Assembly: GCA_903828535.1 (NCBI GenBank)
Contig: CAIKMN010000031.1
Location: 1 to 64,000, forward strand
Reading direction: 5' to 3'
Source: an uncultured Curvibacter sp.
GTDB taxonomy: Bacteria > Pseudomonadota > Gammaproteobacteria > Burkholderiales > Burkholderiaceae_C
Length of the DNA stretch: 64,000 nt
Of the stretch, positions 1 through 64,000 are shown one piece after another. The position numbers and the translations under genes were made by a program. The notes under the pieces are model-generated. The model ran no database searches. It was not told the origin of the DNA and was given only the letters and a program-made list of their open reading frames with translations. Every line of letters begins with the position of its first letter. Positions within the stretch are counted from its first letter, which is position 1.

Positions 1-1
1 G

Positions 2-1027
2 CCTGCCCCGCTGCTCCCCTTGTTTGAGTTCCAGCCGGGCCAGTTCTTGACCCTTCGAGCACAGATTCAAGGACATGAATTGCGGCGCAATTACTCTATT
101 TGCAGCACCCCCAAAACCCTGCATGAAAAACATCAAATAGAGATCGGTATCCGCGCTGTTCCGGGCGGTCAATTCTCCAACTGGGCGGTCGAAAACTTAA
201 AGGCAGGTGATGTGTTGGACGTGATGCCACCGGAGGGCCGATTCGTCTCTAAAAAACCGCACGCCTTGCACCGCGTTGGCTTTGCGGCAGGCTCCGGCAT
301 CACGCCCATTTTGTCCATCATGCAGCACAGCCTGGAAACACAGCCCAAGGCTAAATTCAGCTTGGTGTATGGCAACCGCAACATGGCCAGCGTTATGTTC
401 AACGAGACTTTGCAAGACTTGAAAGACCGCTACGCAGACCGCGTCACTTTGTTGCACATCCTGTCCAAACAAGAGCAACCCGCGGACCTCCTCGAAGGCC
501 GCATTGACGCTGAAAAAGTCCGCACCTTATTAAACACCTTGTTGCCTGTGGGCAGCTTGGCCGAGGTATTTGTCTGTGGCCCTGAAGGCATGATCGACGC
601 GACCGAACAAACCCTCTTGGCCGCGGGCGTGTCCGCTGACCGAGTGCACAGCGAGCGTTTTGGCAGCGCCCCTTCCCTGACTTCGGGCGCGTCGGGTTCG
701 GCTCAAGAGACGACGCCAGCGCAAAACGCGCAAAACCCAAACGGAGGCAATGTGGCCTTGACTTTGGTGATCGATGGTCAAACACACGCCCTCAGCATGG
801 CCCCAGATCAACGTGTCTTGGAGGTGGCCTTGGCCGCCGGCCTCGATGTGCCTTACTCCTGCAAAGGCGGGGTTTGCTGCACCTGCCGTGCCAAGGTCAT
901 GCATGGCAGCGTCCTTATGGATAAAAATTTCACCTTGGAAAACTGGGAAACCGAACAGGGTTTCGTTCTCTCCTGTCAGGCACGCCCCACCAGCGAGCGC
1001 GTGACCCTGAGCTACGACGAGCGTTGA
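2..1027 (+). CDS. paaE: PaaE-type ferredoxin reductase (5' end cut by window edge)
   Basis: Oxidoreductase of the phenylacetyl-CoA epoxidase reductase (PaaE) type, which passes electrons from NAD(P)H through FAD and a [2Fe-2S] centre to the PaaABC oxygenase. The reading frame is open to base 2 and the first visible residues already lie inside the FAD domain, so roughly 25-30 N-terminal residues are missing. Visible parts in order are a flavin-binding RRNYSICS motif, the NAD-binding GSGITPIL motif, and a C-terminal plant-type ferredoxin domain with cysteines in SCKGGVCCTC and LSCQ. The linker before the ferredoxin domain (about nt 680-750) is Ala/Gln/Asn rich. The domain order FAD-NAD-Fd matches PaaE; a related hydroxylase reductase is possible because paaABCD lie outside the window. 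Confidence 0.85.
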   Translation, partial: PAPLLPLFEFQPGQFLTLRAQIQGHELRRNYSICSTPKTLHEKHQIEIGIRAVPGGQFSNWAVENLKAGDVLDVMPPEGRFVSKKPHALHRVGFAAGSGITPILSIMQHSLETQPKAKFSLVYGNRNMASVMFNETLQDLKDRYADRVTLLHILSKQEQPADLLEGRIDAEKVRTLLNTLLPVGSLAEVFVCGPEGMIDATEQTLLAAGVSADRVHSERFGSAPSLTSGASGSAQETTPAQNAQNPNGGNVALTLVIDGQTHALSMAPDQRVLEVALAAGLDVPYSCKGGVCCTCRAKVMHGSVLMDKNFTLENWETEQGFVLSCQARPTSERVTLSYDER

Positions 1028-1146
1028 AGAGGGTTTGGAGCTTAGCGCCAGATTCATTTTGGGTGTGACACCCTAAACGCACGACCCAAGGTGAGAGGTG
1101 AGGGATATGTGGGCTAGCATGGATTTCCACCTCCTGCGGCCCTTAT

Positions 1147-2028
1147 ATGCACCACCATGAATTCCCCGCTCTGTTCGAGCTTCAAGAAGCTGACTTCGAA
1201 CGAATTGCCCAGTTTGGCCGCGTCATGGGCCCGCACATTGACGAGGTGATCGAACCGCTTTATGACTTTTTAAAAATCGCCCTGGGGCAAGATTTCAACC
1301 TGAATTTCCCTGACGAGAAAGCCTTGAAGCGGGCCAAATCCTTGTCCCGGCATGCCTGGTTGGAGTTTTTAAACGGCCGTTGGGATGATGACTACATCAA
1401 AAGTCGGGTCCGCATTGGCGAGGTGCACGCACAACTTCAAATCGAGCCCCGACATTACATGGCGGCAATGGACAAGGTCAGCGACCTGCTCGCCGCGTTC
1501 GTCGACCAGCTGGTTGAGCCTGCCAAAGCGCGAGCCACTCAAGAAGCCTTGCGTCGCTTGGCCCGCATGGAGTCGGCCTTTGTGGTGGACATTTACGCCA
1601 GTCGAACCACCGACATCATCACCAAACAAAGCCGTGCCTTGACGGACATGAGCACGCCAATCACCGCCTTGTGGGATGGCATCTTGATGCTGCCGGTGGT
1701 GGGCATTGTGGACAGCCGCCGCGCACAAGACATCATGCAGCGCATGCTGGAGCAGATTTCCGAAAAGCGCGCGACCGTTTTTATTCTGGACATTTCCGGT
1801 GTGGCCGTGGTGGACACCGCCGTCGCCAACCACTTGATTCGCATGACCAAGGCCGCGCGCTTGATGGGGTCTTACACCATCGTCTCGGGCTTGTCGCCAT
1901 CTGTGGCCCAAACCATTGTGGAGTTGGGCATTGAGGTCGGCGAAATGCGCACGACTGGCAATTTGCAAGATGCTTTGCGCATTGCCTTTGACCGCATCGG
2001 CAAGGAGCATCCGATTGCGCATCGATGA
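1147..2028 (+). CDS. rsbR: RsbR-type stressosome protein: protoglobin sensor plus STAS domain
   Basis: Predicted stressosome scaffold/sensor of 293 aa. Residues 1-150 read as a globin-coupled sensor (protoglobin) domain with a candidate proximal haem ligand His94 in GEVHAQLQ. Residues 165-285 are a STAS domain close to RsbRA. Aligning by eye with B. subtilis RsbRA, the phospho-sites T171 and T205 correspond to Ser190 (GIVDS) and Thr224 (VVDT), so both positions can still be phosphorylated. No strong ribosome-binding site precedes the ATG at 1147, but no other start is available nearby. It is the first gene of a five-gene cluster whose members overlap by 2-14 nt. Gas or redox sensing is inferred from the globin fold and the retained histidine. 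Confidence 0.85.
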   Translation: MHHHEFPALFELQEADFERIAQFGRVMGPHIDEVIEPLYDFLKIALGQDFNLNFPDEKALKRAKSLSRHAWLEFLNGRWDDDYIKSRVRIGEVHAQLQIEPRHYMAAMDKVSDLLAAFVDQLVEPAKARATQEALRRLARMESAFVVDIYASRTTDIITKQSRALTDMSTPITALWDGILMLPVVGIVDSRRAQDIMQRMLEQISEKRATVFILDISGVAVVDTAVANHLIRMTKAARLMGSYTIVSGLSPSVAQTIVELGIEVGEMRTTGNLQDALRIAFDRIGKEHPIAHR

Positions 2029-2398
2029 GAGCCAAGGTGAACACCGCGTTGTCTTACAAAAGTTCAACGAGGTGCTCATCGTGCCCTTGCCTGACCCGGT
2101 GAGCGATGGTTTTTTCAAAGACCTGAACACGCGTCTGTTGGCTTTTTTGCGCCTGGATAACGTGCGCGGCATTGTGCTGGACCTCTCCAGCGTCGAGGTC
2201 ATGGACCACCATGACTTTGAACAAATCAACCGAGTTTGGCAAACAACCCACCTGATGGGCACGCCCTTGGTTTTGGCCGGTCTGAAACCCGGCGTTGCCG
2301 CCGCGTGGTCATTGCTGAATGTGACGGACCATTGGGCCACCGGTGCGCTGTCTGTGGAGCGCGCCATGGAAATCTTGGCTGGAAATAAAGCCCGATGA
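2015..2398 (+). CDS. rsbS: RsbS-type STAS protein lacking the phospho-serine
   Basis: Single STAS domain of 127 aa, the RsbS partner of the RsbR scaffold. The start is a TTG at 2015, inside the end of rsbR. It is preceded by a perfect AAGGAG at 2002-2007 with 7-nt spacing, which makes this start much better than the upstream in-frame codon at 1916. The LAGLKPGVAA segment and overall length are RsbS-like. In B. subtilis RsbS the kinase RsbT phosphorylates Ser59 in an I-D-S-F context; here the matching place reads V-M-D-H-H, so His65 replaces the serine. The protein therefore may be locked in one state or controlled differently. It overlaps rsbT by ATGA. Confidence 0.82.
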   Translation: MRIDESQGEHRVVLQKFNEVLIVPLPDPVSDGFFKDLNTRLLAFLRLDNVRGIVLDLSSVEVMDHHDFEQINRVWQTTHLMGTPLVLAGLKPGVAAAWSLLNVTDHWATGALSVERAMEILAGNKAR

Positions 2399-2790
2399 GT
2401 TCACAAAGGATGCGCATCCTGACCCCCCAAGATGCCAGTCTGGCGGTCTTGATTGTCAAAGACATCGCCCATGCAGCGGGACTGGGTGGACTCAAAATTT
2501 CGGCCCTCACCACCGCAGTGAGTGAGCTCACCACCAACGTTGTCAAATACGCTGAGACCGGTTTGTTGACCGTGCAGGTTTTGGAGCGCAAACAGCTCCG
2601 GGGCATCGAGGTCATTGTGGAAGACCGTGGCCCCGGTATTGCGAACATTCCGCTTGCGATGCAAGACCATGTTTCAACCGGAGGCACCTTGGGTTTGGGA
2701 CTGCCTGGCACCAGGCGAATGGTCGATGAGTTTGAGATTCAATCGACCTTGGGGTCGGGCACCTCGGTGAGGATTGTCAAATGGTCTTGA
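2395..2790 (+). CDS. rsbT: RsbT-type anti-sigma/STAS serine-threonine kinase
   Basis: A 131-aa GHKL ATPase-fold protein kinase of the RsbT/RsbW class. The N box is ELTTNVVKYA, the G1 box EDRGPGI and the G2 box GTLGLGLPG, all intact, so ATP binding and kinase activity are expected. In known stressosomes RsbT phosphorylates RsbR and RsbS and then leaves to activate a downstream partner. Here it lies directly after rsbS (ATGA overlap at 2395-2398) and overlaps rsbX by 10 nt, which points to translational coupling. No RsbU phosphatase, RsbV/RsbW pair or sigma-B gene is present in the window, so its released target is probably one of the two genes that follow. Confidence 0.88.
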   Translation: MSSQRMRILTPQDASLAVLIVKDIAHAAGLGGLKISALTTAVSELTTNVVKYAETGLLTVQVLERKQLRGIEVIVEDRGPGIANIPLAMQDHVSTGGTLGLGLPGTRRMVDEFEIQSTLGSGTSVRIVKWS

Positions 2791-3398
2791 GCACCGATTT
2801 GGCTTTAGAGTCCTCATTTGAAGGCCATTTTGAGCTCGACCACGGCATCTTCGTCCGCTCATACCCAGGTTCACCACGCGGGGGTGACATGGGTCTGGTA
2901 ATGCCGACGCTCAAAGGCGTTTTAGTGGCTCTGCTGGATGCATCTGGGCATGGCTTGGAGGCCTACGCTGTGGCGCAAAAGGCGCGCCAAGTATTGCTCG
3001 AGAACGCCCACCTCTCACCCGCCGATTTACTTCGAGCGATTGACCATAAGTTGCAAGGCAGTATCGGTGCGGCGGCGGCAGTCGCCAAACTGGAAGCCGA
3101 TCAACTCGCATTTTGCGGCATCGGTAATGTGAATGGCAGGTTGATCGTCGGCGCGCACCAACAGCCATTGAAAGTCAAAGTGGGGGTCTTGGGCTGGCGC
3201 ATGCGAACCCCCGAAACTCAGTGGGTTGACTTTTCCCACAACGCTTGCTTGGTCTTGCATACCGACGGGGTAACGCTGCCCGAGCGCGTGAACCGAGGCG
3301 GCGCCCAAGCGATGGCACAAGCCTTGGTTGAACAGCACGGGAGCTTCCACGACGATGCTTCGGTGCTGGTGTTGCAACGGCAAAGCAAGGTGGTTTGA
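2781..3398 (+). CDS. rsbX: RsbX-type PP2C-like serine phosphatase
   Basis: A 205-aa SpoIIE/PP2C-type phosphatase domain without other domains. Metal-binding motifs are visible as RGGDMG (about residues 33-38) and LLDASGHG (about residues 51-58), and a GIGN turn follows. The small size and position after RsbT fit RsbX, which resets the stressosome by dephosphorylating RsbR and RsbS, rather than the larger RsbU. The gene overlaps rsbT by 10 nt, and its TGA stop overlaps the ATG of the cyclase gene (TGATG at 3396-3400). Because RsbS lacks its usual serine, the likely substrate here is phospho-RsbR; that is inference. Confidence 0.82.
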   Translation: MVLSTDLALESSFEGHFELDHGIFVRSYPGSPRGGDMGLVMPTLKGVLVALLDASGHGLEAYAVAQKARQVLLENAHLSPADLLRAIDHKLQGSIGAAAAVAKLEADQLAFCGIGNVNGRLIVGAHQQPLKVKVGVLGWRMRTPETQWVDFSHNACLVLHTDGVTLPERVNRGGAQAMAQALVEQHGSFHDDASVLVLQRQSKVV

Positions 3399-4396
3399 TG
3401 TTACTCGGCACATTGCACATTGGTTCCGCAGAAGCACTCCCTTTCGCCCGCGAAAAACTGAGATCTGCACTGATTTGTGGGGGCTTCAAAGCCACGTTGG
3501 TGGGTCAATGGGTAGGGCTGCTATCGCAACTCGTGCGCGACCAAGGCCCCTGTGAATTGACCGTTTCGACCGATGACGACCAAGAAGCTGAAACGATTTT
3601 GCTCGGCCCCGTTTCTCTCACCGGACGCCTGCAACGGCTGACGTTGCCAACACCCATTGACATGGCCAGGCAACAGCAAATGCAAGCCATTTTGGCGCGC
3701 ATGAGCCGCGAAGAATTACTGCATGATTTGGAGCGCCAAGTCGAAGAACGCACCGCCGATTTGAATGCCGCACGCGATCAATCTGAAAAGTTGCTGCGAA
3801 ACATGCTGCCTAATTCGATTGCCAAAAGACTCAAGGAGGGTGAACGCATTGCCGACACGCACCAAGCCTCGGTGGTTTTTATCGACATGGTGGGCTTCAC
3901 CAAATGGGCCTCCCAACTCAGCGCGGCTGAGTTGGTGGTGCATTTGGGTCAGCTGTTTGGTGAGTTCGATGGCATCACGAAACACCATGGCTTGGAAAAA
4001 ATAAAAACCATTGGCGACTGCTACATGGCAGCTGCTGGCTTGCCCGAGCCTCAAGCCGATCACGCCGAGCGCGCCGTGCGCATGGGTTTGGAAATCATCA
4101 ACGCCATGCCGCGAATTTGTAAAGCTTTGAACGCCCCCGTTCAAGTGCGGGTCGGCATCCACACCGGGCCTTTAGTGGCGGGCGTGATAGGCTCCGTCAA
4201 GCCCTTTTATGACATTTGGGGCGACACCGTGAACATCGCTTCGCGCATGGAAAGCCACGGCGTGCCGGGCCGCTTGCATGTCTCTGATGATGTTCGCGTT
4301 GCTCTTGGCGAGGGATTCGATTTAGAACAACGCGGCGTGATCGACATTAAAAACCGGGGAGCCATGACCACCTGGTTTGTGAACAGCACCATTTAG
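3398..4396 (+). CDS. Class III adenylate cyclase, output of the stressosome module
   Basis: A 332-aa protein. Residues 1-105 are an alpha/beta region that I do not recognise with certainty; it resembles a degenerate GHKL or sensor-like domain. Residues 106-135 form a charged coiled-coil linker, and residues 155-332 are a class III cyclase domain. Metal aspartates are D163 (FIDMVGFT) and D207 (KTIGDCYM); purine-selecting residues are K203 and D272 (YDIWG), the Lys/Asp pair of adenylate rather than guanylate cyclases; N279 and R283 complete the site. All residues for an active homodimer are present. The ATG at 3398 overlaps the rsbX stop, so it is probably the output enzyme of the module (inference). 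Its stop overlaps the convergent rimO stop by 4 nt. Confidence 0.88.
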
Positions 4397-5808
4397 ACGG
4401 GCACACCCACCAAATCGTGCCCCTGCACGCCCACGATTCGGGCTTTGGTGAACTCGCCCACCTTGAGGGTCTTGCTGATTTTTTCGGGCGGTAGCAAATG
4501 CACAACACCGTCGATTTCTGGTGCATCGGCATAGGTGCGGCCAACGCCGCCCTTTTTGCCTTGGCTCAAGGCCTTGTCAACCAGCACCTGCATGGTCGCA
4601 CCGACTCGGCGTTGCAAGCGCTGGATAGACACTTCTTCGGCCACCGCCATGAAACGGGCCCGGCGTTCTTCGCGAACTTCGGAGGGCAGCATACCTGGCA
4701 ACTCATTCGCGGTGGCGCCCTTCACGGGGCTATAAGCAAAACAACCGGCGCGGTCGATTTGAGCTTCGCGCACAAATCGCAGCAGGTCTTCAAACTCGGC
4801 CTCGGTCTCGCCCGGGAAACCTGCAATGAAGGTGCTGCGCACGACCAGTTCAGGACAAGCTTCACGCCACTTTTGCAAGCGCTCCAAGTTGCGCTCACCA
4901 TGGGCGGGACGCTTCATGCGGCGCAACACATCGGGGTGGCTGTGTTGAAAAGGCACGTCCAAATAGGGAAGCACCAAGCCCTGCGCCATCAGGGGCAGCC
5001 ATTCGTCCACGCTCGGGTAGGGGTAGACGTAGTGCAATCGAACCCAAGCCCCATAAGGCGCCGCCAAATCACCCAAAGCCTGAATTAATTCCTGCGAACG
5101 GGTTTTGACGGGCTTGCCGTCCCAAAAACCAGTGCGGTATTTCACATCAACGCCGTAAGCGGAGGTGTCTTGGCTGACCACCAACAATTCTTTGATGCCG
5201 CCTTCAAACAAAGCCTGTGCCTCTTTCAGCACATCCCCAATGGGGCGGGACACCAAATCGCCGCGCATAGACGGGATGATGCAAAAGGTGCAGCGGTGGT
5301 TACAGCCTTCGCTGATCTTGAGGTAAGCGTAATGTCTTGGCGTCAGCTTGATGCCGGCCACGCCAAACGAATTGATGTCGGGGGCAGGTACCAGATCCAC
5401 AAAGGGATCGTGCGGTTTGGGCAAATGCTGGTGCACCGCGTCCATGACTTCTTGTGTGGCATGAGGACCGGTCACGGCCAAGACGCTGGGGTGCATTTGG
5501 CGCACCAAATTGCCGCCGTCTTGAGCCTGCGTGGCGCCCAAACAGCCGGTCACGATGACCTTGCCGTTTTCAGCCAATGCCTCCCCAATCGTGTCCAAGC
5601 TTTCTTTGACAGCGTCGTCAATGAAGCCGCAGGTGTTGACAATCACCAAGTCAGCGCCGGCGAAGGTTTTGGAGGTTTGGTATCCCTCCGCACTCAGTTG
5701 CGTGAGAATCAATTCGGAATCGGTCAGCGCTTTGGGGCAACCCAAGCTGACAAAACCGACTTTGGGTGACTGTTGAGAATCAGGGGAAATGGAGATGACT
5801 TGGCTCAT
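4393..5808 (-). CDS. rimO: Ribosomal protein S12 methylthiotransferase RimO
   Basis: Radical-SAM enzyme that beta-methylthiolates an aspartate of ribosomal protein S12. The 471-aa product has the N-terminal methylthiotransferase domain with auxiliary-cluster cysteines C24, C60 and C89. The radical-SAM CxxxCxxC is C169-C173-C176 in CNHRCTFC, and a C-terminal TRAM domain follows. The NTCGFID segment and the P-Y-x-x-V-P-F-Q-H core separate it from the tRNA enzyme MiaB. It stands alone on the minus strand. Its TAA and the TAG of the convergent cyclase gene share the bases TTAG at 4393-4396, so there is no room for a terminator between them. Confidence 0.96.
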
Positions 5809-5872
5809 TCCCCAATTGTCCCAGAATGTCAGCGAAGCCCAACCCAGTCAGGTCGGCTTACTTTGAACAGGT

Positions 5873-6415
5873 TCATCGCTTGAAGCCAAAAGCCCCCAAC
5901 ATCTGCTCTTGCATTTGCGCCAGCATGTTCTTGGACTGCTCGTTGTAGGTGCCCATCATCCCCTGCAAAACCGGCGACTGGACATTCATGAACTGATTCC
6001 ACATTTCGGGCGTCACACCACTCGATTTTTCAGCCACTTTGGCTTGCATTTCGGTGAAAGCCAAGATGTTCTTCTCAATAAAAGAGCCCATGAAACTCTG
6101 CATGGCATGACCATGAAAGCGAATGATGCTGGACAGCACTTCTTCGGTCAGCATGGGCGCGCCGCCTGCTTCTTCTTCCAAAATGATTTGCATCAGGATC
6201 GAGCGGGTCAGGTCGTCTGAAGTCTTGGCATCGCGCACCACAAAGGGTTCGCGCTTCATCACCAAGTCTTTGATTTCAGTCAGCGTGATGTAGGTGGACG
6301 TGGTCGTGTCGTAAAGACGCCGATTTGGGTATTTTTTGATGACCCGACGCGTGTCGCTGCCATCGCTTGGAGCAACTGAAGGCTTTTTTGCATTGGCAGT
6401 TTTTGGGGCAGGCAC
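5873..6415 (-). CDS. phaR: Polyhydroxyalkanoate synthesis repressor PhaR
   Basis: A 180-aa PhaR protein, a DNA- and granule-binding repressor of phasin genes and PHA synthesis. The conserved N-terminal block RRVIKKYPNRRLYDT (from about residue 23) is the PhaR DNA-binding domain, followed by two PHB-accumulation regulatory segments (L-T-R-S-I-L-x-Q-I-I-L-E-E-E). The C-terminal third is Met/Gln rich (QSKNMLAQMQEQM), as usual for granule association. The first 20 residues are a low-complexity Ala/Lys/Ser leader. No phaC or phaP gene is in the window. The gene lies 64 nt upstream of rimO in the same direction. Confidence 0.94.
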   Translation of the reverse strand: MPAPKTANAKKPSVAPSDGSDTRRVIKKYPNRRLYDTTTSTYITLTEIKDLVMKREPFVVRDAKTSDDLTRSILMQIILEEEAGGAPMLTEEVLSSIIRFHGHAMQSFMGSFIEKNILAFTEMQAKVAEKSSGVTPEMWNQFMNVQSPVLQGMMGTYNEQSKNMLAQMQEQMLGAFGFKR

Positions 6416-6462
6416 GAATCAACTCCCGGTGTTTAGGGGGCCATTCTAGGCAGTTTCGGTAT

Positions 6463-7218
6463 TTAATAAAAACCCAAAGAATCCACCATCAACTTCAGCG
6501 AGACCCCCAGCAGACCCAACTGCACGATCCTGAAAAACCATTGATCGTCAATTTTGCGCGTCAGGTAAGCCCCTGTCACTGTGCCCACCAGAGCGGCCGG
6601 GACCAAGAAGGCAGCGCTCCACAAGCCCTCCAAGGTATACGGTCGGATGGCGTGGTAAGGGACGATTTTGACCAGGTTAATCAGTGCAAAAAACAAAGTG
6701 GCTGTACCGGCGTACTCGGTCTTTTTTAGCTTTTGTGGCAACACATAAATTTGAAATGGGGGCGCGCCAGCGTGCGAGATGAAACTCGTGAAGCCCGCTA
6801 CAGCGCCCCAGAATCGGCCCTTCTTCGGGTCCGCTGGTTCAGCCTGCGAGACTGGGTTCTTTCGAAGCCACGCATTGAAACAAAAGGCGACGCCCATCAG
6901 GCCAATTAAAAAGGTAATGACGTGCTCGGGCATCCAAGACGCCGTGGCCCAACCCATTGCCACGCCGATGATTCCTGCCGGCACCAAGATGCGCAAATTC
7001 GCCACACTGAAGTCGTGGCGATAAAGCCATATGCCCACCATGTCGGAGACGACATAAATGGGCAATAGCATCATCGCGGCTTTCATGGGCGGCATTGCCA
7101 ACGACAAAATGGGCACTGAGAGCATGCCCACAGCTGGCAAGCCGCCTTTGGACAGGCCCACCAAAAAGGCCCCCAAACTGGCCAGCCAGATGTAAGTTGT
7201 CGGGTTGAATTCATTCAT
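6463..7218 (-). CDS. TSUP (TauE/SafE) family membrane permease
   Basis: A 251-aa polytopic membrane protein of the 4-toluenesulfonate uptake/TauE-SafE family, which exports sulfite, sulfoacetate or related small anions. About eight hydrophobic segments are visible. The family signature appears in both halves: GLSKGGLPAVGMLSVPIL near residue 22, and AGFTSFISHAGAPPFQIYVLP near residue 140. The substrate cannot be read from sequence. It lies immediately downstream of the MobA-like gene on the same strand (18-nt gap), so the two may be cotranscribed; no sulfur-metabolism gene is adjacent. Confidence 0.87.
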   Translation of the reverse strand: MNEFNPTTYIWLASLGAFLVGLSKGGLPAVGMLSVPILSLAMPPMKAAMMLLPIYVVSDMVGIWLYRHDFSVANLRILVPAGIIGVAMGWATASWMPEHVITFLIGLMGVAFCFNAWLRKNPVSQAEPADPKKGRFWGAVAGFTSFISHAGAPPFQIYVLPQKLKKTEYAGTATLFFALINLVKIVPYHAIRPYTLEGLWSAAFLVPAALVGTVTGAYLTRKIDDQWFFRIVQLGLLGVSLKLMVDSLGFY

Positions 7219-7236
7219 TTTGATGGCTGGCTTTGG

Positions 7237-7914
7237 CTAGTGCCCAGTGGTGAAATCTGGCCCTTTGGATTCTGGCCCTTTGAATTCGGGCCATTTCAAT
7301 CGAAGACCGGTTTGGGTAAAAAGCAAATCAATGTCTTCTTGCGTGTCGACATCGGTGCGGTATCGGTGGTTAGGGCTTGCCCATCGATAAACTTGGCTGG
7401 GGTGAGTCGATTGCCACTGCCGCCCGCCCACATCGGGGCCACTGGCCAAGATGTCGTCGCGCACCGTCGCGCTGAACATGACGGGGTTGCCTGGCAAACC
7501 AGCCACATCGGGCTGCACAAAGTGCGATCCGTTCGGTCGGTTTTTGTAGGCGTCAATGAGGTCAAAAATCTCTTGCGAAGAAATCAAAGGTTGATCAGCC
7601 AAGGCCACGATGGCTGAATCGATCGGCGCTGTGAGCGATTGCAAGCCGAAGCGCAGAGACGAGATTTGTCCGGCGTCGGGGTGGGGGTTTCGAATGAGCT
7701 TGGCCGAACAATCGGGGATGACCGCCTCGATGTGGTCTGCGTAATGGCCCAAAACGACCACCACTTCATCGACCCCAGCGTCCAGAAGGGCCCTCAGTTG
7801 ACGCCGAATTAAAGGCACGCCCTCGAGCTCAAGCAGACACTTGGGCCGATGCCCCATCCGCGAGGCCGAACCCGCAGCCAACAACACCGCGCCAATTTTG
7901 AGAGCAGAACCCAT
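7237..7914 (-). CDS. MobA/MocA-like nucleotidyltransferase
   Basis: A 225-aa NTP-transferase of the MobA-like/MocA family (molybdenum cofactor cytidylyltransferase type). The chosen ATG at 7912-7914 puts the nucleotide-binding loop [19 protein letters not shown] at residue 9; a longer in-frame reading to 8058 overlaps the divergent gene and adds an unlikely Cys-rich leader. Further family features are ALADQPL (about residue 105) and G-N-P-V-M (about residue 145). The C-terminus carries repeated [13 protein letters not shown] residues encoded by three imperfect 15-bp tandem repeats. Formate dehydrogenase at 40-46 kb needs a molybdenum cofactor, so cofactor maturation is a plausible role, but no XdhC or other Mo gene lies beside it. 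Confidence 0.78.
7256..7300. repeat. Three imperfect 15-bp tandem repeats
   Basis: Units 7256-7270, 7271-7285 and 7286-7300 all follow TCTGGCCCTTTGAAT with 1-4 changes. They sit at the 3' end of the MobA-like gene and encode its repeated Pro-Glu-Lys-Gly tail beyond the catalytic domain. Slippage-type expansion is the simple explanation. Confidence 0.8.
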
Positions 7915-8015
7915 ATTTCTGTTTGCAACAAGGAAAACGGTCAGATGTTGCCACAGACCCATCGGGATCGTGCTGGGTTGGAAGAGGCAGCAAGCGTCTC
8001 GGGGACAATGGCTGC

Positions 8016-8297
8016 ATGAACGCTGAATCACCGTCTTCACCGCCCGCACCCGCTTCAAAAGTGCAACCGCGCAACCCTTTACATGGTCTCACGCTGGAAA
8101 CCATCGTGACCGCCTTGTTCGAGGAATACGGCTGGGAGGGGCTTGATGAGCGCATTCCGCTGCGCTGCTTTGCCTTCGATCCAAGCGTCAAATCGAGTCT
8201 AAAATTGTTGCGCAAAACACCTTGGGCAAGGGAGAAGGTCGAAGGCCTTTATTTGTTCATGTTGCGAGAAAGAAAACGCCAGGCAAACACGCCTTGA
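8016..8297 (+). CDS. VF530 family small DNA-binding protein
   Basis: A 93-aa protein of the VF530 (DUF2132) family, small helical proteins named after a Vibrio fischeri structure with a proposed DNA-binding role. After a Pro/Ala/Ser-rich leader of about 22 residues the family core begins at [11 protein letters not shown], followed by [17 protein letters not shown] and [17 protein letters not shown] chose the ATG at 8016 because the longer open frame to 7923 adds a non-conserved leader. It is divergent from the MobA-like gene; the 101 nt between them must hold both promoters. Confidence 0.85.
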
Positions 8298-8426
8298 TTC
8301 AGCACTTCGCCAATTTATCTCTGAACACCCCAGCCGGCTCTGGCCGTTTAGCCGGAGGTTAGCCAGCCGAGCAATCCGCGACAATATCGCCTGTCATTGT
8401 TCCTTGGCCTCCTGTTATCGCTCGTT

Positions 8427-9695
8427 ATGCAAACCCAGACTTTCCGCCTCAAACCGATCGCCCTCATTTTCACTTGCGCCGTCTCTCTGGCCGCTGGCAC
8501 GCTGGCGCCCAGCGCCTCCTCTGCCGCCACACACCACGCCGCCAAGGCGGTTCCACCAAAGAAGGCTACCGCTCATAAAGACAAAGCAGACAGCCCCCCC
8601 GGTTTAGCTGCGGATGTGGCTTTGGCAGACAACCCGCCGGCCTTACCTGCCAAGGCCTGGTTGCTGATGGACTATGACTCCGGCCAGGTGTTGGCCTCGG
8701 CCAATGCGGAAGAGCCTTTGCCGCCCGCCTCACTGACCAAGATGATGACCAGCTACTTGGTCGAGCAAGCGCTGCGCTCGGGAAAATTAAAGCAAACTGA
8801 TTGGGTGTCCGTCAGCCAAAACGCATGGTGCCGTGGCACGAATACCGAGTCCTGCATGTACTTGCCGCTGAACAGCCAAGCCACGGTGATCGATATTTTG
8901 CGAGGCATCATTATCCAGTCGGGGAACGATGCGTCGAAAGCGATTGCAGAGCACATGGCGGGCTCTGAAGAAGGTTTTGCCAAGTTGATGAACGCCGAAG
9001 CCCAGCGCTTGGGCATGACGCACACCCATTTTGTGAACCCCACGGGCCTGCCTGACCCCGCGCACAAATCATCAGCACATGACCTGGCTATTTTGGCCCG
9101 CGCCATCATCCACGACAGCGCCGATTACTACCCCATTTATGCGGAACGCGAGTTCAAATACAACGGTATCAAACAAGGCAACCGAAACGCCCTTCTTTAC
9201 ACCGACCCCACCGTCGATGGTCTGAAAACCGGCCACACCGACGAGGCGGGCTTCTGCTTGGTGACCTCTTCCAAACGCAGCGACTTGCGCTTGATCTCGG
9301 TCATTTTGAACACCAGCAGCGCTCAGGCCCGTGCTGATGAAACCCGCACCTTGCTGGGTTGGGGGTTCAGCAGTTTTGAGAAGAACACCCCGTTCCAACC
9401 GAATGTGCTGGTGTCCCAAGCGAAGGTCAATTTCGGTAAGGCAGACTCGGTGTCGGCCGGTTTGGGCGCTCCTTGGCTGTTGACGGTACCGCGAGGTCAG
9501 CAAGTACAGACCTCGGTGGAAATTAAAACCGGCTTAGAAGCCCCTGTCGCCAAGGGTGATGTGGTGGGCAAGGTGCTCGCCACTGCCAACGGCAAATCCA
9601 TTGGCGAAGCACCCCTCGTGGCTCAAGCCGATGTTGAACGCGCCAACTTTCTGATGCGCGCTTGGCAACACATCGCGAAGTTGTTTGTCAAATAA
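8427..9695 (+). CDS. dacC: D-alanyl-D-alanine carboxypeptidase (PBP5/6 type)
   Basis: Periplasmic, membrane-anchored penicillin-binding protein that trims the terminal D-Ala of peptidoglycan stem peptides. The 422-aa product has a signal peptide (cleavage near residues 33-34), an Ala/Lys-rich linker, and the peptidase S11 domain with S102-L-T-K105, S165-G-N and K267-T-G. A PBP5-type beta C-terminal domain ends in a weak amphipathic helix with NFLMRAWQHIAKLF. The ATG at 8427 is preferred over the TTG at 8397 because it places the signal peptide correctly. The dacC symbol is by family resemblance; dacA is equally possible. Confidence 0.93.
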   Translation: MQTQTFRLKPIALIFTCAVSLAAGTLAPSASSAATHHAAKAVPPKKATAHKDKADSPPGLAADVALADNPPALPAKAWLLMDYDSGQVLASANAEEPLPPASLTKMMTSYLVEQALRSGKLKQTDWVSVSQNAWCRGTNTESCMYLPLNSQATVIDILRGIIIQSGNDASKAIAEHMAGSEEGFAKLMNAEAQRLGMTHTHFVNPTGLPDPAHKSSAHDLAILARAIIHDSADYYPIYAEREFKYNGIKQGNRNALLYTDPTVDGLKTGHTDEAGFCLVTSSKRSDLRLISVILNTSSAQARADETRTLLGWGFSSFEKNTPFQPNVLVSQAKVNFGKADSVSAGLGAPWLLTVPRGQQVQTSVEIKTGLEAPVAKGDVVGKVLATANGKSIGEAPLVAQADVERANFLMRAWQHIAKLFVK

Positions 9696-9741
9696 AGAAG
9701 TCGCTTAAAAGTGGCTTATTGACGATTGGCTAAAGCCGACT

Positions 9742-10626
9742 TCAAGGTCGGCAACAACCGGCGCGCTTCATACTCACCGACCTGTCTTGCTTGGTCAAAA
9801 ACGACTGCGTGGGCCAAGTGTTGTAGCCCATGTCGGGATGAATGACAAAGTCGGCTTGAGCCAACTCCGGGTCAATTCGCTGGCGCCGTTTGGCCTCCCG
9901 CTCTCGTTTCGTTGTGGAGGTGTCTGCTGGCTCCGTACCCGGCACGGGGGTGACGTCGACAGCAATCACAAAAGTGGCTCCTGCCTGTCGAGCGGCGCGA
10001 ACCGCCACGGGCAAAGACTCGTCACCGTCCTCGTATTCAACGCCCTGAATCCCGACGGGCGAGAAAATTTTGCTCACCGCACTCGACGCCCTGACTGCGA
10101 CACCCGCATTGCCCGAACGAAAGAACACAGGCTGCTTGTCTTGTATGCGTGTTGCCACGGCGATGAATTTTCTGGGCATGGCTTCAATTTGGGGCGTGTT
10201 GAGGCGGTCGTTCACAAAATCTTGTAGCCGTTGACCCCGAATCCAGCCTCGGTCTGCAAACAAGGAGAAGTCAAAAACGGTGAACACATCGCCATGTTTT
10301 GACAACTCATCAATTTGCTCAGCGCCATAGCCTTGGGCCCAAAAAGCGCCGATCAAAGACCCCACGCTCGAGCCGACCACCAAGTCGTAGTCAATACCCG
10401 CCTCTTCCAAGACCCGCATGACCCCAATGTGGGCATAACCTCGCGGCCCGCCACTGCCCAGTACCAGGGCCACTTTGGGGGGCGGTTCCATGGCTTGCAA
10501 AGCGGTAAGGGGTTGGGGGCTGTCTGATTGCGTGTAGTTGAAATGAGAGCAAGCCGCCAAGTTAGCAAGAACGAGCGCCAAGCTGGGCAAGCGGAATAAT
10601 CGGGCAGTGGTTTTATTTGAATTCAT
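9742..10626 (-). CDS. Patatin-like phospholipase lipoprotein with a 3' frameshift
   Basis: Patatin-family acyl hydrolase of the RssA/YchK type. It has a lipoprotein signal (C26 in LAAC), the oxyanion loop GSGGPRG at 57-63, nucleophile S87 in GSSVG and catalytic Asp200 (E-D-G-D). The last 12 residues as read (after KQDR) are unlike the family. Shifting frame within about 9787-9801, next to an A5 run, restores a typical tail (ARQVGEYEARRLLP...) that ends at a stop at 9716-9718. One base therefore seems to be missing, by mutation or by sequencing error. The catalytic core is intact. The start overlaps the TetR gene end by 14 nt, so the two are probably one transcript. Confidence 0.85.
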   Translation of the reverse strand: MNSNKTTARLFRLPSLALVLANLAACSHFNYTQSDSPQPLTALQAMEPPPKVALVLGSGGPRGYAHIGVMRVLEEAGIDYDLVVGSSVGSLIGAFWAQGYGAEQIDELSKHGDVFTVFDFSLFADRGWIRGQRLQDFVNDRLNTPQIEAMPRKFIAVATRIQDKQPVFFRSGNAGVAVRASSAVSKIFSPVGIQGVEYEDGDESLPVAVRAARQAGATFVIAVDVTPVPGTEPADTSTTKREREAKRRQRIDPELAQADFVIHPDMGYNTWPTQSFLTKQDRSVSMKRAGCCRP

Positions 10627-11245
10627 TTTTTATAAACGCATCTGATTGACCCGATTCAAGCGCGGATTGAATCATATTCATCATGAAGTCCATGGACTTT
10701 TTCTGCACGCCCTTTGACAAGGACAAATGCGTCATGACATTCGATTGATCGATGGTGGCCAGACCATGCAAGGCCGACCAAATGAACATGGCCTCTAATT
10801 CAGATTGTTGTTTGGCATTCCTTTTTTCGCCGTGATGTTGGAGCAAGTTTCGGCGCAACACATCAAAGGTGTGAACGGCATACTTGACCAAGTCGGGATG
10901 AGCGGCAGGCTCTGGCCAAGGGGTGCCAAACATCAATCGGTATTCAAGCGGGTGTTTGGCGGCATAGGTCATGTAGGCGACGCCCATTCCCCGAAGTTCA
11001 TCGTCTTTTTTGGTTTTCGATTTTTGATCAAGAAAATGGGCGAAATCCTGGAAACAACGCCGCATGATTTCCGCCAGCAGGTGATCGCGACTCGGGAAAT
11101 GCCGGTAAGGGGCCTGATGCGAAATGTCCAATTTGCGTGCCACATCTCGCATGCTCCAAGCCTCGACCCCGTGCTCCGCAATCACTTCACGCGCCGCTTG
11201 AACACAAGCTTCCTTCAGATGCAGGTCGTTGACTGATTTGGCCAT
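10613..11245 (-). CDS. TetR family transcriptional regulator
   Basis: A 210-aa TetR/AcrR-type repressor. The helix-turn-helix lies at about residues 10-55 (MRDVARKLDISHQAPYRHFPSRDHLLAEI), and the C-terminal half is of the WHG/TetR_C_33 type with YRLMFG. It is transcribed divergently from the 7-TM gene at 11376 and overlaps the patatin gene downstream of it. The shared 130-nt intergenic region carries two palindromes that fit a TetR operator (see 11318-11362). The ligand is unknown; lipid-related neighbours suggest a fatty-acid-like effector, which is only inference. Confidence 0.88.
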   Translation of the reverse strand: MAKSVNDLHLKEACVQAAREVIAEHGVEAWSMRDVARKLDISHQAPYRHFPSRDHLLAEIMRRCFQDFAHFLDQKSKTKKDDELRGMGVAYMTYAAKHPLEYRLMFGTPWPEPAAHPDLVKYAVHTFDVLRRNLLQHHGEKRNAKQQSELEAMFIWSALHGLATIDQSNVMTHLSLSKGVQKKSMDFMMNMIQSALESGQSDAFIKNEFK

Positions 11246-11317
11246 TTTTAACTTTTAGTGAGGCAAATTTTGGGTCATTGAACTCACGATGAATCCCATC
11301 ATTTTGACCTTCTTTTT

Positions 11318-11362
11318 GTTGACAATGTCTACACTTTAAATAAAATAGTTGACGCCGTCAAC
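11318..11362. promoter_or_regulatory. Double palindromic operator overlapping the promoter of the 11376 gene
   Basis: Two copies of GTTGACR-N-YGTCAAC start 30 bp apart. The copy at 11318-11332 reads GTTGACAATGTCTAC (one mismatch) and the copy at 11348-11362 reads GTTGACGCCGTCAAC (perfect 7+1+7). The first contains a consensus -35 TTGACA (11319-11324), followed after 16 nt by the -10 TAAAAT (11341-11346). The second begins just after the -10, so a bound dimer would block the rightward promoter. The TetR protein encoded at 10613-11245 is the obvious candidate ligand. Confidence 0.75.
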
Positions 11363-11375
11363 ATTCATTTGATTT

Positions 11376-12170
11376 ATGAACCCCCAATTAATTAACTTTT
11401 TGCCCAGTTGGCTTGTTTTCGACGAATCCAACCTTTCCATGCCTTCTCAGTGGTTGCTCCTTTACGGCGCTTTTATGTGGCTGGCCTGTGGATTCACCTG
11501 GGTCATTTCCTTGAACGATGAACGCACCTTGAGGGAAGTGGGCGTCTGGGTCAAACCCATGAAATTCATGGCGGCCACAGCCTTGTTTGCCTGGACCACG
11601 GTTTGGGTGAGCCACATGGCCAATCCTGCCGTGACCCAAGGCCTTGCTTACGCCGGTATTTGCGCCCTGATCATGGTCCCCTCCTTTTTTGAGGTGGCCT
11701 ACATCACTTACCAAGGATCGCTTGGTGCGGCCTCGCACTACAACACCAGCGATTCGATTCACGCCTTGTTTTTTGGGTTAATGGGATTGGCCGCGGTCGG
11801 CTTGACCACCTCTCAAGGCTGGTTGGCTTGGGAAATCTGGAAAGCGAATGGGCCAGCCGAACTCTCAACCACGGCGCTAGGGGTTGTGGTTGGATTGAGC
11901 CTGACTTTTGTCCTTTCCACCTTGAGTGGATTTTTGCTGGGGGGCCAGCAACCCCCTGCTGGCCAAGGACTGCCTTGGGTGGGCTGGCACCTTCGCGGCG
12001 ATGTTCGACCAGCCCATTTTTTAGGTGTTCATGCTCAGCAATTTATCCCCTTGCTGGGCTTTTTGGCAGAGCGCTACCTCGGTCACTTTGGCAGCGCATT
12101 TTTGGGGATTTCCTCAGGCATTTATGCCCTGATCTGGGCGCTTCTGGCTTGGTTCAGCCTAGCGGCTTGA
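11376..12170 (+). CDS. Seven-TM membrane protein of unknown function
   Basis: A 264-aa integral membrane protein with about seven hydrophobic segments (near residues 26-46, 66-83, 88-110, 128-148, 163-190, 220-232 and 240-262). I do not recognise a named family with confidence. Charged and polar residues inside the membrane region (E and K in TLREVGVWVKPMKF; H and N in ASHYNTSDSIH) suggest a conserved function rather than a simple anchor. No clear ribosome-binding site precedes the ATG. It is driven by a strong consensus promoter embedded in TetR-type operators and is divergent from the TetR-patatin pair, so a membrane-lipid stress or solvent response is a possible theme. Confidence 0.7.
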   Translation: MNPQLINFLPSWLVFDESNLSMPSQWLLLYGAFMWLACGFTWVISLNDERTLREVGVWVKPMKFMAATALFAWTTVWVSHMANPAVTQGLAYAGICALIMVPSFFEVAYITYQGSLGAASHYNTSDSIHALFFGLMGLAAVGLTTSQGWLAWEIWKANGPAELSTTALGVVVGLSLTFVLSTLSGFLLGGQQPPAGQGLPWVGWHLRGDVRPAHFLGVHAQQFIPLLGFLAERYLGHFGSAFLGISSGIYALIWALLAWFSLAA

Positions 12171-12194
12171 AAGTCTATAAAACCAAATGGCGCC

Positions 12195-13622
12195 TCAAAA
12201 CTCAGCGTGAACGCGCAAACCACCGATGTTCACTGGGCCGCGTTGTGCGTTGTAACCCGGGTGTGTAACACGCTGGTAGTTCAAAGCCAGGGCTAGCCAT
12301 TGATTCACTTGCCATTGGTAGTAGGTTTCCACAATGCCCTCAGGGGCGTAGGGTAAATAGCCCTCACCGATCAAAACGCCCACGCCTCCATTTGCAAAAT
12401 ACGATTGCCCCTCTTGACTCAACTCATTGCGGACCAAGGCCAAGCCCAAAGTGTCTTGGGCCCGCTCCCATGCGGCACCGTTTTGCGACAAGCCCACCAC
12501 CCAGGAGCGGGTTATTTCGGTGAAGTCAAAAGTTTCTTTCTTGCCGCTGTTGGCGCTGGCCCTTGCAAACAAACCCAGCGACGGGGTGACCTCTTGTTCG
12601 ATCACCAAAGCGGCCCCACTTTGCGACGACCTTTTTCTGACCGCAGCTACGTCAGGGGCTAATGAATTTTTCAGACCCCACTTCACCGCATCGGCATAGC
12701 TGGCCATGTCGCCCCGGTTGTAGTAGCCCAACCACTTCACAGACCCTGCCCGTTCACCTAAAGCATGTCGGTGTTCCAATTCAGTGACGATTTCGTATTG
12801 TTTGAAATCTGTCCCGAATTCGATGCTGCCCGGCTCTTTGGATAAATTGAAGAAACCATTCCGCCATGTCCATGGGCCTTGGGTCCACTCCAACGCGGCG
12901 CCCAGCGTAAAGCCCCAGGGGTCGGCGGCATAGTCAAAACCACCGCTGTCTAAAACAGCCCAATTGAAAAAATCGCCTCTGGGGTCATGCGCATAACGAT
13001 TGCTGTCAAAAATATCTACCACGCTGAACTTACCCAAAGTGAAGATCAGGTTGTCCGACGTGCGCTTGCCCGCGAGTTGATTGGCATCAGACGCCAGCGC
13101 TTGCCATTCGCCCCCCAAATTCAGGGTGTGGCGCACAAAAGCCCTTTGCAGCTTGAGGTAGGGGTTGGCTTCACCCAATTTGTAGGCCGTCCCGCTCGGA
13201 AAGCCCGCGATGCCCATGGCATTGCTCAATCCAAAACCTTGGTCAATTTCTGGGTTGATGTAGAACTCGGTCTCAGGCGCCAAATGAACGCCGATGAACA
13301 AAGTCACGTCGTTGGTGCTCTCTCGTTGAGGCGTGGACAAAAAAGTTTTCTTGCCTTCTATCAATGGACGCGGACTTTTAAAGCGGCCATTCGCCTGCGT
13401 CACATTCGTGTATTGCGCCGTGACGTTCCAGCGCTCAGGCTCCAAGCTATCTGCCCCCGATGCTTCAGGTTTTTGCTGCGTTTCATGCTGCCCTTCGCTT
13501 GGCATTGGCTCCTTCGCGTTGGCGAGCGGGGCGCCCAAACAGGCGGCCAGCGCCACCCAAAGGGAGGACGACTTCATGAGGGCTTGAAATTTTGCAAAAA
13601 TGTCGGATCTTGAATGATTCAC
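12195..13622 (-). CDS. OprB-type carbohydrate-selective porin
   Basis: A 475-aa outer-membrane beta-barrel of the OprB family. The best signal peptide starts at the internal ATG at 13577 (MKSSSLWVALAACLGAPLANA), so the true start may be 13577 rather than 13622. Family features include F-Y-I-N-P-E-I near residue 115, GKFSVVDIFD near residue 205 and the C-terminal aromatic-rich strand ending in -HAEF. Unlike the laminarin locus it has no LacI-type operator upstream. A Fur-box-like sequence at 13660-13678 lies 38 nt before the outer start instead. The substrate is unknown; a sugar, phenolic or metal-chelate solute are all conceivable. Confidence 0.82.
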   Translation of the reverse strand: MNHSRSDIFAKFQALMKSSSLWVALAACLGAPLANAKEPMPSEGQHETQQKPEASGADSLEPERWNVTAQYTNVTQANGRFKSPRPLIEGKKTFLSTPQRESTNDVTLFIGVHLAPETEFYINPEIDQGFGLSNAMGIAGFPSGTAYKLGEANPYLKLQRAFVRHTLNLGGEWQALASDANQLAGKRTSDNLIFTLGKFSVVDIFDSNRYAHDPRGDFFNWAVLDSGGFDYAADPWGFTLGAALEWTQGPWTWRNGFFNLSKEPGSIEFGTDFKQYEIVTELEHRHALGERAGSVKWLGYYNRGDMASYADAVKWGLKNSLAPDVAAVRKRSSQSGAALVIEQEVTPSLGLFARASANSGKKETFDFTEITRSWVVGLSQNGAAWERAQDTLGLALVRNELSQEGQSYFANGGVGVLIGEGYLPYAPEGIVETYYQWQVNQWLALALNYQRVTHPGYNAQRGPVNIGGLRVHAEF

Positions 13623-13659
13623 TGAAGAAAAAGCGGTGGGTCCTGAGAACCCGTCATTT

Positions 13660-13678
13660 GGTAATGATAATCACTCTA
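13660..13678. promoter_or_regulatory. Fur-box-like sequence
   Basis: The 19-mer GGTAATGATAATCACTCTA matches the Fur consensus GATAATGATAATCATTATC at 15 of 19 positions, including the central TAATGATAATCA. It lies between the two minus-strand outer-membrane genes, upstream of the porin at 12195-13622, where binding could repress that gene under iron-replete conditions. This is read by eye only. Confidence 0.5.
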
Positions 13679-13688
13679 AATCAGAATA

Positions 13689-14477
13689 TCACCAAAATTT
13701 GGTGCCTAGAATCAATTTGACAAGCCATTTATCGGAATCAGGGGTCAAACCCTTGCCAAGGCCGACACTCAAATCCAAGCCTGCCACCTCGGTATCGACC
13801 ACCGTGAACAGAGTTTTGCTGTTCTTATTGATCGAATCTAAATGGTGAAGGGCACCCAATTCGTTATAGCTCTCGAGACCGAACTCGGTTTTTTCAGCCA
13901 CTCGGTAGTTGATCTTAAAGTCAACATCGACGGTCGGTGAGCCCGAATGGGGATCCAAAGGCGTGTCGATGTTGAGGTTGGTGCCCAGCGTCCAACGACC
14001 TTCATGCAAGCCCCAAATGCCCTTCAACTGCGCATTCCAGGGGTTGGGCGAAACCCGTTTGGCCTGTTCGCCGACTTCGAGATTGAGTCCCCAAAAGAGG
14101 CCCTCTTCTGCATGGGGTGCAATGTATTTGAGGCGAACCTTGCCACCATCCCCCGCCAAGTTGCCTTGGCGGTCCAGACTGGACAGCAGGTAAAAGCCCA
14201 GCTCCAAGGTGTCGGTCAAACCGATGTTCAACTCGGGCGTCAATCGGTAAACGCGGGCAGGCGCTTGCTCCCCACGGTATTGAGGCGTGGATCGGCCGGA
14301 AAAAACGTAGTTGTTGTGCCAATCCACACTGACCTGACCGGCCTCTTCTTTGTCGTCTAAGTAAACTTGAATTTCCTCAGAAGCGCCATAAGCGTTGAAC
14401 GACAAAAGACCCGCTAACAAGGCCCATGCGGCCCCGTTTTTTATCGCTTTATTGAAAGAAATTTGTTTTGAATTCAT
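13689..14477 (-). CDS. Outer-membrane beta-barrel protein of unknown function
   Basis: A 262-aa protein with a signal peptide (cleavage around residues 31-32, AYG-AS) and alternating hydrophobic strands throughout, ending in the aromatic GTKFW typical of outer-membrane barrels. It resembles the small barrels found in many Gram-negatives near porins (similar to the MetA-pathway/transporter-like DUF families), but I cannot name a function. Strong acidic residues near the mature N-terminus (E-E-I-Q-V-Y-L-D-D-K-E-E) are notable. It is cotranscribed in direction with the OprB-type porin but separated by 66 nt that contain the Fur-like site, so the two may be regulated separately. Confidence 0.6.
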   Translation of the reverse strand: MNSKQISFNKAIKNGAAWALLAGLLSFNAYGASEEIQVYLDDKEEAGQVSVDWHNNYVFSGRSTPQYRGEQAPARVYRLTPELNIGLTDTLELGFYLLSSLDRQGNLAGDGGKVRLKYIAPHAEEGLFWGLNLEVGEQAKRVSPNPWNAQLKGIWGLHEGRWTLGTNLNIDTPLDPHSGSPTVDVDFKINYRVAEKTEFGLESYNELGALHHLDSINKNSKTLFTVVDTEVAGLDLSVGLGKGLTPDSDKWLVKLILGTKFW

Positions 14478-14650
14478 GGTGTTTATAGAAGGCGTCTTAC
14501 AAACGCATGTGACAGAAATTGGGCAAAATAAAACCCTAAGAAACTGAGTCGGCTTTCACTTTAGTATTGACTGGACCTTAGCTTGAAGCTTGGGCAAAAC
14601 CTCTTGCTCGAACCATGTTAAGTTAATTTGGCGCAGGGTAGTTTTTTGCT

Positions 14651-14694
14651 AGTAGGTGTGGCACCACAACCCCGATTTTTCGCCGACACCTACT
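14651..14694. repeat. Inverted repeat, 9-bp arms
   Basis: AGTAGGTGT at 14651-14659 is the reverse complement of ACACCTACT at 14686-14694, with 26 nt between. No T-run follows on either strand, so it is not an obvious terminator. Confidence 0.6.
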
Positions 14695-14733
14695 TGCCGT
14701 TTCAAAACGATCTGAACAACGAAATTTCGTTCG

Positions 14734-14789
14734 ACTTGGTTCAAAGCCCGTTTTGCAGAAACCCGCAAATTCACGGCTCGGAACCAAGT
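14734..14789. repeat. Inverted repeat, 9-bp arms
   Basis: ACTTGGTTC at 14734-14742 is the reverse complement of GAACCAAGT at 14781-14789. The flanking TCG/CGA bases extend the pairing if one bulge is allowed. The role is unknown. Confidence 0.55.
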
Positions 14790-14877
14790 CCGAAAAAGTC
14801 ATGAGGTTTTGAGACAAACGGGGTTTGAGACGTCTTTGCCGGGCCAAAGCCACAGGCCGCAGTCAGGAGCCCAAAGC

Positions 14878-14901
14878 AAAAAGCCCCGCGTGGTGCGGGG
14901 C
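14878..14901 (-). terminator. Rho-independent terminator after tRNA-Ser
   Basis: GCCCCGC (14883-14889) pairs with GCGGGGC (14895-14901) around a 5-nt loop. Read on the minus strand the hairpin is followed by five T residues. It lies 46 nt beyond the tRNA 3' end. Confidence 0.85.
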
Positions 14902-14947
14902 CTGAGGCTGCCTCAAGGCCTGCTGAGCAGGTTTGAGGTCTTTGTAC

Positions 14948-15038
<91 letters not shown>

Positions 15039-15080
15039 TGTGTGTCGAACCTCGATTCTAGCAGGCCAGGCGTTTCGCTT

Positions 15081-16403
<1,323 letters not shown>

Positions 16404-16453
16404 TTAAAGCTTGTGCCCTGCCCGCATAGGCCTCGTCAAGCAGGACTCCCTTT

Positions 16454-17395
16454 TCAGGCCTCGATCCTCAACCCCTTGGGCAGCGGGAACTTCAGGTGTT
16501 CTTCAACTCCAGGCAGATTTCTAACGGCGGTGGCGCCCAAAGCTCGCAACTTGGCAATCACTTGTTCCACCAACAACTCAGGCGCCGAGGCCCCAGCCGT
16601 CAAGCCAACTCTGGTTTTGCCTTCAAACCATTCCGACTTCAACTCTTCGGCGTTGTCGATCATGTAGGCCGAGGTACCGAGCTTTTCGGCCAACTCACGC
16701 AGGCGGTTGCTGTTCGAGCTGGTGGGGCTGCCGACCACAATCACCACGTCCACTTGGGGGCTGAGCAACTTGACGGCGTCTTGGCGGTTTTGAGTGGCAT
16801 AACAAATGTCTTGTTGCTTGGGTTCGCGCACATGGGGAAAGCGTTGGCGGATGGCGCTGGAAATCTCGGCGGTGTCGTCCACGCTCAGGGTGGTTTGAGT
16901 GACCACGGCCAATTTGTCGTGAAGGTCCAAGGGCAACTTGGCCACATCTGCCGAGTCTTCCACCAAATGAATGCCCTGGTCCAACTGACCCATGGTGCCT
17001 TCTACCTCAGGGTGGCCTTTGTGGCCGATCATGATGAACTCATAACCTTCCCTGGCCAACTTGGCGACTTCTACATGAACCTTGGTGACCAAGGGGCACG
17101 TGGCGTCAAATAGGGAGAAGCCACGGGCTTTCGCTTCGTCTTGGACGGCCCTTGAGACGCCGTGTGCGCTGAACACCAAGGTGGCACCGGGTGGTACTTC
17201 CGCCAAGTCTTCGATGAAGACAGCGCCTTTTTGCTTGAGGTCGTTCACGACATAAGTGTTGTGGACGATTTCATGGCGTACATAAATCGGGGCACCAAAC
17301 TTGGCGATGGCGCGCTCCACAATTTCGATGGCACGGTCGACACCGGCGCAAAAGCCACGGGGTTCGGCGAGCAGAATTTCATTCAGTGGGGACAT
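16454..17395 (-). CDS. ispH: 4-hydroxy-3-methylbut-2-enyl diphosphate reductase
   Basis: Last enzyme of the MEP isoprenoid pathway; it reduces HMBPP to IPP and DMAPP with a [4Fe-4S] cluster. Cluster cysteines are visible in RGFCAGV, ATCPLV and DICYAT, with the substrate-binding SSNSNRL loop. I prefer the ATG at 17393-17395 (313 aa) because AGGGG stands 6 nt upstream and the protein then begins directly before the conserved domain. Longer in-frame starts at 17446 and 17461 add a repetitive [11 protein letters not shown] leader; the 17446 ATG sits 1 nt after the FKBP stop, so coupling to it is also possible. Confidence 0.95.
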
Positions 17396-17447
17396 CGAAT
17401 CCCCTGAATCCCCGGGATCTCTTGGATCTCGTACTTGTGCGCTCATG

Positions 17448-17963
17448 TCAGAGAACCCCAATCAAATGAACTTCAAACGCCACGGGCTGCCCTGCCAAGG
17501 GGTGGTTAAAGTCAAACAAAACCTCATCCTCGCGCACTTGGCGAACTGCACCGGCATAGCGACCTGAACCATCGGGCGTAGGAAATTGCACCACTTCGCC
17601 TTCGGTGTATTGCTCGTCAGGGTCGCCAAATTCAGCGAGAATTTTTTTGCTGACCCACTGCAACATGTCCGCGTTGCGCTCGCCAAAGGCCTCGCCGGGT
17701 GCCAACGCCAAGGTGATGCGCGTGCCTTCCGACAAGCCCAATAATTTGGCTTCCAAAGCGGGCGACAACTCGCCTGTGCCCAAGCTCAACGTAGCGGGCT
17801 TGTCGCCAAAGGTGTTGATGATGTCACCGGCCGGCCCGCTCAAGCGGTAGTGCAGTGTCAAAAAAGAGCCTGGTTGAACCCGCACCGAAGGGGTGGAATC
17901 AGGGGCCGTATCAAGGGCTGTTTTAACAGCCTCAAGGGCCTTGTTGGAAGGGGTGTCTGTCAT
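17448..17963 (-). CDS. fkpB: FKBP-type peptidyl-prolyl isomerase, SlpA/FkpB-like
   Basis: A 171-aa cytoplasmic PPIase of the short FKBP (SlyD/SlpA-like) group. Residues 24-170 hold the domain: L-H-Y-R-L opening strand, [17 protein letters not shown] loop and FNHPLAG near residue 152, which is the SlpA/FkpB signature. There is no metal-binding His-rich tail as in SlyD. The first 20 residues are an unconserved leader. The pair fkpB-ispH, with fkpB first, is a common proteobacterial order. Confidence 0.92.
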
Positions 17964-18036
17964 GAAGATCTCGTTGGAGCAAGCTGTATTTTAAAACCCC
18001 ACCCAAACCCCCTCCTCATTCACTTGAATAGCCCCC

Positions 18037-18708
18037 ATGCACCACTTGCCTGTCGAATCGCGTCCCCGAGAAAAATTGCTCCAACGGGGTGCTGAAGCCC
18101 TGAGTGATGCGGAGTTGATGGCCATCGTGTTGCGGACCGGCATGGTTGGCAAAAACGTGTTGACCTTGGCGCAAGAGCTGCTGGATCGTTTTGGCGGGGT
18201 GAGTGGTTTGTTGAACGCCAATGCCGCCGAACTGAAAACCATCAAGGGCTTGGGCGGCCCTGCCAAGCGGGCCTTGGTGCTGGCGGTGCTGGCTTTGAGC
18301 CGCCGTGCGCTGGCGGAGCAGCTCAAAGCAGGTCCCGCCTTTGAAGACCCGAAGAGCGTGAAACAATACGTGCAACTTCACCTCGGGCACAAAACGCATG
18401 AGGTTTTTGCGGTTTTGTTTCTAAACGCACAGCATCGGCTCATGGCAATGGAAGAACTTTTTAGAGGCAGCTTGACGCAAACGTCTGTTTACCCCCGCGA
18501 GGTGGTGCAGCGGGCTTTGCATCATCAAGCCGCCGCGGTGATCTTGGCACACAACCACCCCAGCGGTCATGTGAAGCCCTCCCCTGCCGATTTGAAAATC
18601 ACCGAAGCCTTGAAAGCCGCTTTGGCTTTGCTCGATGTGCGGGTCCTCGACCATTTGATTGTGGCGCCGGGTTTATCGTATTCCATGGCCGAAAACGGCC
18701 ATTTTTGA
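18037..18708 (+). CDS. radC: RadC family JAMM-domain protein (UPF0758)
   Basis: A 223-aa RadC/YicR-type protein. A helix-hairpin-helix region (about residues 35-75, [16 protein letters not shown]) precedes a JAB1/MPN-like metalloprotease fold with the metal motif HNHPSG...D (about residues 171-183) and an upstream glutamate. Its cellular role is still unsettled in the family; the name came from an incorrect early link to recombination repair. It is divergent from fkpB and 12 nt upstream of the Smr gene, likely one transcript. Confidence 0.93.
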
Positions 18709-18720
18709 CTTAAGCCCTTC

Positions 18721-19365
18721 ATGAACAAACTCCATTCATTCGAAGACCTGAAAAAGGTTCAAAAACAGCTTGCAGTTCAACGCGCCGAAGCCGAGGCCCG
18801 CGAAAAAGCCGAACTCGAACGTCAAACGCGATTGCAAGCTGAAAAAAACCTTTTCACCCAAGCCGTGGGCAAGGTGAAGCGCTTGCCAGACAAGCAAATT
18901 TTGAACCTGACGCCCGCCCCCCCGCCTCCGTTGCCAAAACAAAAAAAGTTAGACGACGCCGAGGTCATGCGTGAATCCATCAGCGACGACTTTGACGTCA
19001 GCTCCTTGCTCGACACCGACGATGCCCTGAGCTTCAGACGACCTGGAATTTCGGTGGAGGTCACCCGCCGTTTGCGGCGGGGCGAATGGGCTATTCAAGG
19101 CCAGCTCGATCTGCACGGCTTAAGAACCGAAGAAGCCCGCGACGCCTTGGGGCAGTTCATTCGGGAATCGCATAAAAAGGGCCTGCGCTGCCTGCGCGTG
19201 GTGCACGGCAAAGGCCACGGCTCGCCCGGCAAAAGCCCTGTGCTGAAAGGCCGGGTGCAAAGTTGGCTGGTGCAAAAAGTGCAGGTACTGGCCTTCGTGC
19301 AGGCCAAACCCGCCGAAGGCGGTGGCGGTGCTTTGATGGTGTTGCTAACCCCTTCTGCGGCCTGA
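18721..19365 (+). CDS. Smr-domain protein
   Basis: A 214-aa protein with a charged coiled-coil N-terminus (Arg/Glu/Ala-rich, residues 10-45), a proline-rich linker (PAPPPPLP near residue 65) and a C-terminal Smr domain from about residue 125. LDLHGLRTEEA and RVVHGKGHGSPG carry the conserved LDLHG and GxGxxS motifs. Smr domains are nucleases of the MutS2 C-terminal type; in E. coli SmrB acts on collided ribosomes. Which role applies here is unknown. The neighbour radC is also a nucleic-acid-related gene. Confidence 0.9.
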   Translation: MNKLHSFEDLKKVQKQLAVQRAEAEAREKAELERQTRLQAEKNLFTQAVGKVKRLPDKQILNLTPAPPPPLPKQKKLDDAEVMRESISDDFDVSSLLDTDDALSFRRPGISVEVTRRLRRGEWAIQGQLDLHGLRTEEARDALGQFIRESHKKGLRCLRVVHGKGHGSPGKSPVLKGRVQSWLVQKVQVLAFVQAKPAEGGGGALMVLLTPSAA

Positions 19366-19384
19366 GGCCATTCAGCAGTTTCTT

Positions 19385-19398
19385 TGAAAGCGGTCTCA
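19385..19398. promoter_or_regulatory. Imperfect LacI-type operator before the regulator gene
   Basis: TGAAAGCGGTCTCA matches the locus palindrome TGAAAGCGCTTTCA at 12 of 14 positions. It lies 20 nt before the ATG of the LacI gene at 19418, where it could serve autoregulation. Confidence 0.55.
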
Positions 19399-19417
19399 GT
19401 GGTAATAAACTGAGGTC

Positions 19418-20461
19418 ATGAGCAATACACGGTCCTCTTTGAAAAACGCCAAAGCCACTGGGCCTGTCACCATTGAAATGGTGGCCCAACTGGCTGGCGT
19501 TTCATTGAGCACGGTTTCGCGTATTTTGAACGGCACGGCCGTGGTCAGCGACGCGAAGAAGCAAGCGGTCGATCGGGCCATCGCTGAGTTGGACTTTGTT
19601 CCTAACCCAATGGCGCGCAGCTTGGCAGGGGGCCGTAGCCACAGCATTGGGGTCATTACCCGCGCCATTGACAGCCCTTTCTATGGTGCTGCATTACGTG
19701 GCATAGAAGAAACCTTAGACCCAGCGGGCTACAGTTCTTTGTTTGTCAGCGGACATTTCGATGTCAACCTTGAAAAGCGCTGCTTTGATCTGCTGCGCGG
19801 TCGGCGGGTAGACGGCATCATTGTCTTGACTGGCCACCTGGCGGACAGCAACCTCAAGACTTATGCGAAAAATTTGCCCTTGGTGGTTACCGGTCGCACC
19901 TTAAAAGCCAAAGGCTTGGTGTCATTGGACTTTGATAACTTCGAGGGCGGACGCCTCGCCACAGAGCATTTATTGAGCCTGGGTCATCAAAAAATTGCGG
20001 TCATTTCTGGCGAAGCCAGCCACAAAGACTCGACCGAACGTTTGCGTGGTCATTGCGCCGCTCTGGCGGCAGCGGGCTTGCCTTTTGACCCCCGCTTGGT
20101 AGTGGCTGGGGATTATTTGGAGTTGGGAGGTGTTCGCGCCGTCGAAAAACTGCTGGCCCAAAAAAGCCCATTCACGGGCATATTTGCCCTGAACGACCAA
20201 ATGGCAGCGGGCGCTGCGTTGGCACTGCACCGCTTGGGCAAGCACATTCCTTCCGACTATTCTTTGGTGGGCTTTGACGATCTCCCCCAATCGGTCTATG
20301 CCTCCCCACCCCTCACCACCGTGCGCCAACCCGCCTATGAATTGGGCGAATTGGCAGCAGAGTGCATGATTCAACTGCTAAAAGGCGAAAGCCCATCAGT
20401 CACCCCCCCTGGGCCCAGTTTGATTATTCGAGAGTCCACGCGAGCCCTCGAACGACGCTGA
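19418..20461 (+). CDS. LacI family regulator of the beta-glucan locus
   Basis: A 347-aa LacI/GalR-type regulator. The N-terminal helix-turn-helix is at about residues 17-40 (VTIEMVAQLAGVSLSTVSRIL) with hinge N-P-M-A-R-S-L-A. A periplasmic-binding-like sensor domain follows, with G-V-I-T, D-G-I-I-V-L and VGFDDLP. GAGG stands before the ATG at 19418. It heads the glucan locus. Perfect palindromes of the classic LacI-family form TGAAAGCGCTTTCA occur before the importer, lipoprotein, porin and GH81 genes, so it very likely controls all of them. The inducer is probably a glucose or short beta-glucoside, which is inference. Confidence 0.92.
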   Translation: MSNTRSSLKNAKATGPVTIEMVAQLAGVSLSTVSRILNGTAVVSDAKKQAVDRAIAELDFVPNPMARSLAGGRSHSIGVITRAIDSPFYGAALRGIEETLDPAGYSSLFVSGHFDVNLEKRCFDLLRGRRVDGIIVLTGHLADSNLKTYAKNLPLVVTGRTLKAKGLVSLDFDNFEGGRLATEHLLSLGHQKIAVISGEASHKDSTERLRGHCAALAAAGLPFDPRLVVAGDYLELGGVRAVEKLLAQKSPFTGIFALNDQMAAGAALALHRLGKHIPSDYSLVGFDDLPQSVYASPPLTTVRQPAYELGELAAECMIQLLKGESPSVTPPGPSLIIRESTRALERR

Positions 20462-20513
20462 GGCATTGGGCCACATTGAGGCACACATTGGGGTATCTAC
20501 CAAGTCCAAATCA

Positions 20514-20543
20514 TTGACAGCTTGAAACCAGCCGCCCTATACT
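20514..20543 (+). promoter_or_regulatory. Sigma-70 promoter of the importer operon
   Basis: TTGACA (20514-20519) and TATACT (20538-20543) with an 18-nt spacer form a near-consensus promoter. The transcription start would fall inside the operator that follows at 20545-20560, giving classical steric repression. Confidence 0.8.
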
Positions 20544-20544
20544 T

Positions 20545-20560
20545 TTGAAAGCGCTTTCAA
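20545..20560. promoter_or_regulatory. LacI-type operator of the importer operon
   Basis: Perfect 16-bp palindrome TTGAAAGCGCTTTCAA directly after the -10 box. A second, weaker copy (AAAAAGTGCTTTCA, 11 of 14) overlaps its end at 20559-20572, just before the start codon at 20578. Confidence 0.88.
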
Positions 20561-20577
20561 AAAGTGCTTTCAAAACC

Positions 20578-21861
20578 ATGAACCCTCAGCGTCGACATTT
20601 CAATCTTCTTGCCGCCCAAGCTTTGCTCATGGGCCATGGGCTGGCATTCGCTGAAGGTCAAGCAAAAACACCAAGCCCCACAACCACGCTGGTGGTGGCC
20701 GCATTTCCTGCGGTGGATGCCATCGCCAAAGCCGCAGCGCCGGCTTGGGAAATGGCCCACCCGGGCGTCAAAGTGGAAGTCATTTCTCGTCAATACGCCG
20801 ATCACCACACCGCCATGACCACGGCCCTCTCCACCGGGGTTTATCTACCCGACGTCATGGCTTTGGAAGTGGGTTATCTGGGGCGTTTTGGTCGCGGCGG
20901 CCTTCAAGACCTGCGGCAAGCCCCTTTCAATGCGACGAATTTAACCGCCAACTTTGTGCCCTATACCGTGCAGCAAGCTACTGCGAGCCAAGGTTCGTTG
21001 GTCGCATTGCCTACCGACATTGGGCCTGGCACGTTGCTGTACCGAGAAGACCTGCTCATGCAAGCAGGCGTGACGCCAGAAAATTTGACCCGATCATGGG
21101 AAAGCTATTTGGAGGCGGGGATTCAGATCAAAGCGAAAACCGGCGCTTACCTGCTGGCCCACGCCAGAAACCTCAAAGACATTGTGATTCGTGCAGGCAT
21201 CCAGCCCGCCGAGGGGCTGTATTTCGATCAGAACAACCGCGTACTGGTGCAGTCGCCCCGCTTTGTGCGCGCTTTTGAATTGGCCCGCAAGGTGCGACAA
21301 AACAACTTGGACGCCCGGGTCAGTGATTGGTCCAACGAATGGTCAGAGGGGCTGCGTCGAGGCACGCTCGCCACCCAACTTTCTGGCGCCTGGTTGGTGG
21401 CCCACCTGAGTCATTGGCTGGCGCCAAAAACCAAGGGCTTGTGGCGAGCAGCTCAACTGCCCGAAGGGAACTGGGCGGCTTACGGTGGCAGTTTTTTGGC
21501 CATTCCCAAAAACACCGACCCAAATAAGAAAGCCTTGGCCTGGGATTTCATTCAATATTTGACCTTGCAACGCAGCCAGCAGTTGAGTGCCTTTACCCAA
21601 TTTGACGCCTTCCCCTCCCTGTTGAGCACCTTCAACGACCCCTATTTTGAAGCCCCAATCCCTTTCTTGGGTGGGCAGCCAGCTCGTGTGCTTTGGCGCG
21701 AAGCGGCCCAGCACATTCAAGCCGTGGCCGTACACCGACAAGACACTTTTGCCGACGAGGTCATCAACACCGAGTTGGACAAGGTGCTTGACCAAGGCAA
21801 AGACATCCCGACCGCCTTGGCAGATGCAGCGCGTTTGTTAGAGCGGCGTGCGCTGCGTTGA
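20578..21861 (+). CDS. ABC sugar-binding protein of the beta-glucan importer
   Basis: A 427-aa family 1 extracellular solute-binding protein, the periplasmic receptor that delivers oligosaccharides to the permease pair. The N-terminus QRRHFNLLAAQALLMG is a twin-arginine-like signal (RRxFxL), with cleavage likely near residue 25 (AFA-EG). Typical family segments follow (PDVMALEVGYLGRFG, LPTDIGPGTLLYREDLL, YGGSFLAIPKNT). I chose the ATG at 20578 over the TTG at 20545, since the latter lies in the operator. No Shine-Dalgarno sequence is evident. First gene of a five-gene operon with permeases, GH1 and ATPase. Confidence 0.93.
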   Translation: MNPQRRHFNLLAAQALLMGHGLAFAEGQAKTPSPTTTLVVAAFPAVDAIAKAAAPAWEMAHPGVKVEVISRQYADHHTAMTTALSTGVYLPDVMALEVGYLGRFGRGGLQDLRQAPFNATNLTANFVPYTVQQATASQGSLVALPTDIGPGTLLYREDLLMQAGVTPENLTRSWESYLEAGIQIKAKTGAYLLAHARNLKDIVIRAGIQPAEGLYFDQNNRVLVQSPRFVRAFELARKVRQNNLDARVSDWSNEWSEGLRRGTLATQLSGAWLVAHLSHWLAPKTKGLWRAAQLPEGNWAAYGGSFLAIPKNTDPNKKALAWDFIQYLTLQRSQQLSAFTQFDAFPSLLSTFNDPYFEAPIPFLGGQPARVLWREAAQHIQAVAVHRQDTFADEVINTELDKVLDQGKDIPTALADAARLLERRALR

Positions 21862-21868
21862 GGTGATC

Positions 21869-22771
21869 ATGAAGCTCAACCAAGCCACGCCCTATTTGTT
21901 CATCAGCCCTTTTTTGATCTTGTTCGCTGTCTTTGGGCTGTTCCCTTTGCTGTTTTCACTTTACCTCGCTTTTCAAAGCTGGGAGCCCACGTCGGGTTTG
22001 GGCGGCATGCAATTTGTAGGCATCGACAACTTCACCTTTGCGCTCAACGACGAGTGGTTTTGGAAGTCGCTTGGGAACACCGGTTGGCTGGCCGTGGCGT
22101 CGGGCTTACCCCAGCACTTGGCGGCCATTCCATTGGCGGTTTTTATCCACCGCTATTTGCTGCGCAGCCGGAACTGGGTCATCGGGGTTTATTTCTTGCC
22201 TTACATCACCTCCACGGTGGCGATTGCCATCATGTTCAGCTCTTTGTTTTCAACCGACTTTGGCCTGATCAATTTGGGCTTGACGCATATTTTCAGCTTC
22301 TCGCCAGTGGATTGGATGGGGAGCGCCATCCACATCAAGCCGGCGATTGCATTCATTGTTTTTTGGCGCTATGTGGGCTTCAATGCCGTGCTTTATTTGG
22401 CCGCCTTGCAAACCATCCCGAGCGATTTGTATGAAGCGGCCACGCTTGACGGCGCCTCATCTTGGCAGCAGTTCTGGCACATCACCTTGCCCAGTTTGAA
22501 ACCCATGATTTACTTTGGCGTCACCTTGTCCGTCATCGGGGGGTTGCAATTGTTTGAAGAGCCCTTCATTTTGACCGGCGGGCGGGGCGGCTCAGATCAG
22601 GCAGGCATGACCACCGCGATGTACCTTTACAGAATGGCTTTTGACTTCAACGATTTTGGCGCCGCCAGCGCCATGTCGTGGTTGCTCTTCTTGATTGTGG
22701 TGGTGCTGACTTGGCTCACCAACCGCGCCTTTCACCCAGCACGTCGAGTGAAGAAAGGAGGCCTCGCTTGA
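21869..22771 (+). CDS. ABC sugar permease, MalF type
   Basis: A 300-aa inner-membrane permease with six predicted membrane segments. The cytoplasmic EAA loop that contacts the ATPase reads EAATLDGASSWQQFWHITLP near residue 195. The ATG at 21869 is preceded by GAGGTG (21860-21865), which itself covers the stop of the binding-protein gene; the start at 21848 would add an unnatural leader. It ends at 22771, overlapping the next gene by four bases (TTGA). Confidence 0.94.
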   Translation: MKLNQATPYLFISPFLILFAVFGLFPLLFSLYLAFQSWEPTSGLGGMQFVGIDNFTFALNDEWFWKSLGNTGWLAVASGLPQHLAAIPLAVFIHRYLLRSRNWVIGVYFLPYITSTVAIAIMFSSLFSTDFGLINLGLTHIFSFSPVDWMGSAIHIKPAIAFIVFWRYVGFNAVLYLAALQTIPSDLYEAATLDGASSWQQFWHITLPSLKPMIYFGVTLSVIGGLQLFEEPFILTGGRGGSDQAGMTTAMYLYRMAFDFNDFGAASAMSWLLFLIVVVLTWLTNRAFHPARRVKKGGLA

Positions 22772-23601
22772 ACGCTAAAAATAGCTTTCAACCCAGCTTG
22801 GTTCTGGCCTACCTGACAGTGGGCATCGGCAGCCTGTTGATGTTGGCGCCCTTTTATTTCATGTTTGTATTTGCCACTCACGGCAGAAGCGATATTTTTC
22901 AACTGCCGCCACCGGTTTGGTTTGGGGCTGAGTTTTTTAGCAACGTCGGCATCCTGACCCAGCACCTGCCGTTCTGGGTCAACCTGATGTGGAGCATCTA
23001 CGTGGCGACCTGTTCTACGGCGTTGACCTTGATATTCTGCTCGATGGGCGGCTACGCCTTTGCTTGCTTTGAGTTTCGTTTCAAGTCAGCACTGTTTGGT
23101 TTGGTGCTAGGAACCATGCTCCTGCCCAGCTTTATGAACATGATTCCAAGCTTCATGGTGATGGATGCCTTGGGCTGGATCGACCAAGCCCGGGCGCTTT
23201 ACGTCCCAGGCGCAGCCAGTGCCTTTGGTATTTTCTTGATGCGGCAGTTCATCAGCAGCTCTGTCCCCAAAGACTTGATTGAAGCGGCGCGTTTGGATGG
23301 CTGCTCTGAATTCGGCATTTATGGTCGAATCGTCTTGCCTCTTTTAAAACCGGCTTTGGGCACGCTGGGGTTAATCACCTTCATTGCCTCATGGAACAAC
23401 TTCATGGGTCCATTGATCGTGATGCGCTCCCCCGACCACTACACCCTGCCTTTGGCCCTTCGAAGCCTCCAAACCCCGACGGACACAGAGTGGGGGGCCT
23501 TGATGGCCGGCTCGGCCATTGCCACCATTCCCTTGATGATTTTGTTTGCCCTTTTCTCTCGTCAACTGATCGCTGGCCTCACCAGCGGCGCTGTCAAGTA
23601 A
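22768..23601 (+). CDS. ABC sugar permease, MalG type (TTG start)
   Basis: A 277-aa partner permease with six membrane segments and the EAA loop EAARLDGCSEFGIYGRIVLP. The start is a TTG at 22768 preceded by AAAGGAGG (22754-22761) with a 6-nt spacer. The TTGA at 22768-22771 is both this start and the stop of the MalF-type gene. The longer in-frame reading from 22678 lies inside the upstream gene and has no membrane character. It pairs with the MalF-type protein to form the translocation pore. Confidence 0.93.
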   Translation: MNAKNSFQPSLVLAYLTVGIGSLLMLAPFYFMFVFATHGRSDIFQLPPPVWFGAEFFSNVGILTQHLPFWVNLMWSIYVATCSTALTLIFCSMGGYAFACFEFRFKSALFGLVLGTMLLPSFMNMIPSFMVMDALGWIDQARALYVPGAASAFGIFLMRQFISSSVPKDLIEAARLDGCSEFGIYGRIVLPLLKPALGTLGLITFIASWNNFMGPLIVMRSPDHYTLPLALRSLQTPTDTEWGALMAGSAIATIPLMILFALFSRQLIAGLTSGAVK

Positions 23602-23610
23602 AGACTCACC

Positions 23611-25032
23611 ATGAATGCTTCACCTCCCAGCCACTTGTTGTCAGACGCTTTGACCTCTTGTGCTCGACTTATTGATCCCTTATCCGACTTTCCGCCTGGT
23701 TTTCAGTGGGGCGTTGCCACCAGTGCCTTTCAGATTGAAGGCGCCGCGCAGCAAGACGGTAAAGGCCCGTCTATTTGGGATGCCTTTTGCGAAAAGCCGG
23801 GTGTCATTGCCGATGGCAGCAATGGCAACGTGGCCTGCAATCATTACCTCCGACTAGAGGATGACCTCAATTTGATCGCCAGCTTTGGCGTGGACATCTA
23901 CCGCTTTTCAACCGCCTGGTCACGTGTTCAACCCAAGGGGCATGGCGCATGGAATGAAAAAGGGTTGGCATTCTATGACCGACTGATTGATGGCTTGTTG
24001 CAGCGCGGCATCAAGCCCTATCTGACCCTCAACCACTGGGATTTGCCACAAGCTTTACAAGAAAACGGGGGCTGGGAAAACCGCGACACCGTCCATCGTT
24101 TTGTCGACTATGCCCAAGGCATGGCGCGCCGTTTTGGTGACAGAGTGGCCAGCATGACCACCCACAATGAACCCTGGGTCATCTCCATACTTGGACATGA
24201 AACCGGGGTGTTTGCCCCGGGTATCAAGAGCCTGGCTTCGGCCCTGCAAGTTTCTCACCACTTGCTGCTGAGCCATGGCTTAGCCCTGCAAGGCATGCGC
24301 GCTGAAGGCGCCCGAATGCCCATGGGCATTGTGCTCAATCTCTCGCCAATTCACGCCGCTACAAACAGCCAAGCAGATCTAGACAAAGCCCGCTTGGATG
24401 ACGGCAAGTTGGTGCGCTGGTACATGGACCCTTTGTTCAAAGGCAATTACCCTGTCGACATGCTCGAAGCCTTCGGTGCTGCAGCCCCCCAAACACAAGC
24501 GGGAGACATGGCCAATATGGCGACGTCCATGGACTTTTTGGGCATCAATTACTACACCCGCTCCATCGCCTCTGCCGATGACTCTTGGGGAGTGGCTCAG
24601 GGCGGCCGACGTTTGACCGACATGGGCTGGGAAATCTACCCCGAAGGGCTGACCGAATTGCTGCTGCGTTTGCACCATGATTACAGCTTGCCTGCCACCT
24701 ACATCTCTGAAAACGGGGCGGCTTTTGATGATCAGCCTGTCGATGGGCAAGTCCACGACCTCGACCGAATCGATTACTTGGCCAGTCACATTACCGCCGT
24801 CCACGAGGCCATTCAACAAGGGGTTCCCATGGCGGGTTACATGGTGTGGAGTTTGATGGACAATTTTGAATGGGCATCGGGTTATGAAAAGCGCTTCGGC
24901 ATTGTTCACATTGACTACGACACCCAAAAAAGAACCCCTAAAGACAGTGCGCTTTGGTACCGTGATTTCTTAACGCGTCAAAAAGCCTTGCGCCAAAAAA
25001 AGGCGCCCCTGAGCGCCGAGGCCAGGGGCTGA
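23611..25032 (+). CDS. bglB: GH1 beta-glucosidase
   Basis: A 473-aa glycoside hydrolase family 1 enzyme without a signal peptide, so it is expected in the cytoplasm. Acid/base Glu187 is in THNEPW and nucleophile Glu367 in ISENG (T/I-x-E-N-G type). Glucose-site residues appear in QIEGA (Gln41), N-H-W-D near 141 and [13 protein letters not shown] near the C-terminus. The first 27 residues before FPPGFQWG are an unconserved leader. Lying between the permease and ATPase genes of one importer, it most likely hydrolyses imported beta-glucosides such as laminaribiose or gentiobiose to glucose. The gene symbol is by family only. Confidence 0.95.
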
Positions 25033-25033
25033 G

Positions 25034-26167
25034 ATGGGAGCCGTCACATTCCGCGAGGTGCGAAAAAGCTACCCCAAGTTGGGGGGGGACAAGGGCGAAC
25101 AAACCCAGGTAATTCAAGGCCTCAATCTTGATATTAAAGACGGTGAGTTCATGGTGTTCATCGGCCCGTCGGGTTGTGGCAAGTCCACCACCTTGCGCAT
25201 GATCGCGGGCTTGGAAAGCGTGTCTTCGGGTGAGTTGCTGATTGACGGCTCCCCTGTCAATGACACCCCGCCTTCACAACGCGGCGTTGCGATGGTGTTC
25301 CAAAGCTACGCGCTTTACCCCCACATGACGGTAGCTGAAAACATGGGCTTTGCTTTAAAAATGGATGGCATTCCCAAAATCGAACGCGTTCGCCAAGTTG
25401 GCCAAGTGGCTGAAGTTTTGCAAATCACCCACTTGCTCGACCGCTTGCCCAAAGACCTTTCTGGCGGTCAACGTCAGCGGGTGGCGATTGGCAGAGCCAT
25501 TGTTCGCAAACCCAAAGTCTTTTTATTCGACGAGCCGTTGTCCAATTTGGATGCGTCACTGCGTGTTCACATGCGCATCGAGCTGGCGCGCTTGCACAAA
25601 GAGATGGGCACCACCATGATCTATGTCACCCATGACCAGGTCGAAGCCATGACCTTGGGCCAACGCATTGCAGTCTTCCATGAAGGGCGGATTGAACAAG
25701 TGGGGGCGCCACTGGATTTATATGAACGCCCTGCGAATGAGTTTGTGGCCGGCTTTTTGGGCTCGCCCAAAATCAATTTGATTGAGCGCCCAGTTGCCCA
25801 AGACTCGCTTGCACACCGTTTGCTGTGGCAGAAGCTGCTCAAAAATTTGAGCCCGGATTCGACCCTCCAAAATCCCGATGAATTACAAAAAATGGGGGTC
25901 AGAGCCGAGCATTGGCATCTGACCTCGCCTACGTCGGGCTCGACCGTTCTTGGATCTGGCGAATTTGGGTCCGGTGTGCCCTGCGAATTGGTTTTATCTG
26001 AACACTTGGGCGACAGCACTTTGCTTTACCTGAAAGTGGACGGCATCAAGGAATTGATCACCGCCCGCTTGAGCGGCGACGACATGCCGAATCGGAATCA
26101 ATGGGCTCCAGGACAAGCCCTGAGCCTCGAAGTCAAGCCCCATAGAACATTGGGTTTCAAATACTAG
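25034..26167 (+). CDS. ABC sugar importer ATPase, MalK/UgpC type
   Basis: A 377-aa ATPase subunit. Walker [10 protein letters not shown], signature LSGGQRQR, Walker B VFLFDEP, D-loop SNLDA and H-loop [11 protein letters not shown] are all intact. The C-terminal 130 residues form the regulatory TOBE/MOP-like domain, with a slightly extended Gly/Ser linker ([14 protein letters not shown]). The ATG at 25034 follows the GH1 stop by one base. A dedicated ATPase in the operon means the importer need not borrow a shared MsmX-like subunit. Transcription probably ends before 26168; no strong hairpin is seen. Confidence 0.95.
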
Positions 26168-26189
26168 GGAAAGCGATGAGTTTTATCCC

Positions 26190-26235
26190 TTGCCATTTCA
26201 TTAGCAGAGATGTACGCTTCATGAAAGCGCTTTCA
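26190..26235 (+). promoter_or_regulatory. Promoter and LacI-type operator of the lipoprotein gene
   Basis: Perfect TGAAAGCGCTTTCA at 26222-26235, directly after a possible promoter TTGCCA (26190-26195) with 17-nt spacer and a weak -10 TACGCT (26213-26218). A degraded second site (AGACAACGCTTTCA, 11 of 14) lies at 26248-26261. The leader to the ATG at 26312 is about 80 nt. Confidence 0.75.
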
Positions 26236-26311
26236 GAAAACCTTTTCAGACAACGCTTTCATGGGATCAAGGATTGGTTACTTGTTTTTATTACAGCAAA
26301 GGAAGTTTGAT

Positions 26312-27640
26312 ATGAGACATACCCTAAATTCATTTATGGCGCCTGCCGCGGTCATTGCGGTATCGGCAATAGTGGCAGCATGTGGTGGTACTGGTTCTAG
26401 CTCGCCGAGTCTGACGGCGCAAACAATTTCATTCTCAGCCCCCTCCACTGCGGTTTTGGTCGGCCAAACAGTCACATTGAGTGGTTCAGCGACATCCTCA
26501 TTGCCATTGAGCTACACCTCAAGCACTGCCTCTGTTTGCACCATCAACTCTGCGGGCACTGGCGTCACCGGTGTTAGCGCTGGTTCATGCACCATTACAG
26601 CCAATCAAGCGGGTAATTCAACCTACGCAGCGGCCACCGCGGTTCCTGTCACCTTCAACATCGCTTTAGACCCTCAAACCATTTCCTTTTCAGCACCAAC
26701 AGCCCCTGCTGTGGGAGGAACGGCCAACTTAACGGCTACCGCCTCCTCTGGCTTAGCGGTCACCTTCGCCTCAAGTACAACTTCGGTCTGTACCGTCAGC
26801 GGCTCTACATTGACAGCTGTGGCAGCAGGCACTTGCACGGTGACAGCATCACAAACAGGCAATTCCACCTACGCCGCAGCCGCTTCTGTGCCACAGTCGT
26901 TCAATATTGCATCTGCAGCGCCGACAGTAGCCGTCTTTTCAACTGGTTTTGCTTCTGCAAGTGCCACTGTTCAGGGGGGTGGTTATGGCGGTTATAGCGG
27001 CAGTAATATTGATGGCTGGAATTGTGGTGCCCCGGCATCATGCGGATCTGGTGGTGGCTATGTCAGCAGCACCATCACACCTGCACAAAGCTACTACTAT
27101 TATTACTATCAAACCCCCACTCCAGCTACTGGGCAGTACATGGGTATTTTCATCCAAGCACCTGGTGTGACTGCACTGAGCACCACCACCAACACATCTG
27201 GCTTGCAACTGACCAACCAAACCACCATGACTTTCACGCTCAATCAGAATCCTGAATGGGCGGGACAGGCAAATCACAACATTGCCATCTTGCTGACTTT
27301 GGGCAAATATTATTCAGTGGGCGGTAATGCCTGCAACATCAAACTTCAAGCGGTGATGACCCCCACTGGAGGCAGCACATCAACGACCTACACCATCCCA
27401 TTGAGTTCCTTCGTCGTGTCACAAAATTGTGGCATCGGTAGCCTGACGCCTTCTTCAGTAACCACCGCCTTAACAGCCGCTGTAGGCGGTCCTGTGGCTC
27501 AAATTGACTTCCAAGGCGATGGTGGCAGTGGTGTAGCGTTGACCACGGGTTCCTTGACCTCAAGCGCTAACTCAACAGTCGCCAACGGTGGCGTTTATCC
27601 CACCACGATTGCTTTCAACGGTGGGATTACCTTCCAGTAA
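26312..27640 (+). CDS. Candidate surface glycan-binding lipoprotein with two Ig-like repeats
   Basis: A 442-aa protein. The ATG at 26312 has AAAGGAAG 6 nt upstream. A lipoprotein signal ends at AIVAAC (Cys near residue 24). Two tandem repeats of about 80 residues follow, each opening QTISFSAP and closing with CTITANQAGNSTYAA-like text; this is a well-known bacterial Ig-like extracellular repeat. The last 240 residues (Gly/Tyr/Ser-rich start with a six-tyrosine run, then a beta-sandwich-like region ending in IAFNGGITF) match no family I can name. The LacI-type operator and position between importer and glucanases make a glycan-binding role likely. No catalytic motif is visible. Confidence 0.72.
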   Translation: MRHTLNSFMAPAAVIAVSAIVAACGGTGSSSPSLTAQTISFSAPSTAVLVGQTVTLSGSATSSLPLSYTSSTASVCTINSAGTGVTGVSAGSCTITANQAGNSTYAAATAVPVTFNIALDPQTISFSAPTAPAVGGTANLTATASSGLAVTFASSTTSVCTVSGSTLTAVAAGTCTVTASQTGNSTYAAAASVPQSFNIASAAPTVAVFSTGFASASATVQGGGYGGYSGSNIDGWNCGAPASCGSGGGYVSSTITPAQSYYYYYYQTPTPATGQYMGIFIQAPGVTALSTTTNTSGLQLTNQTTMTFTLNQNPEWAGQANHNIAILLTLGKYYSVGGNACNIKLQAVMTPTGGSTSTTYTIPLSSFVVSQNCGIGSLTPSSVTTALTAAVGGPVAQIDFQGDGGSGVALTTGSLTSSANSTVANGGVYPTTIAFNGGITFQ

Positions 27641-27660
27641 GCTGCTTGCTTTCGATCAAA

Positions 27661-27688
27661 AAGGGGCACCTGGGTGCCCCTTTTTTTT
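27661..27688. terminator. Bidirectional rho-independent terminator
   Basis: AAGGGGCACC-TG-GGTGCCCCTT stem with a T8 run on the plus strand and an A-run on the other side. It separates the convergent lipoprotein (ends 27640) and GH30 (ends 27694) genes. Confidence 0.93.
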
Positions 27689-27693
27689 ACTCA

Positions 27694-29100
27694 TTATTGG
27701 GATAGCCAAGTGAGCACAGATCTTCCTGAGACTTTCAGCTTCCATGATGGCTGCAAGTTTTCAGACGGCCAGTTGATTGACAACTCAACCACCAGATCCT
27801 CATCGCTCTGATTCATTCCTACCACCACGGTGCTGCCGTCTGGGTTCACAAAGGCTGAACAGATCAACGTTTCTTTGGTGGAGGAGCAGACCACTCGCCA
27901 CGCGCCTGGCTTCACGAATCGGGCCAGGTGCCCTAAAAAGTCAAATGAAGGCTGGTGGAGCAACTCACCTTGGGCCGAGGCCAAGATGGGGGCGCTGCAG
28001 AAGTTGCCGACATGGTTGGGGCCGCCTTGCTCATTGAGCAACAGGTTCCAGTCGATCCACCCCACGGTCCAACGGTTCAAGTCGTTCAGGATGTTGCGAC
28101 CGTAGCGCTCGCCCACCGCCCATGAGTCCAAGTGTGGGCCGCTTTCTTGACAGCCTTCTGTGAACAAGAGGTGCTTGTCGGGCCAGGCATCGTGGGTGAG
28201 CTGAACTTGCTCAAAATGGGGCTCACCGTACCAATGAAAGCCTGCACCCCACACATATTGAGAGGCTTGAGGGTCGCTGTACACGATGCTGGCGCGGCGC
28301 AAGAGTTGATCTCGGTTATGGTCCCACACCACCACTTTCACGTGGCCCAAGCCAGCAGACTGCAAGGCGGGGCCTAAGTGATCTCGCACAAAATCCCGCT
28401 CTTCTTCTGCGCTGTAAAGACAAGAGTCCCAAACCTGCTTGGCTTCGGGCTCGTTTTGAATGGTGACACCCCACAGGGGCACGCCCTCTTGGGCATAAGC
28501 TTCGATGAATTTCACGTAGCACTGGGCCCAAGTGTCTCGCCACCGCGGCAAAAGCTGTCCACCGTGATTCATGTGCTGATTGCTTTTCATCCAAGCAGGC
28601 GGGCTCCAAGGGGAGGCCAACAACTTCAAGGGTTCTCGTGAAGTAGCCGCCAATTTGGCTTGGGCAGCTTTGATGAAGGGCAGCAAGGCTTGTCGGTCAC
28701 GCTCGATTTGAAAGCCACTCAGATCAAAACCGCCGTTTTCATCTTCATAGCTTGGTGGGGGCTTGGTCAGGTGGGCGTAGTTGCCCAAGCTGAAATCGCA
28801 ACTGCCCATGTGCACACGGCAAAAGGTGTAGCCATGACCACGCTCTGCATCAAAGTAGTCGACCAACACTTGCTCGCGCTGCTCTTCAGGCAACGCCAAC
28901 CAAGTCAGAGCGGCGCTTTCGGTAAAGGCACCGCCAAAGCCTTGCATGACTTGACACTTCCGGCTCGGATCGAGCCAAATTTGAGCTTGCGCTGGCAGGT
29001 TTGATGCCAGCGCCTCTAAAGAAACGGGCTCCAGTCGAAGCCCAGACTTCGACGAGACCCAAACCTTAGCCAAGTCCTTAGTTTTGCGTCCAATAAACAT
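27694..29100 (-). CDS. GH30 glycoside hydrolase (beta-1,6-glucanase/beta-glucosidase type)
   Basis: A 468-aa family 30 enzyme (glucosylceramidase/endo-1,6-beta-glucanase clan). The N-terminal family signature is MQGFGGAFTESAA. Acid/base Glu217 is in TIQNEPE and nucleophile Glu315 in LFTEGCQE (numbered from the ATG at 29100). A small beta-sandwich ends the protein (VVVGMNQSDEDLVVELS). The start at 29163 would overlap the GH17 gene by 86 nt and still gives no clear signal peptide, so the enzyme looks cytoplasmic. In a laminarin locus a beta-1,6 specificity would handle side branches; specificity is inferred from family and context, not sequence. Confidence 0.87.
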   Translation of the reverse strand: MFIGRKTKDLAKVWVSSKSGLRLEPVSLEALASNLPAQAQIWLDPSRKCQVMQGFGGAFTESAALTWLALPEEQREQVLVDYFDAERGHGYTFCRVHMGSCDFSLGNYAHLTKPPPSYEDENGGFDLSGFQIERDRQALLPFIKAAQAKLAATSREPLKLLASPWSPPAWMKSNQHMNHGGQLLPRWRDTWAQCYVKFIEAYAQEGVPLWGVTIQNEPEAKQVWDSCLYSAEEERDFVRDHLGPALQSAGLGHVKVVVWDHNRDQLLRRASIVYSDPQASQYVWGAGFHWYGEPHFEQVQLTHDAWPDKHLLFTEGCQESGPHLDSWAVGERYGRNILNDLNRWTVGWIDWNLLLNEQGGPNHVGNFCSAPILASAQGELLHQPSFDFLGHLARFVKPGAWRVVCSSTKETLICSAFVNPDGSTVVVGMNQSDEDLVVELSINWPSENLQPSWKLKVSGRSVLTWLSQ

Positions 29101-30901
29101 TTCCGACCGTGATGGCGCTGGCGCTGGAAGTTGAGTTGCCAGTGGTACCAAAGATGTCAGCAATCACAAATGGCTGACTCACCATGCCCATTTGCAAAGC
29201 AGCGCTGTTGGTCGAACCGGAGGCAGGCACGCCGCTGGGAATAAGCGCGGTGATGGGGATCGACACATTCACCCACTGGCCCGAATTGGCATAGCCATAG
29301 TTGCCGGGTGACAAAGGCATCAGCACTTGATACAACTGCTGCGCGCCGGTGCCGTTGGTGGCGCCGGTCATGAAGCCCACCAAAACCTTGCCTGAATAGG
29401 TGGTCTTGACACTGAAGTTTAAGTGGCCGTTGCTGAAGTTACTGAGGTTGTCGGAGCTGTTGGGCAATGTCAAAGCCATGCCCCAACCCCAGCTCAGGGG
29501 GGTGGGTGTGATCTGAATGCAGAAGTTGGCATCGGGGTTGGTGCCGGTCGTGGCGCAACCGCTGTTCAAAACAGAGCCCACCGCGGTAGCGCCACTCTGC
29601 CACGCATTCCAAACAGGCAAAGCCGCTGGATTCACCGAGTTGGCCAGGACAGTGGCGGGCGTGGTGAAGATGTTCGAGCGGAATACTTCGTAGTTGGCGG
29701 CCGTGACGGTGGAGCCGCTGGTGGTGGGAATGTAATAAACCGCGTTCGATAAAGCGCATTGAGCGCTGGTTTGTTCGGCACTTGGGTAGTTGAACAGACT
29801 GAGTGCGGCGCAACGGGCCTGACGGTTGGCGTTGAAGAGGCCCCAACCATCGTCTCCGCCCTTCCAAGCTTCGTCAAACGCTTCGAAGTAGAAAATGTTC
29901 ACGGGCTTGGCCGCGCTGCCCGACATCCAACTTTGCAGACGGGTCCAGAACATCAGCGCGTTGACTGGGCTGGCACGCTGCACCTCGCCACCCGTGGCCA
30001 CGGCCTTCCAGCCGGTTTCACCGATGGTGATGGGAAGGTTGGGATAGCCGGCACTGGTGAAATAATTCTTAACCGTCGTGAAGTTGGCTTGGGTGTAGCT
30101 CAAGGCGGCATCCATCATGGCGGAGGCGCGGGTGTTGGCCGAAGAGCCTGACTGGCTGGGTGTGACACCGGTTTGTTGCCAATTCCAAGAGCCAGAGGCG
30201 TAGACGGAATCGATAATCGCGTAAGAGTGAATCGAGGCAAAGTCGATCACGTTCAGCAAAGAAGTGGAGACATTGGCATAAGCCGCGAAGTTTTCGTCAT
30301 AAGTAACCGGTTGAGGCACGGCAGCACGAACTTGCTTGATGTACCGCACCAAGTCAGCCACAGCGACTGGTGCGCCAGACCACGAATCCAAGTTTTCGTT
30401 GCCCACACTCACGGCCGCCACGAGGTTGGGGTATTGGTTGGCCAAGGCGATGCAGGTTTGAAGCTGAGTTTGATTGGCCGTTTCGTTGGCGGGGGTGGTG
30501 CCAGGGTTCGGGGCCAAATAGGCACCCAATTGAACCTTCATGTTCAAGCTCGGGTTGTTGGTCAAAACAGACAAGACGTTTTCAGCCACTTTGTTTTGTG
30601 ACGAGCAGTCGTACAAGCGCAGCAAGCCAAAACCACCTTGGTGCAATAGCGCCAAGTCTTGCTGGATATTGGCGACCGAGGACAATTCACCCGCATTCGG
30701 GCCACCCGCCCGGTAGGGTGAATAAGCGACCGCCAAACGGGTTGAAAAATCAGCGGGCAGGGCGCGCAGTTGCACGCCAGGATAGGGGATGGTGCCCCCG
30801 CCGCCGCAAGCCAACAAAGTAGCCGTCACAGCCACCATCAAACCACGCAGCAACCCACTGCGGGTTAATTTCAAAGACGCAAAAGAGGTAAAACTTTTCA
30901 T
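29078..30901 (-). CDS. GH17-type beta-1,3-glucanase lipoprotein with C-terminal CBM-like domain
   Basis: A 607-aa protein. The lipobox LLAC puts the acylated cysteine at residue 32, followed by a Gly linker. Residues 52-350 read as a GH17-like TIM barrel with acid/base Glu169 (S-V-G-N-E-N) and nucleophile Glu295 (TIGETGWK). Residues 440-607 look like an ExoP-type galactose-binding/CBM sandwich (SGQWVNVSIPITAL, PFVIADIFG, NVYWT). The expected activity is endo-hydrolysis of beta-1,3-glucan at the outer-membrane face or in the periplasm. It lies 25 nt after the porin gene and overlaps GH30 by 23 nt, so porin-GH17-GH30 form one operon. Confidence 0.88.
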   Translation of the reverse strand: MKSFTSFASLKLTRSGLLRGLMVAVTATLLACGGGGTIPYPGVQLRALPADFSTRLAVAYSPYRAGGPNAGELSSVANIQQDLALLHQGGFGLLRLYDCSSQNKVAENVLSVLTNNPSLNMKVQLGAYLAPNPGTTPANETANQTQLQTCIALANQYPNLVAAVSVGNENLDSWSGAPVAVADLVRYIKQVRAAVPQPVTYDENFAAYANVSTSLLNVIDFASIHSYAIIDSVYASGSWNWQQTGVTPSQSGSSANTRASAMMDAALSYTQANFTTVKNYFTSAGYPNLPITIGETGWKAVATGGEVQRASPVNALMFWTRLQSWMSGSAAKPVNIFYFEAFDEAWKGGDDGWGLFNANRQARCAALSLFNYPSAEQTSAQCALSNAVYYIPTTSGSTVTAANYEVFRSNIFTTPATVLANSVNPAALPVWNAWQSGATAVGSVLNSGCATTGTNPDANFCIQITPTPLSWGWGMALTLPNSSDNLSNFSNGHLNFSVKTTYSGKVLVGFMTGATNGTGAQQLYQVLMPLSPGNYGYANSGQWVNVSIPITALIPSGVPASGSTNSAALQMGMVSQPFVIADIFGTTGNSTSSASAITVGNVYWTQN

Positions 30902-30926
30902 GGTGAATTTCTGTTGGGGCTTTTAC

Positions 30927-32285
30927 TTAAAAAGCGTAAACGGTGCCAAGACCCACGAAGTCGCCAAAGGTGGCGATGCGCGAATCCACGTTGGTGCCCG
31001 CTGAATTGCTGGGCATGGACAGGGGCGCCAGACCCTTTTGACCATAGCGGACAAAGCCGGTATAGCCATAAAGTTGCCAATAACGGTTCATGTTGTAACG
31101 AAGGCCCGCCGTGCTCATCAAAGCCCAGTTGCTTTGGCCTCGTTCCTCGGGATTTTGAGTGGCTGCTTTACCCAAGTAACCAAAACCAGCGTAGGCCTCA
31201 AAACGATCATAAAAATAACGGGCCCCGCCCATTAGGTCATTGGACTTGGCGCCGTAGCCTGGCGAGCAAGTGGTGCCAGCACTGTTGACTATGGTTTGAT
31301 TCCAGTCCACATTGAACATGTCATTCCATTGGGCATTGTTTTGACCGGGTTGAGAAGGCACCACGATGCACGCATTGGCACCTGTCCACTGGTTGTGCCT
31401 AAAACCACCAGACACCTCGACGGAGGGGTTAACTTGGTAGCGGGCCAATACCATCGAAACGGCTTGACCGGATCGGCTCAGCAGGCTGTCGTTCGCCGGG
31501 AAGGGCGTCAAACCCGTAAAAGGCCCATGGCTCCATGCACTGGGTGTACCGTTGTGGGTCGTTTGCAAAACCCCTTCCACGACCAGATCACCCTGGTGGT
31601 ATTGCGCATAAAACTCCCAGAAGCTGGGCCTGTTTTTAGTGAAAGACCGATTGCCGCCAGAAAAAGTACTTTCCAAAACCAAGTCGCCGTCCAGCACATC
31701 CAAGCGGGGGGACGTGTAGCGAACCGAGTCGGTTTTCAGCAAGCCATAACCCGCCCCTGAAGCGCCCCAAAAGTAAGCTTGACCTAAAAAGGTGCCATAA
31801 GGGTAGTCAGCTAGGCTCCAAGCCCGAGTCGTCATCGCCCCCACTGCGAGGCGTCCGTAGTCTTCGTGACTCAGAGCGGCGTTCTCTTCGTACACAAAAC
31901 CAGGAATGTCTTCTTTGCCATTGCGCCAACGCTGGCTCAGCATGCCATCAAGCTTAAAACCATTCCCTAAGCTGAAGTGAGCCCCGAGCCAAGGCTGAAT
32001 CAACAAAGTGCCTTGCTGCGAAGTGCCGTAAGGCGTTCCTGGCACCAAGGCATCTGCCCAGGACTGGTCTTTTGAAGCAGAAGGAAATCGTTGGCAGTTG
32101 CTGCAGGTGTTGCTGGTGCTGGTCGCCTCGTATTTGGCAAATCCGTTCAGACTAAAGGGGCCCCATTGGTAAGTGTCGGCAGGACCGAAATCGTAGGCCT
32201 GGGCCAGCGAGCCGATCATGGCAGTCAATAACAAGGCGCCGACCTGTCGGGCTTTTTTAGATTGAGGACCCTGAAGTGATGGCAT
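30927..32285 (-). CDS. Outer-membrane porin of the beta-glucan locus
   Basis: A 452-aa protein with a signal peptide (cleavage LAQA-YDF near residue 30) and a beta-barrel pattern to a terminal aromatic GTVYAF. An N-terminal Cys pair (TCSNCQ) is unusual for a porin and may form a disulfide. It is not close to OprB; it resembles uncharacterised Burkholderiales porins near glucan genes. It is the first gene of the minus-strand operon under its own promoter and a perfect LacI-type operator, so uptake of beta-1,3-gluco-oligosaccharides across the outer membrane is the most likely role. Confidence 0.75.
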   Translation of the reverse strand: MPSLQGPQSKKARQVGALLLTAMIGSLAQAYDFGPADTYQWGPFSLNGFAKYEATSTSNTCSNCQRFPSASKDQSWADALVPGTPYGTSQQGTLLIQPWLGAHFSLGNGFKLDGMLSQRWRNGKEDIPGFVYEENAALSHEDYGRLAVGAMTTRAWSLADYPYGTFLGQAYFWGASGAGYGLLKTDSVRYTSPRLDVLDGDLVLESTFSGGNRSFTKNRPSFWEFYAQYHQGDLVVEGVLQTTHNGTPSAWSHGPFTGLTPFPANDSLLSRSGQAVSMVLARYQVNPSVEVSGGFRHNQWTGANACIVVPSQPGQNNAQWNDMFNVDWNQTIVNSAGTTCSPGYGAKSNDLMGGARYFYDRFEAYAGFGYLGKAATQNPEERGQSNWALMSTAGLRYNMNRYWQLYGYTGFVRYGQKGLAPLSMPSNSAGTNVDSRIATFGDFVGLGTVYAF

Positions 32286-32315
32286 GTGGAAATTCTCCGT
32301 TGTGCGTATTTTTTA

Positions 32316-32360
32316 TGAAAGCGCTTTCACGAATTATGCAATGCGCCTCAAGTTCGTCAA
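32316..32360 (-). promoter_or_regulatory. Promoter and LacI-type operator of the porin-GH17-GH30 operon
   Basis: Read on the minus strand: -35 TTGACG (32360-32355), 16-nt spacer, -10 CATAAT (32339-32334), then the perfect palindrome TGAAAGCGCTTTCA (32329-32316). The operator again starts directly downstream of the -10. Confidence 0.82.
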
Positions 32361-32417
32361 CTGATTTCAATATCGGGTTTTCCCTAGATGTGTTATTAAT
32401 GCCTCAGTGTTTCACCC

Positions 32418-32443
32418 TATATTGCTTTTTGAAAGCGCTTTCA
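32418..32443 (+). promoter_or_regulatory. Promoter -10 and LacI-type operator of the GH81 gene
   Basis: TATATT (32418-32423) is a good -10 candidate with a poor -35, followed by the perfect palindrome TGAAAGCGCTTTCA at 32430-32443. It lies 114 bp from the divergent porin operator, so both directions could be controlled together, possibly by a DNA loop. Confidence 0.78.
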
Positions 32444-32483
32444 TTAGCATAGGCAAGCACGTTCAAACAAGTCTACCCCCATC

Positions 32484-34916
32484 ATGCAACAAGCACTGCC
32501 AAGCCCCTTCTTGACCAACTTAGCCAAATGTTCATTTTTGGGAGCCGCCCAAGGCCGCCTGCTGGGCGCCTTTTTGTTCGGGCTCTTTTTAACAATCGAG
32601 TGCACAAATTCTGCGAAGGCAGAGCTGGTTTCCGTAGGCGCTGGTGCCTACGTGACAGCCCCTCGCGGTATCGACGTTTTACCTCCCCCCGCCCTGCATC
32701 GCACCACCAGCATGGCGAACCAAGCCGCCCCAACCAACCAGTGGTACTCGTCCATCCTCTTCAGCGACTCGCCTGAAGTCGTTTTTGTTCAGCCACTGGC
32801 GGTCAAATTTGCGCGCACCGGATTTGAGCTTTCACGCCCTGTCAAAACGGTGGTACCTACCGAGCGGCGAGACGTCGAAATCCATTACCCACACAGCCCT
32901 GCCCTGACCTTCACGCCGACCGCCTTCAAGCTTGGAACCGCCCAACTCGCCCAGCGTGGAGACTGGTCGGTTGCTGTCAGCCAAGCCCCCGACATCAACC
33001 CGGACCTCTCCGATTTTCAGGTGACCCTGGCCCATGGCAGCCCCTTTGCATCGATAAAGTTGAGCCAGGGCGATCTTCGGCTGGAATTACCCAAAAACTT
33101 GCCCGCACAGCGCTTGGACAATGGCCTAGACCCCGAAGTCATTGCCCTCAAAATAGCCGGTGCCTCTTATGCCGTTTTCCTACCCCAAGGGGGTTCTTGG
33201 GAGCGCAAAAGCCCAACTGAATGGATCGCCCATTTGCCCAGTGGCAAAGGACTCGTGGCCGCCGCCTTACCCGATGAAGTGATCTTGGAGGGCAGCGAAC
33301 GCCTGAACCCCAGCCTCTTGCCAGCGGTGCTCGCGACCTTCAAGACCCATGCGTTTGCCTTCATTTCGGACACGCGAGTCGACTGGCGCTTCGACCCCAA
33401 GCGCAGTCAAGTGACCACTGAATTCAGCGTCACGGAGGCCCACAACGCAAACAGCAATGCAAACAGCAATGCAAATGCGGTTCCCCCACTTTTGGGGCTT
33501 TACCCACACCAATGGTTTAACAACCCCAGCGTAAGCAAGGCGCTAGAAGACACCAATTTGAGTTACCAAACCCTGCGCGGCAAGATCCGTTTGATGGCTG
33601 CCACGCACTTTGAAACCCAAATGACGTACACCGGTTTTGTCCCTTATTGGCCGGCAGTCAGCAACCCAGTCAAAGCAGGTGATAAAACCATCGACTTGAG
33701 CGATCTATTGGCTAAAGACATCGCCAAAGCCCGCCCCATGATGCTGGAAATTGGCTCTGGCCCCTACTGGCAAGGCAAGGGCCTTGAACGCATCACACAA
33801 CTCATGAATGTCGCTGAGCAGCAAGGTGATTTGGCGGGTCGAGACAAGCTCCTGAAGTTGCTTAAAGAGCGTATTCAAAAATGGTTTTCGGGCCAAGACA
33901 GCAAAGATTATTTTGTTTACGACAAATCTCTGGGGACCGTGGTGGCATATCCCGAGGAGTACTTTGCGGTGAAGCAAATGAACGACCACCATTTCCATTA
34001 CGGTTATTGGATTCGCGCCATGGCCGACATCGCCTTGCGCGACCCCGAGTGGGCCAGTGATGCGCAATGGGGTGGCATGGTGAACTTGCTGGTCAAAGAC
34101 ATTGCCACGTCCGAGCGCGGCCGTTCAGACTTCCCCTTCCTAAGAAACTTTGACCCTTATGAGGGTCACTCTTGGGCGTCCGGTGTAGGGCTTGGGCCGT
34201 TTGGCAACAACCAAGAGTCGTCTTCTGAAGCGGTCAACGCTTGGGCGGGTTTGATTCAGTGGGCCGAGTTCAAAGGGGATGCCTCATTGCGAGACTTGGG
34301 CATCTTTTTGTACACCTCTGAAATTAACGCCATCAACCATTATTGGTTTGACATCCATCACCAAGTGTTCGCACCCGAATACAAAAACGCCGAGGTCAGC
34401 ATGCTGTTCGGCGGCAAATACGCCCACAACACATGGTGGATTGATGAGCCTCGTCAAATACACGGCATCAACCTGCTGCCCATCACCACCGCCTCCAACT
34501 ACCTGGCCACCGACCCTGATTTTGTAAACCGCAATTTAGCCGCCTTGGTGCCTGAGATGGCCATTTACGCGGCCCGAGGAAAGCACGCGCAACCCGAGGA
34601 CATTTGGCAGGACATCTTTGCAGAATACCAGGCCTACTCAAACCCCCAAGCCGCCTTAGCGCGATGGGATCGTTGGGGCAGCTTCGAGCTGGGCGACACC
34701 CGCAGCCATGCCTTACACCTCATGGCCTGGATGCAAGCGCATGGAACACCCGATTTATCGGTGACGTCCGACACCGCTTTGTACAGCGTTTTTAAATTAC
34801 CCAGCGGACAAAAAACGCACCTGGCTTTCAATTCCAGCAACACACCGATTACAGTTCACTTCAGCGATGGCGTTGTGATGGACGTCCCTGCTCACAAGCT
34901 CAAAGGCGACCTTTAA
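32484..34916 (+). CDS. GH81 endo-1,3-beta-glucanase
   Basis: An 810-aa family 81 enzyme that cleaves internal beta-1,3 links of laminarin-type glucans. An export signal with an unusually long N-terminus is followed by a cleavage site near residues 46-47 (SAKA-EL). Family motifs are PTNQWYSSI (about 79-87), NDHHFHYGYW with Asp501, EGHSWASG, and NQESSSEA with Glu578 and Glu582. The four-residue spacing of these glutamates matches the catalytic pair known from yeast Eng2. A 12-bp repeat encodes NANSNANSNANA at about residues 321-332. The gene is alone behind its operator and 19 nt before glucokinase. Confidence 0.94.
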   Translation: MQQALPSPFLTNLAKCSFLGAAQGRLLGAFLFGLFLTIECTNSAKAELVSVGAGAYVTAPRGIDVLPPPALHRTTSMANQAAPTNQWYSSILFSDSPEVVFVQPLAVKFARTGFELSRPVKTVVPTERRDVEIHYPHSPALTFTPTAFKLGTAQLAQRGDWSVAVSQAPDINPDLSDFQVTLAHGSPFASIKLSQGDLRLELPKNLPAQRLDNGLDPEVIALKIAGASYAVFLPQGGSWERKSPTEWIAHLPSGKGLVAAALPDEVILEGSERLNPSLLPAVLATFKTHAFAFISDTRVDWRFDPKRSQVTTEFSVTEAHNANSNANSNANAVPPLLGLYPHQWFNNPSVSKALEDTNLSYQTLRGKIRLMAATHFETQMTYTGFVPYWPAVSNPVKAGDKTIDLSDLLAKDIAKARPMMLEIGSGPYWQGKGLERITQLMNVAEQQGDLAGRDKLLKLLKERIQKWFSGQDSKDYFVYDKSLGTVVAYPEEYFAVKQMNDHHFHYGYWIRAMADIALRDPEWASDAQWGGMVNLLVKDIATSERGRSDFPFLRNFDPYEGHSWASGVGLGPFGNNQESSSEAVNAWAGLIQWAEFKGDASLRDLGIFLYTSEINAINHYWFDIHHQVFAPEYKNAEVSMLFGGKYAHNTWWIDEPRQIHGINLLPITTASNYLATDPDFVNRNLAALVPEMAIYAARGKHAQPEDIWQDIFAEYQAYSNPQAALARWDRWGSFELGDTRSHALHLMAWMQAHGTPDLSVTSDTALYSVFKLPSGQKTHLAFNSSNTPITVHFSDGVVMDVPAHKLKGDL
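33444..33479. repeat. Three 12-bp tandem repeats
   Basis: Units based on AATGCAAACAGC, in frame inside the GH81 gene, coding for an Asn-Ala-Asn-Ser linker. Likely slippage prone without frame loss. Confidence 0.75.
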
Positions 34917-34935
34917 TCAGCCCCTGGAACCCTGA

Positions 34936-35964
34936 ATGTTTGAATCCATTGACCCCCTTGCGTCGTCTACTGACAGCACCTTTCCCCGACTGCTGGGCGA
35001 TATCGGTGGCACGAATGCTCGGTTTGGCTGGCAAAGGCAGGTCGACGCGCCTGTTGAGGCCGTCATGGTGCTCCCTTGTGCAGAGCACGCCTCTCTGAAG
35101 AACGCCACTGAAACGTATTTAAAGTCACAGCATTTGCCCCAGCCCGCTTGGGGCTCCTTCGGTATTGCCAACCCGGTGTCGGGCGATGCCATCGCCATGA
35201 CCAACCACCACTGGACGTTCTCCATCAGCGAGTTGCGCCAGAGTTTGGGGCTTTCGCGTTTGGTGTTTCTGAATGACTTCACTGCTTTGGCTTTGGCTTT
35301 ACCAAGTCTGCCGAGCAGCTCCAAAAGATTGGTCGATCCCAACGGCAGCACCCGATTGGGTGTTGATGCACCGATTGGTTTGATCGGCCCCGGTACGGGG
35401 CTGGGGGTGTCCGGTTTGATCCCACATCAAGGACGCTGGTTGCCTATTTCTGGAGAAGGGGGGCACGTGACTTTAGCAGCCACGAACAGGCTCGAATTTG
35501 AGATCTTCCAGTTGCTGCAAAAACGCCATGGCCACGTATCGGCAGAACGGGTGTTGTCAGGGCCCGGCTTGATTGACCTTTTCCACGCATTGGCCGAAAT
35601 CAAAGGTGAAGGCGGCTGCGAGGTCACCAGTGCGGCCCAGGTTTTGTCGATGGCCTCTTCGATTCCTGGCCATGAATTGACAACGGGGGCGGTATTGACC
35701 GCGCAAGAAACGCTCAATTTGTTTTGCGCCTTTTTGGGCGGCACAGCAGGCAATCTTGCTTTGACCTTGGGGGCTCGTGGTGGCCTCTACCTCGGCGGAG
35801 GCATCGTGCCTCGCCTAACGGATTGGCTTGAAAAATCCGATTTCCGCCATCGGTTTGAAACCAAGGGACGCTTCCAAGCCTACCTAAAAGAAATCCCGGT
35901 TTGGATCATCGACAGCCCAGTGTCACCCGCTTTGCAAGGAGCAGCTGCTGCTCTCGGCGCCTGA
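34936..35964 (+). CDS. glk: Glucokinase
   Basis: A 342-aa ATP-dependent glucokinase of the proteobacterial Glk family. The phosphate-binding motif LLGDIGGTNARFG begins at residue 19, glucose-contact residues lie in FLNDFTALALALP, and further motifs are GPGTGLGVSG and ISGEGGHV. It traps the glucose released by GH1/GH30 as glucose-6-phosphate. It follows the GH81 gene by 19 nt in the same direction, so it is very probably expressed from the same operator-controlled promoter, which completes the pathway in one locus. Confidence 0.95.
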   Translation: MFESIDPLASSTDSTFPRLLGDIGGTNARFGWQRQVDAPVEAVMVLPCAEHASLKNATETYLKSQHLPQPAWGSFGIANPVSGDAIAMTNHHWTFSISELRQSLGLSRLVFLNDFTALALALPSLPSSSKRLVDPNGSTRLGVDAPIGLIGPGTGLGVSGLIPHQGRWLPISGEGGHVTLAATNRLEFEIFQLLQKRHGHVSAERVLSGPGLIDLFHALAEIKGEGGCEVTSAAQVLSMASSIPGHELTTGAVLTAQETLNLFCAFLGGTAGNLALTLGARGGLYLGGGIVPRLTDWLEKSDFRHRFETKGRFQAYLKEIPVWIIDSPVSPALQGAAAALGA

Positions 35965-35997
35965 TTTCAGGGCCCTTCTTCAAAAGCGGCGCCTTGT

Positions 35998-36393
35998 TCA
36001 AACCCCTTTATTGCGCATCCAATCTGCGGTTTGAAAAAAGCTTTGCTCTAGTCGCTCGCGCAAAGCTTGGGGCACCTTGGTTTCTTGCATGGCTTGGGTC
36101 ATGCAAGCCAACCATTGATCGCGTTCTTTGATGCCAATCTCAAAAGGTAAGTGGCGCGCCCGCAGCATGGGGTGACCAAAACGGTCGGTGTAGTAATTCG
36201 GTCCTCCCAGCCAACCACACAAAAACCAAAACAAACGCTGACGGGCGTTGGATAAATCGGTGCCATGGGCTGCGCGCAAATCGGTGTAGGCAGGCTCCAA
36301 TTCCATCAGGTCATAAAAGCGCTCGGTCATGGCGCGGACGACGTCCTCGCCCCCGATCCATTCAAAAGGGGTAGTGACTTCTGTATCGGACAT
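35998..36393 (-). CDS. Group II truncated haemoglobin
   Basis: A 131-aa 2-on-2 globin of the group II (YjbI/trHbO) type. The proximal His81 is in MLRARHLPFEIG, the G8 Trp94 in RDQWLACM, and a B10 Tyr27 lies in E-R-F-Y. The Phe/Trp-rich segment RLFWFLCGWLGGP is the E-helix region of this family. Roles in the family include oxygen or NO chemistry and redox signalling. It is on the minus strand, 27 nt upstream of the YbbP-type gene end region, with no clear functional tie to either neighbour. Confidence 0.92.
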   Translation of the reverse strand: MSDTEVTTPFEWIGGEDVVRAMTERFYDLMELEPAYTDLRAAHGTDLSNARQRLFWFLCGWLGGPNYYTDRFGHPMLRARHLPFEIGIKERDQWLACMTQAMQETKVPQALRERLEQSFFQTADWMRNKGV

Positions 36394-36420
36394 TCTTAAG
36401 ATCTCTTTAAGCTCAGGCTT

Positions 36421-39009
36421 TTATTCGGCGGCCAATCGCAAGGTCTGCATCACAGGCCGTTGCAAGATGCTGCGCAGCCCCCACCAGCCCGCCGTCCAAG
36501 CCAGCAAAGCGCCGAGCAAGCTGCCGCCAATCAGTGCCACCCAGGACGGTTGCCATACAAAATCAAAAACATAATGCGCCAAGGCCCAACCCACGGCATT
36601 GGCCACCCCACTGGCCAAAAAGCCGGCCAAGAGGCCGACGCCAATCAATTCGGCTTGTTGCACTTGCCGCAACAAGACGCCGCTGGCCCCGACCGCGCGC
36701 ATGATGGCAAAGTCACGGGCGCGTTCGTCCCGAGTGGCGCTCACCGCAGCAAACAAAACCACCATTCCAGCCGCCAAGGTAAAGCCAAATAAAAATTGCA
36801 CCGCACCGATCACTTGATCGAGCATGGTTTGAATTTGGTTCAAGGTGGAACTCAAGTCCACGCTGGTGATGTTGGGAAATTCGCGCACCAAAGCATTGTC
36901 GAAACGGCTGGCTTCAGCGTTGCTTCCACGGGCTTTGTAGGCGGCCAAATAAGTGACTGAAATGGGCGGCACTTGCGCTTTGGGGTACATCACAAAGAAG
37001 TTGGCCCGCATGGAAGCCCAATCGACCTTGCGCAAGGAAGTAATGCGCGCCTCGCTAAGGGTGCCACCCATGTCAAAGCGCAACACATCGCCGAGTTGCA
37101 GTCCCAAGGTCTTGGCGAGGCCTTCTTCGACGCTGATGGCCCCGTCTTCTTCCGCCACCCACTGGCCCGCCACAATTTGGTTGTGGCTGGGCAATTCTGC
37201 GCTGTTGGACAAGTTGAATTCGCGCTCCACCAATTGCTTGGCACGTTCGTCTGTGAATTGATCGGCATTGAGTGGTTGACCGTTGCGTGACAGCAAACGG
37301 CCTCGGAACATGGGAAACCAATCAAAACGATCCACCCCCGCTTGACTCAACGCCTTTTGAAAAGCCTGGCTTTGCTCTGGCAGCACATTGATGACAAAAC
37401 GATTGGGGGCCCCCGGCGGGCTGGATTGTCGCCAACTGTTGATCAAATCGGTGCGCAACAAAATCAGCAACATCAAGGCCAGCATGCCCACAGCCAAGGC
37501 GCTGACTTGCACCACGGATTGGACGGGACGTGCCGTCATTTGCCGCGTCGACAAGACCAACCAACGCGGCGCGGTGGACTCGTTGACGCTGCGCCGCAAA
37601 AGCTTGAGCGCCAAAGCAGCCAAACCGGCAAACACCAAAACGGCTCCGGCAAAACCGCCCACCGCAATCAAGCCCAATTTCAAATCGTGGCTGAGTACAA
37701 GCAACAACGTTGCAAATCCGAAAACACCCAGCGCCAAAACACCGATTGAAGCGGGCCTGATGGCGCCGAGTTCTCGGCGAATCACCCGCAAAGGCGGCAC
37801 TTGGGCAAGTTGCAAAACGGGGGGCAAACCAAATGCCACCAACAAGGTCATGCCCAGCGCCAAGCCCAAGCCCGCTGGGGCCCAAGAAACGCTGGGCAAT
37901 TCCGTCGACACCAAGCCTTGCAGCAACCACACAAAAACATGGTGCAAACCGAAGCCCAACAACAAACCCAAGCCGCTGGCCAAAAAACCCGCCGTTAAAA
38001 ACTCAAACGCAAACGTGGCCGCGATGCTGCTTTGACTTTGCCCCAAAACACGTTGCAATGCGCAATCGTCCAAATGCTTGGCCGCAAAACTGCGAGCGGC
38101 CAAAGCCAAAGCCACTGCGCTCAGCAAGGCCGCTAACAAGGCCACCAAGTTCAGGAACTGGGCGGCTCGGTCGAGGGTCTGCTTGACTTCGGGGCGCCCC
38201 TTGTCGAGGGTCTCGAGTTGAATGCCACGAAGGCCTCTGGGGGCGCCCTCTTTCAGCGTGAGCTCAGCCCATTGAGTGAATGTTTTCACCGCCTCCGGCT
38301 GGCCAATGGCGGCCCATCGATAGCGCAGGCGGCTGGCGGGCTGAACCAAGTTGGAGGCCGGCAAATCGGCTTGATTCACCATGACCCTTGGCGCTAAATT
38401 CATAAAACCAGCGCCCCGGTCCGGCTCTTGAAACAACACCTTGCTGATGCGCAAGCTGCTGTCGCCCAAAGCCAAGTCATCGCCCAGGTGCAAGCCCAAG
38501 GCGGTCAGCACAGCCTCATCCACCCAGGCTTGTCCGGGAATGGGTACTTGGTGGGTGGCATGGGGTGTGGCCATTTGACCAAGCAACTGACCGCCCCCAT
38601 TTTGAGGGGCTTCAGCGATGGCCTCGCTCACCTGCAATTCACCCCGCAAAGGGTAACCGGAGGTGACAGCCTTCAAAGACACCAAGCGCGTCGCGCCGCC
38701 CAGTGACTCTGGCGCGCGGGCCATGGTTGAAAAAGTCAAAGTCAAATTGCTTTTCAAACCCGCTGCGGTGGCCTGCTCGGCAAACTCGGGGGGCAGCAGG
38801 TGGTCGCTGACCAGCACCACATCACCGCCCAGCAGTTGGCGGGCATCGCGTTGCAACCCCCCTTGCAATCGGTCAGAAAAAAACCCCACCGCCGAGACCG
38901 CCGCCACCGCCAAAGTGACGGCCAGCACCAAAAGTCGGAGCTCACCGGCGTGCCAATCGCGCCAAAGTGAGCGCCAACCCAAGCGCCAAAAAGACGGGGC
39001 GCGGCTCAA
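36421..39009 (-). CDS. ybbP: YbbP-type ABC exporter permease (FtsX/MacB fold)
   Basis: An 862-aa membrane protein with ten predicted segments in the YbbP arrangement: one N-terminal helix, a large periplasmic domain (about 50-270), a block of central helices (about 280-500), a second periplasmic domain and three C-terminal helices with FtsX signature (ATRDERARDFAIMRAVGAS). In most relatives the gene sits beside its ATPase ybbA and the esterase tesA; neither is in the window. It overlaps the upstream CMD-fold gene by ATGA-type four bases. The cargo is unknown, with lipid or lysophospholipid-type substrates discussed for the family. Confidence 0.87.
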   Translation of the reverse strand: MSRAPSFWRLGWRSLWRDWHAGELRLLVLAVTLAVAAVSAVGFFSDRLQGGLQRDARQLLGGDVVLVSDHLLPPEFAEQATAAGLKSNLTLTFSTMARAPESLGGATRLVSLKAVTSGYPLRGELQVSEAIAEAPQNGGGQLLGQMATPHATHQVPIPGQAWVDEAVLTALGLHLGDDLALGDSSLRISKVLFQEPDRGAGFMNLAPRVMVNQADLPASNLVQPASRLRYRWAAIGQPEAVKTFTQWAELTLKEGAPRGLRGIQLETLDKGRPEVKQTLDRAAQFLNLVALLAALLSAVALALAARSFAAKHLDDCALQRVLGQSQSSIAATFAFEFLTAGFLASGLGLLLGFGLHHVFVWLLQGLVSTELPSVSWAPAGLGLALGMTLLVAFGLPPVLQLAQVPPLRVIRRELGAIRPASIGVLALGVFGFATLLLVLSHDLKLGLIAVGGFAGAVLVFAGLAALALKLLRRSVNESTAPRWLVLSTRQMTARPVQSVVQVSALAVGMLALMLLILLRTDLINSWRQSSPPGAPNRFVINVLPEQSQAFQKALSQAGVDRFDWFPMFRGRLLSRNGQPLNADQFTDERAKQLVEREFNLSNSAELPSHNQIVAGQWVAEEDGAISVEEGLAKTLGLQLGDVLRFDMGGTLSEARITSLRKVDWASMRANFFVMYPKAQVPPISVTYLAAYKARGSNAEASRFDNALVREFPNITSVDLSSTLNQIQTMLDQVIGAVQFLFGFTLAAGMVVLFAAVSATRDERARDFAIMRAVGASGVLLRQVQQAELIGVGLLAGFLASGVANAVGWALAHYVFDFVWQPSWVALIGGSLLGALLAWTAGWWGLRSILQRPVMQTLRLAAE

Positions 39010-39743
39010 GGTTCGCCCGCTTTAAATGCCAGTTCTCGGCCTGCCGGCAGTCCTTGCTCGACCATCGACATCATCAAGGCCAAGGTGATGTAGGTGCCGG
39101 TGACGACGGACAAATCAACCAGTTGCTGCTCTGTGAACAACGCTTTGGCGCGCGCGTAGGTGGCGTCTGAGAGTTTGTGGGTTTGGGTCAGCTCGTCGAG
39201 CATGTCGTAGACCACGGCTTCATCGGGCTGCATTTTGGCGGGGCGCTTTTGTGCCTTTAAGTCGGCCACCACCTCGGGTGACAAACCGGCCTTGATGGCG
39301 AGCGGCGCGTGCGCAGCCCACTCCACTTGACTGCGCCATTGGCGGCCAACGATGAGGATGGCGAATTCATTCAGCCTCAGCGGCATGGACGAGTTCCAGC
39401 GCAGGTAGTACAACAAATCAAACATCCGCTGACCCATCACTGGGCTGCGCAGCAAGGGGTTGTAAGGCCCGCCAATCCCCACACTGGACACCTTCATGAC
39501 CTGCTCGCCCAAGGGCTTTTGATAAACATTGAGCTGCTCCAAAGTGAGCTGTTCAAAGCGAGGGGGGTGCTCAGCGCTCTGCTCTTTAGCGACTTCTTTA
39601 CCCCCATCGGCCCAAGCCGTCGAAGCCACTCCAAAAACAGTCCACAAACCCAGTGTCATGGCGGCCACCAAGGGCCGACATGTCGATTTTTTTGAGATAA
39701 AAGAAGGGCAAGAAGCCGTCATCACACGAAATAATTTCATCAA
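39006..39743 (-). CDS. Exported carboxymuconolactone decarboxylase-fold protein
   Basis: A 245-aa protein of the CMD/AhpD fold. Residues 20-45 form a signal peptide (cleavage near STAWA-DGG). The domain at about 90-235 has R-L-N-E-F-A-I-L-I, EWAAHAPLAIKAGLS and the final VTGTYITLALMM helix. The AhpD CxxC pair is absent, so it follows the CMD rather than the peroxidase type. Export of such a protein is unusual. Its stop overlaps the start of the YbbP-type gene by four bases, so the two are translated together. Confidence 0.82.
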   Translation of the reverse strand: MMKLFRVMTASCPSFISKKSTCRPLVAAMTLGLWTVFGVASTAWADGGKEVAKEQSAEHPPRFEQLTLEQLNVYQKPLGEQVMKVSSVGIGGPYNPLLRSPVMGQRMFDLLYYLRWNSSMPLRLNEFAILIVGRQWRSQVEWAAHAPLAIKAGLSPEVVADLKAQKRPAKMQPDEAVVYDMLDELTQTHKLSDATYARAKALFTEQQLVDLSVVTGTYITLALMMSMVEQGLPAGRELAFKAGEP

Positions 39744-39767
39744 GAACCTTTCAGGTGAGCAGGGAAG

Positions 39768-40034
39768 TCAAAGAGGGCCGCAGCCCTCGGCCAAGTAAGC
39801 CCGATGTTGAACCACCGACTCTTGTGCAAAGGGGAGAAGGTCGCAGGCCTGCTTGGCATCAAGGGTTTGCAAAAATTGGGCGCGCAGGGAGGGCGCCCAG
39901 AATTTGCGCAAATGTTCTGCAAAGTCGTGCAGGGCTTGGGGTCGATTTGGCTGGCTTTGAAAAAACTGGCTGATCTGGTTGGCCATGTGGACCAGGTTTT
40001 GCGCCGCCTCAGCCGGACTGTAATGGCTCATCAA
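39768..40034 (-). CDS. fdsD: Formate dehydrogenase delta subunit FdsD
   Basis: An 88-aa FdsD protein, the small accessory subunit of soluble NAD-dependent formate dehydrogenase. The family pattern is clear: LVHMANQISQFFQSQP near the N-terminus, HLRKFWAPSLR near residue 42, and a conserved Leu/Ala-rich end. The start may be at 40034 or the adjacent ATG at 40031. It is the last gene of the fds operon, 18 nt after fdhD. Confidence 0.93.
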   Translation of the reverse strand: MMSHYSPAEAAQNLVHMANQISQFFQSQPNRPQALHDFAEHLRKFWAPSLRAQFLQTLDAKQACDLLPFAQESVVQHRAYLAEGCGPL

Positions 40035-40052
40035 AGGGCTCCCAAAAAGAAA

Positions 40053-40883
40053 TCAAACATCATTCAAAAAACGCTCAGGGTGGGCATAAACACCGAAATC
40101 TTGTTGTCTTACAAAACCCGCCAAACCCACGCCCGTGGCTTGTGCCGTCTGAATAGCCAAGGTGGTCACCCCCGACACGGCGGCCAAGACAGGCACCCCT
40201 GCAGCCGCTGTTTTTTGCACCATCTCGTGGCTGGCGCGGCTGGTCACCAGGACGGCGCCGCTGGAAACAAGGTGCTCACTTTGGCGCGCCAAAGCGCCAA
40301 TCAGCTTGTCCAAGGCATTGTGCCGACCCACGTCTTCCCGCACGCAGTGAATGTGGCCTTGCGCATCACACCAAGCCGCCGCATGGGCTGAACCGGTTGA
40401 CGCCAACAAGACTTGGCTGGAGCGCAAATCGCCCATGGCGTTGAGCAAGGCCTTGACTGAAAAAGCTTTTGAAGAACCCGCCTCACCCAGCGCGGGCAAG
40501 GGAGGCAAATGGCGCACCGCTTGATCCAGCGAGGAGGCCCCACACAAACCGCATCCGGTCCGGCCTGTCATGGCCCGGCGTTGGTCTTTGAAGCGGGCAA
40601 AGCAAGCGGACGTCACTGTGATTTGCAGGGTCACGCCCAGAGGGCCTGGCAACACCTCACAGTCCAAGCATTGATCGGCCCGATCAATCAGCCCTTCGGT
40701 CAAAGAAAAACCCAAAGCAAAGTCTTCCAAATCGGTGGGGGTGGTCATCATCACGGCGTGCGAGATGCCGTTGTACTCCAGGGCCACGGGGACCTCTTGC
40801 ACCACCGAGTCTTGAGCCTCACCGCCTTGGCGCCAAACCGGCACCGACTGGACGCCGGACAAATCAAGGTCTTGGCGGCTCAC
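40053..40883 (-). CDS. fdhD: Formate dehydrogenase sulfurtransferase FdhD
   Basis: A 276-aa FdhD, which moves sulfur from IscS to the molybdenum cofactor of formate dehydrogenase. The conserved cysteine loop is TGCGLCGASSL (about residues 132-142), with VREDVGRHNALDK later (about 180-192) and VTSRASHEMVQK. It overlaps the fdsA stop by four bases (40880-40883), so fdsA and fdhD are translationally coupled. Confidence 0.95.
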   Translation of the reverse strand: MSRQDLDLSGVQSVPVWRQGGEAQDSVVQEVPVALEYNGISHAVMMTTPTDLEDFALGFSLTEGLIDRADQCLDCEVLPGPLGVTLQITVTSACFARFKDQRRAMTGRTGCGLCGASSLDQAVRHLPPLPALGEAGSSKAFSVKALLNAMGDLRSSQVLLASTGSAHAAAWCDAQGHIHCVREDVGRHNALDKLIGALARQSEHLVSSGAVLVTSRASHEMVQKTAAAGVPVLAAVSGVTTLAIQTAQATGVGLAGFVRQQDFGVYAHPERFLNDV

Positions 40884-43828
40884 ACTTTTTCCACGGACTG
40901 CGACGCCACTTGCAAAAATGCCATCTGCTGTCGGTCAAAGTGCGCGTAGTCCTTTTGCCATTCAGACGGCTGCGTCACTTTGCTGACGTTCACCGCGGTG
41001 ACTTTGTATTCGGGGCAATTCGTGGCCCAGTCGGAGTTGTCGGTGGTGATGACGTTGGCCCCCGATTCAGGGAAGTGGAAAGTGGTGTAAACCACGCCGG
41101 GCGCAACTTTTTCAGTCACCGTGGCGCGCAACACCGTCTCACCAGCGCGGCTTTGAATGCCGACCCAATCGCCTTGTTGAATGCCGCGCTCCTCGGCGTC
41201 GTGCGGGTGGATGTCCAAACGGTCTTCGTCGTGCCACTCGTTGTTGGCGGTGCGGCGAGTTTGTGCCCCCACGTTGTATTGCGACAAGATGCGCCCAGTG
41301 GTCAGTAACAAGGGGAATTTGCGCGTCACTTTTTCTTCTGTCGGCACGTATTGGGTGACGATAAAGCGGCCTTTACCGCGCATGAATTTGTCGACGTGCA
41401 TGATGCTCATGCCAGCCTCTTCGGTATCGGCATTGTTCGGCCACTGCAGGCTGCCGTGGCGGTCGATTTTTTCAAAACTCACGCCGTTAAAGCTCGGCGT
41501 GAGTTCGGCAATTTCCGCCATGATTTCTTTGGGGTGGCTGTAGTTCATGGGATAACCCAGCGCATTCGACAGCAGTTGCGTGACTTCCCAATCGGCATAA
41601 CCCGCCAGCGGCGGCATGACTTGACGCACCCGAGAAATGCGGCGTTCGGCGTTGGTGAAGGTGCCGTCTTTTTCCAAGAAGCTCGCGCCGGGCAAAAACA
41701 CGTGGGCGTATTTGGCAGTTTCGTTCAAGAAAATGTCTTGCACCACCAAACATTCCATGGCCTTTAACGAGTCGGTGACGTGTTGGGTGTTGGGGTCACT
41801 TTGGACAATGTCTTCACCTTCGCAATACAGGCCCATGAAGGTGCCTGCCTGGGCGGCGTCAAACATATTGGGGATGCGCAAGCCAGGTTCGGCTTGCAAA
41901 GAAACGCCCCAAGCCGACTCAAACAAGTGGCGCGTGCTGCTGTCAGACACGTGGCGGTAGCCAGGGAATTCGTGCGGAAACGAACCCATGTCACACGAAC
42001 CTTGGACGTTGTTTTGACCGCGCAAGGGGTTCACCCCAACGCCTTCACGGCCCACGTTACCGGTGGCCATGGCGAGGTTGGCGATGCCCATCACGGTGGT
42101 GGACCCTTGCGCATGTTCCGTCACGCCGAGGCCGTAATAAATGGCCGCATTCACTTGCGCCTTCCAAGCGCCGCGCTTGACGCCTGCTTGCGCCCCAACG
42201 AGGCCCGTGGCGTACAGTCGTGCTGCTTCCCGCAACAGGGCTGCGGGCACGCGGGTTTCGGCTTCCATGGCCTCGGGCGAATTTTCTGGGCGCTCGATAA
42301 AGGCGCGCCAGTCTTTGAAGGATTGGTCATCGCAGCGCTCGGCAATGTAGGCTTCGTCGAGCAACCCTTCGGTGGCGATGACGTGGGCCATGGACGAGAT
42401 GACAGCCACATTGGTGCCAGGACGCAATTGCAAGTGGTAGTCGGCACGGATGTGAGGCGACTTGACCAAGTCAATTTGGCGGGGATCGATGACGATCAGC
42501 TTTGCGCCTTCACGCAAGCGTTTTTTCATGCGCGAACCAAAGACGGGGTGCGCGTCTGTGGGGTTGGCGCCCATGACCAAGATCACGTCGGCTTTTTCAA
42601 CCGACTTGAAAGTTTGTGTCCCCGCCGAGGTGCCATAAGTTTGGCCCAAACCGTACCCCGTGGGTGAGTGGCAAACGCGCGCGCAGGTGTCCACGTTGTT
42701 GTTGCCAAACGCAGCGCGGACGAGTTTTTGCACCAGGTAAGTTTCTTCGTTGGTGCAGCGCGACGAGGTGATGCCACCGACCGAGTCAACACCGTATTTG
42801 GCTTGGATGCGTTTGAACTCCGACGCGGCGTACTGAATGGCAACGTCCCAAGACACTTCTTGCCAAGGGTCGTTGATGCTCTTGCGAATCATTGGCTTGG
42901 TGATGCGGTCTTTGTGTGTCGCATAGCCCCACGCAAAACGCCCCTTCACGCAGGCGTGTCCTTCGTTGGCTTTGCCTTCTTTCCAAGGCACCATGCGCAC
43001 GACTTCGTTGCCTTTCATTTCAGCTTTGAAACCGCAACCGACGCCGCAATAAGCACAAGTGGTCACCACGCTGTGCTCGGGCTGGCCCAATTCGATGATG
43101 GATTTTTCTTGCAAAGTGGCCGTCGGGCAAGCCTCAACGCAAGCGCCGCAACTCACACAGTCTGAGCTCATGAAGTCTTGGCCATTGCCCGCTGTGACGC
43201 GGGATTCAAAACCACGGCCACTGATGGTCAACGCAAAGGTGCCTTGCGTTTCTTCGCACGCGCGCACGCAGCGGTTGCAAACAATGCATTTGGAAGGGTC
43301 GTAGCTGAAGTAAGGGTTCGAGTCGTCGACCTTGGCTTTGCTGGCCCCCTTGAAGTGGTTGTGCAGTGGAAAAACACCTTCGCTTTTTTCACTGTAGGCC
43401 GTATAACGCTCTTCGCGCAAGCCGGTGACACCGGCCATGTCCTGCAACTCACAGTTGCCATTGGCGGAGCAAGTGAGGCAATCGAGCGGGTGGTCGGAAA
43501 TGTAGAGCTCCATCACACCTTTGCGCAATTCTTGCAGCTTGGGCGTCTGGGTGCGAACCTTCATGCCGGCTTCAGCAGGCGTCGTGCAAGAGGCTGGAAA
43601 GCCACGACGACCCTCGATTTCAACCAAACACAAACGGCAAGAGCCGAAGGGTTCCAGACTGTCGGTCGCGCAAAGTTTGGGCACCCGAACCCCTGCGTCA
43701 ACGGCAGCGCGCATCAAGGAGGTGCCCTTGGGCACGGTGACGCTTACGCCGTCAATGTCCAGCGTGACTTCCTGTTCAGACACCCTCAAAGGGGTGCCGT
43801 AGTCGGTGGTTTTCAAATGATCGAGCAT
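40880..43828 (-). CDS. fdsA: NAD-dependent formate dehydrogenase alpha subunit FdsA
   Basis: A 982-aa catalytic subunit that oxidises formate to CO2 at a Mo/W-bis-MGD centre. In order: an N-terminal [2Fe-2S] ferredoxin domain with C53, C64, C67 and C81; a NuoG-like His/Cys segment (DHPLDCLTCSANGNCELQ); two [4Fe-4S] ferredoxin motifs (CIVCNRCVRAC and CVSCGACVEAC); a fourth cluster (CAYCGVGC); and the molybdopterin domain with probable metal-ligand Cys in D-T-C-A-R-V-C-H-S-P-T near residue 390. The C-terminal cofactor-binding domain ends TFHFPESGANVITT. It follows fdsB by 9 nt. Confidence 0.97.
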   Translation of the reverse strand: MLDHLKTTDYGTPLRVSEQEVTLDIDGVSVTVPKGTSLMRAAVDAGVRVPKLCATDSLEPFGSCRLCLVEIEGRRGFPASCTTPAEAGMKVRTQTPKLQELRKGVMELYISDHPLDCLTCSANGNCELQDMAGVTGLREERYTAYSEKSEGVFPLHNHFKGASKAKVDDSNPYFSYDPSKCIVCNRCVRACEETQGTFALTISGRGFESRVTAGNGQDFMSSDCVSCGACVEACPTATLQEKSIIELGQPEHSVVTTCAYCGVGCGFKAEMKGNEVVRMVPWKEGKANEGHACVKGRFAWGYATHKDRITKPMIRKSINDPWQEVSWDVAIQYAASEFKRIQAKYGVDSVGGITSSRCTNEETYLVQKLVRAAFGNNNVDTCARVCHSPTGYGLGQTYGTSAGTQTFKSVEKADVILVMGANPTDAHPVFGSRMKKRLREGAKLIVIDPRQIDLVKSPHIRADYHLQLRPGTNVAVISSMAHVIATEGLLDEAYIAERCDDQSFKDWRAFIERPENSPEAMEAETRVPAALLREAARLYATGLVGAQAGVKRGAWKAQVNAAIYYGLGVTEHAQGSTTVMGIANLAMATGNVGREGVGVNPLRGQNNVQGSCDMGSFPHEFPGYRHVSDSSTRHLFESAWGVSLQAEPGLRIPNMFDAAQAGTFMGLYCEGEDIVQSDPNTQHVTDSLKAMECLVVQDIFLNETAKYAHVFLPGASFLEKDGTFTNAERRISRVRQVMPPLAGYADWEVTQLLSNALGYPMNYSHPKEIMAEIAELTPSFNGVSFEKIDRHGSLQWPNNADTEEAGMSIMHVDKFMRGKGRFIVTQYVPTEEKVTRKFPLLLTTGRILSQYNVGAQTRRTANNEWHDEDRLDIHPHDAEERGIQQGDWVGIQSRAGETVLRATVTEKVAPGVVYTTFHFPESGANVITTDNSDWATNCPEYKVTAVNVSKVTQPSEWQKDYAHFDRQQMAFLQVASQSVEKV

Positions 43829-43837
43829 GGGGATTCA

Positions 43838-45445
43838 TCAGGCCGTCAGGCCAAAGTCTTCGGGGTAATGGTTCAGGGCCGACAACACGGGGTAAGGCGT
43901 CATCCCGCCCATGGCGCACAACGATCCATTGAGCATGGTGTCGCACAAGTCGCGCAAAAGTTTGACGTCTTGATTTTTTCCTTGGGGGCTCTTGGTTTGC
44001 TGCAGACGCACCAAAATTTCTTCGCCCCGCGTCGACCCAATGCGGCACGGCGTGCATTTGCCACAAGATTCCAAGGCGCAAAAGGTCATGGCGTAGCGAG
44101 CCAAGTCGGCCAAGTTGGCGCGGTCGTCGTGCACCACCACACCGCCGTGTCCAACCACACCGCCAAAGGCGGCATAGGTTTCGTAGTCAAGTGGCGTGTC
44201 CCACTGGCTTTCCGGCACATAGGCACCCAGCGGGCCCCCAACCTGAACGGCTTTGACGGGTCGACCACTGGCGGTCCCCCCGCCAAATTCGAACACCAAT
44301 TCACGCAAGGTCAGGCCAAAGGCTTTTTCGACCAAACCGCCGTTTTTGATGTTGCCCGCCAATTGGAAAGGCAAGGTGCCACGGGAGCGGCCCATGCCGT
44401 AATTTTTATAAAACTCAGCGCCTTTGGCCAAAATAATCGGCACACTGGCCAACGTGATGACGTTGTTGATGACGGTGGGTTGGCCCCACAACCCTTCAAT
44501 GGCGGGCAATGGCGGCTTAGCGCGAACGATGCCGCGTTTGCCCTCCAGGCTTTCCAGCAAGGCAGTTTCTTCGCCGCAAACATAGGCGCCAGCCGCCATG
44601 CGAACTTCCAATTCAAAGACCTTGCCGCTGCCCAAGAGGTTCTGGCCCAAGAAGCCGGCGGCGCGGGCCAACTGAATGGCTTGCTCAAACTGCTGCACCG
44701 CATCGGGGTATTCCGAGCGGATGTACACATAGCCCTTAGTGGCCCCAACAGCGATTCCCGCAATCGCCATGCCCTCAATCAACAGGAAGGGATCGCCCTC
44801 CATCGTCATGCGGTCGGAGTAGGTGCCTGAGTCACCTTCGTCGGCGTTGCAAACAATGTACTTTTGGGCATGGCGGGCGGAACCGGTTGTGGCAGAAGCG
44901 CCCAGCACGGTCTTCCATTTGATGCCCGCTGGAAAGGCGGCGCCGCCGCGACCGCGCAGGCCAGACTCGGTCACCTGCTGGACGATGGCTTCGGGCGTTA
45001 ACGCCAGCGCTTGACGCAAACCCACCCAGCCGCCATGGGCTTCGTAGTCGCTCAGGCTCAGGGGTTGGGTGATGCCCATGCGGGCAAAGGTCAATCGCTC
45101 TTGCTTGGCCAAGAACGGGATTTTTTCAACCCAGCCTTGGCACAACGGGTGAGTCAGGGCTTTTTCTAGGGCACTTGGGTGGTTTTCCAGGTCCAGCAAG
45201 CCCGCTTCCAACAGGCTCTGCACATCCTCTGGGGCCACAGGCCCGAACCCCAAGCGACCTTGAGCGGTTTGCACTTCGAGCAAGGGTTCCAACCAAAACA
45301 GACCGCGCGAACTGTTGCGCAGCAAGGTGGCATTTTTGCCGCTGGCCAAAATGGCATTTTGCAAACGGATCGCGACCTCGTTGGCGCCGACGGCTACCGC
45401 GGCGCTGTCTTGAGGCACATACAGCTTGGCCGTCGCGGTGCTCAT
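43838..45445 (-). CDS. fdsB: NAD-dependent formate dehydrogenase beta subunit FdsB
   Basis: A 535-aa NADH:FMN subunit, homologous to NuoF fused to a thioredoxin-like N-terminus. FMN and NAD loops GRGGAAFPAGIKW and YICNADEGDSGTYSD-like text are visible, along with the [4Fe-4S] motif ESCGKCTPCRIGSTRG. The ATG at 45445 is chosen because it overlaps the fdsG stop (ATGA) and begins the conserved protein; the open frame further upstream to 45535 runs over fdsG and is Cys/Pro-rich noise. Confidence 0.95.
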   Translation of the reverse strand: MSTATAKLYVPQDSAAVAVGANEVAIRLQNAILASGKNATLLRNSSRGLFWLEPLLEVQTAQGRLGFGPVAPEDVQSLLEAGLLDLENHPSALEKALTHPLCQGWVEKIPFLAKQERLTFARMGITQPLSLSDYEAHGGWVGLRQALALTPEAIVQQVTESGLRGRGGAAFPAGIKWKTVLGASATTGSARHAQKYIVCNADEGDSGTYSDRMTMEGDPFLLIEGMAIAGIAVGATKGYVYIRSEYPDAVQQFEQAIQLARAAGFLGQNLLGSGKVFELEVRMAAGAYVCGEETALLESLEGKRGIVRAKPPLPAIEGLWGQPTVINNVITLASVPIILAKGAEFYKNYGMGRSRGTLPFQLAGNIKNGGLVEKAFGLTLRELVFEFGGGTASGRPVKAVQVGGPLGAYVPESQWDTPLDYETYAAFGGVVGHGGVVVHDDRANLADLARYAMTFCALESCGKCTPCRIGSTRGEEILVRLQQTKSPQGKNQDVKLLRDLCDTMLNGSLCAMGGMTPYPVLSALNHYPEDFGLTA

Positions 45446-45945
45446 GTCGAAGCCTCCAAAATTTGATCCAACCGTGCGGGCGTCAGGCGCGCATGGACAC
45501 GGCCATTCACCGCCATCGCAGGGGAAGAGGCACACAAGCCCAAGCAGTAAACCGCTTCAAAACCTACTTTGCCTTGTTCTGCCGCGTTGGCGTGGGCCAA
45601 ACACGCATGCGCCCAGAGCGCTTCGCTGCCCATGGCCTGGCAGGCCTCGGCCCGGCAAATTTGCACCAAGGTTTGGGCGGCGGGCTCGGAGCGGAAGTGG
45701 TGGTAGTAGCTGACCACGCCGTGCACCTCGGCACTCGACAAATTCAGACCCTCAGCAATCAGTGGCACCGCCTCTTTGGGCACATAGCCCAATTGATTTT
45801 GCAGGGCATGCAAAACCGGCAGCAAAGCGCCTGGGAGTTGACCCAAATGGTCTAAAACCGATTGGACAACTTCAGCCAACGCCTGAGGCGGTGCAGCCAA
45901 GCCGCTGGCGCTTGGTGAATTTGAGGAGGTCGAGGCAAGGGTCAT
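45442..45945 (-). CDS. fdsG: NAD-dependent formate dehydrogenase gamma subunit FdsG
   Basis: A 167-aa NuoE-like [2Fe-2S] subunit. The cluster cysteines lie in CRAEACQAMG and CLGLCASSP, with a long helical N-terminal half (LPALLPVLHALQNQLG-like). First gene of the fds operon. The ATG at 45945 is preferred to the TTG two codons earlier. Together with FdsB, FdsA and FdsD it forms the oxygen-tolerant soluble formate dehydrogenase known from Cupriavidus and Rhodobacter. Confidence 0.95.
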   Translation of the reverse strand: MTLASTSSNSPSASGLAAPPQALAEVVQSVLDHLGQLPGALLPVLHALQNQLGYVPKEAVPLIAEGLNLSSAEVHGVVSYYHHFRSEPAAQTLVQICRAEACQAMGSEALWAHACLAHANAAEQGKVGFEAVYCLGLCASSPAMAVNGRVHARLTPARLDQILEAST

Positions 45946-45969
45946 GAACAATCAGACTCAATGAAGAGG

Positions 45970-46001
45970 TCTTAACTAATAAGCAATAAAGAAAAAGTCA
46001 A
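45970..46001 (-). promoter_or_regulatory. Possible promoter of fdsGBA-fdhD-fdsD
   Basis: TTGACT (46001-45996 on the minus strand) stands just after the stop of the transporter gene, followed by an AT-rich stretch containing TTATTAG-type -10 candidates near 45978. The fds genes may therefore be transcribed separately from the transporter upstream. The spacing is not unique, so this is tentative. Confidence 0.35.
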
Positions 46002-46006
46002 TGCAC

Positions 46007-47638
46007 TCAAGCAAACAATTTGGCAGCACTCAGCAGGGTGCGGTAGATGCCCCAGGCCAAGGGCAAGCCCACCACGGCCCAAGCCAAAGCCACGGTCAGC
46101 GGGGCGGTCTTGTGGCGGGACGCGTTGCCGTCCGCCGTGGCTTGGTTGTCGATTGCTTTATCGTGGGCCGTCAGCTTGGCTGCAGCCAGTTCTTCGTCGG
46201 TCATGAACCACTTTTCAGCGACCGGGCGAATGGACCAATTGCAGATCAGGCCAATCACCAACATGCCCACCAAGATGTACATGGTTTGGTTGTAAACCTG
46301 GTTGCGGGGCAAGCCCAAACCGAGTTGGTATTCGCGCATGTAGTTCACCACCACAGGGCCCAAAATGCCGGCGGTGGACCAAGCGGTCAATAAGCGGCCA
46401 TGAATCGCGCCGACAAACTGGGTGCCGAAAAGGTCAGCCAAATAAGCGGGCACCGTCGCAAAGCCACCGCCGTACATGCTCAAAATAATGCAGAAAGCGC
46501 CTACAAATAAAGTGATCGACAGCACCGCGGCGCTGCTGGGCACGCTGGCATACAGCAAACCACCCAGCACAAAAAACACAGTGTAGGTATTTTTTCGGCC
46601 TAATTTATCGGACAGGCTGGCCCAGAAAAAGCGGCCGCCAATGTTGAACAGCGAAATCAAGGCGGTGAACCCTGCGGCCACGCCGGCAATGGCCTTCAAC
46701 TGGGTGGCATCGAGTTGGCTGAATCTGGCGTCCACCCCAATCAAGCTGCCCCCAAACACCTCTTGCAACATCGGTGAAGCCATGCCAATCACCCCAATGC
46801 CAGCGCTCACGTTCATGCACAAGACCATCCACACCAACCAAAACTGCGGAATTTTGAAGACGTTTTTCACGTCGACGCTGCGCGAGGTGATCATGGCGTT
46901 TTGCGTTTGTTGCACCGGTGGGGTCCAACCTGCTGGCTTCCAATTGGAAGCCGGGATACGGTAACCCAAAGCACCGCCCATCATGAAGACGAAATAGACC
47001 AAGGCCATGACGACAAAGGTTTGCGCCACGCCGACGTCGGTGGGTGTGGCAAAGTACTTCATCATGTCAGCGGCCCAAGGCGAACCGATCATCGCGCCGC
47101 CGCCAAAGCCCATGATGGCCATGCCTGTCGCCATACCTCGGCGATCTGGGAACCACTTGATGAGGGTGGAAACAGGGGAGATGTAGCCCAAGCCCAGGCC
47201 AATACCGCCAATCACGCCGGAGCCCAAGAGCATCATCCAAAACTGATGCAGGTGCACGCCCCAGGCCGAGAACAGCATGCCGCCGCACCAGCACAAAGCC
47301 GCCACGACACCGGCTCGGCGTGGACCGACCCGTTCTAGCCAGCCTCCCCAAATGGCCGCGGAAGAACCCAGGAACACAAAGAACAAGGTGTACATCCAAC
47401 CCAACGTCGCAATTTTCCAATTGCAGTTAGAGACAAAGAGTTCTTGCCAAAAAGTGATGTCTGGCGCGCATTTGACGGCGTCAGAAGTGCCCAAGGCTTT
47501 GGACAAGGGGAGCCAAAAAACTGAAAACCCATAGGCCATGCCGATGCACAAATGAATGGCCAAAGCTGCTGGGGGTACAAGCCAACGGTTAAATCCGGGG
47601 CCCGCAATGGTGTTTTCTTTGTCAAGAAACTTGAACAT
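46007..47638 (-). CDS. OFA family MFS transporter (oxalate/formate antiporter type)
   Basis: A 543-aa major facilitator with about 12 membrane helices, a long periplasmic loop after helix 1 and a basic KWFPDRRGMATG motif between helices 4 and 5. GLGLGYISPVSTLIKWFPD is the typical OFA (oxalate:formate antiporter) text. Its place directly upstream of the formate dehydrogenase operon suggests it brings in formate, or exchanges oxalate for formate; no oxalate-decarboxylation gene is nearby, so formate uptake is the simpler reading. Confidence 0.88.
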   Translation of the reverse strand: MFKFLDKENTIAGPGFNRWLVPPAALAIHLCIGMAYGFSVFWLPLSKALGTSDAVKCAPDITFWQELFVSNCNWKIATLGWMYTLFFVFLGSSAAIWGGWLERVGPRRAGVVAALCWCGGMLFSAWGVHLHQFWMMLLGSGVIGGIGLGLGYISPVSTLIKWFPDRRGMATGMAIMGFGGGAMIGSPWAADMMKYFATPTDVGVAQTFVVMALVYFVFMMGGALGYRIPASNWKPAGWTPPVQQTQNAMITSRSVDVKNVFKIPQFWLVWMVLCMNVSAGIGVIGMASPMLQEVFGGSLIGVDARFSQLDATQLKAIAGVAAGFTALISLFNIGGRFFWASLSDKLGRKNTYTVFFVLGGLLYASVPSSAAVLSITLFVGAFCIILSMYGGGFATVPAYLADLFGTQFVGAIHGRLLTAWSTAGILGPVVVNYMREYQLGLGLPRNQVYNQTMYILVGMLVIGLICNWSIRPVAEKWFMTDEELAAAKLTAHDKAIDNQATADGNASRHKTAPLTVALAWAVVGLPLAWGIYRTLLSAAKLFA

Positions 47639-47851
47639 GGAATGCTTCCTTCAATGATGTTGTCGCCGTTTTTGTCTTTTTTTCATCTCGCGCACAGGAT
47701 CGGCACAGTGATTTTGAATCCGCTGTCTCTGCTTGGCAAATTAGAAATAGCTATGCTTGGATTCAAAAAGCTAATCTATCACCCTGATCCCTAAAACGGG
47801 GAGGTGCTGGGTAAGCAATAGAACGTAAGGGTTTAACCTAGCGGTGAGTGG
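47639..47851. other. Intergenic control region between LysR and OFA genes
   Basis: 213 nt upstream of the transporter gene and downstream of the LysR gene. ATTAG at 47741-47745 and CTAAT at 47771-47775 form an interrupted inverted repeat in an AT-rich context, the kind of T-N-A dyad that LysR proteins use, but no single motif is compelling. Confidence 0.35.
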
Positions 47852-48808
47852 TTAAACGAGCTTGAGCGATCCGCTGTGCGAGGCCAGCTGTTTTTGCCAA
47901 AGCGGGTCTTGAGCCAACTGCCAAGCCGCCTGAATGACCCGGCCGGGTTGTTCGGTCGCCTGGCACAGCCAGCCCACCGGGGTCGCCAGTTCAGGCTTGA
48001 CGAGGGGCCGAATTTGCAACTCAGGAATTTGCATCCAAGTCGCGGCCAAAGCGCCGGGCAGAATGGTGGCCATGCTCGCCACTTGCCCCGCCAGCACACT
48101 CACCGACAAGGCAGAAACGGCATTGGTTTCGAGGGCCGCCACGGGCGCCACCCCGGCTTTTTTGAAAGCAGCGTCTATCAGGCTGCGGTTGTGCATCTCG
48201 GGCGTCAGCAAGCAAAGCGGCAACTTGGCGGCCTCGGCCCAAGCCAAGGGCTGGCCCCTGACGGCGCCACCGGCCCGCTTTGAAAGGGATTGGTCATGAC
48301 GACTCAGCAAAAAATAGCGCTCATCAAAATGGTGCAAAGTCTGTAAGCCACGCCCCGCTCGGTCCATATAGCCCAAGCCCAAATCCAAGGTGAGTTGCTC
48401 CAATCCGAGCTCAATGGCCTGTGACGACAAGGCCAAGACCATCGGCTGGATGCCCGGAAACACTTCCCGCAGGTGAACCGCAAAACGAGTGGCAATGGGA
48501 ATGGCCGTGGGCACCGAGCCAATGCGCAGATGGCCTCTGGGTTGATCGACTTGGCTTTGCAACTCCTGCTTGAGCAAGGCGTGTTCTTGCAGCATGAGGC
48601 GGGCCGTGCTCAACACCTGTTCGCCTTCGGCGGTGAAGCCCGAAAACTGACGGGCCCGCTTGACAATCACCACGCCATATTCGGACTCCAAGGCCCGCAA
48701 CGCGTTCGACAGCGCAGGTTGGGTGATGTGGCAAGCCTCCGCCGCCCGCCCAAAATGGCGGTGCTCGCTCAGCGAGACCAAATAGCGGAAAGAGGCCAGC
48801 ACGTTCAT
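47852..48808 (-). CDS. LysR family regulator, probable fds regulator
   Basis: A 318-aa LysR-type regulator. The N-terminal winged helix is typical (LVSLSEHRHFGRAAEACHITQPALSNALRALE), and a two-lobed co-inducer domain follows from about residue 90. It is upstream of the transporter-fds cluster in the same direction. In Cupriavidus a LysR protein, FdsR, controls fdsGBACD from a similar place, so this is a plausible orthologue. Its start is three nt after the mrp stop, which may couple it to mrp transcription as well. Confidence 0.88.
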   Translation of the reverse strand: MNVLASFRYLVSLSEHRHFGRAAEACHITQPALSNALRALESEYGVVIVKRARQFSGFTAEGEQVLSTARLMLQEHALLKQELQSQVDQPRGHLRIGSVPTAIPIATRFAVHLREVFPGIQPMVLALSSQAIELGLEQLTLDLGLGYMDRAGRGLQTLHHFDERYFLLSRHDQSLSKRAGGAVRGQPLAWAEAAKLPLCLLTPEMHNRSLIDAAFKKAGVAPVAALETNAVSALSVSVLAGQVASMATILPGALAATWMQIPELQIRPLVKPELATPVGWLCQATEQPGRVIQAAWQLAQDPLWQKQLASHSGSLKLV

Positions 48809-48811
48809 GGC

Positions 48812-49954
48812 TCAAGTGCCTTGGCTGATTTTGATGGTCGGGAACTTAGACGAAAAATCTTTGGCTTGTTGAGCCACTTTGAGAGCGACTTTGCGCGCCA
48901 AGGTTTTATACAAGCCCGCGACCTCGCTCTGTGGTTCGGCCACCACGGTGGGCATGCCGCTGTCGGCCTGCAAACGAATTTGAATGTCGAGCGGCAATGC
49001 ACCAAGGTAGTTGAGGTTGAAATCGATCGCCATCCTTTGGCCGCCGTCGGCGCCAAAAATGTGCTCCACATGGCCGCACTGGCTGCAGACATGGACAGCC
49101 ATGTTCTCAACGATTCCCAAAATCGGCACACCGACTTTTTCAAACATTTTGATGCCCTTGCGCGCATCGAGCAGCGCAATGTCTTGCGGCGTGGTCACCA
49201 CCACCGCGCCGGTGATGGGCACCCTTTGCGCCAGCGTCAGTTGAATGTCGCCGGTGCCGGGGGGCATGTCGACGATCAAATAATCGAGGTCTTTCCAGTT
49301 GGTTTGACGCAGCAATTGTTCCAGGGCTTGGGTGGCCATGGGACCGCGCCAAATCATGGCTTCGTCTTGGGCCACCAAAAAACCAATCGACATGACCTGG
49401 ACACCGTGCTTCAAGTGCGGCTCCATGGTTTTGCCGTCCAAGGTTTCGGGCTTGCCAGACAAGCCCATCATCATGGGTTGACTGGGGCCATAAATATCGG
49501 CGTCCAACAGGCCCACGCGGGCGCCCTCGGCGGCCAAGGCCAAGGCCAAGTTAACCGCCGTGGTGCTCTTGCCCACGCCACCCTTGCCGGAGGCCACGGC
49601 AATGATGTTGCGGACCTCCGGTAACAAGGGCACGCCGCGCTGCACTGCATGCGGCACGACCCGACTTTTGACCTCGACCTGTGCCTCCATCACGCCGGGC
49701 ACGCCGAGCGCAGCTGCTTTCACTGCCGCCTCCAGAGCGGGCAACAAGGACTTGGCGGGGTAGCCCAATTCGACTTGGATGTGGGCCCGACCTGAGTTCA
49801 ATTGCACCGATTGAATGGCCTTGGCATTTTCATGGGCCAAGCTTTGCCCAGTCAAGGGATCGAGAACCGTTGTCAACGCTTGCTGGAGTGCCTGCAAAGT
49901 GGCGGTGTCGTTTGGGGCGGAAACGGCGGACGAGACGGGGGGCTGAGTGGACAT
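48812..49954 (-). CDS. apbC: Mrp/ApbC iron-sulfur carrier ATPase
   Basis: A 380-aa P-loop scaffold that carries [4Fe-4S] clusters to target enzymes. An N-terminal MIP18-like domain (residues 20-100) is followed by the deviant Walker A ASGKGGVGKST, switch DADIYGPSQP, VDMPPGTGD and the CxxC motif CSQCGH near residue 277. The order mrp beside metG is common in Burkholderiales. Fe-S demand from the neighbouring formate dehydrogenase is an attractive but unproven link. Confidence 0.94.
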   Translation of the reverse strand: MSTQPPVSSAVSAPNDTATLQALQQALTTVLDPLTGQSLAHENAKAIQSVQLNSGRAHIQVELGYPAKSLLPALEAAVKAAALGVPGVMEAQVEVKSRVVPHAVQRGVPLLPEVRNIIAVASGKGGVGKSTTAVNLALALAAEGARVGLLDADIYGPSQPMMMGLSGKPETLDGKTMEPHLKHGVQVMSIGFLVAQDEAMIWRGPMATQALEQLLRQTNWKDLDYLIVDMPPGTGDIQLTLAQRVPITGAVVVTTPQDIALLDARKGIKMFEKVGVPILGIVENMAVHVCSQCGHVEHIFGADGGQRMAIDFNLNYLGALPLDIQIRLQADSGMPTVVAEPQSEVAGLYKTLARKVALKVAQQAKDFSSKFPTIKISQGT

Positions 49955-50175
49955 GGTGTTGAGGCTGCGACTAAAAATCGAGGAAAAAGGGACTCAATGA
50001 GACAGTCAGATTGTTTTAAACAGGCCACCAGTTTAGAGCGAACCCAATGCTTGCCAAGTCTGGCTGGGGATGGGGCCTAAAATCGGCTTGTTACGCTTGT
50101 CACTTGGGGGAATTCCTTCTCCGAGTCTGTCTCCGTTGCCTCTTTGGCTGAACTTCTGAATCCATTGCCTTGCCC

Positions 50176-52272
50176 ATGACCCGCCGCTTGTTTGTCACCA
50201 CCGCCCTCCCCTATGCCAATGGCAACTTCCACATTGGCCACATCATGGAGTACATCCAGGCGGACATTTGGGTGCGCTTTCAGCGCATGCGTGGGAACGA
50301 GGTTCATTTTGTTTGTGCCGACGACGCCCACGGCGCGCCGATCATGATTGCCGCTGAGAAAGCCGGCGTGACACCGCGCCAATTTGTCGACAACATCGCT
50401 GCGGGACGACCTCCTTATTTGCAAGGCTTTCACATCGAATTTGACAACTGGAGCCACACCGACAGCGAGGAAAACCACGCCCTTTGTCGAGAAATTTACT
50501 TGGATTTGCAACAGGCCGGCTTGATTGAAACGCGGGAAATTGAGCAGTTTTTCGACCCCGAAAAAGGCATGTTCCTCCCCGACCGCTTCATCAAAGGGGA
50601 ATGCCCCCAATGCGGCGCCAAAGACCAATACGGCGATAACTGCGAAGTCTGTGGCGCGGTCTATGCGCCCACCGATTTGAAGCACCCTTTCTCGGCCTTG
50701 AGCGGCGCCACACCGGTACTCAAAACCAGCCAGCATTATTTTTTCAAGCTGTCCGATCCCCGCTGCGCCGCCTTTTTGAAGCAGTGGACGCAAGACGGCA
50801 AGTTGCAACCCGAGGTGGCCAACAAAATCAAAGAGTGGTTCGAGCCCAAGAAAGACGAGAACGGCCAGCCTTTGAGCCAAGCCGACTCCGGCTTGTCCGA
50901 CTGGGACATTTCCCGCGACGCCCCTTATTTCGGCATTGAAATTCCAGGCGCTCCGGGCAAGTATTTTTATGTCTGGTTTGACGCCCCCATCGGTTACTTG
51001 GCCTCATTGAAGAACCTCATGACGCGCCGGGGTGAGGACTTCGACGCCTTCATGGTCGACCCTTTGGTCGAGCAATACCATTTCATTGGCAAAGACATCG
51101 TGACCTTCCACACGCTGTTTTGGCCCGCCGTGTTGCACTTCGCCAAGCGCAAGGAACCCAACAACATTTTTGTGCATGGCCACCTGACGGTGAACGGTGA
51201 AAAAATGAGCAAGAGCCGAGGCAACGGCATTGACCCACTCAAGTACCTGAGCCTGGGCATGAACCCCGAGTGGCTGCGCTACTACATTGCCGCCAAATTG
51301 AATGCCCACGTTGAAGACGCCGACTTCAACACCAGCGACTTTGTGACCCGCGTCAACAGCGATTTGGTAGGCAAATACATCAACATCGCCAGCCGAGCGG
51401 CCGGCTTTTTGACCAAACGATTCAACGGCCAACTTGGCAAGGTGTCGGCCGATGGCCAGGCCTTGTTGACCCAACTACAAGCGGGCATCACGCCCATTGC
51501 CGCGTCATTTGAAGCGCGCGAATACGGCAAAGCCCTGCGCGACACCATGCTTTTGGCCGACCGCGTCAACGAGTATGTTGACCAAAACAAACCGTGGGAA
51601 TTGGCTAAGCAAGAAGGCCAAGAAGCCCGTTTGCACGATGTCTGTACGGCCTGTATTGAAGCCTTCCGCCTTTTGACCTTGGTCCTCAAACCCGTGCTGC
51701 CGTCTTTGGCGCAACAGGTGGAAGCGTTCTTGAACATCGCGCCCATGCGCTTTACCGATGCCAACCACTTGCTGGGCGAGGGCCACGCCATCCAGCCCTA
51801 CCAGCACCTGATGCAGCGGGTCGACCCCAAACACATCGAGGCCTTGTTTGAAGCGCCCCCCGCCTTGGCAGCAGCGTCAGAAAAGGCCGAACCCACCGAA
51901 TCGACCTTGCCCGGCGGCGAGGCCATCTCCCCCTCCATCACCATCGATGACTTTGCCAAGGTGGATTTGCGCATCGCCAAAATCGTCGCTTGCGAAGCCG
52001 TGGAGGGCTCCACAAAATTGCTGCGCCTCAGCCTGGACGCCGGCGAGGGGCGTCTGCGCAATGTATTCAGTGGCATCGCCAGCGCCTACAAGCCTGAGCA
52101 ACTGGTGGGCCAACTCACCGTGCTGGTGGCGAACTTGGCACCTCGAAAAATGAAATTTGGCGTCAGCGAAGGGATGGTGCTGGCCGCCAGCCACGCCGAT
52201 GACAAAGCCCATCCTGGCATTTACGTCTTAACGCCATGGCCTGGGGCTCAGCCTGGCATGCGGATCGGCTAG
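50176..52272 (+). CDS. metG: Methionyl-tRNA synthetase
   Basis: A 698-aa class I synthetase of the long, dimeric type. The HIGH motif is in [11 protein letters not shown] (residues 12-22), the zinc knuckle has [18 protein letters not shown], and KMSKS lies in [11 protein letters not shown]. The C-terminal 110 residues form a Trbp111/EMAP-type tRNA-binding domain ([17 protein letters not shown]). I take the ATG at 50176; a TTG two codons earlier is less likely. It is divergent from mrp across a 221-nt gap in which I see no other gene. Confidence 0.97.
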
Positions 52273-52303
52273 GAAGCCCTTTTAAAACGCACCCTATTTT
52301 TCT

Positions 52304-54025
52304 ATGAACTGGCCCCTTGCCCACTTCCACCCCCGGTTGATAGACAGTCTGAAGCACTACTCTCGGTTGCGCTTTTTCAAAGACTTGGGCGCGGGTGTCA
52401 CCGTGGGCGTGGTGGCGTTGCCCTTGGCCATGGCCTTTGCCATCGCCAGTGGCTTGCCCCCCTCAGCGGGACTTTGGACCGCGATCATTGGGGGGGGCTT
52501 GGTGTCTTTGCTGGGCGGCTCGAGCGTCCAAATTGGCGGACCTGCCGGTGCCTTCATTGTGGTGGTTTACAGCATCATCGAGCACCATGGCGTGGCCAAT
52601 TTACTGCTCTCGACCGTGTTGGCGGGCCTGGTGCTGTTCGCCATGGGCCTGCTGCGTTTGGGTTCTTTGGTGCGTTTTGTGCCGGTCAGCATCATTGTGG
52701 GCTTCACCAATGGGATCGCTGTATTGATTGCTTTGTCGCAACTCAAAGACCTGCTGGGTTTGCAAATTCAGCACATGCCCGCTGAATTTTTCGCCGTCCT
52801 TCAAGCCTTGTTCACCCATTTGAACAGCTTTAACCCTTGGGCCTTGGCACTGGGTTTGGGGAGTTTTTTAGGATTGCTTTTTTGGTCAAAATTAGGGGGA
52901 CCTAACCCAGCGCAGACAGCCAAATTGCGTGAACTTTTGGGTGATTTACCTGGCTTCAGAGGGACTGCCAACACCCTGCAACGCTTGCCCGGTCCGGTGG
53001 TCGCCTTGTTCAGCCTGACTGCCTTGGCCTGGTGGTTTGAGTTGCCTGTGGACACCATTGGCAGTCGCTTTGGCAGCATTCCGAGTGGCCTGCCGGCCTT
53101 TGCTTGGCCTGATATATCTTGGGGCAGCGCCCGCAACCTGGTTGCGCCCACCTTGACCTTGGCCCTGCTGGGGGCGGTTGAGTCTTTGCTTTGCGCCCGT
53201 GTCGCAGACCAAATGGTCGACCCCCACACCGACCCCAGTTACCACCTCAAACGCCACGATCCCAATCAAGAGCTGATGGCGCAAGGGGTGGCCAATTTCG
53301 TCACGCCGTTTTTTGGCGGTATGCCTGTCACCGGCACGATTGCCAGGACCGTGACCAATTTGCGCGCCGGCGCCACCAGCCCGGTCTCTGGCGTGATCCA
53401 TTCACTGACCTTGGCCGCGATTGTGTTGCTCGCCGCGCCCTTGGCGATGCACATTCCTTTGGCGGTGTTGTCGGGCATCTTGTTGTCAGTGGCTTGGAAC
53501 ATGGGCGAGTGGCACGCCTTTGTTGACCAGCGCGCTTATTCTTTGCACTACAAACTGCTGTTGCTGGGCACCTTTGTTCTCACTGTGGTGCTCGATTTGA
53601 CCGTCGCCATGGAAGTCGGCCTGGGCTTGTCCTGCTTGCTGTTTGTGCGCCGCATGGGCTCCTTGTTCGAAGTGCGCGCCAAAGCGAACCCTCCCGCCTT
53701 GGACAACACCTCCGACACGCCCCGTCTCCAACAATTCGATCTTTATGGCGCACTGTTTTTTGCAGCGGTTCACCGCATCGACGAGTTGATTGAGAAAGTC
53801 ACACCCAACACCACTTTTTTATTGGATGCGCACCAACTCATCAACTTGGACACGTCGGGCATTGATGCGCTGCGGCAATTAAACCAAAACCTGATTCAGC
53901 AAGGCGGCTCCTTGCGCATTGTTCGCCTTCAAACCCAGCCCATGAGCCTGATGCAACGCTCGGGCTTAGCCCAAGAACTTTCTGAATGCAGTGCAGAATC
54001 GACGCCTGAATTCGCAGCAGAATAA
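52304..54025 (+). CDS. SulP family anion transporter with STAS domain
   Basis: A 573-aa SLC26/SulP transporter. About 12-14 membrane segments (residues 25-440) include the family text LPLAMAFAIASGLPPSAGLWTAIIGG and GGMPVTGTIARTVTNLRAGA. A C-terminal STAS domain (about 475-565, DTSGIDALRQLN) follows. Relatives transport sulfate, bicarbonate or dicarboxylates; which applies here cannot be read. It begins 31 nt after metG in the same direction. Confidence 0.92.
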   Translation: MNWPLAHFHPRLIDSLKHYSRLRFFKDLGAGVTVGVVALPLAMAFAIASGLPPSAGLWTAIIGGGLVSLLGGSSVQIGGPAGAFIVVVYSIIEHHGVANLLLSTVLAGLVLFAMGLLRLGSLVRFVPVSIIVGFTNGIAVLIALSQLKDLLGLQIQHMPAEFFAVLQALFTHLNSFNPWALALGLGSFLGLLFWSKLGGPNPAQTAKLRELLGDLPGFRGTANTLQRLPGPVVALFSLTALAWWFELPVDTIGSRFGSIPSGLPAFAWPDISWGSARNLVAPTLTLALLGAVESLLCARVADQMVDPHTDPSYHLKRHDPNQELMAQGVANFVTPFFGGMPVTGTIARTVTNLRAGATSPVSGVIHSLTLAAIVLLAAPLAMHIPLAVLSGILLSVAWNMGEWHAFVDQRAYSLHYKLLLLGTFVLTVVLDLTVAMEVGLGLSCLLFVRRMGSLFEVRAKANPPALDNTSDTPRLQQFDLYGALFFAAVHRIDELIEKVTPNTTFLLDAHQLINLDTSGIDALRQLNQNLIQQGGSLRIVRLQTQPMSLMQRSGLAQELSECSAESTPEFAAE

Positions 54026-54053
54026 AATAAACCCTTCTTCCCGAGGAATCTAC

Positions 54054-54266
54054 ATGCCTTTCTTTCGCCGCCCCGATTACGCCTCTGAAACGACTCAGTT
54101 TTTGCATTCCTTGGCAGAGAAAAACCCCCATTTGCCTGCCGAACAACTGGCTGGGCGTGCCTTGCTGTGGGACAAGGCCATTGACCCGCAACTTCAAGCC
54201 GAATTCAAGGCCGGCCGGGTGGATCAAACGCCTTATGTTTACATCCCGAAAAAGCAAGCCGCCTGA
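54054..54266 (+). CDS. Small DUF3460 family protein
   Basis: A 70-aa protein of a family found across betaproteobacteria, usually beside panC or scpA. The ATG at 54054 is preceded by GAGGA (54043-54047). Characteristic text: SETTQFLHSLAEKNPHLPAEQ and a basic C-terminal P-Y-V-Y-I-P-K-K-Q. No enzymatic motif. Its place between sulP and scpA fits the usual neighbourhood. Confidence 0.85.
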   Translation: MPFFRRPDYASETTQFLHSLAEKNPHLPAEQLAGRALLWDKAIDPQLQAEFKAGRVDQTPYVYIPKKQAA

Positions 54267-54342
54267 GCAACTTGATGCGGCGTCATCCAGCCCAACCGAC
54301 TTTGCGATTTAGCCCGCGATTCTCAGGGTCGAGGTCACCGAA

Positions 54343-55167
54343 ATGACCGCAATGGCCGAGATGGGCGCAGAAACCACCGTCGTCGACCACGTGGCCGTGG
54401 CGCGCCTTTACGGCGAGCCGCTGTTCAACCTGCCCAATGACCTTTACATCCCACCGGACGCGCTGGAGGTTTTTTTAGAGGCTTTTGAGGGGCCGCTCGA
54501 TCTGCTGCTTTATTTGATCCGAAAGCAAAACTTCAACATCCTCGACATTCCGATGGCGAGCGTGACGCGCCAGTACTTGGTCTATGTGGACGAAATTCGC
54601 AACCACAATTTGGAGTTGGCTGCCGAATACCTGTTGATGGCGGCGATGCTGATTGAAATTAAGTCGCGCATGCTGTTACCCCCTAAAAAGGTGGCCGAGG
54701 GGGTGGAGGCCGAAGACCCCCGCGCCGAGTTGGTGCGCCGCTTGCTTGAATACGAGCAAATGAAATTGGCCTCCACGCACCTGAACGCCTTGCCCCAAGA
54801 CGGCCGAGATTTTTTACGCGCCCAAGTGGTGATCGAGCAAAGCCTGACGCCGCGTTTTCCCGACGTCAATGTGCTCGACTTACAAAGCGCTTGGCAAGAT
54901 ATTTTGAAGCGCGCCAAGTTGGTTCAGCATCACAAAATTACCCGTGAAGAACTGAGCGTTCGGGATTACATGAGCCGCTTGTTGCGACAGTTGCAAGGGC
55001 AAAAATTTGTCGAATTCGAAAACCTATTTGACCCCGAGCAAGGCAGCACCGTGCTGGTGGTGACCTTTATCGCCCTGCTCGAACTCGCCAAAGAAACGCT
55101 CATCGAAATTACCCAGGCCGAGGCGTTTGCGCCCATCTATGTGCGCTTGTCTTACACGCCCGTCTAA
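54343..55167 (+). CDS. scpA: Segregation and condensation protein ScpA
   Basis: A 274-aa kleisin that links the SMC heads and ScpB. The N-terminal helical domain contains FEGPLDLLLYLIRKQNFNI near residue 48 and AAEYLLMAAMLIEIKSRMLLP near 91; the C-terminal winged helix ends in the TFIALLELAKE helix. The first 20 residues are unconserved, so the real start could also be the ATG a few codons later. No scpB or smc is in the window. Confidence 0.94.
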   Translation: MTAMAEMGAETTVVDHVAVARLYGEPLFNLPNDLYIPPDALEVFLEAFEGPLDLLLYLIRKQNFNILDIPMASVTRQYLVYVDEIRNHNLELAAEYLLMAAMLIEIKSRMLLPPKKVAEGVEAEDPRAELVRRLLEYEQMKLASTHLNALPQDGRDFLRAQVVIEQSLTPRFPDVNVLDLQSAWQDILKRAKLVQHHKITREELSVRDYMSRLLRQLQGQKFVEFENLFDPEQGSTVLVVTFIALLELAKETLIEITQAEAFAPIYVRLSYTPV

Positions 55168-55170
55168 TTT

Positions 55171-56157
55171 TCAAGCGCCGCTGCGCTCCGCCTTGGGGCC
55201 TCGTCCCATCAACCGCGCCACGGCCTCATGGGGCTGGCATTGGCCCTCGAGCAGGGCCAAAACAGCCTGCGAAATCGGCATGTCCACCCCCAAGGCCACA
55301 GACCGTGCGACCACCGTGCGGGCGCTGTAAACCCCTTCAGCGACATGGCCCAAAGAGGCCAAGGCTTGGTCCAGGCTTTGGCCTTGCGCCAAGAGCAAGC
55401 CCACCTGACGGTTCCGGCTCAAATCGCCAGTGGCGGTCAATACCAAATCGCCCAGGCCTGATAAACCCATGAAGGTTTCAGTTTGAGCGCCCAAAGCCAA
55501 GCCCAAGCGGGTCATTTCAGCCAAGCCACGGGTAATCAAGGCCGCGCGTGCGTTGAGCCCTAAAGACAGGCCATCGCACAGGCCCGTGGCAATGGCCAAT
55601 ACGTTTTTGACGGCACCGCCGACTTCAACGCCGATCAAGTCTCCACTGGCGTAAACACGCAACTGGGCGCTGTGCAAGGCGTTGACCATCAAGTCTCTCA
55701 GGTGGGCGTCTGCGGCGGCGGCCACCAAGGCGGTGGGCAATCCCAAGGCCACTTCTTTGGCAAAGCTAGGGCCACTCAAGGCGCCTACTTGGCGCTTTGG
55801 GGCGACTTGGGCCGCCAATTCGTGGCCCAAACAGCCGCCGGCTTCAAACCCTTTGCACAGCCACGCCACTGGAGCGGATTGATCGGCCAAGGCGCTGAGG
55901 GTTTCTCTCAAGGCGGCCATGGGCGTGCCAATGACCACCAAGTCGGCACCTTGGACAGCCGCCAAGAGGGAACCCGAGGCCAGTTTCAGCCCGTCAGGAA
56001 AAAGAATCTGAGGCAGGTAACGGGCATTCACCCGTTCGGCGTTCATCTGTGCGATTTGCGCGGCGTCTCGACCCCACAGCGTGACGTCATGGGTGCGCGC
56101 AGCGGCGATGGCCAAGGACGTGCCCCATGCGCCAGCGCCCAAAAAAGCCAGCTTCAT
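55171..56157 (-). CDS. gpsA: Glycerol-3-phosphate dehydrogenase [NAD(P)+]
   Basis: A 328-aa biosynthetic GPDH that makes sn-glycerol-3-phosphate for phospholipids. The nucleotide-binding motif is [10 protein letters not shown] at residue 7, with the SGPSFAKEV loop, the catalytic Lys region V-G-G-A-V-K-N and [10 protein letters not shown]. It overlaps nothing but follows secB by 15 nt; grxC-secB-gpsA order on this strand is the standard proteobacterial cluster. The gene ends 4 nt from the convergent scpA stop. Confidence 0.96.
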
Positions 56158-56172
56158 GTCAATTCAAAGGCG

Positions 56173-56667
56173 TCAGTTGACGGTGGTGGTGTCGGCCGAC
56201 TGAACCGCCGCGTTTTGCGCCTGTTGTTGCTCGTACATGGCTTGGAAGTTGATCTCGGCCAAATGCACGGGCGGGAAGCCACCCCGCTGCACCACGTCGG
56301 CGACATTGCCACGCAAATAAGGGTAGACGATTTGGGGGCAAGCCACGCCAAGGATCGGGCCCATTTGCTCGTCGGGGATGTTGCGCACTTCAAAAATGCC
56401 CGCTTGTTTGGCTTCAATCAGGAAAACTGTTTTATCGTTGATTTTGGTGTGCACATTGGCCGTCACCGTAACTTCAAAGACGCCTTCAGCCACGACTTGG
56501 GTGTCCACGCTCAATTGGATGTCCACACTGGGCTGCGTCTGTTCCAGAAGGATGGCCGGCGAATTGGGCTGTTCCAATGACAGGTCTTTGAGGTAGACGC
56601 GCTGGATTTGGAACACGGGGTTGTTGTCGCTGGTGTTGGTGGAATTGGTGGAATTGCTGTCGGCCAT
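56173..56667 (-). CDS. secB: Protein-export chaperone SecB
   Basis: A 164-aa tetrameric chaperone that holds preproteins for SecA. Conserved blocks: [18 protein letters not shown] (residues 17-34), E-V-T-V-T-A-N-V and [32 protein letters not shown]-type text near 110-130. A Ser/Thr/Asn-rich leader of 15 residues precedes the core. Gene order with grxC upstream and gpsA downstream supports the call. Confidence 0.96.
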
Positions 56668-56817
56668 GAAACGCTTTCGATCGAAAAAAAGACCAGCCCA
56701 ATACCCAATAAGCCTAAGAGGCCAAGAAGCCCAAGAAGCCTGAGTACTGTTCTGCTGGTGGAGTTAAAAAATGAATTATGTCAGTTGTCTAAGACATCAG
56801 TCTGGCAGGGCGGAGAT

Positions 56818-57084
56818 TCAAACGGAATGGGCATTCAAAAGGGGCAATAAGCCCCCCCGCGCCTCCAAGGCCATGAGGTCGTCGCAGCCGCCCACATGGG
56901 TGTCGCCAATGAAGATTTGGGGCACCGTACGCCGGCCGGTCACGTCCATCATGTGCTGTCGTTGTGCCGGGTCGGTGTCGACCCGAACTTCTTCAATCTC
57001 AGCCACCCCTTTAGACTTCAAAATTTGCTTGGCACGCACACAATAGGGGCAAACGGCCGTGGTGTACATCTTCACTGGTTGCAT
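56818..57084 (-). CDS. grxC: Glutaredoxin 3
   Basis: An 88-aa glutaredoxin with the dithiol active site C12-P-Y-C15 and the glutathione-binding R-T-V-P-Q-I-F-I and GGCDDL motifs. Length is that of E. coli Grx3. It follows the rhodanese gene by 21 nt and precedes secB by 150 nt. Confidence 0.96.
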   Translation of the reverse strand: MQPVKMYTTAVCPYCVRAKQILKSKGVAEIEEVRVDTDPAQRQHMMDVTGRRTVPQIFIGDTHVGGCDDLMALEARGGLLPLLNAHSV

Positions 57085-57105
57085 CTCAATTTCCTTTCAC
57101 GTCCA

Positions 57106-57513
57106 TCATGCACTTTGGGTGGGCAAGTTGGCCTCTTTCCAAGCCGCCATGCCCCCTTGCAAAACATGGGCTTGTTGATAACCCAGCTTTTGCGCCAGCC
57201 CCAAGGCTTGGTTGGCGCGAGCGCCCTTGGCACACACCAACACCAGCGGCAAGGTTTTATTTTTGACGGTTTCAGGCAGGCGTTTTTCCAAGTCACCCAA
57301 AGGCACGTTGCGTGAACCCACTAAATGTGAGGCGATGAACTCATTGGGCTCGCGCACATCGACCACCACCGCTTTTTCGCGGTTGATCAGCTGCACCACT
57401 TGGTTGGGGCTCAGGCCGCTTTGGCGGGCCTCCATGAGCATTGGCCACAACAACAGGGCCCCTGAAAAAAGGGCAATTGTCACCAACAACCAGTTATCAA
57501 TCAGAAATTGCAC
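57106..57513 (-). CDS. Membrane-anchored rhodanese-like protein
   Basis: A 135-aa single rhodanese domain behind one N-terminal membrane helix (residues 8-26). The active-site loop carries Cys94 in VCAKGARA, with VDVREPNEF upstream. The anchored rhodanese before grxC-secB is a standard arrangement (yibN type). The domain faces the cytoplasm or periplasm depending on helix orientation, which I cannot decide. Confidence 0.93.
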   Translation of the reverse strand: MQFLIDNWLLVTIALFSGALLLWPMLMEARQSGLSPNQVVQLINREKAVVVDVREPNEFIASHLVGSRNVPLGDLEKRLPETVKNKTLPLVLVCAKGARANQALGLAQKLGYQQAHVLQGGMAAWKEANLPTQSA

Positions 57514-57598
57514 GAGAGTCCTTCAGAACAGCAAAGTGGTAGATTCTAAAATGTCGGCTGGCTTTATTTTTTAACCCCACTGTCTGACCCGCTTTCTT

Positions 57599-58297
57599 AT
57601 GTACCAACTTGTGCTCATTCGCCACGGAGAATCCGTCTGGAATCTGGAAAATCGCTTTACCGGCTGGACCGATGTGGAATTGACGCCCACGGGTGTCGCC
57701 CAAGCACAAAACGCTGGGCGTTTGTTGAAGGCCGCGGGTTTTGATTTTGATGTGGCCTACACCAGCGTCTTGAAGCGTGCCATCCACACCCTGTGGCAAA
57801 CCTTGGACTCCATGGACCGCACTTGGCTGCCAGTGGTACACCACTGGCGCTTGAACGAGCGCCACTACGGCGCCCTCCAAGGCCTGAACAAAGCCGACAT
57901 GGCCAAACAATATGGTGACGCCCAAGTGCTGCAATGGCGCCGCTCTTACGACACGCCGCCCCCGGCACTGGAAGCCACCGACCCGCGCAGCGAACGCGGC
58001 GATCTGCGCTATGCCAAGTTAAACCCCGAAGATGTGCCCTTGACCGAATGCCTGAAAGACACCGTGGCCCGCGTTTTGCCGCTGTGGAACGACTCCATGG
58101 CCCCAGCCATTTTGGCGGGCAAACGCATCGTGGTGGCCGCCCACGGCAACTCCATTCGCGCCTTGGTCAAGTACCTGGACAACATCAGCGACGACGACAT
58201 CGTTGGCTTGAACATCCCGAACGGCCAACCTCTGGTCTATGAGTTGGATGCGCAACTCAAGCCGATTCGCCACCATTACTTGCAAGACCCCGTCTAA
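57599..58297 (+). CDS. gpmA: 2,3-bisphosphoglycerate-dependent phosphoglycerate mutase
   Basis: A 232-aa glycolytic mutase interconverting 3- and 2-phosphoglycerate. The phosphohistidine His9 lies in [23 protein letters not shown] and the second histidine in [10 protein letters not shown] complete the site. Length and the bisphosphoglycerate-binding loops match GpmA rather than GpmB. It is divergent from the rhodanese gene and 83 nt before the protease gene. Confidence 0.97.
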
Positions 58298-58380
58298 ACC
58301 GTTTCTGGACAGGGACATTCACCCGAGCCGTCAGGTCCGCGCCTTCGCTCGGTGTATATTGACCGCTCAAAAGGGACTGT

Positions 58381-59817
58381 ATGGGTGAAAAATTAAGAAT
58401 CACGGCGTGGGTTTCGGCCGGCATTTTGGCGGGCGCGCTGACCACGGTGTCTTTGCAAACCGTGGCTCGCGGCAATTTGTCGCCCTTGCCGCTCGAAGAA
58501 TTGCAGCAATTGGCGGCGGTATTTGACATGGTCAAGAGCGACTATGTGGAGCCGGTCGACGAGAAAAAACTAATTTCTGACGCCATCGCAGGCATGGTGG
58601 CAGGCCTTGACCCTCACTCACAGTATTTCGACAAAAAATCGTTCAAAGAATTTCGCGAAGGCACCACCGGCTCGTTTGTTGGCGTGGGCATCGAAATCAC
58701 CCAAGAAGACGGTTTGGTGAAAGTGGTGTCGCCCATTGAAGGCTCACCGGCTTTCAAAGCCGGCCTCAAGCCAAATGACTTGATTACCAAGGTAGACGAA
58801 GTCGCGGTCAAAGGCCTGAGCCTGAATGAAGCCGTCAAACGCATGCGCGGTGAGCCCAAAACCACTGTGGTTTTGACGGTGTTCCGCAAAGACGAAAACC
58901 GCACCTTCACGGTGTCGATTGTGCGCGACCAAATCCGCACCCAGTCGGTCCGCGGCAAGGTGATTGAGCCTGGTTACGCTTGGATACGCGTTAGCCAATT
59001 TCAAGAGCGCACAGTAGAAGACTTTGCCCGGAAAGTTGAAGAAATTTACAAACAAGAGCCTCACTTGAAGGGTTTGGTGCTGGACTTGCGTAACGACCCC
59101 GGTGGCTTGTTGGACGCGGCTGTGGCCATTTCAGCGGCCTTCTTGCCCAACAATGCCGTTGTGGTTTCAACCAATGGGCAGTTGCCAGAGAGCAAGTCGG
59201 TTTTCAAAGCCTCTCCTGAGTTTTACCAGCGGGGATTGGGGTCAGACCCGCTCAAGGGCTTGCCGAGCGAGCTGAAAAAAGTGCCGTTGATCGTTTTGGT
59301 CAATGAAGGTTCCGCCTCGGCCAGTGAAATTGTGTCGGGCGCTTTGCAAGACCACCAACGCGCCACGATCATGGGCAGCCAAACATTTGGCAAAGGCTCC
59401 GTGCAAACCGTACGGCCTTTGGGTCCGGACACCGGCCTGAAAATCACCACCGCCCGCTACTACACACCGAGCGGCCGTTCCATCCAAGCGAAAGGCATCG
59501 TGCCGGACATCTGGATCGATGAAACGGCCGAAGGCAGCCCCTTCGCCGTGTTGCGCATGCGTGAATCTGACCTCGACAAACACTTGAACAGCGGCCAAGG
59601 TGAAGAGAAGGCCAGCCCCGACCTAGAAAAAGCCCGCGACGAAGCCCGCAAACGCTTAGAAGAAGAGGCCCGTAAGCCTTTGTCTGAGCGCAAGCCCCCT
59701 GAAATGGGCAGCGACAAAGACTTCCCCCTGAGCCAGGCGCTGCAAAAACTCAAGGGCTTGCCCGTCACGGCCAGCAAGAGCCAAGTCGAACGCAAAGAAG
59801 CCAACAAAGACGAATGA
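58381..59817 (+). CDS. ctpA: Carboxyl-terminal processing protease (S41)
   Basis: A 478-aa S41 serine protease. An N-terminal signal anchor (residues 8-28) is followed by a CTP N-terminal helical region, a PDZ domain (about 98-175, GVGIEITQEDG...LKPNDLI) and the catalytic domain with Ser in EGSASASEI and Lys in FGKGSVQ. A Glu/Lys-rich tail of about 60 residues ends the protein. Its stop overlaps the start of the MoeB-like gene by ATGA, so the pair is coupled; gpmA-ctpA-moeB is a conserved betaproteobacterial order. Confidence 0.95.
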   Translation: MGEKLRITAWVSAGILAGALTTVSLQTVARGNLSPLPLEELQQLAAVFDMVKSDYVEPVDEKKLISDAIAGMVAGLDPHSQYFDKKSFKEFREGTTGSFVGVGIEITQEDGLVKVVSPIEGSPAFKAGLKPNDLITKVDEVAVKGLSLNEAVKRMRGEPKTTVVLTVFRKDENRTFTVSIVRDQIRTQSVRGKVIEPGYAWIRVSQFQERTVEDFARKVEEIYKQEPHLKGLVLDLRNDPGGLLDAAVAISAAFLPNNAVVVSTNGQLPESKSVFKASPEFYQRGLGSDPLKGLPSELKKVPLIVLVNEGSASASEIVSGALQDHQRATIMGSQTFGKGSVQTVRPLGPDTGLKITTARYYTPSGRSIQAKGIVPDIWIDETAEGSPFAVLRMRESDLDKHLNSGQGEEKASPDLEKARDEARKRLEEEARKPLSERKPPEMGSDKDFPLSQALQKLKGLPVTASKSQVERKEANKDE

Positions 59818-60560
59818 ACGACGAGCAACTGCTGCGCTACTCGCGGCACATCCTGCTCGATGAATTCGGCATCGAAGGCCAAGAGCGCCTGCTTGCGTCA
59901 CGGGCTTTGGTGATTGGTGCGGGCGGTCTAGGCTCTCCTGTTGCCTTGTTTTTAGCCTCTGCCGGCGTGGGCCATTTGGTGTTGGTGGACGACGACACGG
60001 TGGAGCTCACCAACTTGCAGCGCCAAATAGCCCACACCATGGGCCGCGTTGGCCAAGCCAAGGCACTTTCTGCAATGCAAGCGGTTTACGACTTGAACCC
60101 CGAAGTCGAAGTGACCCCACTCATTGAGCGAGCAGGCCCCGAGTTGCTGGACCGGCAAGTGCCCTTGGCGGATGTGGTGCTGGATTGCTCCGACAACTTC
60201 ACAACCCGCCAAGCCATCAACCGCGCCTGCGTGCAGCACGGCGTTCCCTTGGTGTCGGGCTCGGCCATTCGCTTTGATGCCCAGGTGAGTGTTTTTGACC
60301 CCAGACGCATCGACAGCCCTTGCTACGCCTGTATTTTTCCACCCGATCAGCCCCCAGAAGAGACAGCCTGCGCCACGATGGGGGTTTTGGCCCCCTTGGT
60401 CGGCACCATCGGTAGCCTTCAAGCGATGGAGGCCGTGAAGCTGCTCAGCGGGGTGGGTGAAGGATTGATCGGCCGGCTGTTGATGCTGGATGCCTTGCAA
60501 ATGAGTTGGAACACGCTGAAACTCAAGCGATCGCCCCATTGCTCCGTTTGTCAAAAGTAG
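59814..60560 (+). CDS. moeB: MoeB/ThiF-family adenylyltransferase
   Basis: A 248-aa E1-like enzyme that adenylates the C-terminus of a ubiquitin-like sulfur carrier (MoaD or ThiS). The ATP site is in GAGGLGSPVALFLASAGVG with R-Q-I near residue 61 and D-C-S-D-N-F near 123. Zinc cysteines come in two CxxC pairs, CYAC and the terminal CSVC. A MoeB or ThiF role cannot be separated by sequence alone; molybdenum cofactor demand from Fds exists in this genome. Confidence 0.93.
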   Translation: MNDEQLLRYSRHILLDEFGIEGQERLLASRALVIGAGGLGSPVALFLASAGVGHLVLVDDDTVELTNLQRQIAHTMGRVGQAKALSAMQAVYDLNPEVEVTPLIERAGPELLDRQVPLADVVLDCSDNFTTRQAINRACVQHGVPLVSGSAIRFDAQVSVFDPRRIDSPCYACIFPPDQPPEETACATMGVLAPLVGTIGSLQAMEAVKLLSGVGEGLIGRLLMLDALQMSWNTLKLKRSPHCSVCQK

Positions 60561-60644
60561 GAAAAGTCCTACATCCTTTCCGCCGAAAGGTGTTGACAAT
60601 TAAACATTCGGCTGAAAAAGCCTTCCGCACCACAGAAAGTCCGC

Positions 60645-61043
60645 TTGTCTTTACGCGCCTTCATCGTTGAAGACCACCCCACCCTTCGCTCCGATTTGGT
60701 GGCCATGCTGGAAGACTTAGCGAATGTGGAAGTGGTGGGCTGCTTTGAGAACGAGACAAGCGCCAAGGCTTGGTTACAAATCCAAGAGACTGAAAAAGAA
60801 CCCGTTTGGGACTTGGGCATCGTCGACCTCTTTTTGCGGGAAGGGTCCGGTTTGGGCGTGATCACCGCGTGTCAACAGCGCTTAAAGCACCAAAAAGTGG
60901 TCTTGATGAGTAATTTCGCCATCAAAGAAGTGCGTGACAGATGCATGCAGTTGGGCGCCGACGCGGTGTTTGACAAATCAAATGAAATCGACGACTTATT
61001 GGACTACTGCCGCATGGTGCAGCGGGCTTGGGCTAATCGATGA
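60645..61043 (+). CDS. Stand-alone response-regulator receiver domain
   Basis: A 132-aa receiver without an output domain. Acidic pocket E9-D10, phospho-acceptor Asp61 in GIVDLF, switch Ser89 and Lys111 are all present, so it should be phosphorylated. The best start is a TTG at 60645; no ATG or GTG is placed suitably. Its 3' end overlaps the convergent NarL-type gene by 11 nt. The histidine kinase encoded at 61704 is the obvious phosphodonor, so it may act as a phosphate sink or connect to another partner. Confidence 0.85.
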   Translation: MSLRAFIVEDHPTLRSDLVAMLEDLANVEVVGCFENETSAKAWLQIQETEKEPVWDLGIVDLFLREGSGLGVITACQQRLKHQKVVLMSNFAIKEVRDRCMQLGADAVFDKSNEIDDLLDYCRMVQRAWANR

Positions 61044-61665
61044 GTTTGTTTTTAAGGGCGTAATACGTGAGATCGCTGTTGCTGCTCAGGTTCATCTTTT
61101 CCATCAACCGGGTGCGGTAAGTGCTGACCGTTTTGACACTCAGGGACAGCGCATGACCAATTTCAGTGGGACTGACGCCTTGCGCCAATTTCAGGAAAAT
61201 CTGGAACTCTCGTTTGGACAAGCCTTCGTGCAAGGCCACGTCCTCGCGCCGATTCAAGTTGTCCGCCAACATCTCGGCCACAGCCGGCGTGATGTACCGT
61301 TTGCCCAATGCCACCGTGCGAATGGCGTCGACAATTTGGGCCGGTTCGCACTCTTTGTTCAAATAGCCGCTCGCCCCTTGACGAATCAGGCTGACGGCAT
61401 AGTGTGCTTCAGGGTAACCCGACAGAATCAAGATGCCGACCTGCGGCGCTTTGGCCCGAATCATCGCCAACACGTCCAGACCCGATTGACCCGGCATCGA
61501 CAAGTCCATCAACAAAACGTCTATCTCCACTTGGCGCACCAAATCGATGGCCTCGCGTCCATTCGCAGCATCCCCCACGACGCGAAGATCGACAAAGTCG
61601 GCAAAAAAATTCCGCAAGCCCGAGCGCACAATGGCGTGGTCGTCGACAAGGCCAATTCTGATCAT
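61033..61665 (-). CDS. NarL/FixJ-type response regulator
   Basis: A 210-aa two-domain regulator: an N-terminal receiver with D8-D9, phospho-acceptor Asp54 (LLMDLSMP) and Lys104, then a LuxR-type helix-turn-helix (about 145-205, LSKREFQIFLKLAQG, SVKTVSTYRTRLMEKM). It is divergent from the histidine kinase gene across 38 nt, the usual pairing of a HisKA_3 kinase with its regulator. Targets are unknown. Confidence 0.94.
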   Translation of the reverse strand: MIRIGLVDDHAIVRSGLRNFFADFVDLRVVGDAANGREAIDLVRQVEIDVLLMDLSMPGQSGLDVLAMIRAKAPQVGILILSGYPEAHYAVSLIRQGASGYLNKECEPAQIVDAIRTVALGKRYITPAVAEMLADNLNRREDVALHEGLSKREFQIFLKLAQGVSPTEIGHALSLSVKTVSTYRTRLMEKMNLSSNSDLTYYALKNKLID

Positions 61666-61703
61666 TTCTTATTAGTTCCCATCATTTTTAAGGTGGGCGC
61701 CCC

Positions 61704-62738
61704 ATGATTGTTTCATCTTCAAGCCGTTCCAAAATTCTTCATCAAGGGTTGGGCATTTGGCCCAGCTTCGTGGGGCTGGCGCTCTGTTCGTGCCTGATTT
61801 TGGTCGTGATTCTTCAACTCACCGACACTCAATATTTTCACGAATTTTTCACACAGCCCGAATTAAAACAAACAATGGGCGCTTTGGGTGAATTGTTACA
61901 ACTCGACCGACTCCAAGCCCAGTCGGAACGACATAACTGGCTGAATGCCGCCATGGGCTTGATGGTCGGTATCGCTGGCTGGGGCCTCTGGGTTCTGTTA
62001 AAACGCGTCGAACAATTGCGCCTTCAAGACGAGCAAGGGTTTCTCCATGCTTCCGAGGAACAAGCCCGCTTAGAGGCTTTGTTGACCGAACGTTCAGACA
62101 GCTTGGCCAAGCTCGCCACCCATTTGCAAAACGTGCGCGAGGAGGAGCGCGGCTTTTTGGCCAGAGAACTCCACGATGAATTGGGCGCTTTGCTGACCGC
62201 CGCTAAGTTTGATGTGGCCCGCGTCAAAGCCAAATTAGAGGCCCAGCAAATCGACTTGGCGATGGAGCGCCTCAGCCACCTGACTCAAACTTTGAATTCA
62301 GGCATCGCCCTTAAACGCCGCATGGTGGAAGATTTGCGGCCCTCTTCTTTAGACAATTTGGGCTTGGTCTCTGCGTTGGAAATATTGGCCCGTGAGTTCT
62401 CCGAAGGCTCCAAATTGCCCGTGCACACGCAGCTCGAAGAAGTCAAGTTGTCAACCGACAGCGCGCTCACCGTTTACCGCTTGGTTCAAGAATCCTTGAC
62501 CAACATCGCCAAACATGCGCAGGCCAAAAAAGTGGCGATTGAACTCGGCCAAACCCAAAGCGACGTGAGGGTGGTGGTGACGGACGACGGCGTAGGATTT
62601 CCGACCTCAGAAATCAACCCCAAATCACATGGCCTGGCTGGCATGCACCACCGGGTCACGTCAGCAGGAGGTCGTCTGCGCATCAGCCGAGGCGGCCCTG
62701 AGGGCGGGACTCGGGTAGAAGCTTATTTGCCCTTTTGA
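61704..62738 (+). CDS. Membrane histidine kinase (HisKA_3, NarX/DegS type)
   Basis: A 344-aa sensor kinase. Two membrane helices (about 20-39 and 82-99) enclose a short periplasmic segment of about 40 residues; a coiled coil follows, then the HisKA_3 dimerisation helix with phospho-His157 (ARELHDELG) and a GHKL ATPase domain (N box ESLTNIAKHAQAK, DDGVGF, GLAGM). AAGGTGG precedes the ATG at 61704. It likely phosphorylates the two neighbouring receivers. The signal is unknown; the sensor region is too short for a folded ligand domain. Confidence 0.94.
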   Translation: MIVSSSSRSKILHQGLGIWPSFVGLALCSCLILVVILQLTDTQYFHEFFTQPELKQTMGALGELLQLDRLQAQSERHNWLNAAMGLMVGIAGWGLWVLLKRVEQLRLQDEQGFLHASEEQARLEALLTERSDSLAKLATHLQNVREEERGFLARELHDELGALLTAAKFDVARVKAKLEAQQIDLAMERLSHLTQTLNSGIALKRRMVEDLRPSSLDNLGLVSALEILAREFSEGSKLPVHTQLEEVKLSTDSALTVYRLVQESLTNIAKHAQAKKVAIELGQTQSDVRVVVTDDGVGFPTSEINPKSHGLAGMHHRVTSAGGRLRISRGGPEGGTRVEAYLPF

Positions 62739-62758
62739 AATAACCAAGCGGTTGGGCT

Positions 62759-63259
62759 TTAAGCCCCTTTTTCAGAGGCCAATTTGCGTTTCAACGCGGC
62801 CAGCACTTCAGGGGGCACGAACCGATCGACCGCCCCTCCCAACTTGGCAATTTCACGGACCAAGGTGGAGGATATCGATTGGTATTGCGGGCTGGGCGTC
62901 AGGAACACCGTTTCGATGTCGGGCTTCAAGACTTGGTTCATGCCTGCCAGTTGAAACTCATAGTCAAAGTCGGTCGAGCTGCGCAAACCGCGCACCATCA
63001 CCTGGCCGCCTTGTGCCGCGACATAGTCGCTGACCAAGCCCTCAAAAGCGGCCACGCTCACGTTGGCAAGGGGGCTCACGACTTGCCTGACCAGCGCCAA
63101 ACGTTCTTCAAGGCTGAACAAGGTTTTTTTATGGTGAGCGATGGCCACCGCCACGATCAAATGATCAAACAAGCCCGCCGCACGGCGCAACATGTCCGAA
63201 TGGCCCCAGGTGATGGGGTCGAACGTGCCGGGATAAACGGCAATCACTTGGCGGCTCAT
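62759..63259 (-). CDS. coaD: Phosphopantetheine adenylyltransferase
   Basis: A 166-aa penultimate enzyme of coenzyme A synthesis. The nucleotidyltransferase motif YPGTFDPITWGH starts at residue 9, and the second motif SSTLVREIAKLGG is near residue 128. I use the ATG at 63259 because AGGAG precedes it; an upstream in-frame start at 63298 adds 13 unconserved residues. It follows rsmD by about 40 nt, the standard rsmD-coaD pair. Confidence 0.97.
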   Translation of the reverse strand: MSRQVIAVYPGTFDPITWGHSDMLRRAAGLFDHLIVAVAIAHHKKTLFSLEERLALVRQVVSPLANVSVAAFEGLVSDYVAAQGGQVMVRGLRSSTDFDYEFQLAGMNQVLKPDIETVFLTPSPQYQSISSTLVREIAKLGGAVDRFVPPEVLAALKRKLASEKGA

Positions 63260-63298
63260 GCGGGGCTCCTGTCTTGGGTTGGTGATTTTGCAGGGCAA

Positions 63299-63958
63299 TT
63301 ATGCTGCTTTGGGCACCGCATTTTCGGGCACTCTTTGGAGCAAGTGCGCATGCACCTGGCCCGCTTTCAAATGGCGAAGAACGCGCCAAAGCGCCCTGGG
63401 CGCAGCGGTCGGGTCGTCTTGTTTTAGTCCCGGACAGATTGTTTGGTTCAGGGCCTCTTCATCCCAGACTTGAGGCGCTTCGAGGTAAATAAAACCCGCT
63501 GGCTTGACGGCCGCAGCGGCCAGTGGCAAGGCCTTGACGACCGCGTCACTGTCGTAAGGCGGATCAAGAAAGACCAAATCCAATGCGGCTTGGGTGCCCC
63601 ATTGCCTCAGCTGCACCAGGCCATCGCCGCGCACCACCGTCACGCCTTTGGCTTGCAAAAGCGTGACAGCGGTTTGCAAGTAGGCGGCCAAGTCACGCGA
63701 CTGCTCGACCAAACAAACGCGTGTCGCCCCGCGTGAGGCCGCCTCCAAGCCCAGCGCGCCCGTGCCCGCAAAGGCGTCCAAGCAATGCCAGCCCGTGAGG
63801 TCTTGGCCCAGCCAATTGAATAAGGTTTCACGCACCCGGTCGGGGGTTGGCCGCAAGCTCAGGGATTCGGGTGCGGTGGGCACCTTCAAACGGCGGCTTC
63901 GCCATTGACCCCCGACGATGCGTACCTCGCCCGCGTGTTCCTTTCGCTGGGGTCTCAA
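63299..63958 (-). CDS. rsmD: 16S rRNA m2G966 methyltransferase RsmD
   Basis: A 219-aa SAM-dependent methyltransferase that makes m2G966 in 16S rRNA. Motif I is in DAFAGTGALGLEAASRGA and the catalytic DPPY in LVFLDPPYDS. The N-terminal EVRIVGGQWRSRRL is family-typical. The start is probably the TTG at 63958, whose TTGA overlaps the stop of the preceding frame; the frame is open to the window edge, so a start further right cannot be excluded. Confidence 0.94.
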   Translation of the reverse strand: MRPQRKEHAGEVRIVGGQWRSRRLKVPTAPESLSLRPTPDRVRETLFNWLGQDLTGWHCLDAFAGTGALGLEAASRGATRVCLVEQSRDLAAYLQTAVTLLQAKGVTVVRGDGLVQLRQWGTQAALDLVFLDPPYDSDAVVKALPLAAAAVKPAGFIYLEAPQVWDEEALNQTICPGLKQDDPTAAPRALWRVLRHLKAGQVHAHLLQRVPENAVPKAA

Positions 63959-64000
63959 GGCTGGGCCCCCACCAAGACCGTGGCCATTCGATTGGGTTGC
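63955..64000 (-). CDS. C-terminal fragment of an upstream gene, possibly M16 peptidase
   Basis: Fifteen codons ending NRMATVLVGAQP-stop, cut by the right edge. In many Burkholderiales the gene before rsmD is a zinc peptidase of family M16, whose C-termini often end in a short hydrophobic V-x-V-G-A tail, so that is the best guess. The four-base overlap TTGA with rsmD supports a real translated frame. Confidence 0.4.
   Translation of the reverse strand, partial: QPNRMATVLVGAQP

Follow-up and report, generated by a model that had tools for sequence, protein, structure and literature searches.

A Vibrio-Type Stressosome Operon with a Predicted Adenylate Cyclase Output, Probably Coupled through a Pseudo-RsbT Adaptor

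Positions 1147–4396 of the window (the whole 64,000-nucleotide stretch of uncultured Curvibacter sp. DNA analyzed here) contain five overlapping genes, which open reading frame calls and Pfam matches identify as those for a globin-RsbR, RsbS, RsbT, RsbX, and a class III cyclase (Table 1). Successive genes overlap by 14, 4, 10, and 1 nt, where the 14 nt overlap of rsbR and rsbS depends on the use of TTG as the rsbS start codon. An earlier sequence-only reading of this DNA had described the same five genes and overlaps, and our gene calls and domain assignments confirm that description. We found no sigma-70 promoter upstream of rsbR, as the two pattern matches between positions 900 and 4600 are at chance level. 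The inverted repeat upstream of rsbR and the TAAACGC that follows it are retained in one related locus (L005) and partly retained in another (L004).

Table 1. Positions of the Genes, Protein Regions, and Putative Operator in the Window
Feature	Position	Strand	Basis
Putative operator: inverted repeat GGGTGT-g-ACACCC, then TAAACGC	1061..1080	+	
rsbR: protoglobin sensor + STAS	1147..2028	+	Pfam, alignment
rsbS: STAS protein	2015..2398	+	TTG start; Pfam
rsbT: GHKL switch kinase	2395..2790	+	Pfam, motifs
rsbX: PP2C/SpoIIE-type phosphatase	2781..3398	+	Pfam, motifs
Cyclase gene, whole	3398..4396	+	ATG start; Pfam
Cyclase N-terminal adaptor, residues 1–88: predicted degenerate RsbT-like GHKL domain	3398..3661	+	
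Cyclase helical linker, residues ~89–151: shared 10-residue motif and helix preceding the catalytic domain	3662..3850	+	
Class III adenylate cyclase catalytic domain	3851..4396	+	Pfam, six residues

RsbR matches the Pfam protoglobin (2.7e-23) and STAS (2.4e-12) families. Its STAS domain contains Thr170 (in MSTP) and Thr224 (in VVDT), which, from the B. subtilis literature, we take to be the two usual phospho-acceptor positions of RsbR; the first is Ala in L006, which counts against the interpretation given below. RsbR matches the V. vulnificus haem-globin RsbR across residues 6–285 (E = 7.6e-68), and its His94 and Tyr39 align with a His and a Tyr of that protein, so that it has the protoglobin domain, proximal His, and distal Tyr of a globin-coupled O2 sensor. 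The RsbR proteins of V. vulnificus and V. brasiliensis bind haem and O2 according to two studies (PMC9237108, PMC4976288), and the same order of globin-RsbR, RsbS, RsbT, and RsbX genes is found in the stressosomes of those species. RsbS matches the STAS family (4.6e-8), and its usual phospho-acceptor Ser is replaced by His (DHHDF). According to the same two studies, the B. subtilis-type phospho-site is likewise not conserved in RsbS of the V. brasiliensis stressosome, which is described as functional. As the acceptor Ser is a Bacillus-type feature, its absence points to a stressosome of the Vibrio type and does not argue against a stressosome; that the residue at +3 of V. vulnificus RsbS is Ser and not acidic counts against our interpretation of the locus. 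RsbT (HATPase_c_2, 1.6e-12) has intact N (SELTTN, from residue 43), G1 (DRGPGI, from residue 77), and G2 (GLGLPG, from residue 100) boxes, and the Arg of its helix 1 is replaced by Val. RsbX (SpoIIE, 1e-10) carries the motifs GGD, DASGHG, and HDDAS. A sensor-plus-STAS RsbR, a STAS RsbS, a GHKL RsbT, and a PP2C RsbX are thus present within one operon, as in an RsbRST(X) module. The core proteins, and presumably the chemistry of RsbT and RsbX, are shared with the RsbRST-RsbU-sigmaB system of B. subtilis, from which the locus differs in its output and in lacking both an RsbU_N domain and the acceptor Ser of RsbS.

The cyclase matches Guanylate_cyc (PF00211; 3.5e-57) and has all six catalytic residues (Asp163, Lys203, Asp207, Asp272, Asn279, and Arg283), which comprise the two metal-binding Asp, the Asn/Arg pair, and the adenine-type Lys/Asp pair of a class III adenylate cyclase. 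Lys203 and Asp272, which the sequence-only reading had singled out as an adenylate-type pair, are indeed present, and from these residues the product of the enzyme is predicted to be cAMP. It is very improbable that the cyclase makes another nucleotide (such as cGMP) or is inactive, because the pair is of the adenylate type, the six residues are invariant across five aligned homologues, and dN/dS for the catalytic domain alone is 0.04–0.09. The genome from which the window comes also encodes four cNMP-binding proteins and, adjoining one of them, a weakly PDEase_I-like protein, which favors a cAMP output; the poor model of the full-length cyclase (mean pLDDT 66) counts against our interpretation.

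Comparison of the window with two sister species gave dN/dS values (NG86) of 0.066–0.18 across the five genes, all of which are under purifying selection. The sequence-only reading had proposed looking for the RsbR-S-T-X-cyclase order elsewhere, and we found it in 4 of 79 loci among the matches listed (L004, L005, L006, and L007), which belong to the two sisters and to two alphaproteobacteria, with RsbR and cyclase identities of 52%–59%. These loci come from a scan of genome contigs in which at least 584 stretches were found, 525 were confirmed, and the best 80 were taken, and further relatives may exist. The recurrence of the order between beta- and alphaproteobacteria indicates that the cyclase is a member of the unit, as that reading had concluded from the overlaps. 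Roseibium (Labrenzia) alba also has this operon. Cyclase-type outputs are few: in a wider search, a single genome matched among 274 from the class, as did one among 87 from the L007 family, and both were already known. Among 456 plasmid records, one covers more than 80% of the cyclase, in a match starting at residue 38, and RsbR, RsbS, RsbT, and RsbX queries found no match in the 13 kb surroundings of that match. On composition, the cassette is not recent foreign DNA (G+C of 0.551–0.576 for the five genes versus 0.559 for the rest of the window). Its distribution is patchy, as it is present in the window genome, the two sisters, and the two alphaproteobacteria and absent at that site in six genomes of the same genus, which suggests an older transfer.

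The first ~88 residues of the cyclase are predicted, from profile comparisons and a structural model, to be a degenerate RsbT-like (GHKL) domain, and a coiled coil comes next. In related operons, one of them from a Vibrio, hybrid histidine kinases at this slot begin with the same adaptor. When the N terminus of the cyclase was compared with those of the HisKA outputs by hhalign, 117 of 119 columns were aligned (P = 97.6, E = 2.6e-12), and both the N-domain alone (E = 1.5e-6) and the linker alone (E = 2.5e-9) were matched; the reversed control gave E = 0.53 and the best of 50 column-shuffles E = 0.047. The generic linker (LERxVEERT) is of a common coil type, but the N-domain matched without it and the controls gave nothing. 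A profile trained on 16 outputs, with no RsbT included, scored 23 RsbT open reading frames at a median of 9.7 bits versus −0.7 for 1515 others, and its weak genome matches lie in RsbT-bearing loci, which relates the adaptor to RsbT at the level of sequence profiles. The three PDB entries that VIA-align ranked highest for the adaptor model (pLDDT 87) were RsbW (Z = 8.1 over 79 residues, 2.2 Å), RsbW again (Z = 7.9), and SpoIIAB (Z = 6.9), and the next entry reached only Z = 4.2. Two results count against this kinship: with Foldseek alone, the model had no significant structural counterpart in the PDB, and direct hhalign comparison of adaptor and RsbT was weak (E = 0.31, for five cyclase N termini against five RsbTs, both alignments being of close sequences only, and E = 0.065). 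The relationship to RsbT therefore rests on the profile of diverse outputs and the structure comparison. The adaptor shares a helix-1 Arg, and may share its predicted fold, with the GHKL switch kinases RsbW, SpoIIAB, and RsbT and differs from them in that no N, G1, or G2 box was seen in residues 1–88; it is therefore not expected to bind ATP, and we do not class it as a kinase.

In a search of 399 genomes of the family, the adaptor profile found 30 places (12 strong and 18 weak), all 30 of them inside stressosome loci and 29 with an RsbT match. Because 8 of the 12 strong places are query rows or lie in their genomes, the new places are the other 4 strong ones and the 18 weak ones; at most 12 candidates were scored per genome. 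RsbT is encoded in 17 of 18 adaptor operons. One relative, L219, has an RsbR-RsbS-adaptor-HisKA operon with neither RsbT nor RsbX, in a 90% complete genome of 330 contigs; RsbT could act there in trans from another RST locus.

In Bacillus switch kinases, the helix-1 Arg serves to dock partners. Of the 18 adaptors, 17 retain this Arg, as do all 12 RsbTs from elsewhere, a count that includes the true RsbT of L139; none of the 17 RsbTs from the adaptor operons has it. Similarly, the acceptor position of RsbS is Ser or Thr in 0 of the 18 adaptor operons versus 12 of 12 elsewhere. Both associations are drawn from related operons and are not independent events, and most Vibrio-type RsbTs group together in an RsbT tree, in which the L139 entry is a GHKL domain read with RsbX and not RsbT. 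The helix-1 Arg of RsbT would correspond to R19 of B. subtilis. One study places R19 of B. subtilis RsbT among the residues that form the interface with RsbU (PMC12143880). We found no match to RsbU_N (PF08673) in the cyclase or anywhere else in the window genome, in agreement with the sequence-only reading that RsbU is not part of the unit; among 14 control genomes, B. subtilis alone gave a match. A V. vulnificus study reports RsbU_N in only some targets (PMC9237108).

Taken together, these results lead us to interpret the locus, with a probability of about 0.7, as a Vibrio-type (globin-RsbR, RSTX) stressosome operon with a class III adenylate cyclase as its dedicated output. It is improbable that the cyclase is merely co-transcribed with the stressosome genes and carries an adaptor that responds to some other signal or serves only for dimerization. 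A dimerizing coiled coil could by itself be enough for a constitutive cyclase, but gene order and overlaps are kept across beta- and alphaproteobacteria, the adaptor places of the family are confined to stressosome loci, and the same adaptor is found on other outputs.

RsbT released by the stressosome might bind the N terminus and linker of the cyclase and activate it as it does RsbU, with adaptor and RsbT forming a GHKL-GHKL heterodimer. The near-constant presence of RsbT in adaptor operons favors such wiring, as does the fact that the RsbT of this operon is the sole RsbT match of the window genome. Switch kinases such as SpoIIAB form dimers, which also counts in its favor. One study describes binding of B. 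subtilis RsbT to the N-domain and linker of RsbU, with rigidification of the coiled coil, and cites RsbT control of a Moorella diguanylate cyclase (PMC12143880). However, RsbU_N is absent from the window genome, the RsbTs of adaptor operons lack the helix-1 Arg, the L219 operon has no RsbT, and an interaction between VvRsbT and VvD1 was not detected, according to the V. vulnificus study (PMC9237108). Activation of the output by free RsbT, as the sequence-only reading had envisaged, is thus not specifically supported; we regard it as possible but doubtful, and we judge docking of RsbT onto the adaptor in the same way. Because RsbU_N is absent and the Arg is lost from RsbT and kept in the adaptor, the cyclase is at least as likely to dock directly on the stressosome, and the Arg/Ser pattern and the L219 operon favor an output that docks on the stressosome itself. 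We give even odds to docking of the adaptor directly onto the RsbR:RsbS core.

As the docking Arg is on the pseudo-RsbT of the output and not on RsbT, the output protein itself may be the client of the stressosome. We tentatively propose, at somewhat short of even odds, that the switch kinase is split throughout this stressosome subtype into a catalytic RsbT without the docking Arg and a noncatalytic pseudo-RsbT that carries the Arg and is fused to the output. The output would then be a client held and released in the place of RsbT, the adaptor and coiled coil would form a plug by which outputs are exchanged, and the output here would be O2-controlled cAMP. In our main interpretation of the locus, the adaptor would occupy the site on the STAS domains where RsbT or SpoIIAB would sit. 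Departure of O2 from the RsbR globin would lead RsbT to phosphorylate RsbR, and the altered RsbR:RsbS surface would change its grip on the adaptor. Freed or re-oriented adaptors would allow the coiled coil to pair two cyclase domains, so that cAMP would rise at low O2, and RsbX would reset the system.

The output of a related Vibrio, sp. THAF191d, begins with the same adaptor as the cyclase. It is a hybrid kinase of PAS-HisKA-REC-Hpt architecture, after which comes a REC-HD protein, whereas in the window a single protein joins the adaptor directly to a class III cyclase. The stressosome of Moorella thermoacetica controls the diguanylate cyclase MtG (Quin 2012, as cited in PMC4976288 and PMC12143880). 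As is predicted here, its output is an enzyme that makes a second messenger, and a coiled-coil linker forms part of the model; MtG differs in having a GGDEF domain, c-di-GMP as product, and an RsbU N-terminal domain. The sequence-only reading knew of no characterized cAMP output of a stressosome; we likewise found none in the portions of the literature searched, and an earlier mention in Pane-Farre 2005/2017 or Quin 2012 is possible. What is new is the probable coupling of the cyclase through a pseudo-RsbT adaptor.

A pseudo-RsbT adaptor shared by outputs would provide a specific, testable answer to the question of how the stressosomes of Gram-negative bacteria are connected to their outputs. 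With this operon, a class III adenylate cyclase would join the kinds of output named in the portions of the literature searched (PP2C phosphatases, histidine kinases and phosphorelays, c-di-GMP enzymes, and sigma factors), and O2 sensing by the stressosome could set cAMP directly. If the switch kinase is split as proposed, the catalytic and docking roles of a signaling enzyme would be divided between two proteins of one operon.

The sequence-only reading had placed five overlapping genes at 1147-4396 of the window, and open reading frames at the same positions bear it out, down to the overlaps of 14, 4, 10 and 1 nt. The TTG start of RsbS makes the first of these less certain than the other three. 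A PaaE-like reductase gene lies 119 nt upstream of rsbR on the same strand (TIGR02160, E 2.4e-117, under its cut-off), and a gene that by eye is RimO-like lies downstream of the cyclase in convergent orientation. An inverted repeat upstream of rsbR (window 1061-1080; GGGTGT-ACACCC, then TAAACGC), retained in one sister genome (L005) and partly in the other (L004), is a possible operator.

Genes of the cassette in the window
Gene	Position	Strand	Domains and remarks
RsbR	1147-2028	+	Pfam Protoglobin + STAS
RsbS	2015-2398	+	Pfam STAS; TTG start
RsbT	2395-2790	+	Pfam HATPase_c_2
RsbX	2781-3398	+	Pfam SpoIIE
Cyclase	3398-4396	+	Pfam Guanylate_cyc

RsbR residues 6-285 match the Vibrio vulnificus stressosome RsbR (E 7.6e-68), and His94 and Tyr39 line up with a His and a Tyr of that protein. 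The Lys203/Asp272 pair read earlier as that of an adenylate cyclase is present; together with Asp163, Asp207, Asn279 and Arg283 it is unvaried among five homologues. In comparison with the two sister species, all five genes have dN/dS of 0.066-0.18, and the N-terminal domain of the cyclase has 0.07-0.10.

Using the whole cyclase as query, we scanned genomes at one per species. Among the 79 best loci listed, only four (L004-L007) had a full-length cyclase match, and only these had matches to RsbR, S, T and X in their flanks. L004 and L005 are Curvibacter-labelled MAGs, identified from contig and position as the two sister genomes in the genus of the window. L006, a MAG of Rhizobiaceae, and L007, Labrenzia alba, belong to the alphaproteobacteria; identity is 59% for RsbR and 52-53% for the cyclase. 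The five-gene order recurs in at least four loci. The L004 RsbS (L004:2630-2983) lacks about nine residues after KPGVA that the other four RsbS have. In the region compared (window 2-5808), the cassette lies between paaE and rimO in three of the nine genomes of the genus (the window, L004 and L005; 2.3-2.5 Mb); in the other six (L173-L178; 4.8-6.8 Mb), an ORF that by eye is RNase R-like adjoins rimO, and the site gave no match to any gene of the cassette. A profile of the cyclase N-terminus matched only the window genome among 274 genomes of its class and only L. alba among 87 genomes of its family. The unit is rare in the sampled genomes, yet intact across a large distance.

RsbS matched in 50 of 399 family genomes. 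We took one locus from each of 12 of these (11 picked for two side-by-side STAS matches); in 11 a HisKA motif is found in the protein that follows, L154 was not judgeable, and no ORF in the 12 loci matched the cyclase. RsbT and RsbX share one open frame, apparently fused, in L149, L153 and L156-L160; an in-frame stop interrupts the adaptor of the L151 HisKA output ahead of its kinase part (about 2456-4447). RsbR matched at E 1e-30 in 13 of 385 alphaproteobacterial genomes, one being L. alba; we fetched the other 12. The output of L140 has RsbU_N, and those of L141-L144, L146 and L147 have HATPase_c_2 near the N-terminus; in L139 a second HATPase_c_2 stretch was not located. At one end of the range of outputs, then, stands RsbU_N and at the other the degenerate adaptor of this cyclase, with RsbT-like domains in between. 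The order in L137 is R-T-X-S-HisKA, with RsbS behind RsbX. In the Vibrio record THAF191d, RSTX genes precede a PAS-HisKA-REC-Hpt kinase that begins with the same kind of adaptor.

RsbU had been reported missing, and indeed the RsbU_N profile found no match in the cyclase or the window genome. The N-terminus of the cyclase (the adaptor), modelled by itself, is confidently predicted to fold as beta-alpha-alpha-beta-beta-beta with further helices (pLDDT 87); a model of the whole cyclase is poor (mean pLDDT 66). Foldseek alone gave no significant match for the adaptor model. When 969 PDB chains were realigned, the top three were RsbW (Z 8.1 and 7.9, where the tool's own note calls Z 8 borderline) and SpoIIAB (Z 6.9), and the next entry had Z 4.2. 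Direct comparison with five close RsbTs gave weak likeness. A profile from 16 output N-domains, containing no RsbT, scored 23 single-domain RsbT ORFs at a median of 9.7 bits, whereas 1515 other ORFs scored -0.7; the training outputs and their near copies in L151 and L158, 19 ORFs in all, were excluded. By this profile, 22 of the best 25 remaining ORFs were RsbT-like by phmmer, and two more were outputs with HATPase_c_2. Structure ranking of the predicted fold and the sequence profile support an RsbT-like adaptor, one that no longer has the N, G1 and G2 boxes.

By profile comparison, HisKA outputs start with the same kind of domain: the N-termini of five cyclases and ten HisKA outputs aligned over 117/119 columns (P 97.6, E 2.6e-12). 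Split, the N-domain alone gave E 1.5e-6 and the linker with its SREELL motif E 2.5e-9, against controls of E 0.53 (reversed) and 0.047 (best of 50 column shuffles). An N-domain profile of 13 rows, scored on no more than 12 candidates in each genome, hit 30 places in 23 of the 399 family genomes. Every place falls within a stressosome locus. RsbT is present at 29 of them; at the remaining one (L155/L219) the only partners are RsbR and RsbS. The twelve strong places (E 2.8e-10 or better) are the window and 11 loci already fetched, all 11 with HisKA outputs; eight were query rows and four (G013, G039, G175, G376) were not. Each of the eighteen weak places has an RsbT match in its locus. Of ten places in the 385 alphaproteobacteria, seven (including two query rows) fall within an RST locus or are part of an RsbT; the other three (E 3e-4 to 9e-4) look like chance.

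We compared residues between 18 loci whose output has a degenerate adaptor (the window, L004-L007, L137, L149-L153, L155-L161) and 12 whose output has none or none visible (L138-L148, L154), excluding L162, whose output lies beyond the record end. Ser/Thr at the B. subtilis RsbS acceptor position occurs in 0/18 adaptor loci versus 12/12 others. An acidic residue stands three places past the conserved RsbS Asp in 17/18 adaptor loci (Val in L149); V. vulnificus RsbS has Ser there. The first Arg of RsbT helix 1, which we take to be R19 of B. subtilis RsbT, is found in 0/17 adaptor operons (that of L155 has neither RsbT nor RsbX) versus 12/12 others, where it is kept in each of the 25 RsbT-like domains listed. 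Of the 18 adaptors, 17 carry the aligned Arg and that of L149 has Cys. Most Vibrio-type RsbTs group together in a tree (L137 and L150/L152 fall elsewhere, weakly supported), and the Fisher p values for these associations (1.9e-8 and 1.2e-8) therefore stand for few events among related loci. B. subtilis R19 lies with R23 and N24 in the RsbT interface with RsbU (PMC12143880), and SpoIIAB Arg20, which we read as a possible equivalent of the adaptor Arg, is near the SpoIIAA site and also contacts sigma-F (PMC10345196). L219:3593-6958, a naturally occurring minimal variant, encodes RsbR, RsbS and an adaptor-HisKA protein between genes that look unrelated by eye, without RsbT or RsbX; RsbT matches in that genome lie in a different RST locus.

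RsbR binds haem in V. vulnificus (PMC9237108) and is a haem O2 sensor in V. brasiliensis, where O2 depletion activates the stressosome (PMC4976288); RsbT of B. subtilis turns the RsbU linker into a coiled coil and so activates RsbU (PMC12143880). In the present system the globin would set RsbT phosphorylation of RsbR, the adaptor would either dock on the RsbR:RsbS core like RsbT or SpoIIAB or bind RsbT, and the resulting change would pair or part the cyclase domains via the coiled coil. As candidate receivers of the cAMP, four proteins of the window genome contain five cNMP-binding matches between them; one of the four, with two such domains, adjoins a protein that weakly resembles PDEase_I (24.1 bits, cut-off 24.8). 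The genome also has two further class III cyclases. A class III cyclase gene on contig 10 (L003) adjoins one for a protein whose phosphatase region is SpoIIE-like by eye, and on contig 29 (L001) a REC-type cyclase adjoins a protein with repeated CheW-like regions, both of these named by eye.

The exchangeable output toolkit has been described as phosphatases, histidine kinases, a protease adaptor and GGDEF enzymes (PMC12143880). For globin-RSTX modules, a V. vulnificus study lists eleven downstream architectures; no class III cyclase domain, the output here, is among the domain names of its legend, and the study reports that RsbU_N is missing from most targets and that an RsbT-D1 interaction was not detected (PMC9237108). 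In agreement with the earlier remark, our literature searches, whose coverage did not extend to the Pane-Farre surveys of 2005 and 2017, found no stressosome with a cAMP output. The pseudo-RsbT adaptor is the part of this system most likely to be new.
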